From: an uncultured Aequorivita sp.
GTDB taxonomy: Bacteria; Bacteroidota; Bacteroidia; Flavobacteriales; Flavobacteriaceae
Reading direction: 5' to 3'
Length of the DNA stretch: 57,761 nucleotides
NCBI GenBank assembly: GCA_937125455.1
Contig: CAKZLK010000039.1
Coordinates: 1-57,761 of the forward strand
Below the pieces are notes generated by a model, which was not told the origin of the DNA, searched no databases, and worked only from the letters and a program-made list of their open reading frames with translations. Of the stretch, positions 1 through 57,761 are shown piece by piece. The first letter of the stretch is position 1. Each line of letters starts with the position of its first letter. The position numbers and the translations under genes are program-made.

Positions 1-160
1 CCCATACAACAACTTCATAGGGCGAATCCCCGTCCCAAACATCAGCATGAACAGGTAGGATAGAACTGTCATCATTCGGCAATTGAACGGACAAACCAAT
101 TCCTTTTTGCATCGCAAGTTCATTTCCAACCAACATATTTATGGCTTCTTTTACAAGATG
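1..160 (-). pseudogene. fragment of a 2OG-Fe(II) oxygenase of the sporadic carbohydrate cluster type
   Basis: Read on the minus strand, positions 1-160 stay open and encode an internal piece of about 53 residues. It contains GNELAMQ, then SVQLPNDDSS, then LPVHADVWDGDSPYEVVVW. The H-A-D triplet is the iron-binding HxD motif of 2-oxoglutarate/Fe(II) dioxygenases, and the surrounding wording matches the small oxygenase family found in carbohydrate (capsule, O-antigen) biosynthesis clusters. The C-terminal half lies beyond the window edge. The N-terminal part is missing because the reading frame runs into another gene on the opposite strand at about position 160. The family call comes from recognising the motif. 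Whether the break is real or an assembly fault cannot be decided here. Confidence 0.6.
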
Positions 161-1059
161 ATAATTTAGAATTAGAAGCTGTTGAGAAAGAGTTTAAAAA
201 AAAGAGGGATGCTTTACGAGAAGAGAATCACCAAACTATTTTACAAATTAGAGAGATTATAAAACAAGAAAATATATCTGAGATTGTCGTTGCAAGTTAT
301 AAATCTGAAAACATTACTTCAGAGATATATTATACTTTAATAAAACTGCTAGAAGAAGGTTTTCCAATTAATGAATACACGCAAGTTTATGAAGATATGG
401 CTCAACGTGTGCCCGTGCAGTTCGTTGGTAAAGATTTTTATAAATACTTTCCTTTTAGTAGAAGTAATCAAAACAAATTATACATGTTTTACCATCGTTT
501 GATGGATATAGTATGTTCAGTAATAGGCATTATAATAGGTGTAGTTTTATTGCCTATTGTATTTTTTGGCAATGTATTTGGGAATAGAGGCTCTTTGTTT
601 TATATGCAAACACGTATTGGTAAAAATAGTAAGCCATTTAAAATTTATAAGTTTAGAACCATGGTAAAGGACGCCGAAAAGGACGGTATGAAATGGGCAG
701 ATAAAAATGACTCAAGAGTTACAAGTTTTGGTCGCTTTTTAAGACGTACACGTCTTGACGAAATCCCTCAGTTCATTAATGTGCTTAAAGGTGATATGAG
801 CATAATTGGTCCAAGACCAGAACGCCCATTTTTTGTTAATGAGCTTTCAAAAGTGATACCTTTTTATGAAACTCGGCATACTGTTAAACCAGGATTATCA
901 GGTTGGGCTCAAGTAAACTGTCGTTATGGTGCCTCAATTGAAGATAGTATGGTGAAACTGCAATATGATTTATATTATATTAAACATAGAAGCTTCTTCT
1001 TAGATGTAAATATTATTGTAAAAACGTTAAGCACTATGGTGTATTACCGTGGACAATAG
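160..1059 (+). CDS. N-terminally truncated polyprenyl glycosylphosphotransferase (bacterial sugar transferase)
   Basis: This enzyme family transfers a sugar-1-phosphate to undecaprenyl phosphate, starting exopolysaccharide or O-antigen repeat units at the inner membrane. The first in-frame ATG is at 397, but the same frame stays coding upstream to about 160 (EKEFKKKRD, then ISEIVVASY, then LLEEGFPINEYTQVYED). That stretch is the end of the nucleotide-binding-like N-terminal domain of full-length members. The catalytic domain begins near HRLMDIVCS with a membrane segment, and includes the conserved KFRTM, RRTRLDEIPQ and GPRPERP motifs. Roughly the first 160 residues of a normal protein of about 460 are absent, replaced by the oxygenase fragment. 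The stop lies one base from the convergent Lnb-like gene. Start at 397 is probably not native. Confidence 0.8.
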   Translation, partial: DNLELEAVEKEFKKKRDALREENHQTILQIREIIKQENISEIVVASYKSENITSEIYYTLIKLLEEGFPINEYTQVYEDMAQRVPVQFVGKDFYKYFPFSRSNQNKLYMFYHRLMDIVCSVIGIIIGVVLLPIVFFGNVFGNRGSLFYMQTRIGKNSKPFKIYKFRTMVKDAEKDGMKWADKNDSRVTSFGRFLRRTRLDEIPQFINVLKGDMSIIGPRPERPFFVNELSKVIPFYETRHTVKPGLSGWAQVNCRYGASIEDSMVKLQYDLYYIKHRSFFLDVNIIVKTLSTMVYYRGQ

Positions 1060-1060
1060 C

Positions 1061-2242
1061 CTAACTATTTAGGTTGTAAAACTTCAGAAGAAATACGTAA
1101 CGTACCAATAGCGCTATAAAAAACGGAATTAACCCAATGGCAAATACTTGCACGCCTATTATCCAGTGCAATGTTAACAAGCAAAACATAATTACTAAAA
1201 ACTTCAAGTATTTTTTAAACCAATTACTAGGTGATTTTTTAAGTAGTTGTCCAATTATAAATAAATTAATAGGGAAAGCCCACAGCAAATTGTAATTATT
1301 AGCCGTAGCGGTATGGTCTGTAGCAAACCAAAGCAATAAAAGGAATACGCCAACAAGCCCCGTTAAAAAGAAAATGAATAAATCTAAATACTGGCTTCGT
1401 GTATTTCTTTTATAATCTCGGTAGGTGATAAAGAGTATTAACAATCCCAATATTCCCAATACAAACAGCGGGCTCAACAAGAAATTGGTTTCGGTTGGTG
1501 TAGGGGTGTTCTCAAAAAGTACGGTTGTTTTTTTTACTAAACTTTCAGAAATTCCATTTCTGTGTATGATTGCATTTGCAGCTCCCTCATAAACATATTC
1601 TGGAAGAAATTGATATTCTATTGGTTTCGCTTTCCGATCAATCACAGCACCAAGGGCAATATCTATTCCCATACTTCCCCAAGTATTTGCTGTTAGGTTT
1701 TGTTGGATAAGTTGCCGGAAAGTAAGATCTTCTTTTAGGTGGTCTTCCTTATATTCCAGTTTATTGCCCAATACTTTTTGAACTACATCGCGAATTTTGG
1801 TAGCGCAATTATCAAAAAAGAAATCGTATTTGTATTTTTTATTTTCTGGTCTGGCATTGTTCCAAAGAAAATCTGATATGGCTTGCTTTTCAGTGTAATT
1901 GAGATTCAAAGTTTGCTCTTTAACCCACCGATTTTGTGCTACATAGCTTTGAAAGAAGGGTTGATAGTAACTTACCCCAAGTTGGTACAATAACTTTCCA
2001 CGAGCAAATTTGGTGTAGAAATTAGGCGTGTCAAAATCATAGACGCCATAATTGAAAACTACGTCCTGTCCTGTTGCTGGATCCTGAATTCGAAACGCAC
2101 TGTGCCCAAACTTATCATAAAGTTCAGCCCCTGGACCAATAGTAATAATGCTTATTTCTGAAGTTTCTGATAATGGAACGAATTGTGCCTTCGCAGAAAC
2201 ACTTAAAAACAATAGAAGAAGTAAGGTGTAATTTTTTGCCAC
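1061..2242 (-). CDS. Lnb-like lipoprotein N-acyltransferase (DUF4105)
   Basis: The 393-residue protein has a signal peptide ending at about residue 20 (SAKAQ), a periplasmic domain, and several hydrophobic membrane segments in the C-terminal third (from about residue 258). The N-terminal domain is the DUF4105 type, now named for Lnb, the Bacteroides enzyme that adds the N-linked third acyl chain to lipoproteins in organisms lacking Lnt. GHSAFRI (His47) and FDNCATKI (Cys146) are the conserved residues expected for a thiol-based active site. Family membership is clear; the acyltransferase role is inferred from the Bacteroides enzyme. Three heptad repeats sit only 5 bases upstream of the start. 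It converges on the sugar transferase with a one-base gap, so no separate terminator fits between them. Confidence 0.72.
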   Translation of the reverse strand: MAKNYTLLLLLFLSVSAKAQFVPLSETSEISIITIGPGAELYDKFGHSAFRIQDPATGQDVVFNYGVYDFDTPNFYTKFARGKLLYQLGVSYYQPFFQSYVAQNRWVKEQTLNLNYTEKQAISDFLWNNARPENKKYKYDFFFDNCATKIRDVVQKVLGNKLEYKEDHLKEDLTFRQLIQQNLTANTWGSMGIDIALGAVIDRKAKPIEYQFLPEYVYEGAANAIIHRNGISESLVKKTTVLFENTPTPTETNFLLSPLFVLGILGLLILFITYRDYKRNTRSQYLDLFIFFLTGLVGVFLLLLWFATDHTATANNYNLLWAFPINLFIIGQLLKKSPSNWFKKYLKFLVIMFCLLTLHWIIGVQVFAIGLIPFFIALLVRYVFLLKFYNLNS

Positions 2243-2247
2243 GTTTA

Positions 2248-2268
2248 TTATCGGTTATCGGTTGTCGG
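2248..2268. repeat. three-copy heptad repeat (TTRTCGG)
   Basis: Three adjacent 7-base units read TTATCGG, TTATCGG, TTGTCGG immediately upstream of the Lnb-like start codon. Rotated, the unit is GTTATCG, which resembles the GTTATGR heptads at 12503-12558. Confidence 0.6.
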
Positions 2269-2370
2269 ATATGATTTGTAATTTATTTCACCGCTAATAC
2301 ACAAATTGTTTATTATTCGCTATTCTTAGCCATTGACATTCCCCTCACACCTCATCGCTTTTCACTCATT

Positions 2371-2395
2371 TCCCCCTTTGGGGGTCTCGGGGGGA
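2371..2395. terminator. G/C-rich palindrome, possible terminator or dispersed repeat
   Basis: CCCCC TTT GGGGG followed by a second G run (GGGGGG at 2389-2394) can fold in more than one way. It abuts the stop codon of the PorV-like gene, so it could end that transcript on the minus strand. It has no good U tract, and similar C5-TTT-G5 strings occur as dispersed palindromes in flavobacterial intergenic DNA, so a repeat is equally likely. Confidence 0.45.
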
Positions 2396-3490
2396 CTATC
2401 TAAAAATCTCCCAATCCAGTTTCAACGAAAAAACATTGGAATACAGTGCCGCACTCTGGTCGCCAATATCAGTTAACGCATAATCCACTTGAATTCCTTT
2501 GTATCTAAAACCTACGCCAATATTGGGCTGAAATCCTACAGAGTCACTTCCGTCTAATTGTTTAATATTTTGGAAATTACCAACCCCACCGCGAACATAA
2601 ACCATATCAATATATGCAAATTCAAGTCCCAATGAAGGAGTTATGCTTGCAAAAGAAGTAGAGATTACATCGTTGGTTTCAGCAAAGCGGAAGTTTAAAT
2701 CAACTTCAGCTAATAGCGAAAAATCATAGTGGTAAACAAATTTACGCGCCATTCCCAGTTGCAACTTTGGAATTGTAATTTCAGTAGTTTCTGGCAAATC
2801 TTGGTTTTGACCTTCAACCGCACCTTGTATTTCAGCAAACTTTTTTTCGTCTATACTCCAAGCATTAAAAGTCGTCGTAATGTCCCTGGCCATAATACCA
2901 AACATCCACTTATCGGTTCTAAACTGAACTGCAGCATCCAGTCCAAACCCCCAAGAAGATGCAAAATCACCAATAACACGACGGATTACTTTAGCATTAA
3001 CCCCATAGTTTAAACCATCAAGCGGCAATCTTCGCGCATAGGAAAACGTAAAACCATAATCTGCTGTTGAAAATTTACTGATGCGATCATAGGATATATT
3101 ACCTTCATCATCAATCAATTGAGTCGTGTTCAAAATGTCATCTACCCCAAAACGAATTACTGAAAGCCCAACAGCACTTCTATCATCCAAAGGCATTGCA
3201 AAGCCCGCGTAATCATAATTCGCAATATTAGCGAAGTAAGCAGCGTGCATTAACGAAATTTGTTTGTCTTCAAGATTTACTAAACCGGCTGGATTCCAAT
3301 ATCCTGAATTTACATCGGCAGAGGATGCCACCACGGCATTGCTCATCCCAAAAGCTGCGGCATCTACACCAATGTTCATGAATTCGTTGGAATATTTACG
3401 AACGGTCTGTGCACTCAGCATAGCCGAAACAAGAAATAAAAGGAGTAAAAATTTTTCTTTCAAGCTTAAAATTTTGAACAAATATGGCAC
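2396..3490 (-). CDS. PorV/PorQ family outer membrane protein (type IX secretion related)
   Basis: This is a 364-residue outer-membrane beta-barrel protein of the PorV/PorQ family. It has a signal peptide ending at about residue 27 (SAMLSAQ) and a mature part rich in alternating aromatic and polar strands. The N-terminal signature reads NIGVDAAAFGMSNAVVA, then YWNPAGL, which is typical of FadL/PorV-like proteins that shuttle or anchor type IX secretion cargo. The protein ends in a strand finishing with Phe-Arg. The longest frame begins at GTG 3490; a TTG at 3463 would give a compact signal peptide (MKEKFLLLLFLVSAMLSAQ) and may be the true start. Lone paralogues of this kind are common in flavobacteria, so a direct secretion role is an inference. 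It is divergent from pssA. Confidence 0.75.
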   Translation of the reverse strand: MPYLFKILSLKEKFLLLLFLVSAMLSAQTVRKYSNEFMNIGVDAAAFGMSNAVVASSADVNSGYWNPAGLVNLEDKQISLMHAAYFANIANYDYAGFAMPLDDRSAVGLSVIRFGVDDILNTTQLIDDEGNISYDRISKFSTADYGFTFSYARRLPLDGLNYGVNAKVIRRVIGDFASSWGFGLDAAVQFRTDKWMFGIMARDITTTFNAWSIDEKKFAEIQGAVEGQNQDLPETTEITIPKLQLGMARKFVYHYDFSLLAEVDLNFRFAETNDVISTSFASITPSLGLEFAYIDMVYVRGGVGNFQNIKQLDGSDSVGFQPNIGVGFRYKGIQVDYALTDIGDQSAALYSNVFSLKLDWEIFR

Positions 3491-3613
3491 TATTTTACAG
3501 AATAGTAAACTATAAATTTATGCACATATTGTGTTTTAATAGCTTTGGACGGAAATACTTTGTTATTTTTACATAAAAGTTTTTTAATTCATCTAAATGG
3601 GCAGGATTTTTTG

Positions 3614-3633
3614 CTCGATCTAGCGCAGTCGAG
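3614..3633. repeat. CTCGA...TCGAG palindromic element upstream of pssA
   Basis: CTCGA and TCGAG flank a GC-rich 10-base core containing GCGCAG, 17 bases before the pssA start. The reverse-complement wording (CTCGACTGCGCTAGAT) resembles a dispersed palindrome seen in many flavobacterial intergenic regions. If transcribed it would form a hairpin in the pssA leader. Confidence 0.4.
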
Positions 3634-3650
3634 ACTTTATCTTTTATGAT

Positions 3651-4427
3651 ATGCTGAAACAAATACCAAACATCATCACCTCCTTAAACATTCTATGCGG
3701 ATGTGTTGCTATACTTTTTGCAATTTCAGGCGATTTGATAACTGCTTCGTTTTTTGTTTTTCTGGGAATTTTCTTCGATTTTTTTGATGGCCTTGCAGCT
3801 CGTTTGTTGAACGCGCAGAGTGAAGTTGGGCTTCAGTTGGACTCCTTGGCTGATGTTATTACCAGTGGAGTAGCACCTGGTATAATAATGTACCAAATGT
3901 TGAATTTATCTTATTTCCATCAAATGCAGACCCTTACCGAAACTTTTTCCTTAGATGGATGGAATGTTGGTTTCAAGAACTATATGCCTTTAATTGGACT
4001 TTTGGTTGTAATAGCTTCTGCCTATCGCTTGGCGAAATTTAATGTAGACGCGCGACAAACCTCTGGTTTTATTGGACTTCCCACACCGGCAAACACGCTT
4101 TTGATTTTAAGCTTGCCCTTAATTTTGCAATTTCAATATTCTGAATTTGCGGAAAGCATTATTCTCAACCGATGGTTTTTGATAGGATTTACCTTGCTGA
4201 GTTGCATATTGCTGAATGCCGAAATCCCTCTTTTCGCATTAAAATTTAAAACATGGGATTTTAAAAGCAACGCAGTACGATATGTATTTTTAATACTTTG
4301 TATTGTGCTTTTGGCACTGCTGAAGTTTTTGGCAATCCCTTTTATTATTCTGCTTTATATAGTGCTTTCCCTGTTTAACCACAAAGACCGCCAAGAAGAC
4401 ACAAAGAGCACAAAGACGTCTGCGTGA
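3651..4427 (+). CDS. pssA: CDP-diacylglycerol--serine O-phosphatidyltransferase
   Basis: This integral membrane enzyme joins CDP-diacylglycerol and serine to make phosphatidylserine, the precursor of phosphatidylethanolamine. The CDP-alcohol phosphotransferase signature D(x2)DG(x2)AR(x8)G(x3)D(x3)D is complete at D43, D46-G47, A50-R51, G60, D64 and D68. About six to eight hydrophobic segments follow. The length (258 residues) includes an unusual hydrophilic tail, HKDRQEDTKSTKTSA, encoded by the CACAAAG-type repeat at 4377-4417. The natural C-terminus probably ended just before this at LSLF or soon after. The gene is divergent from the PorV-like gene and is followed by the broken GxxExxY cassette. 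Confidence 0.93.
   Translation: MLKQIPNIITSLNILCGCVAILFAISGDLITASFFVFLGIFFDFFDGLAARLLNAQSEVGLQLDSLADVITSGVAPGIIMYQMLNLSYFHQMQTLTETFSLDGWNVGFKNYMPLIGLLVVIASAYRLAKFNVDARQTSGFIGLPTPANTLLILSLPLILQFQYSEFAESIILNRWFLIGFTLLSCILLNAEIPLFALKFKTWDFKSNAVRYVFLILCIVLLALLKFLAIPFIILLYIVLSLFNHKDRQEDTKSTKTSA
4377..4417 (+). repeat. CACAAAG-type repeat R1, overlapping the pssA 3' end
   Basis: The sequence starts AACCACAAAGACCGCC and continues with GACACAAAGAGCACAAAGACG. It lies at the left edge of the broken GxxExxY unit, in the opposite orientation to the matching repeats at 4863-4902 and 4946-4988. It supplies the last codons of pssA. Confidence 0.7.
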
Positions 4428-4470
4428 ACATTTAAATTTGTTTTAAATCAGGTTGTTAAATTTAATTGTA

Positions 4471-4851
4471 ATGACTGAAAACCAAATAGCAAATAAGATT
4501 ATAGGCTGTGCTTTGGAAGTTCATAAGGCACTTGGTCCTGGATTGTTGGAGTCTGCTTACCAAGAATGTCTTTTTTATAAACTAACAAAGGAAGGTCTGT
4601 CAGTTGCGAAACAAAAATCTATGCCCCTCATATTTGAATAAGTACAACTAGAAACTGGCTGTCGAATTGATTTATTGGTTGAAAATAAAGTGGTTATCGA
4701 AATAAAAAGCGTGGAAATATTGAACAATGTTCATTTAGCTCAAACACTTACCTATATGAGGCTCGGTGGTTTTAAACTTGGGCTACTTATAAATTTTAAT
4801 GTAAGTTTATTAAAGCACGGTATTAAAAGAGTGATCAACGGAGAGTTGTGA
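4471..4851 (+). pseudogene. GxxExxY protein, broken by one in-frame stop codon
   Basis: Translation from ATG 4471 gives MTENQIANKI, then GPGLLESAYQE (the GxxExxY motif), up to a TAA at 4639-4641. Beyond the stop the same frame continues as VQLETGCRIDLLVENK, then VVIEIKSVE, and ends at a TGA at 4849-4851. Total length is 381 bases, identical to the intact copy at 5812-6192, with no insertion or deletion. The stop sits where the intact copy has Asp57, so one base change (probably GAA to TAA) inactivated it. The family has a PD-(D/E)XK nuclease-like fold (Asp, then E-x-K); its function is unknown. An ORF-only reading would give just a 62-residue fragment starting at 4453. Confidence 0.85.
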
Positions 4852-4862
4852 ATTGAAAACCA

Positions 4863-4902
4863 TAGTGAACTTTGTGCAACCCTTTTGTCCTTTGTGTTTT
4901 AA
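4863..4902 (-). repeat. CACAAAG-type repeat R2, right edge of broken GxxExxY unit
   Basis: On the minus strand it reads AAACACAAAGGACAAAAG, then GGTTGCACAAAGTTCAC. It begins 12 bases after the pseudogene stop and is inverted relative to R1 at 4377-4417, so the gene is bracketed by imperfect inverted repeats. Confidence 0.7.
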
Positions 4903-4945
4903 AAGTCAGGCCCATAAAAACACCCTAAAGCATAAAATAGGTAAG

Positions 4946-4988
4946 TGCTTAGTGAACTTTGTGAAACCCTTGTGTCCTTTGTGGTTAA
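4946..4988 (-). repeat. CACAAAG-type repeat R3, second copy beside R2
   Basis: On the minus strand it reads TTTAACCACAAAGGACAC, then AAGGGTTTCACAAAGTTCAC. It is a direct repeat of R2, about 83 bases away, and closest to the general consensus. It lies 16 bases beyond the lptB stop codon. Confidence 0.7.
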
Positions 4989-5004
4989 AAACACCACATT
5001 TTTA

Positions 5005-5745
5005 TTAAAACTCCAACTTCTTCTTCCGAAGTTCAAAGTTCTGGCCAAGATATACTTTCCGAACCATCTCGTCTGCAGCAAGTTCTTCTGGAATACCGTG
5101 TTTTAAAATACTTCCTTCGAACATTAAATAAGTTCTGTCAGTAATAGCTAGCGTTTCCTGTACGTTGTGATCGGTAATAAGAATACCGATATTTTTATTT
5201 TTAAGCTGTGCCACAATCCGCTGAATATCTTCAACCGCCACGGGATCAACTCCTGCAAAAGGTTCATCAAGAAGAATGAAATGTGGGTCGGTTGCCAAAG
5301 CACGGGCAATTTCGGTTCTTCGTCTTTCACCACCACTTAATAGATCACCACGGTTTTTGCGGATATGGCCCAAACCAAATTCCTCGATAAGCGATTCCAT
5401 TTTTGCACGCTGCTCTTTTTTGGAAAGCTTGGTCAGTTGTAAAACACTCAAAATATTGTCTTCCACACTCAATTTTCTAAACACGGAGGCCTCCTGCGCC
5501 AAATAACCAATACCGTTTTGAGCACGTTTGTACATAGGATATTTGGTGATTTCTGTTCCTTCTAAAAAGATATTGCCACCGTTTGGTTTTATCAACCCAA
5601 CTATCATATAAAAGGAGGTGGTTTTACCCGCACCGTTCGGGCCGAGCAAACCAACAATTTCACCTTGGTTTACTTCTATAGATATGCCCTTTACAACCTT
5701 TCGGCCTTTATAGGACTTCATTAGATTTTCGGCTTTTAGCTTCAT
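5005..5745 (-). CDS. lptB: LPS export ABC transporter ATP-binding protein
   Basis: LptB is the cytoplasmic ATPase that powers extraction of LPS from the inner membrane by LptFG for transfer along the Lpt bridge. The 246-residue protein has Walker A GPNGAGKT (35-42), Q-loop Gln84, signature LSGGE (136-140), Walker B ILLDEP (157-162) and a His switch in ITDHNV. The C-terminal extension ending in RKKKLEF is typical for the family. It is on the same strand as kdsD, tatC and the AhpD-like gene, a run common in flavobacteria. Here that run is interrupted by a GxxExxY cassette at 5784-6239, and another cassette follows lptB. Confidence 0.95.
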
Positions 5746-5783
5746 CCTGATATTTCTTTTAAACTTGGCTTATGATATAATTT

Positions 5784-5810
5784 CACCACAGAGACACTAA
5801 GGTCACAGAG
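5784..5810 (+). repeat. CACAAAG-type repeat R4, left edge of intact GxxExxY unit
   Basis: Reads CACCACAGAGACACTAAG, then GTCACAGAG, and ends two bases before the gene's stop codon. It is inverted relative to R5 at 6208-6239. Confidence 0.65.
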
Positions 5811-5811
5811 T

Positions 5812-6192
5812 TTATAGCTCGCCGTTTATTATTCTTTTTAGACCATTAATCACCTTTATTTCATTAAAGTTTATTAAGAGTCCGAGTTTTAAATCTTTCA
5901 ATTTTAAATAAGTCAATATTTGGGCAGTATGTATAGGGGCCAATGCATCAACAGATTTTATTTCGATAATAACCTTGTTCTCCACAATCATATCAATACG
6001 GTAGCCGGCATTAAGCTTAACGTCCTTATAAATGACAGGTAGTGGAACTTGTTGCTTTACTTCCAACCCCATTAAATTTAACTCGTGGCCTAAACAGATT
6101 TCATAAGTGCTTTCTAACAAGCCAGGGCCTAGTTGCTTATGAACCTCAATACTCGCACCTATTATTTTGGAAGAAATTTCGTTTTCGGTCAT
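5812..6192 (-). CDS. GxxExxY protein (PD-(D/E)XK nuclease-like)
   Basis: The 126-residue protein carries the naming motif GLLESTY (G24, E27, Y30) and, later, YRIDMIVENK followed by IIEIKS. D67 with E77-x-K79 matches the core of a PD-(D/E)XK nuclease fold. The biological function of the family is not known; members are often present in several copies per genome. This copy begins MTENEISSKI, just like the broken copy 960 bases away, and the two are the same length. It sits between lptB and the AhpD-like gene, bounded by inverted repeats R4 and R5, which suggests it moved in as a unit. Nothing in the neighbouring pathway suggests it works with LptB. Confidence 0.88.
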   Translation of the reverse strand: MTENEISSKIIGASIEVHKQLGPGLLESTYEICLGHELNLMGLEVKQQVPLPVIYKDVKLNAGYRIDMIVENKVIIEIKSVDALAPIHTAQILTYLKLKDLKLGLLINFNEIKVINGLKRIINGEL

Positions 6193-6207
6193 TATTTAAT
6201 TTTCTTT

Positions 6208-6239
6208 CTTCGTGCCCTCTGTGCCTTTGTGGTTAAAAT
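6208..6239 (-). repeat. CACAAAG-type repeat R5, right edge of intact GxxExxY unit
   Basis: On the minus strand it reads ATTTTAACCACAAAGGCA, then CAGAGGGCACGAAG, and lies 15 bases upstream of the gene's start. It pairs imperfectly with R4 as a terminal inverted repeat. Confidence 0.65.
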
Positions 6240-6271
6240 ATTTTGAGCTTACAAGGTAAAGTTAGCAATTA

Positions 6272-6619
6272 TTATTTTGCTTCCAAAGCTTCCCAATATT
6301 CAAAAGCCCTGCGCAGATGGGGAATTACGATAGTTCCACCAATCAAAAGGGAAATACTCATTCCTTCAACCACTTCTTCCTTTGTCAACCCAAGTTTGTG
6401 GCATTCTTCCAAATGATAGCGCACACAATCATCACAACGTAACACTAATGAATTTCCCAAGCCCAATAGTTCCTTTGTTTTTTTTGGAAGCACGCCTTCC
6501 ATGTAAGCATTTGTATCCAAATTAAAAATCCGCTTGATGATTTTATTGTTATCGGCAAGCATCTTTTCGTTCATCTTTTCGCGGTAGGCATTGAATTCCT
6601 CAACTATATTATTTTTCAT
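6272..6619 (-). CDS. carboxymuconolactone decarboxylase / AhpD-like protein
   Basis: The 115-residue all-helical protein contains RCDDCVRYHLEE, giving the redox motif C62-x-x-C65 with His69. This is the core of the AhpD-like alkylhydroperoxidase fold. Such proteins often reduce peroxides or act as small thiol oxidoreductases, while true carboxymuconolactone decarboxylases usually lack the CxxC. A peroxidase-like role is therefore more likely, but the substrate is unknown. It lies 54 bases downstream of tatC on the same strand and is probably cotranscribed with kdsD-tatC; the GxxExxY cassette separates it from lptB. Confidence 0.85.
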   Translation of the reverse strand: MKNNIVEEFNAYREKMNEKMLADNNKIIKRIFNLDTNAYMEGVLPKKTKELLGLGNSLVLRCDDCVRYHLEECHKLGLTKEEVVEGMSISLLIGGTIVIPHLRRAFEYWEALEAK

Positions 6620-6673
6620 CTTTAGTATAAAATATAAAAGTTTGTCATTTTTGGATTGAGAATATTTTCTCTT

Positions 6674-7516
6674 TTATTGACCTTGTTCTTTTTTCCTTTT
6701 TCTTTCTTCCCGCATTTGGTTTCTGATCACAATTTTTGAAATATAAATACTCACTTCATAAAGGATAAGAATAGGGATGGCAACAATAATCTGACTTACG
6801 ATATCTGGGGGAGTTATTACCGCTGAAAGCACCAGTACGATTATTAAAGCAAATTTTCGGTATTTCCTAAGAATTTCTGGAGTTACCAGACCAATTTTAG
6901 TCAATATGTAAATCAGGATTGGAAGTTCAAAAACAATTCCACAGGCCAATACCGAAGTCCGTACCAAGCCAATATAACTTTCCAAATCAAATTGGTTCAT
7001 AACCTCTTCGCTTACTTGATAATTTCCCAAAAAGTTTATAGATAGCGGCGTTATAAGGTAGTAACCAAACAAAACTCCCAAAAAGAAAAGTATGGAAGCG
7101 ATCCATATGAAACCACGACTAGACTTGCGTTCTTTTTCTTTTAAACCTGGGCTAATGAATTTCCAAAATTCATAAAGAATATAAGGAAATGCAACAATAA
7201 TCCCAGCATATATGGAAGTCCACATATGTGCCGAAAACTGTCCGGCCATTGTTCTACTTTGAATCCTAAAAGGCATTTCTTGAAAACAGAAAGTGTCCAT
7301 TCCCAAATAGCGTGAGATTTCGCAGAACATACCATATGTGGCAAATCCTGGTTTTGATGGACCAAAAATAAGGACATCAAAAATAAATTTCTTGAAAATA
7401 AAGGCCAATGCTGCAAGTACTACAACAGCTATTGTAGAACGGATAAGGTGCCAACGCAGTTCTTCTAAATGGTCCAAAAAGGACATTTCTTTTTCGGGAG
7501 AAGCTTGTTTCTTCAT
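6674..7516 (-). CDS. tatC: Sec-independent protein translocase subunit TatC
   Basis: TatC is the multispanning inner-membrane receptor for twin-arginine signal peptides. The protein (280 residues) begins with the characteristic cytoplasmic MSFLDHLEELRWHLIRS segment and has about six hydrophobic spans. It also has the conserved FWKFISPGLKEKERK loop and a C-terminal charged tail (REERKRKKEQGQ). The start codon shares one base with the kdsD stop (TAATG), indicating translational coupling. No tatA or tatB is present in this window. The insert around residues 80-110 (between the first two spans) is longer than in E. coli, as usual for Bacteroidota. Confidence 0.95.
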   Translation of the reverse strand: MKKQASPEKEMSFLDHLEELRWHLIRSTIAVVVLAALAFIFKKFIFDVLIFGPSKPGFATYGMFCEISRYLGMDTFCFQEMPFRIQSRTMAGQFSAHMWTSIYAGIIVAFPYILYEFWKFISPGLKEKERKSSRGFIWIASILFFLGVLFGYYLITPLSINFLGNYQVSEEVMNQFDLESYIGLVRTSVLACGIVFELPILIYILTKIGLVTPEILRKYRKFALIIVLVLSAVITPPDIVSQIIVAIPILILYEVSIYISKIVIRNQMREERKRKKEQGQ

Positions 7517-8481
7517 TAAATTATACCCTCTTTGGTAAGATTATGGATATGAACCACCCCGCTGTATTTGCCTTTCTCTTCAGCAAGAATTTGGGTGACA
7601 CCATATTTATCCATCATTTCCATTGCTTCAACAGCCATAGCGTTATTGGCTATTTTTTTCGGATTGTGGGTCATAATATCTTTCGCAGTTAGTCCTGCAA
7701 AGTTATCGGTTTTAGTTAACATACGCCGTAAATCGCCATCGGTAATGATGCCCACAATTTTATCGTTTTCAACTACAGCGGTAACGCCAAGCATTTTTTC
7801 TGAAATTTCAACAATCACCTTTTTAACATCAGTATCAGGACTTACCTGTGGTTTTTCGTTCAGTGAAGTAAGGTTGCTTACGCGCAAATACAATTTTTTT
7901 CCCAAAGAACCTCCGGGATGAAATTTTGCAAAATCCTTGCTTGAAAAACCGCGTAGATCTAAAAGGCACATTGCCAAAGCATCTCCAATAACCAACTGTG
8001 CTGTGGTGCTTGTAGTTGGCGCAAGGTTGTTAGGGCAGGCTTCTTTTTCAACATAAGCATTCAATACAAAGTCTGCCTGTTGGCCCAAAAATGAATCTCT
8101 GTTTCCGGTAATGGCTATCAATTTGTTGTCAATGGCTTTTATGAGGGGTACGAGTACTTTTATTTCGGGCGTGTTTCCACTTTTTGAAATGCAAATAACG
8201 GTGTCGTTTTCTTGAATGGTACCCAGATCACCATGAATAGCATCAGCGGCGTGCATAAAAATTGAAGGAGTTCCTGTAGAATTCAAGGTGGCAACAATTT
8301 TGGTAGCGATATTAGCACTTTTGCCTATTCCAGTAACAATTACTCTTCCTTTGGAATGGTAAATATAATCAACTGCTCCCGCGAATTCGCCATCCACTAA
8401 ATTAGATAGATTTGCAATGGCTTTACTTTCAGTTTCTATGGTGTTTTTCGCTACGGAAATAATTCTGTTTTGATTTTTCAA
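7516..8481 (-). CDS. kdsD: arabinose-5-phosphate isomerase, KpsF/GutQ family
   Basis: This enzyme converts ribulose-5-phosphate to arabinose-5-phosphate, the first dedicated step to Kdo and so to LPS. The 321-residue protein has an N-terminal SIS domain (about residues 38-170, with GRVIVTGIGKS and CISKSGNTPE) followed by two CBS domains (about 205-321, with GIITDGDLRR). This is the full-length KdsD architecture. The start is a TTG at 8481; there is no in-frame ATG nearby. It heads the run kdsD-tatC-AhpD-like-lptB and is divergent from recQ. The other LPS genes in the window (core locus, lptB, OstA-like) fit the Kdo role. Confidence 0.93.
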   Translation of the reverse strand: MKNQNRIISVAKNTIETESKAIANLSNLVDGEFAGAVDYIYHSKGRVIVTGIGKSANIATKIVATLNSTGTPSIFMHAADAIHGDLGTIQENDTVICISKSGNTPEIKVLVPLIKAIDNKLIAITGNRDSFLGQQADFVLNAYVEKEACPNNLAPTTSTTAQLVIGDALAMCLLDLRGFSSKDFAKFHPGGSLGKKLYLRVSNLTSLNEKPQVSPDTDVKKVIVEISEKMLGVTAVVENDKIVGIITDGDLRRMLTKTDNFAGLTAKDIMTHNPKKIANNAMAVEAMEMMDKYGVTQILAEEKGKYSGVVHIHNLTKEGII

Positions 8482-8684
8482 AATTTTAATGCTTTTGAAT
8501 GTTTGTAACTGTTTAAGAAATTAGTATATTTAGATTAGAATTTTCATGATTCAGAAATCTTAATTTTTAGATATCTTTCTATTAAGATGCAGTCAACTTA
8601 TTACGGTTGCAAAATTACAATTGTTAATCTGTAAAACAATGTATTGTTGACTAAAACTGAATTGTCCCTAAAAACTCAAGCAGC

Positions 8685-10877
8685 GTGGCAGAGATTGACA
8701 TTTACGCAGCCCTAAAAAAATATTTTGGATTTACAAGGTTTAAAGGCCTCCAAGAGGAAGTTGTAAAAAGCATCCTAAACGGAAATAATACCTTTGTAGT
8801 AATGCCTACCGGTGGTGGGAAATCCCTTTGTTATCAACTTCCAGCGCTTATGCAGGAAGGAACGGCAATCGTGGTTTCGCCACTTATAGCATTAATGAAA
8901 AACCAAGTGGATGCCTTACGCTCTCTTTCTTCGGAAGAAGGCATTGCCCATGTACTCAATTCCTCCCTTAACAAAACTGAAGTTAAAAAAGTAAAGGGTG
9001 ATATTACCAGTGGAATAACAAAATTGCTCTACGTTGCCCCAGAATCTCTTACCAAGGAAGAATATGTAGATTTTCTGCAGACACAAAAAATATCCTTTAT
9101 GGCCATAGATGAAGCACACTGTATCAGCGAGTGGGGGCATGATTTTAGACCAGAATATCGAAACCTTAAAAGCATAATTCAGCGAATAGGAAATGATATA
9201 CCTATTATAGGACTTACCGCTACAGCAACTCCAAAAGTGCAGGAGGATATCTTGAAAAATCTTAATATGCAGGATGCCAATACTTTTAAGGCATCTTTCA
9301 ACCGTCCTAATCTTTATTACGAAATAAGGCCGAAAACTAAGAATGTTAGCTCAGACATCATTCGTTTTGTAAAACAGAACGAGGGTAAAAGTGGTATAAT
9401 TTATTGTTTAAGTAGAAAAAGAGTAGAAGAGCTGGCCCAAGCATTACAGGTAAATGGTATCAAGGCCGTACCTTATCATGCTGGTCTCGATGGCAAAACC
9501 CGAGTAAAGCATCAAGATATGTTTTTGATGGAAGATGTGGATGTAGTTGTGGCAACCATTGCCTTTGGTATGGGAATCGACAAGCCAGATGTTCGTTTTG
9601 TTATTCACAACGATATCCCCAAAAGTATTGAAAGTTATTATCAAGAAACTGGACGTGCTGGAAGAGACGGTGGTGAAGGACATTGCTTGGCTTTTTACAG
9701 TTATAAAGACATTGAAAAGTTAGAGAAATTTATGAGTGGTAAACCTGTAGCCGAGCAGGAAATTGGTCATGCACTTTTGCAGGAAGTGGTTGCTTTTGCA
9801 GAAACTTCCATTTCTCGAAGAAAGTTTATACTTCACTATTTTGGAGAAGAATTTGACAATGAAACTGGTGAAGGCGGCATGATGGATGACAATATGCGTT
9901 ATCCAAAAAAGAAACACGAAGCAAAAGAAGACGCTAAGCAGATTTTGGAAGTAGTTTCAAAAACTAATGAGCAATACAAAAGCAAGGAAATTGTAAATGT
10001 ATTGATCGGTAAGGTAAATGCTCTTATAAAATCACACCGGACCGATGCCCAAGAATATTTTGGCTCAGGTGAAAATCATGATTCGGCCTATTGGATGGCA
10101 TTACTGCGCCAACTTTTAGTAGCAGGATACTTAAAAAAAGAAATTGAAACCTACGGTATTATTCATTTAACCGATTCTGGAAAGGAATTTATAAAATCGC
10201 CAACTTCTTTCATGATGACTGAAGACCATTCCTTTAAAGATGCCAATGACGACGTTATTGTTGCTGCCAATAAGGGAGGCGATGTTGCGGACGAGAACCT
10301 TTTCAAACTTTTAAAGGCTCAACTGAAAAAGGTGGCTCATGATTTGGATCTTCCTCCATTTGTAATTTTCCAGGAACCTTCTTTGGAAGATATGGCACTT
10401 AAATACCCAGTAACAATGGATGAACTTTCCAATGTTCACGGTGTTGGAGAGGGAAAAGCAAAAAAATACGGCAAATCTTTTTTAAAATTGATTCAAGATT
10501 ATGTTGAAGAGAACGATATAATCCGTCCGGAAGATTTTGTGGTAAAATCAACAGGAAGCAATAGTTCGCTTAAATTGTATATCATTCAAAATGTAGATCG
10601 CAAACTTGCCTTGCCTGATATTGCCAATGCAAAAGGCCTCGAAATGCCAGAATTTATTAAGGAAATGGAAGCTATTGTTTACAGTGGTACCAAGCTGAAT
10701 ATAAATTATTGGATAGATGAGGTGTTGGATGAAGACCAGCAAGAAGAAATCCACGAATATTTCCTAGAAGCAAAATCCGATAAAATAGAAGAAGCCTTAG
10801 AAGAGTTTGACGGCGATTATGATGAAGAGGAATTACGGTTGTACCGAATTAAGTTCATCAGTGAAGTAGGGAACTAG
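8685..10877 (+). CDS. recQ: ATP-dependent DNA helicase RecQ
   Basis: RecQ is a 3'-5' helicase acting in recombination and stalled fork repair. The 730-residue protein has Walker A PTGGGKS (41-47), DEAH (142-145, in IDEAHCISEWGHDFR) and the QETGRAGRDG motif VI (320-329). These are followed by a RecQ C-terminal region and an HRDC domain (about 540-600, with LSNVHGVGEGKAKKYG). The RecQ C-terminal zinc-binding segment (about 375-410, around RRKFILHYFGEE) contains no cysteine at all, although E. coli RecQ uses four there. An additional C-terminal acidic region follows the HRDC domain. Start codon is GTG at 8685, with no better ATG upstream. Divergent from kdsD. Confidence 0.95.
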   Translation: MAEIDIYAALKKYFGFTRFKGLQEEVVKSILNGNNTFVVMPTGGGKSLCYQLPALMQEGTAIVVSPLIALMKNQVDALRSLSSEEGIAHVLNSSLNKTEVKKVKGDITSGITKLLYVAPESLTKEEYVDFLQTQKISFMAIDEAHCISEWGHDFRPEYRNLKSIIQRIGNDIPIIGLTATATPKVQEDILKNLNMQDANTFKASFNRPNLYYEIRPKTKNVSSDIIRFVKQNEGKSGIIYCLSRKRVEELAQALQVNGIKAVPYHAGLDGKTRVKHQDMFLMEDVDVVVATIAFGMGIDKPDVRFVIHNDIPKSIESYYQETGRAGRDGGEGHCLAFYSYKDIEKLEKFMSGKPVAEQEIGHALLQEVVAFAETSISRRKFILHYFGEEFDNETGEGGMMDDNMRYPKKKHEAKEDAKQILEVVSKTNEQYKSKEIVNVLIGKVNALIKSHRTDAQEYFGSGENHDSAYWMALLRQLLVAGYLKKEIETYGIIHLTDSGKEFIKSPTSFMMTEDHSFKDANDDVIVAANKGGDVADENLFKLLKAQLKKVAHDLDLPPFVIFQEPSLEDMALKYPVTMDELSNVHGVGEGKAKKYGKSFLKLIQDYVEENDIIRPEDFVVKSTGSNSSLKLYIIQNVDRKLALPDIANAKGLEMPEFIKEMEAIVYSGTKLNINYWIDEVLDEDQQEEIHEYFLEAKSDKIEEALEEFDGDYDEEELRLYRIKFISEVGN

Positions 10878-10953
10878 CTTTTGGTGATCAGTTTTGTAGG
10901 ATAGGCTATTACTAATTAAAAACACCTATTTGTATTGAAGTCTGAAACTTCAC

Positions 10954-11412
10954 TTATAAATCTACCAAAATTTCATAAATACCAGTATCTGGGTTTAGTT
11001 CAAATTCAGTGTTAATGATTTCTAGTTCGTTTACTTGAACGAAAGAACAACAATCTTCTGTTTTTTCTTCCGCATCAACACGTAAGGTAAAAATATCACG
11101 CTCGCCCACTTTCAATAGATAATTAGCAATATTAGTTCCCCAACCAAAAGGCCCCAAATTGATAATGTTTATATCATTTTCAGAATTAAAGGTGAATTGT
11201 ACACTATTATTATTGTTATCTATATCTAAAACTGTAATGTCAGCTGGATCAAAAGTGCCATTGGTAAATAAATTTTCGCCAGTAGCTTTATCTAAAAGTT
11301 CAAAATTTAATCCCAATGGTCCCGAATTGCATAACACATCACACTTATCAACACTACACGAATTCAAAGTAAACACAGCAAAAAACAATAAAATAAAACC
11401 TTTCATCTTCAT
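10954..11412 (-). CDS. small secreted lipoprotein of unknown function
   Basis: The 152-residue protein has a lipoprotein signal peptide with a lipobox ending in NSC (Cys19). The mature protein is acidic and predicted to be mostly beta strand. It has extra cysteines right after the lipid site (CSVDKCDVLC) and a Cys-Cys pair later (EDCCSF), which may form disulfides or bind metal. I do not recognise a named domain. It converges on recQ and lies 20 bases downstream of the nucleoid-associated protein gene on the same strand. Start could be 11412 or the ATG two codons later. Confidence 0.75.
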   Translation of the reverse strand: MKMKGFILLFFAVFTLNSCSVDKCDVLCNSGPLGLNFELLDKATGENLFTNGTFDPADITVLDIDNNNNSVQFTFNSENDINIINLGPFGWGTNIANYLLKVGERDIFTLRVDAEEKTEDCCSFVQVNELEIINTEFELNPDTGIYEILVDL

Positions 11413-11432
11413 ATAAAAATAATTACTGGTTA

Positions 11433-12491
11433 CTAACTTTTTTGTTCCTTGTTGAAGTATACTAAATAATAATACATCTGCTTTTCCTCATCCCAACCTT
11501 TCTCAACAAACTTTTCAGCACTTTCCGGATTAATGAAATCCAACTTTATCTGAATATTAGTATCCAGGTTTATAACATTTTTTATTTTTTTGCGAGCAGC
11601 AGTAACCGCAGTATTTGCAATAGGAAACGTGGTTAAATCCTCTATGCTGTACTTAGGTGCTTTTTCGCTTTTGTAGTGACGAAACTCTGGCATCAAATCT
11701 GGATTGTCAATGACCTCATTCATAAATGCAGTTTCTTCAAATTGGTCATTTTTCGCAAAATGGTTTACTGCACGGTTCATAAACATCACCTCCTGCTTTT
11801 TGTCCTCTGCGGGCAGGACCACATCTTTGGCAAAATCCTGGCAGAATTTTAAATATTTTTTTGTGTAGAAGTTATCATCCGTACAAGCTTCAACACCCAA
11901 AAAGCTTTCCAACCAATAGCGTGCATCATAACGGTTACTATCCACAGAAAGAATTTTATACCCTTCCTCTTTTTTTGAATTGAAAATAATACAACCCTTG
12001 TCTAATTTGTTGAGGTTTACACCATGTTGTAGCATGGCTTCCAACTGGTTCCCATCTTCTGCAAATTGAAGAAAATCCTGCTTTAATTCACTTTTGAAAA
12101 TTCCGATGGCGTCCATTTTCACATTATCCAGTTGCACGTTTTCAAGATAGGCAACATACACCTCGCCGCTTTTAATATGCGGATGTTCAGACTGATTGTA
12201 AAGATATGACGCAATTTTTCGGCTCTCTTCGTGGATATTTTGTGGATCCTCAAAAACCTTTGTAGTACTATTAAACAGCTCGTGGAATTCCAAATCTGCC
12301 TCGTGCGAAAATTTAAAGTAGTTTTCTTCCTTATCGCGAAAAGGTTTCAGAAAAAACTCTTTCAATAAAGGAGTTATCTCATCGTCCATTTTGTATGGTT
12401 GCGCTGAAAGAAAAATAGCTTCATTTCTACTTTTATTACCCACTCGGTGAATTGAAAGGGATGCAATGTGGGTACTGAAAAGGTTTATCAT
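11433..12491 (-). CDS. nucleoid-associated protein (NdpA/YejK family)
   Basis: The 352-residue protein matches the 37-kDa nucleoid-associated family, beginning INLFSTHIASLSIHRVGNKS, which is the typical opening of this family. E. coli YejK of this family binds DNA and contacts topoisomerase IV. Its conserved core includes the mid-protein stretch KGCIIFNSKKEEGYKILSVD. The protein is acidic overall for a DNA-associated protein. A heptad tandem repeat begins 12 bases upstream of its ATG, within the likely promoter/leader. The lipoprotein gene lies downstream. The precise role in flavobacteria is not established. Confidence 0.82.
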   Translation of the reverse strand: MINLFSTHIASLSIHRVGNKSRNEAIFLSAQPYKMDDEITPLLKEFFLKPFRDKEENYFKFSHEADLEFHELFNSTTKVFEDPQNIHEESRKIASYLYNQSEHPHIKSGEVYVAYLENVQLDNVKMDAIGIFKSELKQDFLQFAEDGNQLEAMLQHGVNLNKLDKGCIIFNSKKEEGYKILSVDSNRYDARYWLESFLGVEACTDDNFYTKKYLKFCQDFAKDVVLPAEDKKQEVMFMNRAVNHFAKNDQFEETAFMNEVIDNPDLMPEFRHYKSEKAPKYSIEDLTTFPIANTAVTAARKKIKNVINLDTNIQIKLDFINPESAEKFVEKGWDEEKQMYYYLVYFNKEQKS

Positions 12492-12502
12492 TTATTTTAG
12501 TT

Positions 12503-12558
12503 ATGAGTTATGAGTTATGAGTTATGGGTTATGAGTTATGGGTTATGGGTTATGGGTT
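12503..12558. repeat. eight-copy heptad tandem repeat (ATGRGTT)
   Basis: Eight contiguous 7-base units, each ATGAGTT or ATGGGTT, run without interruption; the A/G variants are mixed. It lies between the start of the nucleoid-associated gene and the end of the pRiA4b ORF-3 gene. Any reading frame through it is an artefact of the repeat. Confidence 0.9.
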
Positions 12559-12596
12559 ATGAGAAGTATTTTTGCCTACAGCTACAACCTACAATC

Positions 12597-13112
12597 TCAA
12601 TTCCAATTTTCGTCAAAATCGAGATTGTCGTAATCTTCTGGATCAAGGTCGAATTCTTCGTCAAAATCGTCTTCATCCTCAATGGGTTCTGAAATGAATT
12701 CTTTTTCGGGAGCTTCTTCTGGAATTTGACCGTGGGTATACATTAAATTGGGATAAATCTGACCAACTTCGGCTTCAGCAATGTCTGCAAGTTCAACCAT
12801 GAAAGTCCACATATTTAAAAAATCGTAGACATATAGAAGACGGGTTTTTTCTTCGTTTACAACATCTTCCAAAAGTGTTTCGCCCATAATTCGAATCCCG
12901 CCAGGTTCATCGCTAACGTCAAAAAGAGAAATTTCCTCGCCTTCTTCCCACAAATCGTTACTGGTATAAAAAGAAGCCATTTCCTGCCCATCAAATCCGA
13001 AGGATTGTGTAATGGCATTGTGAAAATCTTCCAGTGTGGCCGAAGCTTCTATTTCGATGTCGCGGAAAACGTCTTCGTGGGTATCGAGGATTATTCTGAA
13101 ACGGTAAATCAT
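12597..13112 (-). CDS. plasmid pRiA4b ORF-3 family protein
   Basis: The 171-residue protein starts MIYRFRIILDTHEDVFRDIEI and contains AITQSFGFDGQEMASFY, then LYVYDFLNMWTFMVEL. This is the pattern of the pRiA4b ORF-3 / IS1096 passenger (TnpR-like) family. The family was named from plasmid and insertion-sequence genes, but no transposase or plasmid gene is nearby and this chromosomal form is common in flavobacteria. The C-terminal quarter is extremely acidic (runs of Asp and Glu, ending NLDFDENWN). Molecular function is unknown. Confidence 0.8.
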   Translation of the reverse strand: MIYRFRIILDTHEDVFRDIEIEASATLEDFHNAITQSFGFDGQEMASFYTSNDLWEEGEEISLFDVSDEPGGIRIMGETLLEDVVNEEKTRLLYVYDFLNMWTFMVELADIAEAEVGQIYPNLMYTHGQIPEEAPEKEFISEPIEDEDDFDEEFDLDPEDYDNLDFDENWN

Positions 13113-13190
13113 TTATCTAATTTTTTTGGACTGCAAAGTTATTAAAAAGTAAGGAGTATTCAGGTGCGGTTTGTAGTTTAGGTTTTGTTT

Positions 13191-14246
13191 TTATTTCGAA
13201 AATCTATGTAAAACATAAGTCATTGAAGCAAGTAGAAAAAATGCAGTAACTTGATGTAAAACTCCTAAAACAACAGGCACTTGAAGGATAAGTGTGAAAA
13301 CGCCCAAAGTGAATTGTACTAAAACCAAAAGCAACAATACATTTACTCCTTTTTTCTGTGGAAGTGTGAGTTGTAATTTTCGTGTTTTATACCAAATAAA
13401 GAAAATGATTCCCACCACTGCATAAGCCATATACCGGTGGACAAACTGCACGCCACTTTTGCCTTCTACAAAATTCTTCCAAACAGGAACTTGCTCTGTG
13501 GTAACGGTTTCGTGCATCCATTCACCATCGTTCATCAATGGCCAATGGTTGTGAATCCAGCCAGCATCAAGTCCTGCCACAAATGCACCCCAAATAATTT
13601 GGATGAGTAGAATTGCCAATCCAAAGCGGATAATATTTCGAATATGTGTATTGACGTCTTTTTTTACTGGATAGATCAAATCCATCGCCACCCAAAAAGT
13701 ATAAGAAAAAGTTATAAATGCTGTGGTTAAATGCATAGCAAGTCGATAATGGCTTACATCGGGTCGGTCCACCAAACCACTTTTCACCATATACCAGCCC
13801 AGGAATCCTTGAAATGCGCCCAGGCACATTAAAATGATAGCTTTTTTGATGGTAGGTTTCGAGAGTTGTTTTTTCAAAAGAAAATAGAAAAATGGAATGA
13901 TAAAAACCACACCCAAAAGTCTTCCCAATAAGCGATGTAGCCATTCCCAAAAATAAATGTCTTTGAAATCTTCTAGATTAAAGTGATTGTTCAATTTTTG
14001 GTATTCGGGAAATTGTTTATAATGATCAAACTCCGCAATCCATTGTGCTTCATTTAAGGGTGGCAAAGTCCCTGAAATGAGTTTGTAACTAGAAATGGAT
14101 AGCCCTGAATGCGTGAGCCGTGTAATTCCGCCCACTAAAACCATTATAAAAATCAGAAAACACCCTGTAAGGAGCCAATAGATTACTTTCTTGTTGTCTT
14201 TCACTGTTTGTAGTGTTGATGTTATTTCTTTCTCAATTCTATTCAA
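13191..14246 (-). CDS. ctaA: heme A synthase, COX15/CtaA family
   Basis: CtaA oxidises the C8 methyl of heme O to give heme A for cytochrome oxidases; it is an eight-span membrane protein. The 351-residue protein shows GGITRLTHSGLSI after the first span and the conserved histidine contexts EWLHRLLGR, HYRLAMHLT, FVHRYMAY and HQVTAFF, which hold the two heme sites. The start is a TTG at 14246 inside the end of the CCA gene (8-base overlap), and no ATG lies before the first membrane segment, so TTG is preferred. It probably forms an operon with the CCA-adding enzyme and tsaC. No cytochrome oxidase genes are in the window. Confidence 0.9.
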   Translation of the reverse strand: MNRIEKEITSTLQTVKDNKKVIYWLLTGCFLIFIMVLVGGITRLTHSGLSISSYKLISGTLPPLNEAQWIAEFDHYKQFPEYQKLNNHFNLEDFKDIYFWEWLHRLLGRLLGVVFIIPFFYFLLKKQLSKPTIKKAIILMCLGAFQGFLGWYMVKSGLVDRPDVSHYRLAMHLTTAFITFSYTFWVAMDLIYPVKKDVNTHIRNIIRFGLAILLIQIIWGAFVAGLDAGWIHNHWPLMNDGEWMHETVTTEQVPVWKNFVEGKSGVQFVHRYMAYAVVGIIFFIWYKTRKLQLTLPQKKGVNVLLLLVLVQFTLGVFTLILQVPVVLGVLHQVTAFFLLASMTYVLHRFSK

Positions 14247-15657
14247 TTGCTTTCAGCCCAATGGCAGTTCCTTTTTTCAACATAAACTCTTTTGCGGCTT
14301 CATATTCATTGGGAATTTCACCTTCTAGGATTGCTTCTTTTATGGCATCTTTTATTATGCCTATTTCCCGTGAGGGTTTTAGGTTGAAGGTTTTCATAAT
14401 TTCTTCACCGGTAACTGGGGGTTGAAAATTGCGAACTTGATCGCGTTCTTCAACTTCCACAATTTTATCACGTACCAATTGAAAATTAGCGTGATACTTT
14501 TTAAATTTTTTTGGATTTTTTGTGGTAATGTCGGCTTCACAAAGTGTCATTAAATCTTCCACATTTTCGCCTGCGTCAAAAATCAAACGGCGTACTGCAC
14601 TATCAGTTACATCACTCGCCAAAACAATGGGGCGGGAGCTCATCAATACCATTTTTTGGACGAATTTCATCTTCTCATTCAATGGCATTTTTAGACGTTT
14701 GAAAAGTTTATAGACCATTTTTGCGCCCACAAATTCATGTGTGTGAAAGGTCCAGCCCAATTTCTTATCAAATCGTTTTGTCGGTGCTTTTCCAATATCA
14801 TGAAGTAATGCAGCCCAACGTAACCATAAATCATCGGTAGCTTTTGAAATGTTATCCACCACCTCTAGCGTGTGCCAAAAATTGTCTTTATGGGTTTGTC
14901 CTTCTTTTTCGTCAATGCCTTGCAGTGCAACCAATTCTGGTAAAATAAAGGGAAGTAAGCCTGTTTTGTGTAAAAGGGCAAATCCTTTTGAGGGAACCTC
15001 CGAAAGTAAAATTTTGTTCAGTTCGTCAACAATTCGTTCTTTGGTAATGATTTTTATGCGCTCGGCATTTCTAGTGATTGCTTCCAACGAATCTTTTTCA
15101 ATGGTAAAATCCAATTGGGTAGCAAACCGAATAGCCCGAAGCATCCGCAATGGGTCATCACTATAGGTGATATCTGGATTTAATGGAGTCTGAATTATTT
15201 TCTTTTGAAGATCCTCAATACCATTAAAGGGATCGAGCAACTCTCCAAAATTTTCATCGCTCAAGTTTAGAGCCAAAGCATTTATTGTAAAGTCTCTTCG
15301 GTTTTGGTCGTCCTCCAAGGTGCCATTTTCAACGGCGGGATTTCTACTTTCCTCGGAATAGGATTCTTTTCGTGCGCCAACAAATTCAAGTTCTATTCCA
15401 CCGCTTTTCAGCATTGCGGTGCCGTAGGTTTTAAAAATAGAGACTTTAGGCTTTCCGGGAAGTAATTTTGAAACCTCCTGAGCCAGATCAATCCCGCTAC
15501 CTACCGCAACGATATCGATATCTTTGGCTTCGCCGCGTTTCAATAAAAAGTCACGAACATAGCCTCCTATTACATAGCTTTCTATATTCAGATTTTTAGA
15601 GGCTTTTGAGATGCTCCTAAATATTGGATTTTGAAGTGCTGTTGGGTATTGTGGCAT
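14239..15657 (-). CDS. cca: CCA tRNA nucleotidyltransferase with HD domain
   Basis: This class II nucleotidyltransferase builds or repairs the CCA end of tRNAs. In the 472-residue protein, GGYVRD (31-36) and the metal-binding DIDIV (D46, D48) mark the catalytic palm, followed by the RRDFTINALAL motif. The central head/neck region contains DPLRMLRAIRFATQL. An HD domain (WAALLHDIGK, around residue 270) is fused at the C-terminal half, as in many bacterial enzymes that also hydrolyse 2',3'-cyclic phosphates. It overlaps ctaA by 8 bases and starts 4 bases after the tsaC stop. The HD activity itself is an inference. Confidence 0.93.
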   Translation of the reverse strand: MPQYPTALQNPIFRSISKASKNLNIESYVIGGYVRDFLLKRGEAKDIDIVAVGSGIDLAQEVSKLLPGKPKVSIFKTYGTAMLKSGGIELEFVGARKESYSEESRNPAVENGTLEDDQNRRDFTINALALNLSDENFGELLDPFNGIEDLQKKIIQTPLNPDITYSDDPLRMLRAIRFATQLDFTIEKDSLEAITRNAERIKIITKERIVDELNKILLSEVPSKGFALLHKTGLLPFILPELVALQGIDEKEGQTHKDNFWHTLEVVDNISKATDDLWLRWAALLHDIGKAPTKRFDKKLGWTFHTHEFVGAKMVYKLFKRLKMPLNEKMKFVQKMVLMSSRPIVLASDVTDSAVRRLIFDAGENVEDLMTLCEADITTKNPKKFKKYHANFQLVRDKIVEVEERDQVRNFQPPVTGEEIMKTFNLKPSREIGIIKDAIKEAILEGEIPNEYEAAKEFMLKKGTAIGLKAIE

Positions 15658-15661
15658 TTTT

Positions 15662-16222
15662 TTACTGTCTAATAACCTTTACGGAACCATCATTTTTCAA
15701 TTTAATGATAGCCGAAGGTTTTGCAGATTTTCTTTCGCGATGCAAATTTACAACATAGTCCACGCCCTTCAAAATTAAAGGGTCTATTTCGGCATAGCTT
15801 TGCGGCGTTTTTTCACCAGAAATATTTGCCGAAGTGGAAACGAGGGGCCTTCGAAATTTCTGTATCAATTTTTTACAAAATTCATCTTTTGTAACCCGAA
15901 TTGCGAGCGAATTGTCTGCTGCTATAATATTTTCAGCTACACGGATTGGATCGTCGTATATTATTGTAGTTGGCTTCTTTGCATATTTTAAAATATCGTA
16001 AGCTACCTCAGGTACGTTTTCAACATATTCATTCAACATTTTAAAATCGTTAACCAAGCAGATCAACGATTTTTCGTCGCTTCTTTTCTTGAGTTCAAAA
16101 ACCTTGTCTACGGCATCAGGATTAGTAGCATCACAGCCTATACCCCAAACGGTGTCTGTAGGGTAGAGAATGAGCCCGCCTCTTTTAAGGATTGTTAATG
16201 CATTTTCAATTTCAGTTTTCAT
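15662..16222 (-). CDS. tsaC: L-threonylcarbamoyladenylate synthase, TsaC type
   Basis: This enzyme makes threonylcarbamoyl-AMP from threonine, bicarbonate and ATP for the universal t6A37 modification of ANN-decoding tRNAs. The 186-residue protein has the YrdC fold. YPTDTVWGIGC is present near residue 20, and the catalytic-type KxR motif is at K45-x-R47, with K51 and S52 following. VSTSANISG is at the C-terminal side. It leads the run tsaC-cca-ctaA, so two tRNA maturation genes are adjacent. A second family member at 56606-57226 lacks the KxR motif, so this one is the likely t6A enzyme. Confidence 0.92.
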   Translation of the reverse strand: MKTEIENALTILKRGGLILYPTDTVWGIGCDATNPDAVDKVFELKKRSDEKSLICLVNDFKMLNEYVENVPEVAYDILKYAKKPTTIIYDDPIRVAENIIAADNSLAIRVTKDEFCKKLIQKFRRPLVSTSANISGEKTPQSYAEIDPLILKGVDYVVNLHRERKSAKPSAIIKLKNDGSVKVIRQ

Positions 16223-16323
16223 TGCATGATTTTAGTACAAAAATACTCCTTCAATGATGATATGACCATTCTTTTTAGCGATTATTTTTGAATGTAACGA
16301 CTTAAAAAGAAGTTAACTTATTT

Positions 16324-17271
16324 TTATTCCGAAGTATTTTCAAGTTGCTTCTGATGATGCCTCATGGAATGTGCTAAACTCTCGCCGTGGAAAAGTAGGA
16401 ATTTGAACAATGGACGATATTTTGGTTTGAAAATGGCTTTAAAAAAATAGGTGAGCAACAAAAAGCTTTTGATGATCCAAAACTTACAAAAACCGAGATT
16501 TTTTCGAACCACATATAAATACGAAAGCAAGTGCTCTTTTTTTCGCAATATGTTGAAGCCGCCACTTTGCCCTTCCAAATGAATGTAGTTAAGGCTTGGA
16601 ATAAAAACTGTTTTGTATTCCAATTTTTTCAAACGGTAGCAAATGTCAAATTCTTCATAATAAAGAAAAATATTGGGATCAAAACCACCACACTCACGAT
16701 AGGCATTTGCATTGAAAAACATAAAACTGCCAATCACAAAATCAACTTGGGTTGGCACTATTAATTCAGCATTAATTCTAGGAATGTTGGGATCGGTTCT
16801 ATAAAGAAGTTTTTTTCCAAACAATTTATAGCGAACGCCTTCAAACGGTCGCTGCGAAATGGTTTTTTCACCTTCTCTATTTAGTATTTGGATACCACAA
16901 ACACCAACATCATCATTGCTTTCCATAAATGAAACCATCTCGGAAAAGCAATCTTCAGTAAAAAGCACATCACTGTTTATAAAAGCAAAATAGCGCCCTG
17001 TGGCTTGTTGAACTCCCAAAACATTTCCAGCTCCAAAACCCAGATTGATATAGCTTCGAACCACTTTACAATCTTCTTGGTTTTGAAATTTATTTTGAAG
17101 AGATAATCCTTCATTATTGGCAGAAGCATTGTCCACGATTATATATTCCACAGCAACGTTTTCTGAAGTGTGTTGTTTAATGGAAGCCACACAATCCAGG
17201 GTTAATTGATAGGTATTGTAGTTTAAAATAATGACCGAAATGAACGGCTGTGTGGAAGTGTTTTTTTCCAA
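16324..17271 (-). CDS. family 2 glycosyltransferase, rhamnosyltransferase-like
   Basis: The 315-residue GT-A enzyme begins with FISVIILNYNTYQLTLDCV and has the DNAS nucleotide-sugar site (IIVDNAS) and a metal-site region in AFINSDVLF. Later motifs FFNANAYRECGGFDPNIFLYYEEFDICYRLKK are typical of dTDP-rhamnose-type transferases. It is the first gene of the LPS core locus. A short amphipathic/hydrophobic C-terminal stretch (KSFLLLTYFFKAIF) may bind the membrane. The start is TTG at 17271 with no ATG option before the active domain. It is divergent from the gene at 17346. The sugar and acceptor cannot be told from sequence. Confidence 0.88.
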   Translation of the reverse strand: MEKNTSTQPFISVIILNYNTYQLTLDCVASIKQHTSENVAVEYIIVDNASANNEGLSLQNKFQNQEDCKVVRSYINLGFGAGNVLGVQQATGRYFAFINSDVLFTEDCFSEMVSFMESNDDVGVCGIQILNREGEKTISQRPFEGVRYKLFGKKLLYRTDPNIPRINAELIVPTQVDFVIGSFMFFNANAYRECGGFDPNIFLYYEEFDICYRLKKLEYKTVFIPSLNYIHLEGQSGGFNILRKKEHLLSYLYVVRKNLGFCKFWIIKSFLLLTYFFKAIFKPKYRPLFKFLLFHGESLAHSMRHHQKQLENTSE

Positions 17272-17287
17272 AATTTAATCTGTTTGG

Positions 17288-17320
17288 TTTGCCAAAGGCT
17301 TTAAAAATAGGCTATTTTTG
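17288..17320 (+). promoter_or_regulatory. Bacteroidota-type promoter for the 17346 gene
   Basis: TTTG at 17288-17291 and TATTTTTG at 17313-17320 match the -33 and -7 elements (TTTG and TAnnTTTG) with a 21-base spacer. The ATG lies 25 bases downstream. This supports a start at 17346 rather than earlier in the frame. Confidence 0.7.
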
Positions 17321-17345
17321 TGAAACAACTAACCATAACAAAGGT

Positions 17346-18215
17346 ATGTCTAAAAAAATTCACGTTGGCTTTTTGCTATCTTATGATTATGAGAATCTCA
17401 AAAAAGCCATTCCACCGGTTTATGAAGATGCCGATGCCATATTCCTTGCCGAGGATAAGGAGTATAGAACTTGGTCTGGTGAAAAATTTGAAGTTTCGCC
17501 TTCGTTTTATATTTGGTTAAAAGAATTTGATACACAGAAAAAAATACAGATTTATAAAGACGATTTTTACCTTCCCGAGCTTTCTGCCATTGAAAATGAC
17601 ACTCGCGAGCGAACGTTTCTTTCCGAAAGGATGGGCCTTGGCAATTGGTTGGTTCAAGTAGATGCTGATGAATATTTTATAGATTTTAAAAGCTTTGTAA
17701 AAACACTCCGCAAGTATGATAGTTTTCTGAAAAATCCTGAAAGGACACCGGTTCAGATTGCCGGATTTCTTATAAATATGTACAAATACACGGATAACGG
17801 ACTGTTGTATGTTGACAATCCTACCAAAGTTTTGCTTGCTACAAACTATCCAAAATACACCTTTGCGCGCCAAAACAGAAAACGCATTATTTATACCGAT
17901 AATCTGTTGATGCACGAATGCATTTCGCGTAGCGAAAAGGATTTAATGACCAAACTCACTAACTGGGGCCATTCCAAGGATTTTGATATTGAACAGTATG
18001 TTGAAAAATGGCGCTCGGTAAACAAAGACAATTATAAGGGAATGCAGGATTTTTTCTATCTACAACCCGAAGGATGGAAAACACTGGATTATATTGACTC
18101 CAAAAATATGGACGAGATAAAAAAACAATTAAACGCAAAACAGGAACTACACCCTTCATCATTATTTCTTTTTAAAAAGAATCTCGGACAATATTTTAAA
18201 CATCTTTTTAAATGA
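17346..18215 (+). CDS. putative glycosyltransferase, GT2-like
   Basis: The 289-residue protein starts MSKKIHVGFLLSYDYE. It contains VQVDADEYF, resembling the acidic DxD metal site of GT-A glycosyltransferases, and an upstream region resembling a nucleotide-sugar pocket (IFLAEDKEYRTWSGEKF). The frame is open 32 codons further upstream, but that part lies before a good promoter and is not expected to be translated. Its stop overlaps the next gene by four bases (ATGA), so the two are coupled. It belongs to the LPS core locus. The match to named families is weaker than for its neighbours, so donor and acceptor are unknown. Confidence 0.72.
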   Translation: MSKKIHVGFLLSYDYENLKKAIPPVYEDADAIFLAEDKEYRTWSGEKFEVSPSFYIWLKEFDTQKKIQIYKDDFYLPELSAIENDTRERTFLSERMGLGNWLVQVDADEYFIDFKSFVKTLRKYDSFLKNPERTPVQIAGFLINMYKYTDNGLLYVDNPTKVLLATNYPKYTFARQNRKRIIYTDNLLMHECISRSEKDLMTKLTNWGHSKDFDIEQYVEKWRSVNKDNYKGMQDFFYLQPEGWKTLDYIDSKNMDEIKKQLNAKQELHPSSLFLFKKNLGQYFKHLFK

Positions 18216-18997
18216 AAACGTCCCTATTAATTTCAACATATAATTGGCCGGAGGCTTTGGAACTGGTTCTCTTAAGCGCCAATCTTCAGACCGAACGACC
18301 GGATGAAATACTAATTGCAGACGATGGATCTTCGAAAAAAACAGCGGAGTTAATAAAAGCTTTCCAAAAGAAGCTGGTTACCCCAATCCATCATTTTTGG
18401 CATGAGGATAAGGGTTTTCGAAAGGCGATTATTTTAAATAAAGCCATTGCGGCCGCAAAAGGTGATTACATTATTCAAGTGGATGGCGATTGCATTATGC
18501 ACAAGGATTTTGTTCGTGATCACAAAGCTCTTGCGCAGCAAAATGTTTATCTTTTTGGGAGCCGCGTGAATGTTCAGGAGGAATTTCTTCCTAAGCTATT
18601 TAGTTCGCAAAAAATAAAATTTGGCTTTTTTGACAAAGGCATAAAAAAAAGAACTAGAAACCTACGTGTTCCCGCATTGAGTAATCTCTACAAAACCACT
18701 AACCAAATATCAGACAAGATGCGTGGCTGTAATGTTTCTTTTTGGAGAAAAGATGTAATTGCCGTAAATGGTTATAATGAAGAATTTGAAGGTTGGGGCC
18801 GTGAAGACTCCGAGTTGATTATTCGGATGATGCACAATGGGGTATTAGGCAGAAGACTGCGATATCGTGGGATAGTCTATCATATTTGGCACAAAGTGAA
18901 AGACCAAAGCCGTTTTGAAATTAATGATACGTTGCAGGAAAAAGCGCTCACCGAAGGGAGCAAGTGGTGTGAAAAAGGGATTGACAAATATTTGTAG
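18212..18997 (+). CDS. family 2 glycosyltransferase with galactosyltransferase-type C-terminus
   Basis: The 261-residue GT-A enzyme begins SLLISTYNWPEALELVL. It carries ILIADDGSS and VDGDCIMH (the DxD-like metal site), and then NVSFWRKDVIAVNGYNEEFEGWGREDSEL. The last motif is the C-terminal domain seen in beta-galactosyl/chondroitin-type GT2 enzymes that bind the acceptor. It closely resembles each half of the two-module enzyme at 21385-23022, suggesting common origin by duplication. It is translationally coupled to the upstream gene (ATGA overlap). Sugar specificity is not evident. Confidence 0.88.
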   Translation: MKTSLLISTYNWPEALELVLLSANLQTERPDEILIADDGSSKKTAELIKAFQKKLVTPIHHFWHEDKGFRKAIILNKAIAAAKGDYIIQVDGDCIMHKDFVRDHKALAQQNVYLFGSRVNVQEEFLPKLFSSQKIKFGFFDKGIKKRTRNLRVPALSNLYKTTNQISDKMRGCNVSFWRKDVIAVNGYNEEFEGWGREDSELIIRMMHNGVLGRRLRYRGIVYHIWHKVKDQSRFEINDTLQEKALTEGSKWCEKGIDKYL

Positions 18998-19006
18998 TGC
19001 CTTCCT

Positions 19007-19030
19007 AAATCTTGCCTCAATGGGAGATTT
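19007..19030. terminator. possible weak bidirectional terminator
   Basis: AAATCT (19007-19012) and AGATTT (19025-19030) flank a 12-base spacer between two convergent glycosyltransferase genes, followed by a short T run. The stem is short and A/T-rich, so the call is tentative. Confidence 0.35.
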
Positions 19031-19792
19031 TTAATCAATTTTCCGATACAACAACCAAAGGTTCACATATCTTTTGAAAACCGAAAAAGCGCTTACATAG
19101 GCCAAAATAAACCCTTCCTTTCCGTCCAAAATACCCAAGCGAAAAATAAATTGGTTCCAAAAACGATAGAACGGCCTAAACAGAAAATGGTAATAATTTG
19201 GTTTTTTCCCTTTTTTGAAAAGCATTTCTGCTTGCAGTTCACTGTAATGATGCGCTTTTGAAGTATAATCATCAAAAGATTTATAGGTGTGATGCGGCAA
19301 ACTGTTTTTTAAATTTTCGGTTTTGCCGTTAGTTTCTAAAGTTTCGTGTACCAAATTCGCATTGTACCGGCAATGTTCTTTGTTGAAAAAGCGCACGATA
19401 TAGTCATTCTGTAAGCCGCTGTATTTTATGCGTTTCCCCATAAAATAAAAATCCCTTTTCACGAAATAGGCAATTGCTTTAGGATCTTTGGATTTTTCAA
19501 TGATTTCGCTTGCCAAGTCGGGCGTTATTTCTTCATCCAAATCAAAAAAAGTAACCCAATCGTTTTTGGCTTTTGAGATAGCGAAATTCTTCTGAGCTGA
19601 AAAATTATCGAAAGTCCTTTGGTATACTATAACCTTCTCATGTTTTGAGGCCAAAGCTACTGTTTCATCACTACTGAACGAATCAACAATCACAATTTCA
19701 TCTGCAAACCAAAGGCTCCCTATGTAGCCTTCAATATTGTGTGCCTCGTTAAGGGTAATGGCAAGAGCGGTAATTTTTGCAGGGTTTTCCAA
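19031..19792 (-). CDS. family 2 glycosyltransferase, WaaE/KdtX-like LPS core type
   Basis: The 253-residue enzyme has ALAITLNEAHNIEGYIGSL, IVIVDSFSSDET and VTFFDLDEEI in order. This is the pattern of LPS inner-core glucosyltransferases of the WaaE/KdtX group. The C-terminal part (FLFRPFYRFWNQFIFRLGILDGKEGFI) is a basic amphipathic membrane-binding region typical of that group. A second gene of the same type is at 20599-21336; both share the aromatic FxRF and DG patterns. It is convergent with the gene before it and divergent from the deacetylase gene at 19852. Role in core assembly is inferred from the family and locus. Confidence 0.88.
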   Translation of the reverse strand: MENPAKITALAITLNEAHNIEGYIGSLWFADEIVIVDSFSSDETVALASKHEKVIVYQRTFDNFSAQKNFAISKAKNDWVTFFDLDEEITPDLASEIIEKSKDPKAIAYFVKRDFYFMGKRIKYSGLQNDYIVRFFNKEHCRYNANLVHETLETNGKTENLKNSLPHHTYKSFDDYTSKAHHYSELQAEMLFKKGKKPNYYHFLFRPFYRFWNQFIFRLGILDGKEGFILAYVSAFSVFKRYVNLWLLYRKID

Positions 19793-19851
19793 AAACAGCT
19801 TGTAGTTTGCGTAAAAGTAATAATTTTACAGCTATAAACTTGAAAACAGTT

Positions 19852-20556
19852 ATGGCGAAACTTCCTATTTTAATGTACCACCACGTTACCGAAGCGAATG
19901 GGAAAGGTTTGACTATTTCAACTAAAAATCTTGAGAAGCAGTTCAAGTATTTAGCCGAGAACGGTTACAAAACATATCACTTTGAGGAATTGCAAAACTT
20001 AAAAACCTTGTCAAGCACCAAAAATATAGTCATCACTTTTGATGATGGCTATGTTAGCCAACTGCAATTGGCACTTCCCTTGCTAAAAAAATACAAGTTA
20101 AAAGCTATCTTTTTTGTGCCATTGGACTTCTTAGGAAAAACCGATAGCTGGAATACTTCTTTGTTGGAAATAATGACTTCCGAGCAATTGAAATCACTCG
20201 ATCCAAAAATTGTGGAGTTGGGTTTTCATTCTTTTTACCATAAAAAATACACCGAGCTCTCCAATGCTGAAATTGAAGCTGACACTAGACGTTGTATGGA
20301 ATTTGTTTCAGAAAACGAATTGAATTTTTCACCTGTTTTGGCATATCCCTTTGGTAAGTTTCCGAAAGAGAAAACTAAAAATGAAATTTTCAAAAAAGAA
20401 CTCCAACAAAATGGCATTAAATACGGCTTGCGGATAGGAAATCGAGTTAATCAATTTCCCTTCAAAAGACCTTTTGAAATCGAAAGAATCGATGTTAAAG
20501 GTGAATTTTCATTATTAAAGTTTCGGCAGAAAATTAGGTTTGGGAAGTGGTTTTGA
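19852..20556 (+). CDS. polysaccharide deacetylase (NodB homology) family protein
   Basis: The 234-residue protein begins MAKLPILMYHHVTE, the standard opening of the carbohydrate esterase 4 family, which removes N- or O-acetyl groups from surface sugars. The metal site is visible as ITFDDGY (Asp-Asp) and, further on, LGFHSFYHKKY. There is no signal peptide, so it probably acts in the cytoplasm on a lipid-linked precursor or an activated sugar. The frame is open upstream to 19777, but the ATG at 19852 matches the family start. It sits between two WaaE-like transferases, pointing to core sugar modification. Confidence 0.85.
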   Translation: MAKLPILMYHHVTEANGKGLTISTKNLEKQFKYLAENGYKTYHFEELQNLKTLSSTKNIVITFDDGYVSQLQLALPLLKKYKLKAIFFVPLDFLGKTDSWNTSLLEIMTSEQLKSLDPKIVELGFHSFYHKKYTELSNAEIEADTRRCMEFVSENELNFSPVLAYPFGKFPKEKTKNEIFKKELQQNGIKYGLRIGNRVNQFPFKRPFEIERIDVKGEFSLLKFRQKIRFGKWF

Positions 20557-20575
20557 GGTTCAGGGTTTAACTTTC

Positions 20576-20596
20576 AATCAACAATCAACAATCAAC
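20576..20596. repeat. three-copy heptad repeat (AATCAAC)
   Basis: Three perfect 7-base AATCAAC units end two bases before the stop codon of the minus-strand glycosyltransferase. The complementary unit is GTTGATT, another GTT-type heptad like those at 2248 and 12503. Confidence 0.6.
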
Positions 20597-20598
20597 CA

Positions 20599-21336
20599 TT
20601 ATCGCATTCCTTTCTGCAAAAGCATCAGTTTCACATATCTTGAAAAAACACCATATGCATTTATTGCTGCAATGGTAAGCCCTGGCACACCATCTTTATA
20701 GCTTCCACGGATGATGTATGATTTTATAAAACGGAATGTAGGTTTTATTAAAAGATGAGCCCATGTAACCTTTTTTCCTTTTTCAAACAGTTGTTCCGCT
20801 TGAAACCAAGCGTACGACTCTTTTTTTGATATGTAGTTTTGAAGCCCTTTATAGGTGTAATGCTCCACCATTGACTTCAACTTGCCAATAGAACCTTTAC
20901 AGTTCAATTTTTCGTGAACAAGTCCTGTAAAATGTGCTCCATCGCGTATTACCAATCTTAAAACATCATCGCTGTGATGGTACAGAAACCGATCCATAAA
21001 GTAATGTGGGAAATTCAGTTTATAACCACCGTGTTTTGGGTTTTCGAGAGTCTTAAGGATTTCAGTTTTCAGTTTTTGTGGAATGCGCTCATCGGCATCC
21101 AAAAAAAGCACCCAATCTCCCGTAGCCTCTTTTAAGGCGAAATTTTTCTGGTTGGAAAAATTGTCAAACTTGCGTTGCAGGAATTTGGTAGCGTATTTTT
21201 TGGCGATTTCGGAGGTTCTGTCGGTGCTGAATGAATCCACAACAATGATCTCATCAGCAAAAGAAACACTTTTAAGTGCTTCTTCTACGAAAGCTTCTTC
21301 ATTGAAGGTGGGGATTATTACCGAAAGTTTTGCCAT
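20599..21336 (-). CDS. family 2 glycosyltransferase, WaaE/KdtX-like LPS core type
   Basis: The 245-residue enzyme runs LSVIIPTFNEEAFVEEAL, IIVVDSFSTDRTSEIA and WVLFLDADERI. That sequence of motifs places it with LPS core glycosyltransferases of the WaaE/KdtX type, and it is clearly a paralogue of the gene at 19031-19792. The acidic LDADER is the metal/donor site. The C-terminal part (LLIKPTFRFIKSYIIRGSYKDGVPGL) matches the membrane-binding end of its paralogue. It is divergent from the two-module transferase at 21385. The two WaaE-like genes probably add successive residues of the core. Confidence 0.88.
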   Translation of the reverse strand: MAKLSVIIPTFNEEAFVEEALKSVSFADEIIVVDSFSTDRTSEIAKKYATKFLQRKFDNFSNQKNFALKEATGDWVLFLDADERIPQKLKTEILKTLENPKHGGYKLNFPHYFMDRFLYHHSDDVLRLVIRDGAHFTGLVHEKLNCKGSIGKLKSMVEHYTYKGLQNYISKKESYAWFQAEQLFEKGKKVTWAHLLIKPTFRFIKSYIIRGSYKDGVPGLTIAAINAYGVFSRYVKLMLLQKGMR

Positions 21337-21360
21337 ATTCGCAAAATTAGCAAATAAGAT

Positions 21361-21368
21361 TATCTTTG
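21361..21368 (+). promoter_or_regulatory. TAnnTTTG -7 element for the double glycosyltransferase gene
   Basis: TATCTTTG matches the Bacteroidota -7 consensus exactly and is followed by the ATG 16 bases later. No clear -33 TTG at normal spacing was found. Confidence 0.5.
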
Positions 21369-21384
21369 CACAAAATATATTTTC

Positions 21385-23022
21385 ATGAACATGCCAGCTA
21401 TTTCAGTAATAATAAGTACATACAATTCGGAAGAATGGTTGCGAAAAGTGCTGGAAGGCTATATGTATCAAGATTACCAAAACTACGAGGTAATTGTTGC
21501 CGATGATGGTTCAAAAACCGAAACACGGGAACTTATTGAGTCTTTTCAAAAAAAATACCCTGTGCCACTTAGGCATATATGGCATGAGGATAAGGGGTAT
21601 AGACGCCAGCGGATTTTGAACGAAGCTATTCTTAAAGCGAATTATGAATATATTTTGTTCACTGATGGCGATTGCATACCGAGAAAAGATTTTGTTTCGG
21701 TACATGCAAGGTTTGCCGAAAAGGGATACTTCCTTTCTGGTGGTTATTGTAAGTTGCCAATGAAAACTAGTGAAGCCATTTCTAAAGAGGATATTGAAAC
21801 AGGAAATTGTTTTAATGTGAAATGGCTGAAACAGCACGATAGACTCAAGGGAACACAAAGCTTGAAGTTAAACTCAGGTCCAACTGTGGCAACTATTTTG
21901 GATTTGATAACTCCTACCAATGCCAGTTTCAATAACTGCAACTCTTCAGCTTTTAAAGAAGATCTTTTGGCAATAAACGGATACGATGAGCGAATGCAAT
22001 ACGGTGGTCCCGACAGAGAGCTTGGCGAAAGACTTGAAAATTATGGGTTAAAATCAAAACAGATTAGGCACAAAGCTATTTGTTTACATCTGGACCATGC
22101 CAGGGGATATAAAACTAAAGAATCTTTGGAACGCAATCTTGCTATACGGAAGGATACAAAAAAAAGCGAGCGCTATTGGACTGAGCATGGGATTAAAAAA
22201 ACGCCAGCTATTTCTGTAATTGTAAGTACCTATAATCAACCTGAATGGCTTAAAAAGGCTTTGTGGGGTTTTGAAAATCAGACCGAGAAAGATTTTGAAA
22301 TCGTCATTGCTGATGATGGTTCTACTCCAGACACTTTGGAAATGATAGAAACCTTTAAAAAGACGTCCCCTTTAGAAATTTCGCACGTTTGGCAGGAGGA
22401 CAAAGGGTTTAGAAAGACTATGATATTGAACAAAGCCATACAGGCTTCCAAAGGAGAATATATCATTTTCACTGATGGAGATTGCATTCCAAAGTATGAT
22501 TTTGTGGAAACCCATAAAAAACACCGAAAGCCAAATTGTTTTCTTTCAGCGGGCTATTTAAAACTTCCAATGGAACTTTCAAATAAAATTTCAAAAGAAG
22601 ATATAGTTTCCCGTAAATGCTTTGATCCAAAATGGCTTGTGCAGCAAGGCTTAAAAAGAAGTTTCAAAATAAACAAGCTAACCTCTAGTGAGGCAAAAGA
22701 AAAATTCTTGAATGCTATAACCCCAACAAGCCCAACTTGGGACGGGAACAATGTTTCGGGCTGGCGGAAGGATATACTTTCCGTAAATGGTTTTGACGAA
22801 CGCATGCAATATGGTGGTGAGGATCGCGAACTTGGCGAACGCCTTATGAACAAAGGCATAAAACCTTTGCAGATACGCTATAGCACGGTAACCATTCATT
22901 TGGATCATCCGCGCGGGTATGTAACTGACGATATGATTGTAAAAAACAAGGCAATTAGAAAGCAGACCAAAAAGAATAAAAGCGTTTGGACCGAATACGG
23001 CATTGAGAAAAAAGAAGCTTAA
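21385..23022 (+). CDS. fused tandem family 2 glycosyltransferase (two catalytic modules)
   Basis: The 545-residue protein consists of two full GT2 modules, about residues 1-273 and 274-545. Each has the same series: AISVI(I/V)STYN, VIADDGS-type donor site, TDGDCIP metal site, SGGYCKLPM or SAGYLKLPM, and INGYDERMQYGG with DRELGERL. The near-identical wording shows an internal duplication followed by moderate divergence, not a fusion of unrelated enzymes. Both metal sites are intact, so both modules may be active, perhaps adding two sugars in a row or making an alternating polymer. Start is ATG 21385 or the ATG two codons later. The single-module relative is at 18212. Confidence 0.9.
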   Translation: MNMPAISVIISTYNSEEWLRKVLEGYMYQDYQNYEVIVADDGSKTETRELIESFQKKYPVPLRHIWHEDKGYRRQRILNEAILKANYEYILFTDGDCIPRKDFVSVHARFAEKGYFLSGGYCKLPMKTSEAISKEDIETGNCFNVKWLKQHDRLKGTQSLKLNSGPTVATILDLITPTNASFNNCNSSAFKEDLLAINGYDERMQYGGPDRELGERLENYGLKSKQIRHKAICLHLDHARGYKTKESLERNLAIRKDTKKSERYWTEHGIKKTPAISVIVSTYNQPEWLKKALWGFENQTEKDFEIVIADDGSTPDTLEMIETFKKTSPLEISHVWQEDKGFRKTMILNKAIQASKGEYIIFTDGDCIPKYDFVETHKKHRKPNCFLSAGYLKLPMELSNKISKEDIVSRKCFDPKWLVQQGLKRSFKINKLTSSEAKEKFLNAITPTSPTWDGNNVSGWRKDILSVNGFDERMQYGGEDRELGERLMNKGIKPLQIRYSTVTIHLDHPRGYVTDDMIVKNKAIRKQTKKNKSVWTEYGIEKKEA

Positions 23023-23046
23023 TAATTCCCCAAAAACCTTAAGAAA

Positions 23047-24120
23047 CTATTTTGTAGCGTCTTTAAGATGATGCGCTAAAAAAGGTTTCAGTTTTTTAAA
23101 AATTAACGTTGGTGTAAGTTCGTTGTACATAACTGATGGGTTTTCCTCAATTTTTTTTCGCTCTTCACGTGTAAATTCTGTGTACAAATTGGGTTTTTCC
23201 TCCAAAAGATGAATGGATTCGTGCTGAATATGATCTTCAAAACTACTCCAGTCTTCTTTTTCAATATAGGGGGAATATACAGTAAAAGTAGGTTTGTGTA
23301 GCGCTTTGGCAATGTGTACGCTTCCACCTTCATTGGAAATAAGCATATCACATTTGTTCATCAATTTTACAAAACCCCGGATGGAATCTTCATAAATATC
23401 CAAATCTATCTCTGCTTTGTTTTTGCAAAGCCCATAAATTTTTAATGCCTCCTCTTTTTGGTTTGGAGCATAATTGAAAAGTATTTTCACGTTGTAATTT
23501 TCAGCAATATAATCTATCAGTTCCGCCACGTAAGAGTAGGGCATAGATTTTTGTGGTGTGCTGCCCAACACCCCCAGCATAATTACGGGAAGGTTTTCGT
23601 TATTGGGGAGATGATATTTTTTTTCTTCCTCGGTTAAATAAATCAAGGGTTCGTCAGCAGGTTCGGGAAGCGAAAAAACCGATTGCACTAAACTAATCCT
23701 GTTTTCAATGGCTTTACCACAAAACATAGTGTGTCGCGGCATATAGTTGATTGGGTGCGAATAAAACGGCAGGCGTAATTTCTTTTTTATTCTTTTAAAA
23801 CCGATGCGATATTCGGCCCCAGAAAGCAAACAGATCATTCTACTTTGAAATTTGGAATACGGATCAAAAATGATGTCGTATTTTTCTTTTTTTATTTTTG
23901 CAATGGTCTGTAAAAGCTTTGGAAATTTCTTCAGTTCCTTTTCTTTTACCGAAATAACGCGATCTATAAACGGATTGTTTTCCAAGACGCCCGTTGTATA
24001 ATCATATACAAAATAGGTAACCTCGCTTTTGGGGAATACTTTTTTAATATTCTCTGCAATAACGGAGCTGATGAGCACATCACCAATTCTTTTGTTCTGT
24101 ATTACGAGTATCTTCTTCAT
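23047..24120 (-). CDS. family 9 glycosyltransferase (ADP-heptose:LPS heptosyltransferase-like)
   Basis: The 357-residue GT-B enzyme begins MKKILVIQNKRIGDVLISS, the opening typical of heptosyltransferases (WaaC/F/Q). Its nucleotide-binding C-terminal domain has NEGGSVHIAKAL, a variant of the usual NDTGPMHLAAAL. It would add a heptose or related sugar to LPS core at the inner membrane face. The gene is divergent from the InaA-type kinase at 24170. Since heptose supply genes are not in the window, the transferred sugar cannot be confirmed. Confidence 0.88.
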   Translation of the reverse strand: MKKILVIQNKRIGDVLISSVIAENIKKVFPKSEVTYFVYDYTTGVLENNPFIDRVISVKEKELKKFPKLLQTIAKIKKEKYDIIFDPYSKFQSRMICLLSGAEYRIGFKRIKKKLRLPFYSHPINYMPRHTMFCGKAIENRISLVQSVFSLPEPADEPLIYLTEEEKKYHLPNNENLPVIMLGVLGSTPQKSMPYSYVAELIDYIAENYNVKILFNYAPNQKEEALKIYGLCKNKAEIDLDIYEDSIRGFVKLMNKCDMLISNEGGSVHIAKALHKPTFTVYSPYIEKEDWSSFEDHIQHESIHLLEEKPNLYTEFTREERKKIEENPSVMYNELTPTLIFKKLKPFLAHHLKDATK

Positions 24121-24169
24121 ATAGATTATCTTCGCAAAATACCTTTTTTTGAATATATCTTTTTTATAA

Positions 24170-24916
24170 ATGCGCGAGAATTTTGTTATTCACCCAAATT
24201 ATTCCCATTTAGCTGCAAAGCTAGGGGATGTGCTTCACAATTTTTCTAAAAAAGGGGAATATGTGACCAAAGGGGAGCGCAATGTTATAAAAATGGTGCA
24301 GTTGGATGGAACTTCTTTCAATATTAAAAAGTTTAAAACACCGAATCCTTTTCAGGCTTTGGTGTATCAATATATAAGAAAGAGCAAGGCGAAACGATCT
24401 TTTGAATATGCTTCAAAATTGATTGAATTGGGCATAAAAACACCTTTCCCCGTTGCATATTTAGAAATGTTTTCAGGAGGATTACGGGAAAGTTTTTATG
24501 TAAGTGAGCACATTAACTACGATTTTGATTTTCGGGAATTGATACACAATCCGGAATTTAAAAAAAGGAATGAGGTTCTACGACAATTTACGAGATTCAC
24601 CTTTAAACTTCACGAAAATGGCGTGAACTTTCTAGACCATTCTCCGGGAAACACGTTGATTATAGAAACCAGTAAAAACGAATTCGATTTTTATTTGATT
24701 GATCTAAACCGCATGCGTTTTGAGCCCATGGATTTTAATGCACGGATGCACAACTTCCGTAGGCTTTGGCTTTCAAAAACAATGATGAAAGTAATGGCTG
24801 AGGAATATGCACAGCTTTACAACAAGCCTGTTGATGAAACATATGCACTGATGTTGAAATACAGTAGGGCTTTTCAGAAGAAAATTAATAGTAAGAAGTT
24901 GCGGAGGCGGAAGTAA
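24170..24916 (+). CDS. lipopolysaccharide kinase, InaA/KdkA family
   Basis: The 248-residue protein has the compact protein-kinase-like fold of LPS sugar kinases. Visible motifs are IKKFK (Lys54 as ATP-binding lysine), NFLDHSPGN (Asp156 as catalytic base, Asn161 for metal) and YLIDLNR (Asp178 as the DFG-equivalent). Such kinases phosphorylate Kdo or heptose of the inner core and stiffen the outer membrane through divalent cation bridges. It is the last gene of the core locus and is followed by a hairpin terminator. The choice between Kdo and heptose as substrate is open; Kdo is favoured because Bacteroidota cores usually carry phosphorylated Kdo. Confidence 0.85.
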   Translation: MRENFVIHPNYSHLAAKLGDVLHNFSKKGEYVTKGERNVIKMVQLDGTSFNIKKFKTPNPFQALVYQYIRKSKAKRSFEYASKLIELGIKTPFPVAYLEMFSGGLRESFYVSEHINYDFDFRELIHNPEFKKRNEVLRQFTRFTFKLHENGVNFLDHSPGNTLIIETSKNEFDFYLIDLNRMRFEPMDFNARMHNFRRLWLSKTMMKVMAEEYAQLYNKPVDETYALMLKYSRAFQKKINSKKLRRRK

Positions 24917-24917
24917 C

Positions 24918-24952
24918 ATGGGAATAAAAACTATTTTAGTCTTTATTCCCAT
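24918..24952 (+). terminator. hairpin terminator after the core locus
   Basis: ATGGGAATAAA (24918-24928) pairs perfectly with TTTATTCCCAT (24942-24952), an 11-base stem with a 13-base loop, two bases past the kinase stop codon. It is followed by an A/T-rich stretch without a strong T run. Confidence 0.55.
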
Positions 24953-25031
24953 TACATATTTTATAGTTTATATTCAAATATAACACAAAATCACTATTTC
25001 CAGACTATCTGGCAAAGTACTTTCAGCTTAG

Positions 25032-25850
25032 CTATACCGCCACCCCATACTCCCGCAAAGCATCATTCAAAGAAGTTTTCAAATTAGTGCTTTCCTTGCG
25101 CACCCCAATAATCAAGGCGCACGGCACTTGATATTCACCAGCAGGAAATTTTTTGGTATAACTTCCAGGAATTACAACGGAGCGTTCAGGAACATATCCT
25201 TTTACTTCTACTGGGTTTTCACCAGTAACGTCTATTATTTTTGTAGAGGCGGTAAGCACAACATTAGCGCCCAAAACGGCTTCTTTCCCAACCCGAACAC
25301 CTTCAACCACAATACAGCGCGAACCTATAAAAGCCCCATCTTCAATAATTACAGGTGCGGCTTGCAAGGGCTCCAATACTCCACCAATGCCTACACCACC
25401 GCTTAAGTGTACGTTTTTGCCAATCTGTGCACAACTGCCCACGGTGGCCCAAGTGTCCACCATTGTACCTTCATCAACATAAGCGCCAATGTTTACGTAG
25501 CTTGGCATCAATATTACACCTTTGGAAATATAAGCGCCATGACGTGCTACGGCGTTAGGAACTACTCGGATGCCTTTAGCTTCATAACCAGATTTTAGCG
25601 GAATTTTATCGTGATACTCAAAAATTCCTACTTCCAAAGTGCGCATTTTTTGAATGGGAAAGTAGAGCACGATCGCTTTCTTAACCCATTCATTTACTTG
25701 CCAACCATCAGCGGTGGGTTCCGCACAGCGCAGTTTGCCTTCATCGCAAAGGTTTACTACTTCACGGATGGCAACGATGGTTTCGGTTTCGGTAAGAAGG
25801 GAACGGTCTTCCCATGCTTTTTCAATGGTTTGTTTGAGTTCGTTCATCAT
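25032..25850 (-). CDS. dapD: 2,3,4,5-tetrahydropyridine-2,6-dicarboxylate N-succinyltransferase
   Basis: DapD succinylates tetrahydrodipicolinate in the lysine/meso-diaminopimelate branch. The 272-residue protein starts MNELKQTIEKAWEDRSLL and has a left-handed beta-helix of hexapeptide repeats, from about residue 100. It includes RHGAYISKGVILMPSYVNIGAYVDEGTMVDTWATVGSCAQIG and GVGIGGVLEPLQAAPVIIEDGAFIG, matching the family throughout. Two adjacent ATGs could serve as start. It stands alone between the core-locus terminator and the divergent ruvX. The class III aminotransferase at 35100 could provide the succinyl-DAP aminotransferase step, but that is speculation. Confidence 0.95.
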   Translation of the reverse strand: MMNELKQTIEKAWEDRSLLTETETIVAIREVVNLCDEGKLRCAEPTADGWQVNEWVKKAIVLYFPIQKMRTLEVGIFEYHDKIPLKSGYEAKGIRVVPNAVARHGAYISKGVILMPSYVNIGAYVDEGTMVDTWATVGSCAQIGKNVHLSGGVGIGGVLEPLQAAPVIIEDGAFIGSRCIVVEGVRVGKEAVLGANVVLTASTKIIDVTGENPVEVKGYVPERSVVIPGSYTKKFPAGEYQVPCALIIGVRKESTNLKTSLNDALREYGVAV

Positions 25851-25947
25851 ATAAGTGCTTTAAATTCTATTTTACTTCTGTCGTCTGGCATTAGCCATAC
25901 AGCATCTTTTCACAAATATAAAACCTCCGTTTCAATTAACTGTCCAA

Positions 25948-25981
25948 TTGTAGCATACTATTTCCGAATCCCTTATTTTTG
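25948..25981 (+). promoter_or_regulatory. promoter for ruvX with a very short leader
   Basis: TTG at 25948-25950 and TATTTTTG at 25974-25981 match the Bacteroidota elements with a 23-base spacer. The ATG is at 25990, only 8 bases after the -7 box, so the mRNA is probably leaderless or nearly so. Confidence 0.5.
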
Positions 25982-25989
25982 CAGTCTGT

Positions 25990-26400
25990 ATGGGAAGAAT
26001 TTTAGCATTGGATTATGGCAGCAAGCGCACGGGCATTGCCATTACTGACGAACTGCAGTTGATTGCTTCAGGTTTAACAACCGTTTCTACTTCTGAACTG
26101 ATGGATTTTCTGAAGAAATATATCGCTTTGGAAAAAGTGGAATTGGTTTTGGTGGGCGAACCCAAACAGAAGGATGGAAGCCATTCTAGTATTGAAAAAG
26201 AAATTCAGCAGTTTTTGAAGAAATTTTCCGAAGTTTTTTCCGACTTAGAAGTGAAACGTGTTGATGAACGTTATACCAGTAAAATGGCTTTTCAGACCAT
26301 GATTGACAGTGGATTGAAAAAGAAGCAGCGACAGAATAAAGCGCTGGTTGATGAGATTAGTGCGACAATAATTTTACAAGAGTTTTTATATAATAAATAG
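25990..26400 (+). CDS. ruvX: Holliday junction resolvase RuvX/YqgF family
   Basis: The 136-residue RNase H-fold nuclease has MGRILALDYGSKRTGIAITD with catalytic Asp8. It also has LVLVGEPKQKDGSHS and VDERYTSKMA, the three signature regions of YqgF. Proteins of this family process pre-16S rRNA 5' ends in E. coli and are also called resolvases; the exact role is debated. It is four bases upstream of def, so the two are cotranscribed. Promoter sequence suggests little or no 5' leader. Confidence 0.92.
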   Translation: MGRILALDYGSKRTGIAITDELQLIASGLTTVSTSELMDFLKKYIALEKVELVLVGEPKQKDGSHSSIEKEIQQFLKKFSEVFSDLEVKRVDERYTSKMAFQTMIDSGLKKKQRQNKALVDEISATIILQEFLYNK

Positions 26401-26404
26401 TTAG

Positions 26405-26995
26405 ATGATACTACCGATTTTAGCTTACGGCGATCCCGTATTACGAAAACAGACTGAGGAAATAACCCCTGAACATCCAAAACTGGATGCGCTGCTCGAA
26501 AATATGTTCGAAACCATGTATGAAGCACACGGAATCGGTCTTGCTGCGCCGCAGATTGGTGAGGCCATACGTTTGTTTATTGTGGATGCAAGCCCATTTA
26601 AAGATGATGAAGACCTTTCTGAAGAGGAGCAAAATTTTGTTTCAACTTTTAAAAGAGTTTTTATAAACGCAAGGATTATTGAGGAATCTGGCGACGAATG
26701 GGTCTTCAATGAGGGATGTTTGAGTATACCAGATGTGAGAGAGGATGTTTTCCGTCAGCCAAATATTGTAATTGAATATGAAGACGAAAACTTCAAAAAA
26801 CATAAGGAGACATTCAGTGGGATTGTGGCGCGAATTATTCAACATGAATATGACCACATTGAAGGAATTCTCTTTACAGATAAACTTTCACCCTTAAAAA
26901 AACGATTGATAAAAGGCAAGTTGGCGAACATTTCAAAAGGAAAAGTAAGTATAGATTACCGCATGAAATTCCCGAATGCAAAAAAGAAACGTTAA
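26405..26995 (+). CDS. def: peptide deformylase
   Basis: Def removes the formyl group from nascent proteins. The 196-residue metalloenzyme has all three motifs: GIGLAAPQ (43-50), EGCLSIP (103-109, with Cys105 as metal ligand) and HEYDH (147-151, two His ligands plus catalytic Glu148). The insertion around residues 63-85 (DASPFKDDEDLSEEE) is typical of the Bacteroidota type. It follows ruvX closely and precedes the DUF5606 gene by 65 bases. Confidence 0.97.
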   Translation: MILPILAYGDPVLRKQTEEITPEHPKLDALLENMFETMYEAHGIGLAAPQIGEAIRLFIVDASPFKDDEDLSEEEQNFVSTFKRVFINARIIEESGDEWVFNEGCLSIPDVREDVFRQPNIVIEYEDENFKKHKETFSGIVARIIQHEYDHIEGILFTDKLSPLKKRLIKGKLANISKGKVSIDYRMKFPNAKKKR

Positions 26996-27060
26996 CACGC
27001 TTGTTTATATAAACCAAAGCAAAGATATTTGTAACCATCAAAACATTATAAAAGTAGTTT

Positions 27061-27618
27061 ATGAGCTTAGAAAAAGTGCTTTCCATTGCCGGTAAACCCG
27101 GACTTTATACTTTAAAAACACAAACCCGTGCAGGCTTTCTTGCAGAATCGCTTTTAGACGGAAAGACAATAAACGTTAGTGGCCGACACAATGTGAGCTT
27201 GCTTTCAGAAATTGCTGTGTATACATTAACAGAAGAGGTGCCGCTTCGCAAAGTATTCGAAAAAATTTCTACTAAAGAGAACGGAAAAGAGGCCATTAGC
27301 CATAAAGCTTCTAAAGAGGAACTTGAGGAGTATTTTTTCGGCGTGATGCCAGATTATGATGAAGACCGAGTATATCCAAGTGACATTAAAAAAGTGGTGC
27401 AATGGTATAATTTGCTTGTAAAAAACGGATTAACAGATTTTTCTGAACCAAAGCAAGACACCAAAGAAGAGGAAAAAGAGGCTGGCGAAAAAACAAAAAC
27501 GCCTGCTCCTAAAAAAGCTGCCGGAGCAAAAGCAGCAACCCCAAAAACTGCAAACCCCAAAGCTTCCTCTACTAAAAAAGGCGGGGCCACAAAAAACGCA
27601 GCATCACGTAAAACCTAA
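27061..27618 (+). CDS. DUF5606 domain-containing protein
   Basis: The 185-residue protein has a compact N-terminal domain (about residues 1-140) beginning SLEKVLSIAGKPGLYTL. It contains GRHNVSLLSEIAVYTL and VPLRKVFEKI, matching the Bacteroidota-specific DUF5606. The last 45 residues are low-complexity, rich in Lys, Ala, Pro and Thr, and strongly basic, which could bind nucleic acid as in histone-tail-like extensions. Function is unknown. Its place after def and before mazG suggests a housekeeping role. A strong terminator follows. Confidence 0.82.
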   Translation: MSLEKVLSIAGKPGLYTLKTQTRAGFLAESLLDGKTINVSGRHNVSLLSEIAVYTLTEEVPLRKVFEKISTKENGKEAISHKASKEELEEYFFGVMPDYDEDRVYPSDIKKVVQWYNLLVKNGLTDFSEPKQDTKEEEKEAGEKTKTPAPKKAAGAKAATPKTANPKASSTKKGGATKNAASRKT

Positions 27619-27641
27619 TTCAGTAGTTTATAAATATAACG

Positions 27642-27675
27642 AATCCCGAAAGTTTCTGCTCTCGGGATTTTTTTG
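27642..27675 (+). terminator. rho-independent terminator after the DUF5606 gene
   Basis: AATCCCGA (27642-27649) and TCGGGATT (27662-27669) form a stem, followed directly by a run of T. It ends the ruvX-def-DUF5606 transcript. Confidence 0.85.
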
Positions 27676-27721
27676 TTAATGATTTTTAATAAATCATTTC
27701 TATTACCAATTGCATATACAG

Positions 27722-27729
27722 TAGCTTTG
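27722..27729 (+). promoter_or_regulatory. TAnnTTTG -7 element for mazG
   Basis: TAGCTTTG matches the -7 consensus and lies 20 bases before the likely ATG at 27750. No well-spaced -33 element was found. Confidence 0.45.
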
Positions 27730-27749
27730 TTTATTAAAATTTGAGCAAA

Positions 27750-28523
27750 ATGAACTCCCGAGAAAACCAACTAAAAGCCTTTGATAGATTACTTACCATT
27801 ATGGACGAACTGCGCGAGCAGTGCCCGTGGGATAAAAAACAGACGATGGAAACGCTTCGCCATTTGACCATTGAGGAAACCTATGAATTGGGTGATGCTA
27901 TTTTGGATAATGATTTGATGGAGGTAAAAAAAGAATTGGGGGATGTTTTACTGCATATTGTCTTTTATGCAAAAATAGGTAGCGAAACTAACGATTTTGA
28001 TATTGCTGATGTTTGTAACGAGATTTGTGAAAAGTTGATTTCTCGTCACCCACATATTTATGGGGATGTAGAAGTGGCGGACGAAGAGGAGGTTAAACGA
28101 AACTGGGAAAACTTAAAGCTGAAAGAAGGTAAAAATAGTGTTTTGGAAGGTGTGCCGAAATCATTACCGGCTTTGGTAAAGGCGAGTAGAATTCAGGATA
28201 AAGTGGCAGGTGTAGGTTTTGATTGGGAAGAACCACAGCAGGTTTTTGAAAAACTGCAGGAAGAACTAGGCGAGCTGCAACACGAAATAAACGAAAGCAA
28301 CCAAGATAAAATAGAAGCGGAATTTGGCGATGTGCTTTTTTCGATGATAAACTATGCGCGTTTTTTAAAAGTGAATCCAGAAAATGCACTGGAGCGTACC
28401 AATAAAAAATTCATAAAACGTTTTCAGTATCTAGAAAGCAAGGCTAAGGAAATGAACAAGTCCTTAAAAGATATGACTTTGGCCGAGATGGATATTTTTT
28501 GGGAGGAAGCAAAAAAAGTATAA
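27750..28523 (+). CDS. mazG: nucleoside triphosphate pyrophosphohydrolase MazG
   Basis: MazG hydrolyses NTPs and dNTPs to monophosphates, cleaning damaged nucleotides and, in E. coli, lowering ppGpp. The 257-residue protein has two MazG helical domains. The first has CPWD (25-28) and the metal-binding EETYE (42-46) with GDVLLHIVFYA. The second contains EELGELQHEI and AEFGDVLFSMINYAR. Two-domain length is normal. The frame also opens from a TTG at 27741, but ATG 27750 (MNSRENQLKAFDRLL) fits the family. It ends at a strong bidirectional terminator shared with the DUF349 gene. Confidence 0.95.
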   Translation: MNSRENQLKAFDRLLTIMDELREQCPWDKKQTMETLRHLTIEETYELGDAILDNDLMEVKKELGDVLLHIVFYAKIGSETNDFDIADVCNEICEKLISRHPHIYGDVEVADEEEVKRNWENLKLKEGKNSVLEGVPKSLPALVKASRIQDKVAGVGFDWEEPQQVFEKLQEELGELQHEINESNQDKIEAEFGDVLFSMINYARFLKVNPENALERTNKKFIKRFQYLESKAKEMNKSLKDMTLAEMDIFWEEAKKV

Positions 28524-28556
28524 AAAAAAGGCTGGATATTTATCCAGCCTTTTTTG
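28524..28556. terminator. strong bidirectional terminator
   Basis: A near-perfect stem (AAAAAGGCTGGATA with TATCCAGCCTTTTT) with a two-base loop lies between the convergent mazG and DUF349 genes. A and T runs on each side make it work in both directions. Confidence 0.92.
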
Positions 28557-28560
28557 AATA

Positions 28561-30648
28561 TTAATCTTGTCGAACTTCTTTAATTTTTGAAAGTTTCGCC
28601 TTCCAAACCTCAAGTTGTTCTTTATGTCTTTCTATGTTTTTATGGACTTCTTTTACTAAAGGATTGTTTTCATCAACATGATGGAAAAAGCCTAAGTTGT
28701 TTTCCAATTGGCGAATTTCATCTTTTGTTTCATCAATCTTTTTCGAAATGAAGAAATGCTCGTTCTGCAGCTTGCGATCATCTTCACGATTTACAAGTGT
28801 ATTCAACTTGTTGTCAAACTTGATGAGCTCTGATTCCTTTTTACCCAAGTCAAGCTTAGAAAAAAGACCATCCAATGTTTTATTGAACTTCTGTTCAATA
28901 TTTCGTTTGTTGTATGGCACACGGCCAATTTCTTTCCAAGCTGTTATGTATTCTTTAATAGCTTTCACATCGGCTTTGTGGTCACCGCTTAATTCAAATG
29001 ATGAAAGTTTATCCAGCATTTGCTGTTTGGATTCGAAATGAACCATTTCTTCTTTATTGGCTTCATTTTTTTGCGCGTGTAATCTGTCAAAGTAATGGTT
29101 ACAAGCTTTTTTAAATTGTTTCCAAATTTTATCGCTATCCTTTCGGGGCACGTGACCAATGCTTTTCCAGTCATTCTGGATTTTTTTCATCAATTGGGTT
29201 GTGGCGTCAAAATCTTCGCTGTCTTTGTTTTCTTCTGCAATTTTTATTAGCTCACGTTTCTTTTCCAGATTGGTATATTGTTCTTTTTTCTGGTTTTTAT
29301 AGAAACTATTTTTTTGATGGTTGAAGTTACCCGTAGCATCTTTAAACCCTTTCCAGGTCTCTTTATTGTTTGCTCGTGGAACTCTTCCGGTATTGAAAAA
29401 AGCATCCCGAAGCTCCTGCACTTTTTTGATGGCGTTCTGCCAGCCTTGGTGGCTTGGCTTGGCTTCTTCAGTTGCTTTTTTAATGTCTTCAATAATTTGA
29501 TTCTTCTTTTCTAAATTGGCCTCAAAATCTTTTTCCATCTCAGCCAATTGATCTTGGCGCTTGTCGTGGATTATTTTTGTTGCATCACTGAATTTGTCCC
29601 ATACTTCATCGCGATATTCTTTGGCAACAGGGCCAATATCTTCTTTCCACATTTTATGAAGCATCTGTAGCTCTCGGAAGGCTTTGTTTATGTCTTCTTC
29701 TTGCCCAAGTTCTTCGGCGCGGGTTATTAGTTTAAGTTTTGCGTCAAGGTTGTGTTTAAAATCTAGATCTCGAAACTCTCTGTTTAAATGAAGAAAATCA
29801 TAAAAGTTTTCAACATGGTGATGATAGGTATTCCAAACTGTATTGTATTTGTCCCTAGGAATAGCACCGGCAACGTGCCATTTTTCTTGTATATCCTTAA
29901 AGTGCTTGTAGGTAGTATTAATATTTTCCTCGGCACTCAAAAGGCTTTTCAGTTCTTCGATAAGCTCCCAGCGTTTATCTAAATTTGATTGTAGGTCTTT
30001 TTTAAGGTTTTTATAATGATTGTTTCGTTTCTCTTTATAATCAAAATAAAGTGAGTTGAACTCTTTCTTTAGCGGAGTAGTGTAGTGGAAGTCAATGATA
30101 TTTCCACCCTCTGCTAGAAATTCTTCTTTTTTATGTTCCAGCTCTTCATTGAATTTGTTGTTGAACTCAGCGCGTATTTCCTCTACATCGTGTTTTAACT
30201 CCTGAATTTTTTTAGTTTTTAGGAGTTTGTCGAGTTCAGTAACTAATTCCTTTTCGGAAAGTGTGCTATAATCTTTTTGTGCCTTTTCCTCATGTTCTTC
30301 ATCTTCCTCCTCATCTTCTGATGATGCTACTTCTTCCTCTTCCTCTTCATCGTCTTCAGAGACTTCATCCTTTTCTTCAACAATGGTTTCAGCAGTTTCT
30401 TTCTCTTTAATCGATTCCTTTTCAGCAATCATTGCTTCTTCCACACTAATTTCGTCCTCGGGTTTTTTTTCGGCGACTGAAGTGTTTTCTAGATCTTTTT
30501 CAGCATCATTCTTTTCTTCTTGAACTTCCTCAACTTCAATATTGTTTTCTTTAACCGGGGTTTCAGAAACAGTATTTATTTCTTCTGTGGATTCGTTGGT
30601 TGGAATTTCTTTTTCGTTTTCTTCCTGAGGCAGTTTTTCGTCTGACAT
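28561..30648 (-). CDS. DUF349 repeat protein with acidic N-terminal region
   Basis: The protein (695 residues from ATG 30648; a TTG three codons earlier is possible) has a very acidic, low-complexity first 130 residues. After that come about five helical DUF349 units, each recognisable by a (W/F)xxxGxVPR-like motif, for example WHVAGAIPRDKYNTVW, FFNTGRVPRANNKETW, WKSIGHVPRKDSDKIW and WKEIGRVPYNKRN. DUF349 proteins are Bacteroidota-typical and their function is unresolved. The highly charged coiled-coil character suggests a scaffold or nucleic-acid/ribosome-associated role, which is inference only. It lies downstream of aroE. Confidence 0.85.
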   Translation of the reverse strand: MSDEKLPQEENEKEIPTNESTEEINTVSETPVKENNIEVEEVQEEKNDAEKDLENTSVAEKKPEDEISVEEAMIAEKESIKEKETAETIVEEKDEVSEDDEEEEEEVASSEDEEEDEEHEEKAQKDYSTLSEKELVTELDKLLKTKKIQELKHDVEEIRAEFNNKFNEELEHKKEEFLAEGGNIIDFHYTTPLKKEFNSLYFDYKEKRNNHYKNLKKDLQSNLDKRWELIEELKSLLSAEENINTTYKHFKDIQEKWHVAGAIPRDKYNTVWNTYHHHVENFYDFLHLNREFRDLDFKHNLDAKLKLITRAEELGQEEDINKAFRELQMLHKMWKEDIGPVAKEYRDEVWDKFSDATKIIHDKRQDQLAEMEKDFEANLEKKNQIIEDIKKATEEAKPSHQGWQNAIKKVQELRDAFFNTGRVPRANNKETWKGFKDATGNFNHQKNSFYKNQKKEQYTNLEKKRELIKIAEENKDSEDFDATTQLMKKIQNDWKSIGHVPRKDSDKIWKQFKKACNHYFDRLHAQKNEANKEEMVHFESKQQMLDKLSSFELSGDHKADVKAIKEYITAWKEIGRVPYNKRNIEQKFNKTLDGLFSKLDLGKKESELIKFDNKLNTLVNREDDRKLQNEHFFISKKIDETKDEIRQLENNLGFFHHVDENNPLVKEVHKNIERHKEQLEVWKAKLSKIKEVRQD

Positions 30649-30750
30649 TTGTTTCAATGTTTAGGTTCATTTTTCTTAGAGGGTCAATATACTAACAACT
30701 GTGCAACTGGCAAAGCACACGGCGTTTTTTTGAAAGTTTTTATGCAAATT

Positions 30751-31482
30751 TTATGAATTCCATATTTGCCAAGCTTTTTCAGCCTGCAGTTCTAACATCT
30801 TCAACCCGTTACTTGTTTGTGCGCCTTGGTTTCTTCCCCTTTTTAAAAATTCAGTCTCAGCGGGATTGTAGATTAAATCGAAAAGTAAGTGGTCTTTTGT
30901 TAGAAATTGATAGGGAATGGGTGGGCAATCTGTAATATTTGGAAAGGTTCCCAAAGGAGTGCAGTTAATGATGAGCAAATGATTTTTAATAATTGATTTG
31001 TCTAGCGTTTCATAGTTTATCGTTTTGGAATCTTGCTTCCGACTTACAAATTTAAACTCAAAACCTAAGTTTTTGAGTGAATACGCAACGGCTTTTGACG
31101 CTCCTCCAGTACCTAAAATAAGTGCAGTTTTTTTTTGAAGCGGCATAAAGGCTTCAAGCGCTTTTTGAAAGCCATAATGGTCGGTGTTATAGCCAGTGGT
31201 TTTTCTGTCTTCTGAAATTTTAATTGTGTTTACAGCGCCTATTTTTTTTGCTTCTTCTTCCAAATTATTAAGCAACGGAATTATTTCTTCTTTATAGGGG
31301 ATGGTTACGTTTAAGCCTTTTAAATTAGTAGTCTCTGAAAGTATTTCCAAAAACGATTCAATTGCGGGAATATCAAAGTTTTCATAGGAGTGTGGTAGAT
31401 TTTCCTTTTCAAATTTTTCAGAAAAGAAAGATTTTGAAAATGAATAGCTAATGTTTTTTCCTATAAGTCCAAATTTAGACAC
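30751..31482 (-). CDS. aroE: shikimate dehydrogenase
   Basis: AroE reduces 3-dehydroshikimate to shikimate with NADPH in aromatic amino acid synthesis. The 243-residue enzyme shows LNVTIPYKEE (catalytic Lys64), TGYNTDHYGF (catalytic Asp101), the dinucleotide site LILGTGGASKAV, and CTPLGTFPNI. It is slightly short compared with E. coli (272 residues) but complete. Its start overlaps the upstream DUF368 gene by 8 bases, so it is coupled to lipid carrier recycling genes with no obvious metabolic link. Confidence 0.95.
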   Translation of the reverse strand: MSKFGLIGKNISYSFSKSFFSEKFEKENLPHSYENFDIPAIESFLEILSETTNLKGLNVTIPYKEEIIPLLNNLEEEAKKIGAVNTIKISEDRKTTGYNTDHYGFQKALEAFMPLQKKTALILGTGGASKAVAYSLKNLGFEFKFVSRKQDSKTINYETLDKSIIKNHLLIINCTPLGTFPNITDCPPIPYQFLTKDHLLFDLIYNPAETEFLKRGRNQGAQTSNGLKMLELQAEKAWQIWNS

Positions 31483-32497
31483 GGTGTTTCTTTTTGTAGT
31501 TGTCGTACCAATCTAGACTTAAAACTATCAGTACGCCAATAATAATAAATAGGATTGCCATAATAGTTTCTGTGCCAAAGTTGGATGGAAAGTATCGTTC
31601 ATATCCCGAAATGATTTCCCTTCCATTGGCATCAATGCGAATTTCGCCCATCGCGTCCAAAATATATTTTTTTTCTTTCCAAGGCCATACCACACCCAAC
31701 GAACCTGCGATAAACCCAATGATAACTGCATATGTAGCTTTTTTGAAACGTTTTAATACATATGCTAAAAGGTGTGAAAGCGAAACTAAACCTACCAATG
31801 AACCTAACGAAAAAACGGCCAAGACCTTTAAAAGTTCAATGCGTTCTGGATCATAAACCCAACTGAAATCCCATTGAAAGATATTGGCAAACGTATCAAA
31901 TAGCGCATTTACAGAGTCTACCAATAAGAGTACATAATTTCCAAAAAGTATCAGTATAAAAGAACCAGAGAGGCCAGGAAGTGTCATTCCTGAAACACTA
32001 ATAATACCGCAGAAAAAGACAAAAAAGAGATTGCTGTTTTCCTTTGCGGGTTCCAAAAAACTAATGGCCACGCCAGCGATGACGCCACATAATAAGTAGG
32101 CAGCGTATTTTCGATTCCAATCTCCAAAATCCTTGGCGATAAAGTAAATGGAGCCGATAATCATTCCAAAGAAACCACTCCAAACATAGAGTTCGTAATG
32201 GTCAATCAGATAATCTAGAATCTTGGAAATACTGAAATAACTAATAATCATCCCCAAAATGAGCAAGCTTAAAAACTGTCCGTTGGTATACCTGTAAAAA
32301 CTTTTAAAACGGCCATCAATCAAAAGTTTAAAAGCTTTCCTGTTTACTTTTTGAAGCGAATAAATAAATTCCTCATAAAATCCTGCAACAAAAGCCACTA
32401 CGCCACCTGATACGCCAGGTACTTTATTGGCAGCGCCCATTCCCAGTCCTTTTAGAACCAGCCAGGTTTTATCGGAAAAGGAACGATTTTCGTACAC
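31475..32497 (-). CDS. DUF368 membrane protein (PopT-type undecaprenyl phosphate translocase), copy 2
   Basis: The 340-residue polytopic protein opens with GAANKVPGVSGGVVAFVAGFYEEFIYSLQ, the family signature, and has a second inverted-repeat-like GMTLPGLSGSFILILFGNY. DUF368 proteins (PopT) were shown to recycle undecaprenyl phosphate across the inner membrane for peptidoglycan and other surface polymers. This copy sits next to another of the same family (32540-33523). A lumenal insertion near the C-terminus (GEIRIDANGREIISGYERYF) distinguishes it. It overlaps aroE by 8 bases. Confidence 0.87.
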   Translation of the reverse strand: MYENRSFSDKTWLVLKGLGMGAANKVPGVSGGVVAFVAGFYEEFIYSLQKVNRKAFKLLIDGRFKSFYRYTNGQFLSLLILGMIISYFSISKILDYLIDHYELYVWSGFFGMIIGSIYFIAKDFGDWNRKYAAYLLCGVIAGVAISFLEPAKENSNLFFVFFCGIISVSGMTLPGLSGSFILILFGNYVLLLVDSVNALFDTFANIFQWDFSWVYDPERIELLKVLAVFSLGSLVGLVSLSHLLAYVLKRFKKATYAVIIGFIAGSLGVVWPWKEKKYILDAMGEIRIDANGREIISGYERYFPSNFGTETIMAILFIIIGVLIVLSLDWYDNYKKKHRV

Positions 32498-32539
32498 GGA
32501 TTTTTATAATAGTTATAAGTTAATGTGGTATTCAGAATA

Positions 32540-33523
32540 CTAGCTGTCGCTATTTGCTGCAACTTTTTTTACGGCAATTCTCTCCAATAAAAAAATTGTC
32601 AAAAAGCCTATGGTTGCAAAAATCACTGCATATAAAACTTGTGGGTTACCTTCATAATTTTGAGGAAGAATACTCCGTTCAATGAAAGGGATTTTAGCTC
32701 CAGCATGGTTCATTCTGTATTGTAAAACCTCTTTCCAAGGCCAAATTTTGTTTAACGCACCAACCATAAAACCAGTTAGCACGGCAAGTGTTAAATTTTT
32801 GTGATGTTTAAACATCCAGTTCAAAATTCGTGAAAACATTTTTAACCCTAAAATAGCGCCTATTGCGAAAATTAAAAGCTTTCCGAACGCGCTTAAAAAA
32901 AGGGAACTATTTAAAGTTGTAATTCCTTCACTCAACTGAGTTACAATGCCAATAACGGTTGTATATGCCCCCAAGAGTAACAGAATAAAAGCTCCTGAAA
33001 TGCCTGGAAGTATCATTGCGATAATTGCCACAAAACCTGCAAGAAAAAGAAACCAAGTACTTTCTGGTGAACCTATGGGGTCTGCAATTGTTATTAAATA
33101 AGAAAGAAATGAAGCGATAGTTAAAACAACCACAACCGATACACGCCAACTAGTAATTTGTCTTCCCACATATACAATACTTGCGATAACTAAACCAAAG
33201 AAAAAGGACCAAACCATAATAGGATACACTTCTAGAAGCCACGTAATCAACTTTGCCAAAGAGATGATACTTATGAAAATACCTGAAAAAAGAGCTAATA
33301 AAAAAGAGAGGTTATAGTCTTTCCAAGCCTTTAGAAAGCCTTCCTTTTTCCAGATTTTAAAAAATCCAAAGTCAATGTTGTGGATGGTTTCAATTAGTTC
33401 CTCATAGATGCCTGAAATGAAGGCAATCGTTCCTCCAGAAACTCCTGGAACAACGTCTGCAGCACCCATGGCAAGGCCTTTAGCAGTTACTGTTAGATAT
33501 TGAAAAAAATTTCTTTGAGGCAT
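32540..33523 (-). CDS. DUF368 membrane protein (PopT-type undecaprenyl phosphate translocase), copy 1
   Basis: The 327-residue polytopic protein has GAADVVPGVSGGTIAFISGIYEELIETI near its start and MILPGISGAFILLLLGAY in the middle, the paired signatures of DUF368. By the published role of PopT it should flip undecaprenyl phosphate back to the cytoplasmic face. It is paralogous to the adjacent 31475-32497 gene and is followed 42 bases on by it. Two copies in one run suggest subfunctionalisation, for example different lipid carriers or growth conditions, but this is inference. The upstream TPR gene is 35 bases away. Confidence 0.87.
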   Translation of the reverse strand: MPQRNFFQYLTVTAKGLAMGAADVVPGVSGGTIAFISGIYEELIETIHNIDFGFFKIWKKEGFLKAWKDYNLSFLLALFSGIFISIISLAKLITWLLEVYPIMVWSFFFGLVIASIVYVGRQITSWRVSVVVVLTIASFLSYLITIADPIGSPESTWFLFLAGFVAIIAMILPGISGAFILLLLGAYTTVIGIVTQLSEGITTLNSSLFLSAFGKLLIFAIGAILGLKMFSRILNWMFKHHKNLTLAVLTGFMVGALNKIWPWKEVLQYRMNHAGAKIPFIERSILPQNYEGNPQVLYAVIFATIGFLTIFLLERIAVKKVAANSDS

Positions 33524-33558
33524 AAGATTAGTTTACTAAAACCCCAAAAATACATAAA

Positions 33559-34959
33559 TTAAAGTGAAGGATTTTTGTGCTGTCCTATTATTTCTTTAAC
33601 CTTCTTTAGTTGATAGACCAGCGGAAAGAGTTCCTCGATTATCATTAAATATTCGGGTTCTGCTTTCAGTGCGTTTTTTAAATGAAAAGCACCTTTGTCA
33701 AATTCATTTAAGGAGTAATACAGACCTGAAAGGCGATATTCTAGTTCGGCGTGTTCAGGATAGAACTCCAGGGCTTGGTTAAAATTATTAACCGCTGCTT
33801 CATATTCACCTAGATTGGTAAGAATGTCACCGCGTGTAAGCCAAGATTCAAGTTCGTAATTACCCAGTTCCAGCGCTTTTCTATAACCTACTTCCGCTTC
33901 TTCAAAATGATTCAGCTTATTATTGATTTTTGCGTATCGTTTCCAATAAAGCACATTTTCACTGTCAATATTGATGGCTTTTTCTATGTAATAAAGAGCT
34001 TTCTGAAATTGCTTACTTTTGATGTAGAAATCTGTAATGGCAATCCAGCCTTTGTCTAATAAGGTATCTTCCTCAACACATTTTGAATAAAATTGAATCG
34101 CCATTTCGGCATTCCCAAGTTTTTCGTAGCATTTCCCCATCCGCAACAAAGCGTATGAAGTTGGATCGTCTAAACCTAAAGTTATTGAGTAGCTTTCAAT
34201 AGCTTCCTCGTATTTTTTCATTTTTTCAAGCACTTTTCCTTTTTCAAGATAAGCACCTATAAAGCGGTCATCACTTATTATTGCAAAATCAAAAGCTGCA
34301 AGGGCCTTTTTGTAATCTTTAAGCTCATAATATTGTTTCCCAACTTGGTGCCAAGCCACTTCGCAGTAGGGGTTTTTGTTGAGAAAATCGTTCAAGTAGT
34401 CAATGGCTGCTTCATATTCGTCAAGATATTCAAAGCAGTAAATAATGTTGTAAAGAGCGGAATAATCTTCTTCATCCTCTTCCAAACACTTCATAAAATA
34501 GTATTTGGCATTTTCATAGTCTTCCATAAAGAGATATTCCATTCCCAATAGTGACAGCACGTCAGCTTCGTCATCAGTTATTTCTAATGCTTGTTCCAAA
34601 AGTTGGATTGCTTCTTTATGCTTATCGCGGCGTGAAAAAATATTTGCTTTCTGTATGTATATCTCTTCGTTACTTTGCTCTAAAAGGTACAATGCATCCA
34701 AAAGTTCGTCAGCGACGTCTAATTTGTTTTCAAAAATGTACATTTCTATTTGGAAAAGCTTAAGGTTTGTGGAAGTTGGATGTTGTTCCAGTCCTAGCTT
34801 TGTAGCTTTTTTAGCTAGTGCAATCTTTCCGTTTTCAAGGTAGTGGTGCACTATCTCTTCAAATTCCTCTGAGTCGAAAAAAAGAACGCTGTTGGTTTTC
34901 AGCATAGATTCGAATCTTTCAAGTGAGAAGTTGTTATGCTCGTTTGAACTTAATTGCAT
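33559..34959 (-). CDS. tetratricopeptide repeat protein
   Basis: The protein (466 residues from ATG 34959; a GTG at 34965 is also possible) is almost entirely TPR units. Examples are DVLSLLGMEYLFMEDYENAKYYFMKC, AWHQVGKQYYELKDYKKALAAFDFAI and AYLEKGKVLEKMKKYEEAIESYSITL. No signal peptide or membrane segment is visible, so it is probably a cytoplasmic scaffold. It heads the run TPR-DUF368-DUF368-aroE. A likely promoter lies just upstream. Interaction partners cannot be named from sequence. Confidence 0.88.
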   Translation of the reverse strand: MQLSSNEHNNFSLERFESMLKTNSVLFFDSEEFEEIVHHYLENGKIALAKKATKLGLEQHPTSTNLKLFQIEMYIFENKLDVADELLDALYLLEQSNEEIYIQKANIFSRRDKHKEAIQLLEQALEITDDEADVLSLLGMEYLFMEDYENAKYYFMKCLEEDEEDYSALYNIIYCFEYLDEYEAAIDYLNDFLNKNPYCEVAWHQVGKQYYELKDYKKALAAFDFAIISDDRFIGAYLEKGKVLEKMKKYEEAIESYSITLGLDDPTSYALLRMGKCYEKLGNAEMAIQFYSKCVEEDTLLDKGWIAITDFYIKSKQFQKALYYIEKAINIDSENVLYWKRYAKINNKLNHFEEAEVGYRKALELGNYELESWLTRGDILTNLGEYEAAVNNFNQALEFYPEHAELEYRLSGLYYSLNEFDKGAFHLKNALKAEPEYLMIIEELFPLVYQLKKVKEIIGQHKNPSL

Positions 34960-34987
34960 ACGCACGGTTTAACGGTTTCTTCTATTT

Positions 34988-35016
34988 TAAAGATAATAAT
35001 GTAAAAATAAGTTCAA
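34988..35016 (-). promoter_or_regulatory. probable promoter of the TPR-DUF368-aroE run
   Basis: On the minus strand, TTG (35016-35014) and TATCTTTA (34995-34988) are separated by 18 bases. The -7 box differs from TAnnTTTG at one position. Confidence 0.4.
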
Positions 35017-35099
35017 TAGTTATGCCGCCTTTCTTGTTAACGGACTTATCAACAGAAATACAATTCATAAACCTCTATTATTAAAGGGTTTGCGCAGAA

Positions 35100-36284
35100 T
35101 TAATCACTTTTGACGCGATTTAAAACGTTTTGCAGTATTTTGCAACCTTCTGCAATTTCGTCATTGCTTATTGTCAGGGGTGGTGTAATTCGGATTGCGC
35201 GCCCCTCAAAAAGTAGCCAAAAAAGTACCAATCCGTGGTCTTTACAGGCAAGAATTACTTCGGAAGCAATCTCGGGAGTTTCTAATATTGCTGCTAGCAT
35301 CAAACCCCTTCCACGGACTTCCTTAATTAATGGGTGTTTGAGAAGCTTTCTGAAAAGTTTTTCTTTTTGAAGAGTTTGTTCAATAATATCTGTTTCCGTT
35401 ATTTCCTTAAGCGTTGCCAAAGCTGCTGCTGCAATCACTGGATTTCCACCAAAAGTAGTGATATGACCGAGTTTTGGATTATCCTGAAGTAATGCCATAA
35501 CTTCTTTCGAAGCAGTAAAAGCACCAATAGGCATTCCACCGCCCATTCCTTTTCCCATTACCAAAATATCTGGGACTATTCCGAAATGTTGAAAGGCGAA
35601 AAGTTTTCCAGTTCTTCCAAATCCAGGCTGGATTTCATCTAAAATCAAAAGGGTTCCAGTTTCATCACAGCGCTGGCGAACTTTTTTTAAATAATCATTC
35701 TCTGGTTGAATAAAGCCTGCACCACCCTGAATGGTTTCCAAAATAATAGCAGCAGTTTCCAAAGTTATTTTTTGAAGATCTTCTTTACTGTTGAATGTTA
35801 CGGGGAAACAATCAGGAACCAAAGGTTTAAAAGCATGTTTTCTTTCTTCGTAACCCATTACGCTCATAGCCCCCATAGTATTGCCATGATAAGCGTTATT
35901 TGCATATAAAAGCTGGGTTCTTCCAGTTGCGCGGCGCGCAAGCTTTAAGGCTCCCTCAATGGCTTCGGTGCCACTGTTTACCAAATAGGTAGTGTTTAAA
36001 TTTTTCGGAAGATTTTCGGCCAGTAATTTTGTAAGGTCCACAGCAGGCTCTTGGATATATTCGCCGTAAACCATTACGTGCAAATATTTTTCCGTCTGAT
36101 TTTTTATTGCTGAAACCACTCTTGGATGGCAATGGCCAAGCGTACAAGCAGAAACTCCAGCAACAAAATCGAGGTGCTTTTTCCCTGAGGTGTCAAAAAT
36201 ATAACTTCCGATGGCGTGCGAAACTTCTATCGCTAACGGATACGGAGTTGTTTGCGCTTGGTGCTTAAAAAAATCTTCCTTCAT
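35100..36284 (-). CDS. class III PLP-dependent aminotransferase (acetylornithine/succinyl-DAP type)
   Basis: The 394-residue enzyme has the subgroup III pattern: VNSGTEAIEGALKLAR (102-117), YHGNTMGAM, LILDEIQPGFGRTG (Asp216 binding the PLP ring) and VMGKGMGGGMP with Lys245 as the Schiff-base lysine. The family covers acetylornithine, succinyl-DAP, ornithine and 4-aminobutyrate transaminases; this flavobacterial form is usually annotated only as an aspartate aminotransferase family protein. No arginine genes are adjacent. The start shares one base with the stop of the OstA-like gene, so the two are coupled. Confidence 0.85.
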   Translation of the reverse strand: MKEDFFKHQAQTTPYPLAIEVSHAIGSYIFDTSGKKHLDFVAGVSACTLGHCHPRVVSAIKNQTEKYLHVMVYGEYIQEPAVDLTKLLAENLPKNLNTTYLVNSGTEAIEGALKLARRATGRTQLLYANNAYHGNTMGAMSVMGYEERKHAFKPLVPDCFPVTFNSKEDLQKITLETAAIILETIQGGAGFIQPENDYLKKVRQRCDETGTLLILDEIQPGFGRTGKLFAFQHFGIVPDILVMGKGMGGGMPIGAFTASKEVMALLQDNPKLGHITTFGGNPVIAAAALATLKEITETDIIEQTLQKEKLFRKLLKHPLIKEVRGRGLMLAAILETPEIASEVILACKDHGLVLFWLLFEGRAIRITPPLTISNDEIAEGCKILQNVLNRVKSD

Positions 36285-38056
36285 TAGTTTCCGGTTTGAA
36301 TGGAATCGTTCTTTTTCTGTTGAATAGAGTCCCGTTTCGCCTCACTCTCCATAGTTTCAGGCTTTGGATCGTTCGGTCTGTTTTGTAAATCTTTAGGACT
36401 TAGTTTTGATTCTTTAGGAAGCTGAATGTCGTCTTCAGGAATGTCTTCAAAAAAATCACCTTCGTCATTAGGTAAAGGAATTCCCATTATTTTAGGAAGT
36501 ACTGGAGCTGGTTTTCCTTTAAACAAATCTTCCACAGAATACAATCGCTCTTCACCACGCCACTGAAAACCTGGTAATAAACGCGCATTTTCGGGTAGCA
36601 TGGAGGGCGGATATACTTTTCCTGTTGCTTTTTTTATAAAGCGTATTCCTGTAATCTTTTGCTCTTCCAAATACATTTGAATTGAACTTGAAACAGTGTT
36701 ATTAATGCCCACTAACTCATCATTATCGTTTCGTGAATAATAAATTACTTGCGCATTTTTATTAATGTTTACGGTGTCCAATTCATTGTTCGTGAAAAGG
36801 CCAATTAGGCTTTCTCCTTTCACTTGGTTAAAGCCTAGGCTATCTTTTTGAACTAAAAAGGCGTTGTTAAAAACTTTCAGAGTATCAAGTTTATCAGTAA
36901 TAGTATCGGAAAGAATATGGATGGTATCGCCAATCATTTGGTTTTCGCCGCTCCATAAAACAGGATTGCGCAACAATTTTGTAATGCCCCTTTTTTGGTT
37001 TACATAAATGGAATCGCACTTTCCGCTGGTAGGATCGTCTCCAAGTTTTCCAGGCTTAAAAAGCCTCGCGCGGTAAAATCCTTTTACTATTCTGTCATCG
37101 GGTTTTCCGGTTACCTGTAGTGTATCGGCATGCACATAAATGGAATCACCATCGCGAACAGTAATGGCAACGGCTCTTTTTGTAATAAAAACTGAATCTT
37201 TTTCCCTAAAAACTTCAGCGTAATGCCCGCGGATTACACTTTTATTAATAGTGTCCAGTACCCGAATATTGTTGGTGGCCGAGGCAAAGCTTTTATTTCT
37301 GTCAAAATAAATACTGTCGCCGTAAAGTGTTCGGTTATTATAATCCACTTTTGAATTTTTTACGAAATACCCCGTATCACCACGTGTATCGTAATAACCG
37401 CGTTCGCAATAAACAGTGCTTGTTTCACTCACTATAGTTGAAGGGCCGTAGAGATATGCAGCTCCACTTTCTGAATAAAAATCGAGCTGATTGCTATTTA
37501 CAGTATATTTTGGATTAACAATTTTTACATTTTGAAGAAACTGATATTTTTTACTTTCAGCGAAATATCTACCAGAACGACTGGTCAAAACACTTGCCGT
37601 ATCGCGGACGGTTCCGCCAGTTCTGTAATAGGCTTGCTGCTTTATCCTATCGAAATAAAGTGTATCTGTTTTGAGTGTTGTTTTTGGCTCGGTTAAAACC
37701 ACATCGCCACTGGCAAAAGCAAATTGCGTATTACCATTGTATTCAGCATATTTGCTATTCATCGAAACGGTATCACCTTGCGTGATTCGCACATCACCGT
37801 AAGCCTTTACAAAATTGCTTTTTAGATAAACAAAGGCTTGATCGCACCACATTTCCACCCCTTCGTGAACAATGTAAACTTGTCCGCTTTCGTCTTTGGT
37901 ATAAATGGCGGCATCGGGAAATTCAGGTCGTATTTCAAGGTAACCAGACTGTATGTCCACTTTTTGTTTTTCCTGTGCGGAAAGATTTATTCCGAAGAAA
38001 AAAAGTAGGATTGCAGGTATGAAAGTTGATATTTTCAAAAAAAGATTATTTGTCAT
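36284..38056 (-). CDS. OstA-like protein (LptA/LptD-type periplasmic domains)
   Basis: The protein (590 residues from ATG 38056; the frame opens at 38077) has a signal peptide ending in GINLSAQ. Many strand-rich units of LptA/OstA type follow, such as NFVKAYGDVRITQGDTVSMNSKYAEYN, FAFASGDVVLTEPKTTLKTD and NRTLYGDSIYFDRNKS. LptA-like domains carry LPS across the periplasm. No C-terminal barrel is seen, so this is not a complete LptD. The C-terminal 60 residues are Asp-, Glu-, Lys- and Pro-rich and probably disordered. It follows purA and is coupled to the aminotransferase gene. Confidence 0.82.
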   Translation of the reverse strand: MTNNLFLKISTFIPAILLFFFGINLSAQEKQKVDIQSGYLEIRPEFPDAAIYTKDESGQVYIVHEGVEMWCDQAFVYLKSNFVKAYGDVRITQGDTVSMNSKYAEYNGNTQFAFASGDVVLTEPKTTLKTDTLYFDRIKQQAYYRTGGTVRDTASVLTSRSGRYFAESKKYQFLQNVKIVNPKYTVNSNQLDFYSESGAAYLYGPSTIVSETSTVYCERGYYDTRGDTGYFVKNSKVDYNNRTLYGDSIYFDRNKSFASATNNIRVLDTINKSVIRGHYAEVFREKDSVFITKRAVAITVRDGDSIYVHADTLQVTGKPDDRIVKGFYRARLFKPGKLGDDPTSGKCDSIYVNQKRGITKLLRNPVLWSGENQMIGDTIHILSDTITDKLDTLKVFNNAFLVQKDSLGFNQVKGESLIGLFTNNELDTVNINKNAQVIYYSRNDNDELVGINNTVSSSIQMYLEEQKITGIRFIKKATGKVYPPSMLPENARLLPGFQWRGEERLYSVEDLFKGKPAPVLPKIMGIPLPNDEGDFFEDIPEDDIQLPKESKLSPKDLQNRPNDPKPETMESEAKRDSIQQKKNDSIQTGN

Positions 38057-38085
38057 TTGTAACGAAAATACCACCAAAAAATTGA

Positions 38086-39357
38086 TTACCTATGAATGGT
38101 CTGCTTTCTATCTGGTCCTACGGAAACGATTTTAATAGGCACTTCCAGCTCTTTTTCAAGAAAATCGATATAGTCATTCAATGTCTTTGGCAATTGGGAA
38201 GCTTCGCTCATTTTGGTTAAATCTGCGTTCCAGCCTTTCATTTCGGTGAAGATTGGCGTTACGTTTTCAGCTTCAATATTATACGGCAAATGATGGATTG
38301 TTTTGCCTTTATAATTATATGCAGTACAGACTTTTAGTGTTTCAAAACCACTTAAAACATCAGCTTTCATCATGATTAATTGTGTAACTCCATTTACTTG
38401 AACAGCGTAGCGAAGTGCTACCAAATCCAACCAGCCACAACGACGCGGACGACCAGTTACAGCGCCAAATTCATTTCCAACTTTTGCCATTTTTTCACCG
38501 TCCTCATCAAAAAGTTCAGTAGGGAAGGGGCCACTACCCACGCGGGTGGTGTATGCTTTAAAAATTCCGAAGACATCTTTTACTTTGTTTGGAGGTACTC
38601 CCAAACCTGTACAAGCTCCAGCTGCAGTTGTGTTTGATGATGTTACAAAAGGATACGTTCCAAAATCGATATCTAATAACGAACCCTGAGCGCCTTCGGC
38701 CAAGATAGTTTTTCCTTCTTTCTGCGCTTGGTGTAGATATTCTTCACTATCAATAAAAGTAAGTTTTTTCAATGTTTCAACAGCAGCGAAAAATTCAGCT
38801 TCAAGATCTGCCAAATCATATTGCACATCTACATTGTAAAATGCAATCATCGCCTCATGCTTATCTGCTAAAGCTCGGTATTTATCTTGCCAGTTTTCAA
38901 GTTCTAAATCGCCCAATCGAATTCCATTACGCCCAGTTTTATCCATATAAGTCGGACCAATTCCTTTTAAGGTGGAACCAATTTTGGCTTTTCCTTTAGA
39001 TGCTTCCGAAGCTGCGTCTAGCAAACGATGTGTTGGCAAAATAACATGAGCTTTTCTGGAAAGTATAAGATTTTTCTTGTAATCTAAATTATATTTATCC
39101 AATGCTTCTAGCTCTTTCACAAATACTACGGGATCTATTACTACACCGTTTCCAATTACATTCATGGAATTTTTATGAAAAATTCCAGAAGGAATGGTTC
39201 TTAAAACGTGTTTTATTCCGTCAAACTCCAAAGTGTGCCCAGCATTGGGTCCGCCCTGAAAACGTGCGATTATGTCATAATTTTTTGTGAGTACGTCAAC
39301 AATTTTTCCCTTGCCTTCGTCGCCCCATTGTAATCCAAGTAGTAAGTCTACTGCCAT
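38086..39357 (-). CDS. purA: adenylosuccinate synthetase
   Basis: PurA catalyses the GTP-dependent first step from IMP to AMP. The 423-residue enzyme has QWGDEGKGK (catalytic Asp13), NAGHTL (His41), GSTLKGIGPTY, then TRVGSGPFPTEL and TGRPRRCGWLDLVALRYA. All are diagnostic. It lies 6 bases after fur and is probably cotranscribed with relA/spoT and fur upstream. In E. coli PurA is inhibited by ppGpp, so the proximity to relA/spoT may be functional, though that is inference. Confidence 0.97.
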   Translation of the reverse strand: MAVDLLLGLQWGDEGKGKIVDVLTKNYDIIARFQGGPNAGHTLEFDGIKHVLRTIPSGIFHKNSMNVIGNGVVIDPVVFVKELEALDKYNLDYKKNLILSRKAHVILPTHRLLDAASEASKGKAKIGSTLKGIGPTYMDKTGRNGIRLGDLELENWQDKYRALADKHEAMIAFYNVDVQYDLADLEAEFFAAVETLKKLTFIDSEEYLHQAQKEGKTILAEGAQGSLLDIDFGTYPFVTSSNTTAAGACTGLGVPPNKVKDVFGIFKAYTTRVGSGPFPTELFDEDGEKMAKVGNEFGAVTGRPRRCGWLDLVALRYAVQVNGVTQLIMMKADVLSGFETLKVCTAYNYKGKTIHHLPYNIEAENVTPIFTEMKGWNADLTKMSEASQLPKTLNDYIDFLEKELEVPIKIVSVGPDRKQTIHR

Positions 39358-39363
39358 AATTAG

Positions 39364-39834
39364 TTAAGAATTTTCCGCATCAGAATTTGCGGCAGTTTTT
39401 TTATTTCCGTAGAAATAAAGTGAATGGTTGGTTATTTCAATATTAAAAACCTCTTCTATGGTTTTTTTTATGCTGTGTATTCGCGGGTCACAAAACTCAA
39501 TCACCTCTCCATCCGCGAGTATCACGTGGTCGTGATTGCGATCAAAATATGATTTTTCGTAATGTGCTTGGTTTTGGCCAAATTGATGCTTACGCACTAG
39601 GCCACATTCCAAAAGCAATTCAATAGTATTGTAAAGAGTTGCTCGGCTAACGCGGTAATTTTTGTTCTTCATGTTTATGTACAGCGACTCAATATCAAAA
39701 TGGTCGTCGTGGTCATAAATTTCCTGAAGAATAGCGTAACGTTCAGGCGTTTTACGGTGTCCTTTTTCCTCAAGAAAACCAGTGAAAACGTTCTTTACAA
39801 TCTCTTGGTTATGTATTTCTGTTTTTGAACTCAT
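39364..39834 (-). CDS. Fur family transcriptional regulator lacking the CxxC zinc pair
   Basis: The 156-residue regulator has the winged-helix DNA-binding half ([14 protein letters not shown], then [21 protein letters not shown]). Its dimerisation half contains NHDHVI (His101, His103) and [16 protein letters not shown]. The usual structural-zinc CxxC after HDHxx (LICLDCG in E. coli) is replaced here by VILADG at 104-109, so that site cannot form in the standard way. The remaining regulatory metal ligands look mostly intact. It could sense iron, zinc or peroxide. It sits between relA/spoT and purA. Confidence 0.88.
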
Positions 39835-39860
39835 AATAGGGTTGCAAAGTTACTTAAATT

Positions 39861-42065
39861 TTACACTCTGGTAACTTTATCAATTCCGTTTATTTTTTTG
39901 ATATTGTCAACTAGGTTATTCAAAATGGATTTGTTTTTAACGACAACAACAATTTTCCCCGTAAAAACCCCGTCATTACTGTCAAAGTGGACACTTTTCA
40001 TGTCTATGTGTAGATTGTTGGAAATGACCTTTGTCACTTCGTTCACTAAACCGATGGTGTCTATTCCGCTAATGGTAAGGTTTGCTTTAAATTCACGTTG
40101 TGTAGAGTCTATCCACTTCGCCGGCATAACGCGGTAGCTGTAATTGCTTTGAAGCTGCAGCGCGTTCGGACAGTTGGTCTTATGAACTTTTATACCTTCA
40201 TTCACCGTTACAAACCCGAAAACATCATCACCGGGAATGGGGTTGCAACAATGGGCCATTTTATACTCCAACTTGTCTTCGTTTTTTCCGAAAACCAATT
40301 GGTCAAACTTTTCAGTTATTTCTTCCTTATTAACATCTTCGGGCTTGTCTGGCTTTCGGATTCTATTTTTGAAGAAACTGATAAAAGCATTACTTCGCGA
40401 AGCGGCAAAATCCTTTAGTTTTTGATTATCGATAATTCCGGCTCCCACACGATAATAAAGGTCAAGACTGGTTTTTACTTTAAAGAAAACCACCAATTGG
40501 TTGAGCAGGCTTTCGTCCAGATTGAGTTTTAATGACTTTAGTTTACGAGCCAAAATAACTTTTCCTTCTTCGGCGAGCTGTTTCTTTTCGTCTTTTAAGG
40601 AAGATTTAATTTTGGACCGTGCTCTACCTGTTGTTGCATAATTTAACCAGTTTGCAGTAGGTTTTGCATTTTCCGAAGTAATTACCTCCACTTGGTCACC
40701 ACTTTTTAATTCGTGACTTAGCGGCACCAATTTTCCGTTCACTTTTGTACCACGGGTGTGCATTCCAATTTCGGTGTGAATGTGAAATGCAAAGTCCAGT
40801 GCTGTCGCTCCTTTGGGAAGGGAATACAAATCCCCTTTTGGCGTAAATACAAAAATCTCCTTTGCATAAAGGTTCAATTTGAATTCCTCTACAAAATCAA
40901 CTGCACTTATTTCTGAATTTTCAAGTGTATCCTGGAGTTTGTTTAGCCAGTTTTCAAGACCGCCGTCATCCTTTTCTTTGTTTTTATATTTGTAATGCGC
41001 TGCGAAACCTTTTTCTGCAATCTCGTTCATTCGCTCACTGCGAATCTGTACTTCTACCCATCTTCCTTTTGGTCCCATAACAGTAATGTGCAGGGCTTCG
41101 TATCCAGTAGATTTTGGGGAAGAGATCCAGTCGCGTAATCTAATTGGGTTTGGACGGAAGTGATCGGTTACAATAGAATATATTTTCCAGGCGAAGAATT
41201 TTTCATTTTCGGGGGTGCTTTTGTAAATGATACGCACGGCAAATTTGTCATAAACCTCGTCAAAGCTCACATTCTGGGCAAGCATTTTTCTTCGGATGGA
41301 AAATATGGATTTTGGGCGACCTTTAATTTCATATTTTAAATCCTCAGCATCCAACGAATTTTTTATCACTTTGTTGAAAGCTTCAATATATGCATCTTGT
41401 TCTTCCTTACTTTCTTTTATTCGGCCTAAAATATCTGCATATACTTCTGGTTCTGTGAATTTAAGCCCCAAATCCTCCAATTCGGTTTTTATGTTATAAA
41501 GCCCAATACGGTGGGCGAGTGGGGCATAAATATAAAGCGTTTCCGAAGCTATTTTCCGTTGTTTGTCCGGCGGCATGCTGTCCATCGTTTGCATATTGTG
41601 CAATCGGTCAGCGATTTTAATGATGATCACGCGAATGTCCTCATTAAGCGTAAGTAGCATTTTTCGGAAATTTTCCGCTTGCATGGAAACATCTTCGGAC
41701 ATGTTGATGTGGGCAATCTTGGTAAGGCCATCTACAATGCGCGCTACGGCGGTGCCGAACATGTCCTCAATATCATCTAATGTATAGGATGTGTCCTCAA
41801 CCACATCATGCAAAAGTGCTGCGGCTATAGAGGTAGCGTCCAAACCAATCTCTGCTGCAACAATTTTTGCTACGGCTATTGGGTGAAAAATATAAGCTTC
41901 GCCACTTTTGCGGCGTTGCTCTTTATGGGCGTCAACGGCAAGGTCGAACGCACTTCTAATCAGCTTTTTGTCATCGGAACTGAGTGTGCGATAACTGATT
42001 TTGAGCAATTGTTTATATTGCTTTGCGAGCTCTTTTTTCTCTTCTTCTATAGCGGCTTCTGTCAT
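39861..42065 (-). CDS. bifunctional (p)ppGpp synthetase/hydrolase, RelA/SpoT family
   Basis: This 734-residue enzyme makes and degrades the alarmone (p)ppGpp. Domains in order are an HD hydrolase domain (about 45-150, with AAALLHDVVEDTSYTLDD) and a synthetase domain (with GRPKSIFSIRRKM, STGYEALHITV and VEVQIRSERMNEIAEKGFAAH). A TGS domain (about 395-460, with VFTPKGDLYSLPKGATALDFAFHIH) and a C-terminal ACT domain (with SGIDTIGLVNEVTKVISNN) follow. The intact HD residues argue for a bifunctional Rel rather than a synthetase-only RelA. It heads the relA/spoT-fur-purA run, 26 bases before fur. Confidence 0.95.
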   Translation of the reverse strand: MTEAAIEEEKKELAKQYKQLLKISYRTLSSDDKKLIRSAFDLAVDAHKEQRRKSGEAYIFHPIAVAKIVAAEIGLDATSIAAALLHDVVEDTSYTLDDIEDMFGTAVARIVDGLTKIAHINMSEDVSMQAENFRKMLLTLNEDIRVIIIKIADRLHNMQTMDSMPPDKQRKIASETLYIYAPLAHRIGLYNIKTELEDLGLKFTEPEVYADILGRIKESKEEQDAYIEAFNKVIKNSLDAEDLKYEIKGRPKSIFSIRRKMLAQNVSFDEVYDKFAVRIIYKSTPENEKFFAWKIYSIVTDHFRPNPIRLRDWISSPKSTGYEALHITVMGPKGRWVEVQIRSERMNEIAEKGFAAHYKYKNKEKDDGGLENWLNKLQDTLENSEISAVDFVEEFKLNLYAKEIFVFTPKGDLYSLPKGATALDFAFHIHTEIGMHTRGTKVNGKLVPLSHELKSGDQVEVITSENAKPTANWLNYATTGRARSKIKSSLKDEKKQLAEEGKVILARKLKSLKLNLDESLLNQLVVFFKVKTSLDLYYRVGAGIIDNQKLKDFAASRSNAFISFFKNRIRKPDKPEDVNKEEITEKFDQLVFGKNEDKLEYKMAHCCNPIPGDDVFGFVTVNEGIKVHKTNCPNALQLQSNYSYRVMPAKWIDSTQREFKANLTISGIDTIGLVNEVTKVISNNLHIDMKSVHFDSNDGVFTGKIVVVVKNKSILNNLVDNIKKINGIDKVTRV

Positions 42066-42193
42066 AACTTAAAAGTACAGATAAGTAATTTAATTGGCAA
42101 GAAAATTTATAGGACGGTTGGCGTGCGGTTTAAGGTAAAATGGAAAAACAAAGCAAGGAATAAAACTGGCTAAAAGTATGATTAGGAGTTTTT

Positions 42194-42550
42194 TTAGCTC
42201 TGTTCTTCGTCACTCGAAGTGTTATGTTTTATTAAAAGTTTATTTGAAACTTTATAGGTTGAGGAATAAGAAAGTCCAGGTTGACGTGATTTAAACGTCA
42301 AAAATGCTTTTTTATACCATTTTGGGTCCGTAGCTTTCTTTTTAAAATCATCGTGTGCGGCAACCTCAGAGACTTCACCATTTTGCCAAGCAGTAATGCC
42401 ATACACTCCAATTCCAAAATGTTCAACACGTTGAAGAACGGTATCAAAATCTGACTCCGAAAAAACTTGAACGGTCTCTTTGTCTGGTCCGTCATTCAAA
42501 TTTTTCAAATCAATAAATATATTCTTTTCTAAGAATTCAGTTTGTTCCAT
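42194..42550 (-). CDS. uncharacterised small protein
   Basis: The 118-residue soluble protein begins MEQTEFLEKNIFIDLKNLN and has no signal peptide or membrane segment. FGIGVYGITAWQNGEVSEVAAHDDF is the most compact region. It has charged ends and no motif I recognise. The gene is flanked by about 128 and 234 bases of non-coding DNA, and nothing in the context points to a role. Coding looks real because the frame is clean and starts at an ATG with A-rich DNA upstream. Confidence 0.6.
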   Translation of the reverse strand: MEQTEFLEKNIFIDLKNLNDGPDKETVQVFSESDFDTVLQRVEHFGIGVYGITAWQNGEVSEVAAHDDFKKKATDPKWYKKAFLTFKSRQPGLSYSSTYKVSNKLLIKHNTSSDEEQS

Positions 42551-42784
42551 ATGTTCTTTAACGAGGTTTTTAGATGATTAGTAGCGTGATTCAAGCGCCT
42601 ATTTTGCAAATAGAAACCTAATAGAAAATGCACACGACACGAGCGAAGCGAAATGGTGTAGCAGTTTTAGTAAGTAGGTTTACAATAGTAGTAATATACT
42701 ATAATTTTATTAGACATCAGCACCTTCACCCCGTATTAATTTTTTAAAGGAAATATCTTTATTTTTAAAAGTTTGGTTGCTAGG

Positions 42785-44902
42785 CTAAGAAATATAATTC
42801 CAAATATTACGATACTTAACAAGCTGTGCATAGGTTTTTTTTATAGCGCTGTTTTCTTCGGAAGAAAGATTAGGATCAGCTTTTAGGGTCTGCACGGCAT
42901 AGCTTCGGGCAATCTTCAATATTTCAGAGTCCTTTATTATATCTGCAATGCGAAGGTTGAGCACCCCGCTTTGTTGGGTACCCATCATATCGCCCGGACC
43001 TCTCAGTTTTAGGTCCACTTCGGCAATTTCAAAACCGTCGCTGGTTTTAACCATAGTTTCCAATCGGGTTTTGGCGTCTGCGGAAAGTTTATGGCTGGTC
43101 ATTAGTATGCAATAACTTTGTTCGGCACCACGGCCAACCCTTCCGCGTAACTGGTGCAACTGCGATAAGCCGAAGCGTTCCGCACTTTCAATAATCATCA
43201 CACTAGCGTTTGGAACATTTACGCCCACTTCAATAACCGTAGTTGCGACCATAATTTGTGTTTCACCTTTAATGAAACGGTTCATTTCATACTCTTTATC
43301 TGCAGGTTTCATTTGTCCGTGAACAATAGAAACTTGATAATTTGGGCCCGAACCATTCGGGGGGAATTCACGCACAATACTCTCGTATCCGTCCATCAAA
43401 TCTTTGTAGTCCATCGTCTCACTTTCCTGTATCAAAGGGTACACAATATACACCTGTCTGCCCTTGGAAATTTCGTCTTTTATAAAGCGAAAAACTTTCA
43501 ATCTATTTGCGTCAAAACGATGCACGGTTTTGATGTCTTTTCTGCCCGGTGGAAGTTCGTCAATTACGCTAATATCGAGATCGCCATAAATGCTCATGGC
43601 GAGGGTGCGGGGGATGGGGGTAGCGGTCATTACAAGTATGTGTGGAGGGTACTCGTTTTTGTGCCATAATTTGCTGCGTTGTTCCACTCCAAAACGGTGT
43701 TGTTCATCCACAATTGCAAGCCCCAGGTTTTTAAATTTCACCTTATCTTCGAGCAGCGCATGGGTGCCAATTAGGATATCCAATTCACCACTTTCCAGTT
43801 TTTCATGGATTTCCCTACGCTTTGAAGTTTTAGTTGAACCTGTTAATAATTCAATGCTGGTATTCAGTTTATTACATAATTCAACCAAGCCATTATAGTG
43901 CTGTACTGACAAAATTTCAGTCGGAGCCATTAAACAGGCTTGAAAACCATTGTCAAGTGCTATTAACATTGACATTAGTGCCACTATGGTCTTCCCAGAA
44001 CCCACATCGCCTTGCAAAAGACGGTTCATTTGTGCATTGCTTCCCAAATCGTTGCGAATTTCTTTAATCACGCGCTTCTGTGCCTCGGTCAATTCGAAGG
44101 GTAAGTGTTCCGAAAAAAAGGTGTTAAAATTATGTCCAATTTTATCAAAAGTATACCCCTTAATTTTCGATTTATGGATGAGATTTTTTCGAATTAATTG
44201 AAGTTGAATGTAGAACAATTCTTCAAACTTTAATCGGTATTGTGCACGTGCTAAATGGGCTTGACTTTTCGGAAAATGTATGTTGAAAAGCGCCTCCTCT
44301 TTTGATACCAATTTTAGCTGTTCCAAAAGTGTTTTTGAGAGGGTTTCGGCGAAGGCATTTTTACTCTCCAAAAACAGCTGTTGCATCAGTCCATTTATCA
44401 CCCGATTTGTGATGCCGCTGTTCCCCAATTTTTCTGTGGAAGGATACACAGGCTGCATGGCAGAACGGATACTTTTTTCGTGCGCATCGAGTAATTCCAT
44501 TTCAGGATGTGGCATGGAAAAACTGTTGTTGAAGTAATTCGTTTTTCCGAAGATTACATAGGGAACATTCAGTTTTAAATTTTCCCGAATCCATTTTTGA
44601 CCGCGAAACCAAACCAATTCAATTGTTCCAGTTTCGTCAATAAAAGTTGCAACCAGCCGTTTTCCCCGTTTTTGTTCTACAGTTTTTATATGTGTGATTT
44701 TCCCAATAATCTGAACTTCCGCATTGGTTTGCTGCAATTGCGCAATTTTATAATACTGTGTGCGGTCCAGATATCTATTAGGAAAAAGATTCAACAAATC
44801 CTGAAATGTATGAATACCGAGCTCTTTTTTCAGCAAATCTGCCCTGTTTGGACCGACGCCTTTAAGATAATCTATTGGAGTTTGAAGAAAATTGGCATTC
44901 AT
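42785..44902 (-). CDS. recG: ATP-dependent DNA helicase RecG
   Basis: RecG remodels stalled forks and Holliday junctions. The 705-residue protein has an N-terminal wedge/OB domain (PIDYLKGVGPNRADLL, then IIGKITHIKTVEQKRGKR). Helicase motifs follow: LLQGDVGSGKTIVAL (Walker A), IVDEQHRFGVEQR (DEQH box), TATPIPRTLAMSIYGDL and QLRGRVGRGAEQS. These are diagnostic of RecG rather than Mfd or PriA. It is divergent from the M1 aminopeptidase gene. A perfect hairpin lies between them. Confidence 0.96.
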   Translation of the reverse strand: MNANFLQTPIDYLKGVGPNRADLLKKELGIHTFQDLLNLFPNRYLDRTQYYKIAQLQQTNAEVQIIGKITHIKTVEQKRGKRLVATFIDETGTIELVWFRGQKWIRENLKLNVPYVIFGKTNYFNNSFSMPHPEMELLDAHEKSIRSAMQPVYPSTEKLGNSGITNRVINGLMQQLFLESKNAFAETLSKTLLEQLKLVSKEEALFNIHFPKSQAHLARAQYRLKFEELFYIQLQLIRKNLIHKSKIKGYTFDKIGHNFNTFFSEHLPFELTEAQKRVIKEIRNDLGSNAQMNRLLQGDVGSGKTIVALMSMLIALDNGFQACLMAPTEILSVQHYNGLVELCNKLNTSIELLTGSTKTSKRREIHEKLESGELDILIGTHALLEDKVKFKNLGLAIVDEQHRFGVEQRSKLWHKNEYPPHILVMTATPIPRTLAMSIYGDLDISVIDELPPGRKDIKTVHRFDANRLKVFRFIKDEISKGRQVYIVYPLIQESETMDYKDLMDGYESIVREFPPNGSGPNYQVSIVHGQMKPADKEYEMNRFIKGETQIMVATTVIEVGVNVPNASVMIIESAERFGLSQLHQLRGRVGRGAEQSYCILMTSHKLSADAKTRLETMVKTSDGFEIAEVDLKLRGPGDMMGTQQSGVLNLRIADIIKDSEILKIARSYAVQTLKADPNLSSEENSAIKKTYAQLVKYRNIWNYIS

Positions 44903-44918
44903 AAAACGAAAATACTTA

Positions 44919-44938
44919 ATTCCTGCGTAGGCAGGAAT
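44919..44938. repeat. ATTCCTGC-gtag-GCAGGAAT palindrome in the recG/aminopeptidase gap
   Basis: A perfect 8-base inverted repeat with a four-base loop lies between the divergent recG and M1 aminopeptidase genes. The wording (TTCCTGCCTACGCAGGAAT on the minus strand, 19 bases) resembles a dispersed palindrome of flavobacterial genomes, though copy number here cannot be counted. Confidence 0.6.
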
Positions 44939-44994
44939 CTCATTGGTTGAAAATTTGTAATTTGCTTTCGCTAATTAAATTGTCCTTCACTAAA

Positions 44995-47046
44995 ATGAAC
45001 AAGTTTCTTTTTATATTTCTTTTTACAGGTTTTACGGTATTTGCACAGCAAACGAATGTTGTAGATTTTTTGAAGATCAATGCGACGGTAAGCCCTAGTT
45101 CTGCTGAAAAGAGTATTAAAGGAACTGTAAAATGTTCTTTTAAAGTACTTCAGAGAACTGATTCTATTTATTTAGATGCTAAAAATATGAAGGTTGTTAG
45201 TTTTGCTTTGGAGGGTATTGTTGTAAAAGCTGAAAACGACAAAATTTGGCTTTTGGATAATTTCGAAGCCGGAAAAACATATACTGCATTTTTCACGTAT
45301 GAAGCATATCCAAAACAAACGCTATATTTCTTTGGAAACGAAACCTGGACGCAAGGTCAAGGTAAATATACATCGCACTGGTTGCCCAGTATCGATGACG
45401 TAAATGACAAAGTTGAATTTGATTTGACTGTAATTTCACCAGAAAACAAAACTGTAATAGCGAATGGAAAGCTCCTGAAATCTGAGGAACGGGATGGGCA
45501 AAAATATTCATACTTTGATATGAAAGAACCGATGCCCAGCTATTTAGTAGCTTTCGCCGTGGGTGATTTTGACAATAAAGAACTTTTCTCAAATTCCGGA
45601 ACTCCTATTGAATTGTATTATAAACCTTCAGATTCACTAAAAGTAGAACCCACATACCGTTACAGCAAACAGATTTTTGACTTTTTGGAAACAGAGATTG
45701 GATATCCATATTCCTGGCAAAACTACAAGCAAGTTCCCGTTCGGGATTTTCTGTATGCCGGAATGGAAAACACAACCGCTACTTTTTTTTCTGAAGCGTT
45801 TATGGTTGACACTATAGGATTTAACGACAGAAATTATGTAAACGTAAACGCCCACGAGTTAGCCCATCAATGGTTTGGTGATATGGTTACAGAAAAAGCA
45901 AGCGAGGATCATTGGCTCCAGGAAGGTTTCGCAACTTATTATGCTTTGCTTGCAGAAAGAGATATTTTTGGCGAAGATTATTATTACTGGCAATTGTACC
46001 AAACCGCTGAGCAATTAAAGGCTGCAAGTGATGAAGGTAAAGGTGAATCACTTTTGAATCCAAAAGCAAGTTCGCTTACGTTTTATCAAAAAGGCGCTTG
46101 GGCATTACATATTTTACGGGAAAAAGTAGGGGATGAAGCTTTTAAAACAGCAATCAAAAATTATTTGGAAAAATATAAATTCAGAAATGTATCCACTGCA
46201 GATTTTTTGAACGAAGTAAAAGCAGTTTCACAAATTGATATTTCAGATTTTGAGAAGGATTGGTTGCAACAAAGTGCTTTTCAAAGTGAAGAAGCCTATC
46301 AATCCCTTTTAAAGTCTTCGTTTATAAAAAAGTATTTTGAAGTATCCGCGCTTCGGGCAACGCCTTTGGCGGATAAAAAAATGCAATTGAAGACCGCGCT
46401 TACTTTCCCCAATGATTTTATAGGGCAGGAAGCGGTGTATCAATTGGTTGATGAACCAATTTCTGAAACACTCCCACTTTACAAAAATGCGCTAGAAAGC
46501 GGTAACCTTTATGTTAGGCAGGCGGTAGCGCTTTCATTGCAAACCATTCCAAAAGAACTTCAAAAGGAATATGAAAGTCTTTTAGATGACGATTCCTACG
46601 TTACATTGGAGACCGCACTCTATCAATTATGGATGCAATTTCCAGAAAATCGAACGAAATATTTAAACCAAACAAAAGGTATTGAAGGTTTTCAGAATAA
46701 AAACATCAGGCAAATTTGGTTAACTTTAGCATTGATTACAGAGGGTTATGAAAATGCTGAAAAGGAAAATTATTTAAAAGAACTTAAAAATTACACTTCC
46801 ACAGCATATAGTTTTGAAATCCGTGAAAAGGCTTTTGAGTATGTAAACGAACTTCAGCTGTGGGATTTGGAAACACTCAAAAATTTAGCTGAAGCCTGTG
46901 TGCACCCGACATGGCGTTTTTCAAAACCTTCGAAAGAAATGTTGAATAATCTAATTCAAGACAAAAAATACTGCGAGCAGATACAGGTTTTGGGAAGACA
47001 GGTTTCTGATAAAGCTGCCAATTATATAAATTCAATCATAAAATAA
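44995..47046 (+). CDS. M1 family metallo-aminopeptidase, secreted
   Basis: The protein (683 residues from ATG 44995; the frame opens at 44947) has a signal peptide ending in VFAQ. It has the M1 exopeptidase motif AGMEN (255-259) and the zinc site HELAH (287-291) with the third ligand Glu310 in LQEGFATYYALL. An N-terminal saddle domain precedes it, and a helical C-terminal domain follows. It trims N-terminal residues from peptides in the periplasm or outside the cell. It shares its final base with the following patatin gene (TAATG), so the two are coupled. Confidence 0.93.
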   Translation: MNKFLFIFLFTGFTVFAQQTNVVDFLKINATVSPSSAEKSIKGTVKCSFKVLQRTDSIYLDAKNMKVVSFALEGIVVKAENDKIWLLDNFEAGKTYTAFFTYEAYPKQTLYFFGNETWTQGQGKYTSHWLPSIDDVNDKVEFDLTVISPENKTVIANGKLLKSEERDGQKYSYFDMKEPMPSYLVAFAVGDFDNKELFSNSGTPIELYYKPSDSLKVEPTYRYSKQIFDFLETEIGYPYSWQNYKQVPVRDFLYAGMENTTATFFSEAFMVDTIGFNDRNYVNVNAHELAHQWFGDMVTEKASEDHWLQEGFATYYALLAERDIFGEDYYYWQLYQTAEQLKAASDEGKGESLLNPKASSLTFYQKGAWALHILREKVGDEAFKTAIKNYLEKYKFRNVSTADFLNEVKAVSQIDISDFEKDWLQQSAFQSEEAYQSLLKSSFIKKYFEVSALRATPLADKKMQLKTALTFPNDFIGQEAVYQLVDEPISETLPLYKNALESGNLYVRQAVALSLQTIPKELQKEYESLLDDDSYVTLETALYQLWMQFPENRTKYLNQTKGIEGFQNKNIRQIWLTLALITEGYENAEKENYLKELKNYTSTAYSFEIREKAFEYVNELQLWDLETLKNLAEACVHPTWRFSKPSKEMLNNLIQDKKYCEQIQVLGRQVSDKAANYINSIIK

Positions 47047-47960
47047 TGAGAGCGTTAGTTATTTCTGGAGGAGGGAGTAAAGGTGCATTTGCAGGTGGCG
47101 TAGCTCAGTATTTAATTAAAGAACTTCATCATAATTACGATCTTTTTGTAGGTACTTCCACGGGTAGTTTGTTAATCTCACATTTAGCGCTGGACAAGAT
47201 TGAAAAAATTAAACAGATATATACTTCTGTTAACCAAGATAGTATTTTCAATAGTTGCCCATTTATTATTAAGAAAGATAAGTTTGGTGGAAAACAAATC
47301 GCGATTGATCATATTACCGTTTTAAAAAATTTTTTAAAAGGAAAAAAAACCTTTGGCGAAAGTTTAAACCTTCGAAAGCTTATTGAAAAAGCACTTACCG
47401 AAATTGAATTCAACAATTTGAAATCTTCAGAAAAAGAAGTTGTTGTAACGGTTTCGAACCTTTCATTGAATCAAGTGGAATACAAATCAATCAATGATTT
47501 TGAGTATCGGGATTTTCTAGACTGGATTTGGATTTCGTCAAATTATACTCCATTTATGAGCTTAGTAAAAAAGGATGGGTGTGAATATGCCGATGGTGGT
47601 TTTGGCAGCATGGTTCCCATTGAAGAAGCTATAAATCGCGGAGCCACATCCGTTGATGTGGTTATCTTGGAAACAGAAGTAACATATTATAATCGGCTAC
47701 CCTCAAAAAATGTTTTCTCATTGCTCACCAATATGCATAGTTATATGGCGGACCGAATTGAAAAACAGAATATCCGTATCGGAAAATTTGTAGCAACTAA
47801 TAAAGATGTTATTATTAATCTTTATTATACACCGACGGTGCTGACAACCAATTCGTTAATTTTTGACAAAGAATTGATGGGTAAATGGTGGGAGCGCGGT
47901 TTTGAATATGCACACCAAAAAAATAGCGAATTAAATGAAATTCGTGCCAAAGACGATTAA
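47046..47960 (+). CDS. patatin-like phospholipase
   Basis: The 304-residue enzyme starts MRALVISGGGSKGAFAGG with the oxyanion GGGSKG (8-13), the nucleophile motif GTSTG (Ser38 in G36-T-S-T-G40), and the catalytic aspartate in EYADGGFGS. The Ser-Asp dyad is complete. There is no signal peptide, so it is probably cytoplasmic or membrane-associated and may hydrolyse phospholipids or acylated substrates. It is translationally coupled to the M1 aminopeptidase. A GGGG-TAAA-CCCC hairpin with a T tract follows. Confidence 0.9.
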   Translation: MRALVISGGGSKGAFAGGVAQYLIKELHHNYDLFVGTSTGSLLISHLALDKIEKIKQIYTSVNQDSIFNSCPFIIKKDKFGGKQIAIDHITVLKNFLKGKKTFGESLNLRKLIEKALTEIEFNNLKSSEKEVVVTVSNLSLNQVEYKSINDFEYRDFLDWIWISSNYTPFMSLVKKDGCEYADGGFGSMVPIEEAINRGATSVDVVILETEVTYYNRLPSKNVFSLLTNMHSYMADRIEKQNIRIGKFVATNKDVIINLYYTPTVLTTNSLIFDKELMGKWWERGFEYAHQKNSELNEIRAKDD

Positions 47961-47976
47961 TTTTCTTTTTTTCATA

Positions 47977-47997
47977 GGGGTAAACCCCCCTTTTTTT
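47977..47997 (+). terminator. GGGG-TAAA-CCCC hairpin with T tract
   Basis: GGGG (47977-47980), TAAA loop and CCCC (47985-47988), then CC and seven T (47991-47997) lie 17 bases past the patatin stop codon. It could end that transcript. Because it also precedes the two-component operon, it may instead be a regulatory site. Confidence 0.45.
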
Positions 47998-48152
47998 AAT
48001 TATTTTTTCCTGTGTTTTTTAATAAAAAAACTAATAAACATCTGCTTTTCAGTAACTTTCGTATGTTCTTGTTTTTATAATTTAATAAGCCTTGTTTTTA
48101 AGTTTGTGCTTTTGTAATTACATTTATACCACAACTCTAAAGACCAATTATT

Positions 48153-48839
48153 ATGATAGTAAAAATGACCAACCGTTTATTATTATTGATTTTCATCAAT
48201 TTAATTTTTATTAATTGTCATGAACCTTCTACGAGCGCAGAGCCTTCGTATGAAGGACCACCAACAGAAAATATAATATCAACGGAGCGTGCGAGAGAAA
48301 TGTATGATGCTTATTCACAAAGACGTGTTCCTTTGATACAAAAATATGAAGACAGCATTGCTTCGGATTCATCAAACTTTACACCTACTCGTTATGTTGA
48401 ATATGATTTAAAAACCATAAAACAATACATTGCCTATATAGAGCACGAAGCAATGCAAGCTAATGTAGATATAAATACTTTGCGTTTCTACCTTTCCAAT
48501 TATCCAAATAGTGATAAATTCAACAATGGAGATGCTGTGAAATACCCCAAAAGAAATAGCTTCTTCGTAGTTCCAACCATGGAGCACGAAGGTAAAAATG
48601 TGGGCTTTTCAATTGAGCAAATAGATGGAAAATATACAGCCGTGCCAATAAATAGAAGTAATGCGGTGAAAGAGGATCAGCAAGACAAAACACAAAGTGA
48701 ATCAAGTGGTGATTTAAACGAAGCTGGTTTTTTTGCATCAAACAATACAGCGGTTCAAGGAGATGAAAACAGCCTGATTTTAAATGATGGAACAATGGTT
48801 CCACCACCAGGTTCAGATGATTTTGGAGATAACAATTAA
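48153..48839 (+). CDS. hypothetical lipoprotein
   Basis: The 228-residue protein has a hydrophobic leader and lipobox-like LIFINC (Cys22, with Asn at -1, which is tolerated in Bacteroidota). The mature part is hydrophilic, with helical stretches (PTRYVEYDLKTIKQYIAYIEHE), then SFFVVPTMEHEGKNVGFSIEQ. It ends in a disordered acidic tail. No domain is recognised. It is followed within 15 bases by the 7TM, kinase and regulator genes on the same strand, so it may be a cargo or signal-input protein of that system. A start at 48165 (second Met) is also possible. Confidence 0.7.
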   Translation: MIVKMTNRLLLLIFINLIFINCHEPSTSAEPSYEGPPTENIISTERAREMYDAYSQRRVPLIQKYEDSIASDSSNFTPTRYVEYDLKTIKQYIAYIEHEAMQANVDINTLRFYLSNYPNSDKFNNGDAVKYPKRNSFFVVPTMEHEGKNVGFSIEQIDGKYTAVPINRSNAVKEDQQDKTQSESSGDLNEAGFFASNNTAVQGDENSLILNDGTMVPPPGSDDFGDNN

Positions 48840-48854
48840 GAACACTCGGATTTT

Positions 48855-49508
48855 TTGGAAACAATATTGAAAGATCTTGAGAATATATTTTTGGCCCTTT
48901 ATGTCATTGTTTTTATTATTTCCATACTTAAGTTTCCACTTTATAAAAACACACCGTTAAAGTTTCTGCCACTGATATTTTTTTTTACGATTTTGGCAGA
49001 ATATTTAGGGAAATATCTAACACATTTAGGGAAAATTCATTTAAATATCTTTGTTCACAATATCTATTATTTAGTCCATTTTTCATTTTTCTTTTACGTT
49101 TTTATGAAAGTGATTGATAATATTAGATTTAAAAAATACATTGGAATATGCCTTGGTGTTTTTCTTCTATTTTTTTTTAATGATACTGTGTTTACAGGTA
49201 TTTTTGAAAATTCTTTTACTAAAACCTATATAGCTGGAGCTGGAATTTTGGTTGTTTGCATTATTCTCTACTACGTAAATATTCTACAATCATCCCAGGT
49301 GCTTGTTATAAAAAACGATTTATTGTTTTGGGTAAGTGTGGGCCTATTTTTATTTTATATTGGCTATATCCCCATTAAAATCATTAGAACATGGTTTTAC
49401 AAGCCAGATAGCTTCTTTGAGATTTTACTTATAATACAGTTCTCGCTCATAATCATTATGTGTCTGTTTTTTTTGACAGGATTTCTATGGATGAAAAAGA
49501 AATCATAA
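48855..49508 (+). CDS. seven-span membrane protein, putative sensor partner of the kinase
   Basis: This 217-residue protein is almost entirely hydrophobic, with about seven membrane segments (roughly residues 9-27, 36-53, 64-86, 94-110, 124-143, 153-174 and 188-212). The only plausible start is a TTG at 48855 (METILKDLENIFLALYV); no ATG lies before the second half. Its last 22 bases overlap the histidine kinase gene, whose own sensor region is missing, so the two probably form one split sensor. I recognise no named family. The sensing function is inferred from context. Confidence 0.7.
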   Translation: METILKDLENIFLALYVIVFIISILKFPLYKNTPLKFLPLIFFFTILAEYLGKYLTHLGKIHLNIFVHNIYYLVHFSFFFYVFMKVIDNIRFKKYIGICLGVFLLFFFNDTVFTGIFENSFTKTYIAGAGILVVCIILYYVNILQSSQVLVIKNDLLFWVSVGLFLFYIGYIPIKIIRTWFYKPDSFFEILLIIQFSLIIIMCLFFLTGFLWMKKKS

Positions 49509-50239
49509 TAATTGCGGCAATAGCCATTCCGGTAACATTAGTAATTATTGTTATCGTGCTCTTCAGTGTTTTTTCGCGTAGAAAAAATCGTTTGTTGCAG
49601 GAGCAGGAAAATGCTAAAAAAGAGTTTGACCGTGAATTGGCAGAATCACAAATTGAGATTCGTGAGGAAACTTTACGAAACATTAGTTGGGAATTGCACG
49701 ATAACATTGGGCAGTTGATGACCTTGGCGAAAATTCAAGCCCAAATTGCGAAAGACAAACCCGAAATGATGGCCGAAGTCTCAGAAACTATAGGTACGGG
49801 TATTGATGAGCTAAGGGCACTTTCAAAATTGATTAATCCCGAGTCCTTGAAAAGTCTTAGCTTGAGGGAAGCTGTAAGCTTGGAGATTGAGCGGTTCAAT
49901 AGATTAAAATTTATAGCAGCAGAATTAACCGTCAATGGAACGGAAATACCAATAGAAGTAAACACCCAAATCATTCTTTTTAGGATTTTGCAGGAATTTT
50001 TTTCAAACACCATAAAGCATTCCAAGGCATCCATTCTAAAAGTGGTAATAAGCTATTCAGATAAAGAATTGGCAATTACAGCTTTGGACAATGGAGTGGG
50101 TTTTGAAAAGGACAATGATTTTATGGGAATTGGATTGAAAAATATGAAAACACGGGCTCAACTCATCAATTCAGTTTTGACGATAGATTCAGCAAAAGGA
50201 GAAGGCACGGCATTGCACTTAAGATATAAATTTGCATGA
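49487..50239 (+). CDS. sensor histidine kinase, NarL/HisKA_3 class
   Basis: The protein (250 residues from ATG 49487; the frame opens at 49460) has one N-terminal membrane segment, a short coiled coil and the HisKA_3 box WELHDNIGQLM with phospho-acceptor His71. The ATPase N-box EFFSNTIKHSK, DNGVGF and GIGLKNMKTRAQLI follow. There is no extracellular or PAS sensor domain, so input must come from elsewhere, probably the overlapping 7TM protein. The adjacent LuxR-type regulator is the expected phosphate acceptor. Overlapping starts suggest coupled synthesis. Confidence 0.9.
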   Translation: MDEKEIIIIAAIAIPVTLVIIVIVLFSVFSRRKNRLLQEQENAKKEFDRELAESQIEIREETLRNISWELHDNIGQLMTLAKIQAQIAKDKPEMMAEVSETIGTGIDELRALSKLINPESLKSLSLREAVSLEIERFNRLKFIAAELTVNGTEIPIEVNTQIILFRILQEFFSNTIKHSKASILKVVISYSDKELAITALDNGVGFEKDNDFMGIGLKNMKTRAQLINSVLTIDSAKGEGTALHLRYKFA

Positions 50240-50277
50240 ACGCATGTCCAGAAAAATAACTTTAAAAGAAGAGTAGC

Positions 50278-50910
50278 ATGAATTATTCAGTAGTAGTAGT
50301 TGACGATCATTTTTTGCTTTCCCAAGCTATAGGAGGATTGGTTCAGGAGTTTAAAAATTTCAATGTGATGTATTTATGCAAAAATGGTCAAGAACTATTG
50401 GATAAGCTTAAGAATCCTCAAAATATTCCAGATTTGGTATTGATGGATATTAAAATGCCTATTCTCAACGGAATAGAAACCACCGAACAACTAACTAAGA
50501 AATATCCTACAATAAAAGTACTGGCCCTTTCCATAGAAGAAGATGAATACACTATTTTAAAGATGCTCCGCGCTGGTGCCAGAGGATATCTAATGAAAGA
50601 TACCAAAAAGGAAATCCTTGAAGAAGCTTTGTCGGAAGTGGTAAAAAACGGTCAATATTATACAAACACAATCTCACAGATTCTTATGGATTCCCTAGAA
50701 AACAAGGTGAATACAGAGCTTAAAGAAAAAGAGATTGAGTTTATCAAACTTGCTTGCACTGAGATGAGCTACAGGGAAATAGCGGAAACGATGTGTTGTA
50801 GCTATAAGACTGTAGAGAATTACAGAGAAGCTATTCGGAAAAAAACAGGAATAAAAAACAGAGTTGGATTAGTGCTTTTTGCCATTCAACATAACTTATT
50901 TACGACATAA
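50278..50910 (+). CDS. LuxR/NarL-type response regulator
   Basis: The 210-residue regulator has an N-terminal receiver domain with acidic pocket D9-D10, phospho-acceptor Asp57 (in LVLMDIKMP) and Lys in YLMKDT. Its C-terminal LuxR helix-turn-helix reads IKLACTEMSYREIAETMCCSYKTVENYREAIRKKTG. It follows the kinase by 38 bases and is presumably its partner. The GGGGTAAACCCC element upstream of the operon is a possible binding site, untested. It converges on the gene at 50926. Confidence 0.92.
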   Translation: MNYSVVVVDDHFLLSQAIGGLVQEFKNFNVMYLCKNGQELLDKLKNPQNIPDLVLMDIKMPILNGIETTEQLTKKYPTIKVLALSIEEDEYTILKMLRAGARGYLMKDTKKEILEEALSEVVKNGQYYTNTISQILMDSLENKVNTELKEKEIEFIKLACTEMSYREIAETMCCSYKTVENYREAIRKKTGIKNRVGLVLFAIQHNLFTT

Positions 50911-50925
50911 TTTTTTTAAAAAAAC

Positions 50926-51450
50926 TTAGAAAAGCTCGCTAACTTCTTTTTTTATGTATCCTAGGGCTTTTTGGGAAGGTGTAACTTCTTCCATAAAGTT
51001 TTGCAGTAACCACTCCCTCATTTTATCAACATTGCCGTCTTTTTCGTGCATTGCCCCTTGACGAATAACGTGAATGGTAGCATTTTTAGCAGCACTTACT
51101 ATATTCCAACATTCAGCGGTAATGTAAATTTGTTGCGTAAGGTTGTGTTCAAATTCCTGTTCAATATTTTTTATAAGCAGATTTTCATAATCATCTTTTG
51201 AATCTGAAAATGGTTTTACACGTACCAGTAATTTAGTTGGATCAATTCGCTCCAAAAAAAGCGTGATGCGCTCATAAGCTTGCAAACGAAGTGGGAGAAT
51301 TTGTTTTTGAGCTTCCTTCTGAACCAAATATCTTCTACGACCTTCTTCGTTGGCGGTATGCCCCTTAAAGAAGAAGTATGCAACAATACCTACAACAATA
51401 GCAGGCATAAGGTATGCGATATAACTAATGACTTGAGTTGTTTCTTCCAT
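50926..51450 (-). CDS. membrane-anchored conserved flavobacterial protein
   Basis: The 174-residue protein has one N-terminal membrane span (about residues 9-28), then a charged helical cytoplasmic part. Recognisable regions are RLQAYERITLFLERIDP and FEHNLTQQIYITAECWNIV. It resembles an uncharacterised Bacteroidota family (possibly DUF7935), but I am not sure of the name. It lies between the response regulator (convergent) and the GltB-like gene on the same strand, 67 bases downstream of it in map order. Function unknown. Confidence 0.68.
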   Translation of the reverse strand: MEETTQVISYIAYLMPAIVVGIVAYFFFKGHTANEEGRRRYLVQKEAQKQILPLRLQAYERITLFLERIDPTKLLVRVKPFSDSKDDYENLLIKNIEQEFEHNLTQQIYITAECWNIVSAAKNATIHVIRQGAMHEKDGNVDKMREWLLQNFMEEVTPSQKALGYIKKEVSELF

Positions 51451-51517
51451 ATTAGTTTTTAATTGTAAACAAACTTAAGATGTTTTTAGATAAGGAAAAA
51501 GATAATTTTTTTCAAAA

Positions 51518-53134
51518 TTAATACCGTACTTTATTTTCCTTTTTCATTTCTTTTACTTCCTTTTTAGCTTCTTTTTCATGAAAGTTTCCCCCAAGATGTG
51601 GGCAATGGGAGAGTGCCTTCATACTTTCAAAATCCACTTCACATTTGTGGTACATAAACGATTCTGCCAAAGTTTTTATTAGGTTTTTATCACCCACGGT
51701 TAAATCTACATCATCCATTGTGAATTGGCAGGGATGTTCGTAACCGCAGGCGTGTGTCATTTCCAATAACTCTTTTCTGAAGTTTTTAAAATAGAAATGC
51801 GCTCGTACCGATTTATCTTCAATATTTATTCCGCGCTGCAACCATTTATTCTGGGTGGCAACACCGCTTGGACATTTATTTGTGTGGCATTGTTGTGCTT
51901 GAATGCAGCCAATACTCATCATTGCTTCGCGCGCCACATTTATTAAATCGGCACCCATAGAAAAAGCCATTGCTGCCCGAGCAGGGAAGCCCAATTTTCC
52001 ACTTCCTATAAAAACAATTTGGTCGCAAATATCATGTTTTTTGAAAATTTTATAGACTTCCGCAAAACCAAAAAGCCATGGCAATGAAACGTGGTCTGCA
52101 AAACTTGGTGGTGAGGCACCAGTTCCACCTTCGCCACCGTCAATGGTTATAAAATCTGGACCTTTGCCAGTTTCTTTCATGATTTTCGCAAGTTGTTCCC
52201 ATTCACCCAAACGACCCACCGCAGATTTTATTCCAACAGGAAGTCCAGTTGCTTCGGCAATGCTCTCTACAAAATCAACCAATCCTTTTACCCCTTCAAA
52301 AGCGGTGTGGTTTGGAGGTGAAAGCACATCTTTACCCAGCGGTACGTGGCGTATTTCTGCAATTTCAGGAGTTATTTTGGCGCCTGGCAGGACACCTCCT
52401 TTTCCTGGTTTTGCGCCTTGTGAAAGTTTAACTTCAATGGCCCTAACCTGTGGGTTTTCATTAACAAGTTTTACAATTTTTTCCATGGAGAAATTACCAT
52501 GTTCATCGCGCACCCCGAAATAACCTGTACCAAAATGAAAAATTACATCTGCACCTGTTTTATGATAAGGTGAAAGTCCCCCTTCACCAGTGTTGTGATA
52601 GCAATAGGCGTGCCCACAACCTTTGTTTAATGATTCAACTGCCCTTGCGGATAGTGATCCAAAGCTCATTGCCGACACGTTAATTACTGAAGCGGGACGG
52701 TATGGACGACGACGTTTGTGAAATTCGCCCATTAACTTCGCACAAGGCAAAAAATAAGGATTCTTGTAATTGGGATTATCTTTTTCAACCTTATACGGGA
52801 GTAGTGAGTTGTTTATGAAAATATAATTAGGTTCATATATATCGCGATCTGTACCGAAGCCCTCGTAGTTGTTTTCGTTTTTAGCGGAAGCATATATCCA
52901 GCCTCGCTCAATGCGGTTAAAAGGAAGTTCCTCCCTGTTGTTGGCTACAATATACTGCCGAAGTTCTGGTCCAATGCTTTCCAACATATAACGTATGTGG
53001 CCAACTATTGGGAAGTTGTGGCTTATAGTGTGGTGTTTGTTGAAAAATATGTCGCGGATTGCAACAATCAATAGCAATATTAGAACCCAAGCCCACCATG
53101 GGATTTGCCCTACGAAAGATAGAAACTCGTCCAT
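51518..53134 (-). CDS. FMN-binding glutamate synthase family protein, membrane-anchored
   Basis: The 538-residue protein has a hydrophobic N-terminal anchor (WWAWVLILLLIVAIRDIFF) followed by the glutamate synthase FMN/central-domain fold. Motifs include AMSFGSLSARAVESLNKG, TGEGGLSPYH, IDGGEGGTGASPPSF and QAQQCHTNKCPSGVAT. The last resembles the cluster-binding cysteine region of GltB-type enzymes. No amidotransferase domain is present, so it is not a full glutamate synthase. Substrate is unknown. It stands divergent from the helicase gene at 53282. Confidence 0.87.
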   Translation of the reverse strand: MDEFLSFVGQIPWWAWVLILLLIVAIRDIFFNKHHTISHNFPIVGHIRYMLESIGPELRQYIVANNREELPFNRIERGWIYASAKNENNYEGFGTDRDIYEPNYIFINNSLLPYKVEKDNPNYKNPYFLPCAKLMGEFHKRRRPYRPASVINVSAMSFGSLSARAVESLNKGCGHAYCYHNTGEGGLSPYHKTGADVIFHFGTGYFGVRDEHGNFSMEKIVKLVNENPQVRAIEVKLSQGAKPGKGGVLPGAKITPEIAEIRHVPLGKDVLSPPNHTAFEGVKGLVDFVESIAEATGLPVGIKSAVGRLGEWEQLAKIMKETGKGPDFITIDGGEGGTGASPPSFADHVSLPWLFGFAEVYKIFKKHDICDQIVFIGSGKLGFPARAAMAFSMGADLINVAREAMMSIGCIQAQQCHTNKCPSGVATQNKWLQRGINIEDKSVRAHFYFKNFRKELLEMTHACGYEHPCQFTMDDVDLTVGDKNLIKTLAESFMYHKCEVDFESMKALSHCPHLGGNFHEKEAKKEVKEMKKENKVRY

Positions 53135-53281
53135 TTATACAAAATTTTGATAAAGATATTTAAAATAAAACTGATTAGGAAAGAATAACGATGGAGGTGG
53201 TCATTGTTTATAATTTCACAAAAAACTATTTACATATTCCTTCCATAATGGCTATTTTCACAACTTGAAGAAAATGAAGTT

Positions 53282-55600
53282 TTGGAAACATATTTAGAAC
53301 AACTTAACGATGCTCAGCGTGCCCCAGTGCTGCAAAAAGATGGTGCAATGATTGTGATTGCCGGTGCGGGCTCGGGGAAAACACGTGTACTCACATTTAG
53401 AATTGCTTACCTAATGTCAAAAGGCGTGGACCCATTTAATATTTTGGCACTGACGTTTACCAACAAGGCTGCTCGAGAAATGAAAAATCGTATCTCGAAG
53501 ATTGTAGGTGCGAGTGAAGCTAAGAATCTTTGGATGGGAACCTTCCACAGTATTTTTGCAAAAATCCTTCGCTTTGAAGCAGATAAATTGGGCTACCCTT
53601 CAAATTTTACCATTTATGACACACAAGATTCACAAAGTGTGATTCGCGCGGTCATCAAAGAAATGCACCTTGATAAAGACGTTTACAAGTACAAACAGGT
53701 CTATTCGCGGATTTCTTCTTATAAAAACAGTCTGATTACCGTAAAAGCATATTTCAACAACCCTGAATTGATGGAAGCCGATGCAATGGCAAAAATGCCA
53801 CGATTGGGAGATATTTACAAATCTTACGTAGATAAATGTTTCAAGGCTGGTGCAATGGATTTTGATGATTTGTTATTGAAAACGAACGAGCTTTTAACGC
53901 GTTTTCCAGATGTTTTGGCAAAATATCAAAACCGATTCCGCTACATATTGGTGGACGAGTACCAAGATACCAATCACAGTCAGTATTTGATAGTGCGCGC
54001 ACTTTCTGACAGGTTTCAAAATATTTGCGTCGTGGGTGATGATGCGCAGAGTATTTACGCTTTCCGCGGAGCAAACATCAACAATATCTTGAATTTTCAG
54101 AAAGATTATGACGACGTGAAAGTGTTTCGTTTGGAACAAAATTACCGCTCCACAAAAAACATTGTAAGCGCTGCAAATAGTATCATTGAAAAGAATAAGA
54201 CCCGTCTTGAAAAAGTTGTGTGGACCGCCAATGATGAAGGTAATAAAATACTTGTAAACCGGACAATGACGGATGGTGATGAAGGTCGTTTTGTTGCTAG
54301 TTCCATATTTGAAAACAAAATGAATCACCAGTTAAAAGATGGTGATTTTGCTATTTTATATCGAACAAATGCGCAAAGTAGGGCCATGGAAGATGCGCTC
54401 AGAAAGAAAGATATTCCATATAGAATTTACGGCGGACTCAGTTTTTACCAACGAAAGGAAATAAAAGACGTTTTGGCGTATTTGCGCTTGGTTTTAAACC
54501 CGAAAGATGAGGAAGCTCTGAAGCGTGTAATCAATTATCCAGCTCGTGGAATTGGTGAAACTACTATTGAAAGATTGATTGTTGCCGCAAATCATTACAA
54601 CCGTTCGATTTTTGAAGTGATGAAAAACATCGACAAAATCGATCTGAAAATAAATTCAGGCACTAAAAACAAGTTGCAGGATTTTGTTACGATGATTGAA
54701 AGTTTTCAGGTTTTGAATAAAAGTTACGATGCTTTCACCATTACCGAACACGTTTCAAAAAAAACAGGTTTACTGCAAGAACTTAAAAAAGACGGTACTC
54801 CGGAAGGAATTGCCCGAATTGAAAACATAGAGGAGTTGCTCAACGGGATGCGCGACTTTGTAGAGGAACAAAAAGAAATTGCAGATGCCACAGGTTCGCT
54901 ATCAGAATTTATGGAAGATGTTGCGCTTGCCACAGACTTAGATAATGACAAAGGCGATAGCGATCGTGTTGCTCTGATGACAGTTCATTTAGCAAAAGGA
55001 TTGGAATTTCCATATGTTTATATAGTTGGTATGGAAGAAGACTTGTTTCCGAGTGGAATGAGTATGAACACCCGCAGTGAACTGGAGGAGGAGCGGCGTT
55101 TATTTTATGTTGCCTTAACGCGTGCCGAAAAGCAGGCATACCTTACCTATACCCAATCCCGCTATCGTTGGGGAAAATTAATTGATGCCGAACCTAGTCG
55201 TTTTATAGAGGAAATTGACGAAAGTTTTCTGGAATATTTGACTCCTATTACTGAAAACAGATACAAACCCTTGTTGGATGCCGATATTTTTGATGAAGTT
55301 GATCATAGCAAACTACGGCTTCGGAAACCTGTGGCGGGCAAAGCACCCACCGGTCCAACGGAAGAACAGCTTCGGAAACTGAGAAGGTTGAAACCCGTTA
55401 TGAGCGATACTGATAAAAATTTCAATGCTGAAGACGCAAACCTAAAAGTGGGAACAATGGTTGAGCACGTTCGTTTCGGAAAAGGAAAAATCCTTAAAAT
55501 TGAAGGAGTTGGCGCTGATACAAAAGCGGAAATTGATTTTGATAACGGTGGCTTGAAAAAGTTGTTACTTCGCTTCGCAAAGCTGAAAGTTATTAATTAA
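53282..55600 (+). CDS. UvrD/PcrA-family ATP-dependent DNA helicase
   Basis: The 772-residue superfamily 1A helicase has AGAGSGKT (27-34), ALTFTNKAAREMKNRI, DEYQDTN, VGDDAQSIYAFRGA, QNYRST and LMTVHLAKGLEFP, all in the UvrD/PcrA order. The C-terminal 50 residues form a Tudor-like domain (VEHVRFGKGKILKIEG) that in PcrA binds RNA polymerase. The start is TTG at 53282 (METYLEQLNDAQRAPV); no ATG is available in frame. Between UvrD and PcrA the sequence cannot decide, but Bacteroidota carry one such housekeeping enzyme. Confidence 0.92.
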   Translation: METYLEQLNDAQRAPVLQKDGAMIVIAGAGSGKTRVLTFRIAYLMSKGVDPFNILALTFTNKAAREMKNRISKIVGASEAKNLWMGTFHSIFAKILRFEADKLGYPSNFTIYDTQDSQSVIRAVIKEMHLDKDVYKYKQVYSRISSYKNSLITVKAYFNNPELMEADAMAKMPRLGDIYKSYVDKCFKAGAMDFDDLLLKTNELLTRFPDVLAKYQNRFRYILVDEYQDTNHSQYLIVRALSDRFQNICVVGDDAQSIYAFRGANINNILNFQKDYDDVKVFRLEQNYRSTKNIVSAANSIIEKNKTRLEKVVWTANDEGNKILVNRTMTDGDEGRFVASSIFENKMNHQLKDGDFAILYRTNAQSRAMEDALRKKDIPYRIYGGLSFYQRKEIKDVLAYLRLVLNPKDEEALKRVINYPARGIGETTIERLIVAANHYNRSIFEVMKNIDKIDLKINSGTKNKLQDFVTMIESFQVLNKSYDAFTITEHVSKKTGLLQELKKDGTPEGIARIENIEELLNGMRDFVEEQKEIADATGSLSEFMEDVALATDLDNDKGDSDRVALMTVHLAKGLEFPYVYIVGMEEDLFPSGMSMNTRSELEEERRLFYVALTRAEKQAYLTYTQSRYRWGKLIDAEPSRFIEEIDESFLEYLTPITENRYKPLLDADIFDEVDHSKLRLRKPVAGKAPTGPTEEQLRKLRRLKPVMSDTDKNFNAEDANLKVGTMVEHVRFGKGKILKIEGVGADTKAEIDFDNGGLKKLLLRFAKLKVIN

Positions 55601-55618
55601 CGATTCAATGATTCGCGA

Positions 55619-56491
55619 TTATTCATCCACTTTCAAATAAGTATCAATATAAAAGCTTATTTGGGCTTTCATATCCTCAATGTCGTTTGGTGCCCAATCG
55701 CCGTGGCCACCTTCATAAATATTTAAAATATGATCTATTTGTGAATTGAGGAGCGCAGCATTTAATGTTGTGGCATTAGAAAGTGGCACCAAAGGATCTG
55801 TATTTCCATAAAAAAGAAGTGTAGGGCTACTGGCGTTTGAAACCTGAAGCGCTGGGCTTAATTCTTCAATATAATTTGTTCCGGGAGGATATACGTTTTC
55901 ATCAACCAAAGCAGCCATTAAAAGTGGAAAATTGGGGTTTCCACTGTAAAACGGATCAGTAAAATCTGATGGGCCTACAATGTCTCCAACCATTTTTATT
56001 TGGTTGTCAGTATCATAGGCATAATCATACATTAAAGCAATATGTGCGCCCGCACTTGCGCCAATAAGCGCAAACTGAGGTAAAATCTGTAAATCCTCTT
56101 TTTCAGCCGTAAGCTTATTAATTACAGCATCCAGATCCAAAAATTGGTTTGGAAATGCAGGAGTATTTATATCTGCAAGCACATAGTTAATATTAACAAT
56201 TGCGTGATTTGGATGTCTGAGTTTTATGTAGGGAATCAAAAAATCCATATCTGCTTTGTCGCCGCCGGTCCAACCGCCGCCGTGTATAAGTACAATTACC
56301 TTAGTTTTTTCTGAGGAGCGGTCTGCGGGTAAATAGAGATCGTATTTTTCTTGTGCATTGCCTCCGTAGGATACGTTTGTGAAAGTTTCGGCAACCAAGG
56401 GTTGTTCCGTATTATTTTCATTGTCTTTGGAACAGGAAATGAAACTAAATTGAATTCCGAAGAAAAGTATAAGAATGAGGAATTTTTTCAT
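55619..56491 (-). CDS. alpha/beta hydrolase lipoprotein (esterase-like)
   Basis: The 290-residue protein has a lipoprotein signal (FISC, Cys20) and an alpha/beta hydrolase fold with HGGG oxyanion loop (70-73, in LIHGGGWTGGD). The nucleophile elbow is GASAG (Ser146), followed by LFYGNTDPLVPLSNA with the acidic residue and a final EGGHGDW histidine. This is the carboxylesterase/BD-FAE-like arrangement. The substrate might be an acetylated sugar or lipid ester in the outer membrane. It converges on the helicase gene and is divergent from the YciO-type gene. Confidence 0.85.
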   Translation of the reverse strand: MKKFLILILFFGIQFSFISCSKDNENNTEQPLVAETFTNVSYGGNAQEKYDLYLPADRSSEKTKVIVLIHGGGWTGGDKADMDFLIPYIKLRHPNHAIVNINYVLADINTPAFPNQFLDLDAVINKLTAEKEDLQILPQFALIGASAGAHIALMYDYAYDTDNQIKMVGDIVGPSDFTDPFYSGNPNFPLLMAALVDENVYPPGTNYIEELSPALQVSNASSPTLLFYGNTDPLVPLSNATTLNAALLNSQIDHILNIYEGGHGDWAPNDIEDMKAQISFYIDTYLKVDE

Positions 56492-56605
56492 AAATAGATC
56501 TTGTTAAAAGGAATAACGATGAAATACATTTTTTATGTTATGCGTTATTCGAGAAGTTGTTAATTCTTATGAAATGCGTTATATTTAAAACAAAAAAGTT
56601 TCGCT

Positions 56606-57226
56606 ATGGCTGAGTTTATAAAAATTTACGAAGAAAACCCCAATCCAAAGGAAATCAAGCGGGTTGTGAAAATTCTTCGAGATGGTGGTGTTATTATTTA
56701 TCCAAGCGATACGGTTTATGCTTTAGGATGCGATATAAAAAATAATCGTGCGATGGAACGTGTGGCACAGTTGCGCGGCGTAAAACTTGAAAAGGCGAAT
56801 TTCTCTTTTGTATGCGAAGATTTAAGCAATTTGAGTGATTATGTAAAACAAATTGATACGCCCACCTTTAAATTACTGAAACGAAACTTGCCGGGTCCCT
56901 ACACATTCATTCTGCCTGGGAATAATAATCTACCAACAGTTTTTAAAAAGAAAAAAGAAGTAGGAATTCGTATTCCAAACAATAATATAACATTAGAAAT
57001 AGTAAAGGCCTTAGGCAATCCATTAGTGTCAACATCTATTAGAGATGAAGATGAGGTTTTAGAATATACTACAGATCCAGAACTTATTTTAGAAAAATGG
57101 GATAACCTGGTAGATTTAGTGATTGATGGTGGTTATGGCGGTAATCAAGGTTCTACAATTATTGACTTATCTAACGATGAGCCAGAAGTTGTTAGAGAAG
57201 GAAAAGGTAGTTTAGAGATTTTTTAG
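56606..57226 (+). CDS. YrdC-fold protein of the YciO type
   Basis: The 206-residue protein has the YrdC fold (GGVIIYPSDTVYALGC, then NLPGPYTFILPG, then NPLVSTSIRDEDEV). It resembles E. coli YciO more than TsaC: the NFSFVCEDLSNLSDY and ELI...VDLVIDGGYGGNQGSTIIDL regions match YciO. The catalytic-type KxR motif of TsaC is replaced (R57, V59). It may bind ATP and nucleic acid but its activity is uncertain, so it should not be called the t6A enzyme when a canonical tsaC exists at 15662. It stands alone with about 110 bases of promoter DNA upstream. Confidence 0.85.
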   Translation: MAEFIKIYEENPNPKEIKRVVKILRDGGVIIYPSDTVYALGCDIKNNRAMERVAQLRGVKLEKANFSFVCEDLSNLSDYVKQIDTPTFKLLKRNLPGPYTFILPGNNNLPTVFKKKKEVGIRIPNNNITLEIVKALGNPLVSTSIRDEDEVLEYTTDPELILEKWDNLVDLVIDGGYGGNQGSTIIDLSNDEPEVVREGKGSLEIF

Positions 57227-57761
57227 TATTTGTTGTTTACGGACGGGTCGTCAGCAAGTGGTTTTTCGAAAGAAAATATTTAAGATACTCTTTAGCCATT
57301 GTTGTTATTTCTGGAGTATTGCTGATAGGACTAATACATCTTCAGGATGCCTTTTGCAAAATATCAGATTACCCAAGCAGGGAGCAAATAATAAATTGGT
57401 GGGCTATAGGGATTGTTTTTATACCTCTGCTGATGCTTGTACAAGAATATTTATCAAGACTTTATGAAGCTGGTAGGGATATGCGTCTTCTCAAGAGTGT
57501 AATGATTCGGAATGGAGAATTCTTAATCCATTCAGTGATAATTCTTTTGATTCAATTATTGCGATTCAGGCAATATATCATGGAGCCAGGTCTGAAATGG
57601 AATCAGCTTTAATTGAGCTAAGAAGAGTTTTGAAAATTCAATTAATAGCCTAGGAAAACTAAATTTCGAATTAGCTGCTCATGAGGGCGTCCTGAGCTGG
57701 ATTGAAGGGGCAAAAAAAGAGGTGGTAGCTAGCTTAAGAACCCTTAATGCTGATTTACAAA
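57227..57761 (+). pseudogene. frameshifted remnant of an unidentified membrane-linked protein
   Basis: No intact gene is visible, but three frames in turn look coding. Frame from about 57241 to 57480 encodes two hydrophobic spans (SLAIVVISGVLLIGLIHL, then WWAIGIVFIPLLMLV, then QEYLSRLYEAGRD). A different frame from about 57480 to 57635 reads NPFSDNSFDSIIAIQAIYHG, then ARSEMESALIELRRVLK. A third from about 57635 to the edge reads INSLGKLNFELAAHEGVLSW, then EGAKKEVVASLRTLNADLQ. Joining them needs two one-base shifts. Either a decayed gene or sequencing errors near a contig edge could explain this. Function is unknown. Confidence 0.45.

Follow-up and report, generated by a model that had tools for sequence, protein, structure and literature searches.

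Inverted heptamer arrays around GxxExxY genes of Aequorivita point to a REP-like element with an unrelated enzyme

Introduction

The closest described systems in which a small nuclease gene is framed by short repeats are the REPtrons and REPINs with their RAYT enzymes and the TIRtrons. In the accessible text of the papers on these systems, REP repeats also stand elsewhere as inverted doublets, or hairpins, between genes, and enzyme and repeat co-evolve (PMC8266576, PMC3116915, PMC3733652). As far as those texts go, GxxExxY genes resemble this arrangement in that the repeats framing them are also present at other places in the genome, frequently as inverted doublets, and in that gene and heptamer type diversify together. 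They differ in their enzyme and in their repeat. GxxExxY encodes a PD-(D/E)XK protein while RAYT is an HUH/Y1 tyrosine transposase, and the frame consists of heptamer arrays with TTWAC ends while REP is a GTAG-tagged palindrome. In 78 elements the outer ends of the repeat are mostly TTWAC, in the pattern TTWAC...GTWAA, rather than a GTAG (or CGTC) tag.

Other systems share part of this plan. In the IVS of 23S rRNA, a small ORF of the S23p/four-helix-bundle kind is likewise flanked by inverted terminal repeats. Homing endonuclease cassettes and IS elements also combine a nuclease gene with defined ends and occur at sites with and without the element, but GxxExxY is not found inside a host gene and has neither a target duplication nor a transposase domain. 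In the accessible part of one paper, GxxExxY is mentioned in passing beside a reverse-transcriptase gene, with no mention of flanking repeats (PMC8934634). No account of a pairing between gene and array was found in the accessible literature on GxxExxY/PDDEXK_3, the repeat words, IVS, REP and MITE. The units presented here point to a little-studied, REP-like repeat-spreading element with an unrelated enzyme.

Two GxxExxY copies beside lptB

The window, meaning the whole 57.8-kb stretch of DNA that was analysed (57,761 nucleotides), holds two GxxExxY frames of 381 bp that both begin with MTEN and stand one on each side of lptB (5005-5745, minus strand). A preliminary description had placed each of them between inverted arrays, and the five arms, R1 to R5, were located as claimed. 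Its reading of both frames as genes holds for copy B (5812..6192, minus strand), which is intact and encodes 126 aa, but not for copy A (4471..4851, plus strand), a pseudogene with an in-frame TAA at 4639-4641, both halves of which give a PF13366 match. The upstream arm of copy A, R1 (4374..4415, plus strand), extends into the 3' end of pssA (reading frame 3651-4427, plus strand). The last codons of that frame (4377..4427) are R1 repeat, and the C-terminal tail of PssA, NHKDRQEDTKSTKTSA, is repeat DNA, R1 having been turned into the end of the protein. Downstream of copy A, R2 (4863..4904, inner) and R3 (4950..4991, outer), both on the minus strand, are one arm directly duplicated, 87 nt apart. 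Copy B is bracketed by R4 downstream (about 5785..5810, plus strand) and R5 upstream (about 6208..6236, minus strand), each with three heptamers.

The clustering of repeats around the two copies is not due to chance, since 355 bp of their flanks contain 14 of the window's 34 CACDRAG heptamers and all six of its same-strand heptamer pairs spaced 7-12 nt. The arrays had first been described as built on AACCACAAAG; the inverted arrays stand, but this word is one variant among several rather than a general one. The idea that the cassettes interrupt a kdsD-tatC-ahpD-lptB run has to be given up for copy A, which lies past the end of that run, between the convergent pssA and lptB. Nor do the copies form one unit around lptB: they belong to different GxxExxY subclades, and in congeners the genes at the two sites occur without each other.

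A predicted PD-(D/E)XK nuclease

Copy B scores 151.2 bits against TIGR04256 (GxxExxY; cut-off 35) and 147 bits against PF13366 (PDDEXK_3). These alone among the domain profiles pass their cut-offs, and no HUH/Y1 or other transposase domain is detected. Residues D66, E76, K78 and Y94 are invariant in 34 sequences and Q90 is nearly so; the conserved D...ExK and the PF13366 match bear out the earlier assignment to the PD-(D/E)XK type. Judged by its sequence, the GxxExxY protein is a PD-(D/E)XK superfamily member with a RecB/Cas4-like core of about 125 residues, and a predicted nuclease. The conserved Q...Y corresponds to the QxxxY motif. While D...ExK with Q...Y is shared with Cas4, RecB and lambda exonuclease, GxxExxY is half the length, and the match is weak: comparison of its model with the PDB gave SSO0001, a Cas4, as the best match (best E 4.6e-3) and lambda exonuclease lower, with none at E 0.001 or better. 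Among solved relatives, sequence comparison returned a single chance match (E 0.62). The family is large, with all 8000 of 8000 scored candidates matching.

Framing and co-diversification of gene and array

GxxExxY genes in Aequorivita and in many phyla stand between inverted arrays whose unit is a degenerate heptamer, C-R-C-D-R-A-G. Inward arrays stand on both sides of 41 of 76 near copies and 42 of 78 distant copies, compared with one of 138 control genes, some array classes having been defined only after the flanks were inspected. The bounding proposed for the two window copies is systematic and reaches well beyond them. The inverted-flank score averages 18.7 for near copies (73 of 76 scored) versus 10.1 in 200 control ORFs, and 18.4 for 76 distant loci versus 10.3 in 129 control ORFs (p 1.4e-14), with 27 of the 76 distant loci at 14 or below. 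Direct flank-to-flank similarity is likewise raised (means 15.2 near and 16.0 distant), because one side frequently carries an arm more than once.

That chance or AT-rich sequence explains the framing has next to no probability. A few control ORFs do reach the scores of the best elements (maxima of 30 in the near test and 34 in the distant one), and patterns with two mismatches allowed are mostly noise, the CACAAAG dimer giving 83 matches versus 51 reversed and the CCACGAAT dimer 10 versus 7. The control ORFs as a whole, shuffles, mismatched pairs and the reversed pattern nevertheless exclude it, the last with 183 exact heptamer dimers in 18 Aequorivita genomes versus 3 reversed.

Heptamers at other copies take the forms CGCAGAG, CACGAAT, CACGGAT and TCCGAAT, and their type follows the GxxExxY protein clade. 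On the protein tree, the AG/AT ending requires 3 changes, with a mean of 10.6 in shuffles that never fall below 7, and the CAC/CGC start requires 13 versus 21.6 in shuffles. One clade carries a heptamer of about C-R-C-D-R-A-G and the other a heptamer ending in T. Enzyme and repeat therefore co-diversify.

Filled sites, empty sites and gene-less hairpins

Empty sites were sought in relatives and are present. At sites A and B some congeners are without the gene, and since the intergenic DNA has diverged, the exact junctions there are not readable and site C and the batD-batE junction were used instead. A survey spanning 397 genomes from the family gave too scattered a picture. In the window, site C (15655..15664, minus strand) is empty and consists of the Sua5/YrdC stop TAA (15662-15664), AAAA and the PolyA_pol/HD start ATG (15655-15657); in congeners it holds a CACGAAT-type GxxExxY element, and of the 23 loci that could be read 14 are filled. 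The batD-batE junction is empty in some and filled in others. Repeats placed at random relative to the genes, or genes fixed without empty sites, would have spoken against the preliminary reading; neither was observed.

Gene-less hairpins also occupy the junctions used by gene-bearing elements, including several families at one junction. In genome G011 an element has lost its interior while both arms remain, and hairpins of another family are found at the same junction. Genomes with more GxxExxY genes of a given type also have more dimers of that type (rho 0.50, p 0.035). In several genomes gene-less hairpins are more numerous than gene copies, and the genome with the highest count of the 18 (40 dimers), G001, 99% complete in a single contig, yielded no GxxExxY match, which argues against a strict dependence of the repeats on the gene.

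Such genomes are what would be expected if GxxExxY were a passenger lying between arrays that a different enzyme, from the IS or RAYT transposases, mobilised in trans. This is quite unlikely: the arrays track the GxxExxY tree, target duplications of at least 4 nt are absent from all 78 elements, and the Y1 transposase loci of the genus have no array. With Y1 as the sole transposase family covered, 30 loci were fetched, 28 tried and 25 parsed, and each of the 25 has at most one heptamer, which rejects RAYT/IS200 as the owner of the arrays.

Mobility and selection

The suggestion of a small mobile cassette is not sustained. The missing target duplications are those that a DDE-type IS element would be recognised by, the highest identity between two copies within one genome is 78.5% with no near-identical copies, and dN/dS for copies retained at the same sites is 0.04-0.07, indicating purifying selection; together these argue against an IS-like cassette. 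Relatives are also scarce on plasmids (8 of 72,556 records) and were not found in 50,697 phage records, and a self-transposing unit was rejected.

Purifying selection at fixed sites, the lack of recent copies and the position of most GxxExxY genes behind a same-strand gene would also suit a nuclease of host function in repair or recombination, with the arrays as binding or regulatory sites spread by recombination or slippage and not by the protein. This alternative is unlikely, as it leaves unexplained why unrelated junctions share the same inverted frame and why a single junction can carry gene-less hairpins from several families, and many copies are broken or missing.

Proposed mechanism

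Set beside the observed framing, the match between clade and heptamer, the sites with and without the element, the gene-less hairpins at the same junctions and the lack of target duplication, the GxxExxY unit is, by analogy, most like a REPtron with a PD-(D/E)XK protein in place of the HUH transposase. Whether GxxExxY supplies the coding component of such units, as a predicted PD-(D/E)XK protein between inverted heptamer arrays, is about an even call. In this mechanism, the protein would recognise arrays of its own kind and cut or nick DNA at them, and repair would then place new arm copies at junctions between genes, for the most part as hairpins without a gene. The coding sequence would rarely move, residing at old sites mostly behind a same-strand gene under purifying selection and occasionally breaking, as in copy A. 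More tentatively, GxxExxY proteins may be repeat-associated nucleases and the RAYT/REP plan may have arisen a second time, independently, with a PD-(D/E)XK nuclease that lacks any transposase domain and that would spread hairpins built from its own heptamer arrays to gene junctions in many phyla without target duplication.

Arrays of the CACAGAG and CACGAAT types are widespread in genomes, and no described owner was found for them. If GxxExxY is their cognate enzyme, their origin becomes testable and gene ends built of repeat, such as the PssA tail, are explained. REP-like populations could then run on a nuclease unrelated to HUH transposases, and a large family of unassigned genes would gain a testable function.

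Comparison with IVS-type elements

The co-directional placing behind genes could also reflect an element acting at the RNA level, in which base-pairing between the transcribed arms would form a stem for RNase III to cut, with the ORF carried along as its passenger. Known IVS are described, in the accessible part of one account, as small ORFs between complementary ends that are cut by RNase III (PMC4990558). An explanation of this kind is improbable for GxxExxY. Mismatches between the arms of 104 elements comprise 172 of the G.U type versus 223 of the A.C type, and the lack of a G.U excess speaks against selection on an RNA stem. The ORF and the words also differ from those of the IVS, and no 23S rRNA location was found: both copies in the window, like the further sites that could be read, lie between protein genes. 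What the two do share within this genus is the frame, as TIGR02436 genes, the IVS-type ORF, also stand in inverted arrays. With only the two control ORFs of their own the TIGR02436 test gives p 0.06; the inverted-flank score of these loci (29 of 30 scored) has a mean of 20.6, and 191 control ORFs of GxxExxY loci taken at the same flank length have a mean of 11.0.

GxxExxY elements in the window and its genome

Inverted arrays of a short degenerate heptamer frame the GxxExxY genes. In the window, which is one of the 63 contigs of a 3.73 Mb genome, the gene of copy B (5812-6192) is intact and matches TIGR04256 (151 bits) and PF13366 (147 bits). In protein look-ups, its close relatives carry the name Aequorivita. 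Copy A (4471-4851), on the other side of lptB, has an in-frame TAA at 4639-4641. The arms R1-R5 that the preliminary description had placed by eye around these copies are present, and the flanks of the two elements, 355 bp in all, hold 14 of the 34 CACDRAG heptamers in the window along with all 6 same-strand heptamer pairs at 7-12 nt spacing. R1 overlaps the end of pssA such that PssA gains a repeat-derived tail; the C-terminus is itself repeat, with a tail of 16 residues (4377-4427). The genome carries four GxxExxY copies, including one on contig C12 whose arms nearly abut the start and stop codons, and one on contig C40 that is frameshifted yet framed by arrays as well.

The predicted structure of copy B (AlphaFold, pLDDT 94) resembles viral PD-(D/E)XK proteins, with an E-value of 2.6e-7 for a named one. 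In the PDB, the nearest match is SSO0001 (E 4.6e-3), and none was found at E 0.001 or better.

Breadth of the inverted framing

A GxxExxY match was found in 25 of the 39 genomes searched, own genome included. From Aequorivita and three further genera of the same order, 76 copies with flanks were assembled as a near set, and a motif-free test scored the local alignment between the 120 bp upstream flank and the reverse-complemented 120 bp downstream flank. The 73 of 76 copies with both flanks averaged 18.7; shuffled flanks averaged 10.3 and 200 control ORFs from the same loci 10.1; 18 of the 73 exceeded the controls' 99th percentile and none their maximum of 30. A distant set was drawn from the best 80 of at least 570 confirmed loci in a scan of species genomes, a selection biased toward relatives of the query, and removal of two Aequorivita loci left 78, of which 76 had both flanks. 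Their mean was 18.4, versus 10.3 for control ORFs (n=129) and 11.4 for mismatched pairs (p 1.4e-14), with 49/76 loci and 7/129 control ORFs scoring above 14. By record titles, the distant loci span Bacteroidota, Planctomycetota, Verrucomicrobia, Cyanobacteria, several proteobacterial classes, Acidobacteria, Chloroflexota, Neomarinimicrobiota, Sumerlaeota and one Methanothrix bin, although individual records may be misbinned because most are metagenome bins.

CRCDRAG heptamers point inward on both flanks in 41/76 near and 42/78 distant copies (control ORFs, 1/138). Outward heptamers on both flanks occur in 6/76 and 17/78, and at least one heptamer on either flank in 51/76 and 73/78, respectively, versus 46/138 control ORFs. 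Among 72,556 plasmid records, 8 contain relatives, and one copy each from Bacteroides, Bernardetia and Gemmatirosa has arrays of the same kind. In a Sphingomonas plasmid record, fabD and fabG flank a co-directional GxxExxY gene whose only visible array, of CGCGAAG type, is upstream. In a Fusobacteria plasmid record, the copies of a AATCCGTGTACC-bearing stretch that flank the GxxExxY gene are direct rather than inverted.

Co-diversification of protein and repeat

The protein and its repeat have diversified together. A tree of 141 GxxExxY proteins has a supported split into groups of 118 and 23 rows, although many of its forks are unresolved because the alignment has few columns. Heptamers in the larger group nearly always end in AG (three rows are labelled AT), and those labelled in the smaller group, which includes Fusobacteria and Treponema copies, end in AT (CACGAAT, CACGGAT, TCCGAAT). 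On a tree thinned to 103 rows, 91 of them labelled (80 AG, 11 AT), the AG/AT label requires 3 changes versus a mean of 10.6 and minimum of 7 in shuffles (0/500 reach 3). Within AG, the CAC/CGC label requires 13 changes versus 21.6 shuffled (0/500). The heptamer classes were written after the flanks had been seen.

Gene-less hairpins

The arrays also occur apart from the gene. Across 18 Aequorivita genomes there are 183 exact heptamer dimers (0 to 40 each) versus 3 for the reversed pattern. A compact outward form recurs in which two arrays are joined at GGT-loop-ACC; among the matches listed, it accounts for 8 dimer pairs with offsets of 43-45 nt and is present in 8 of 28 distinct clusters. An inward form lies at about 2862-2946 of C40 (folding z -3.56). 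Genomes with more CACxxAG-type genes, as counted by hand from the genome search and protein tree, tend to have more dimers (rho 0.50, p 0.035, 18 genomes). G001, a complete genome of the genus, is an exception, having 40 exact dimers, yet no match in the GxxExxY search of its genome; without it, rho is 0.70 (p 0.002).

Occupied and empty junctions

Empty sites had been proposed as a sign of mobility, and the same junctions were indeed found with and without elements in relatives. At site C (15655-15664), the Sua5/YrdC and PolyA_pol/HD genes of the window meet as TAA-AAAA-ATG. The comparison covered 27 loci, 12 of them picked for carrying the gene, and the junction is complete in 23. The gap is 6-7 in 4 of these (own genome, G042, G001 and G019), 78-230 bp in 5, some containing hairpins of other repeat families, and 473-761 bp in 14. 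Of the 14 genomes in this last class, 12 have a GxxExxY match, some broken, with G039 and G040 lying outside that 39-genome search. Empty and filled alleles have different first codons, and the empty alleles may be original, restored or acquired by recombination. In our reading of the junctions, a right-arm GTG occupies the expected start codon of the downstream gene at several filled sites (L130, L143, L136 and others).

In presumed Flavobacterium, a genus assigned from the query's record, a junction of genes that we take to be batD and batE was compared in the best 30 loci among 299 genomes. Five hold a GxxExxY gene, 11 have a gap of at most 27 nt (an arm remnant persists in one of them), and the other 14 have gaps of 41-123 nt, some of which contain gene-less hairpins of CACAAAG, CACGAATTA and CGGAT types adjoining the same stop codon. 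Sites A and B, the junctions of the two window copies, are likewise polymorphic, with GxxExxY in 10/26 and 6/26 lptB loci. Among 23 loci compared at the C12 junction, the full element is present in the own genome and G004, an internally deleted element with both arms in G011, and hairpins of another family in G012, G022 and G009; by eye, no element or hairpin was seen in G041, G019, G003, G018, G042 and G006.

Element ends, selection and a possible mechanism

Of 156 elements inspected, 78 have arrays on both sides, and their outer ends are mostly TTWAC...GTWAA, extending the inverted repeat. Exact target duplications of at least 4 nt occur in 0/78 and of 3 nt in 2/78; the placement of ends may be off if arrays run longer. 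Across the 22 genomes with at least two copies, no two copies in the same genome exceed 78.5% identity. Orthologous copies have a dN/dS of 0.04-0.07 in five groups, dS being near saturation in three. Mismatches between arms are not enriched for G.U (172 vs 223), so pairing at the RNA level does not seem to account for the similarity of the arms. A close same-strand gene lies upstream at 58/72 distant loci versus a background of 96/132, and at 68/72 near loci, where orthologues are counted repeatedly.

The closest functional analogue is RAYT/REP (PMC8266576; PMC3116915; PMC3733652), in which a small HUH/Y1 transposase gene is framed by REP repeats; GxxExxY elements fall outside it on the enzyme. 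The anatomy of the elements and the joint diversification of protein and repeat are established by the comparisons above; as for mechanism, the GxxExxY protein would recognise the arrays and may cut DNA there, with copying of the array to follow. We give this REPtron-like mechanism even chances.

Neighbouring small-ORF families

The TIGR02436 four-helix-bundle genes of the genus, with 11 matches in the own genome, also have inverted flanks (mean 20.6, 29/30 loci scored; mismatched pairs 14.0, comparison ORFs 11.0). Their CRCDRAK heptamers average 0.10 per locus inward and 0.52 outward, and the 25 Y1 transposase loci parsed have at most one heptamer each. Because the TIGR02436 arrays are built of other words and Y1 loci nearly lack the heptamer, the heptamer accompanies GxxExxY; the general layout, with inverted arrays around a small ORF, is more widespread. 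At the TIGR02436 loci (L188-L217), short-period inverted arrays of GTGAGTTTGTGA, CAACCATCAACC, CAGCTTT and other words are seen, unlike GxxExxY heptamers. Several Y1 transposase genes (L454 and others) have different inverted flanks of their own, with scores of 25-36 in some.
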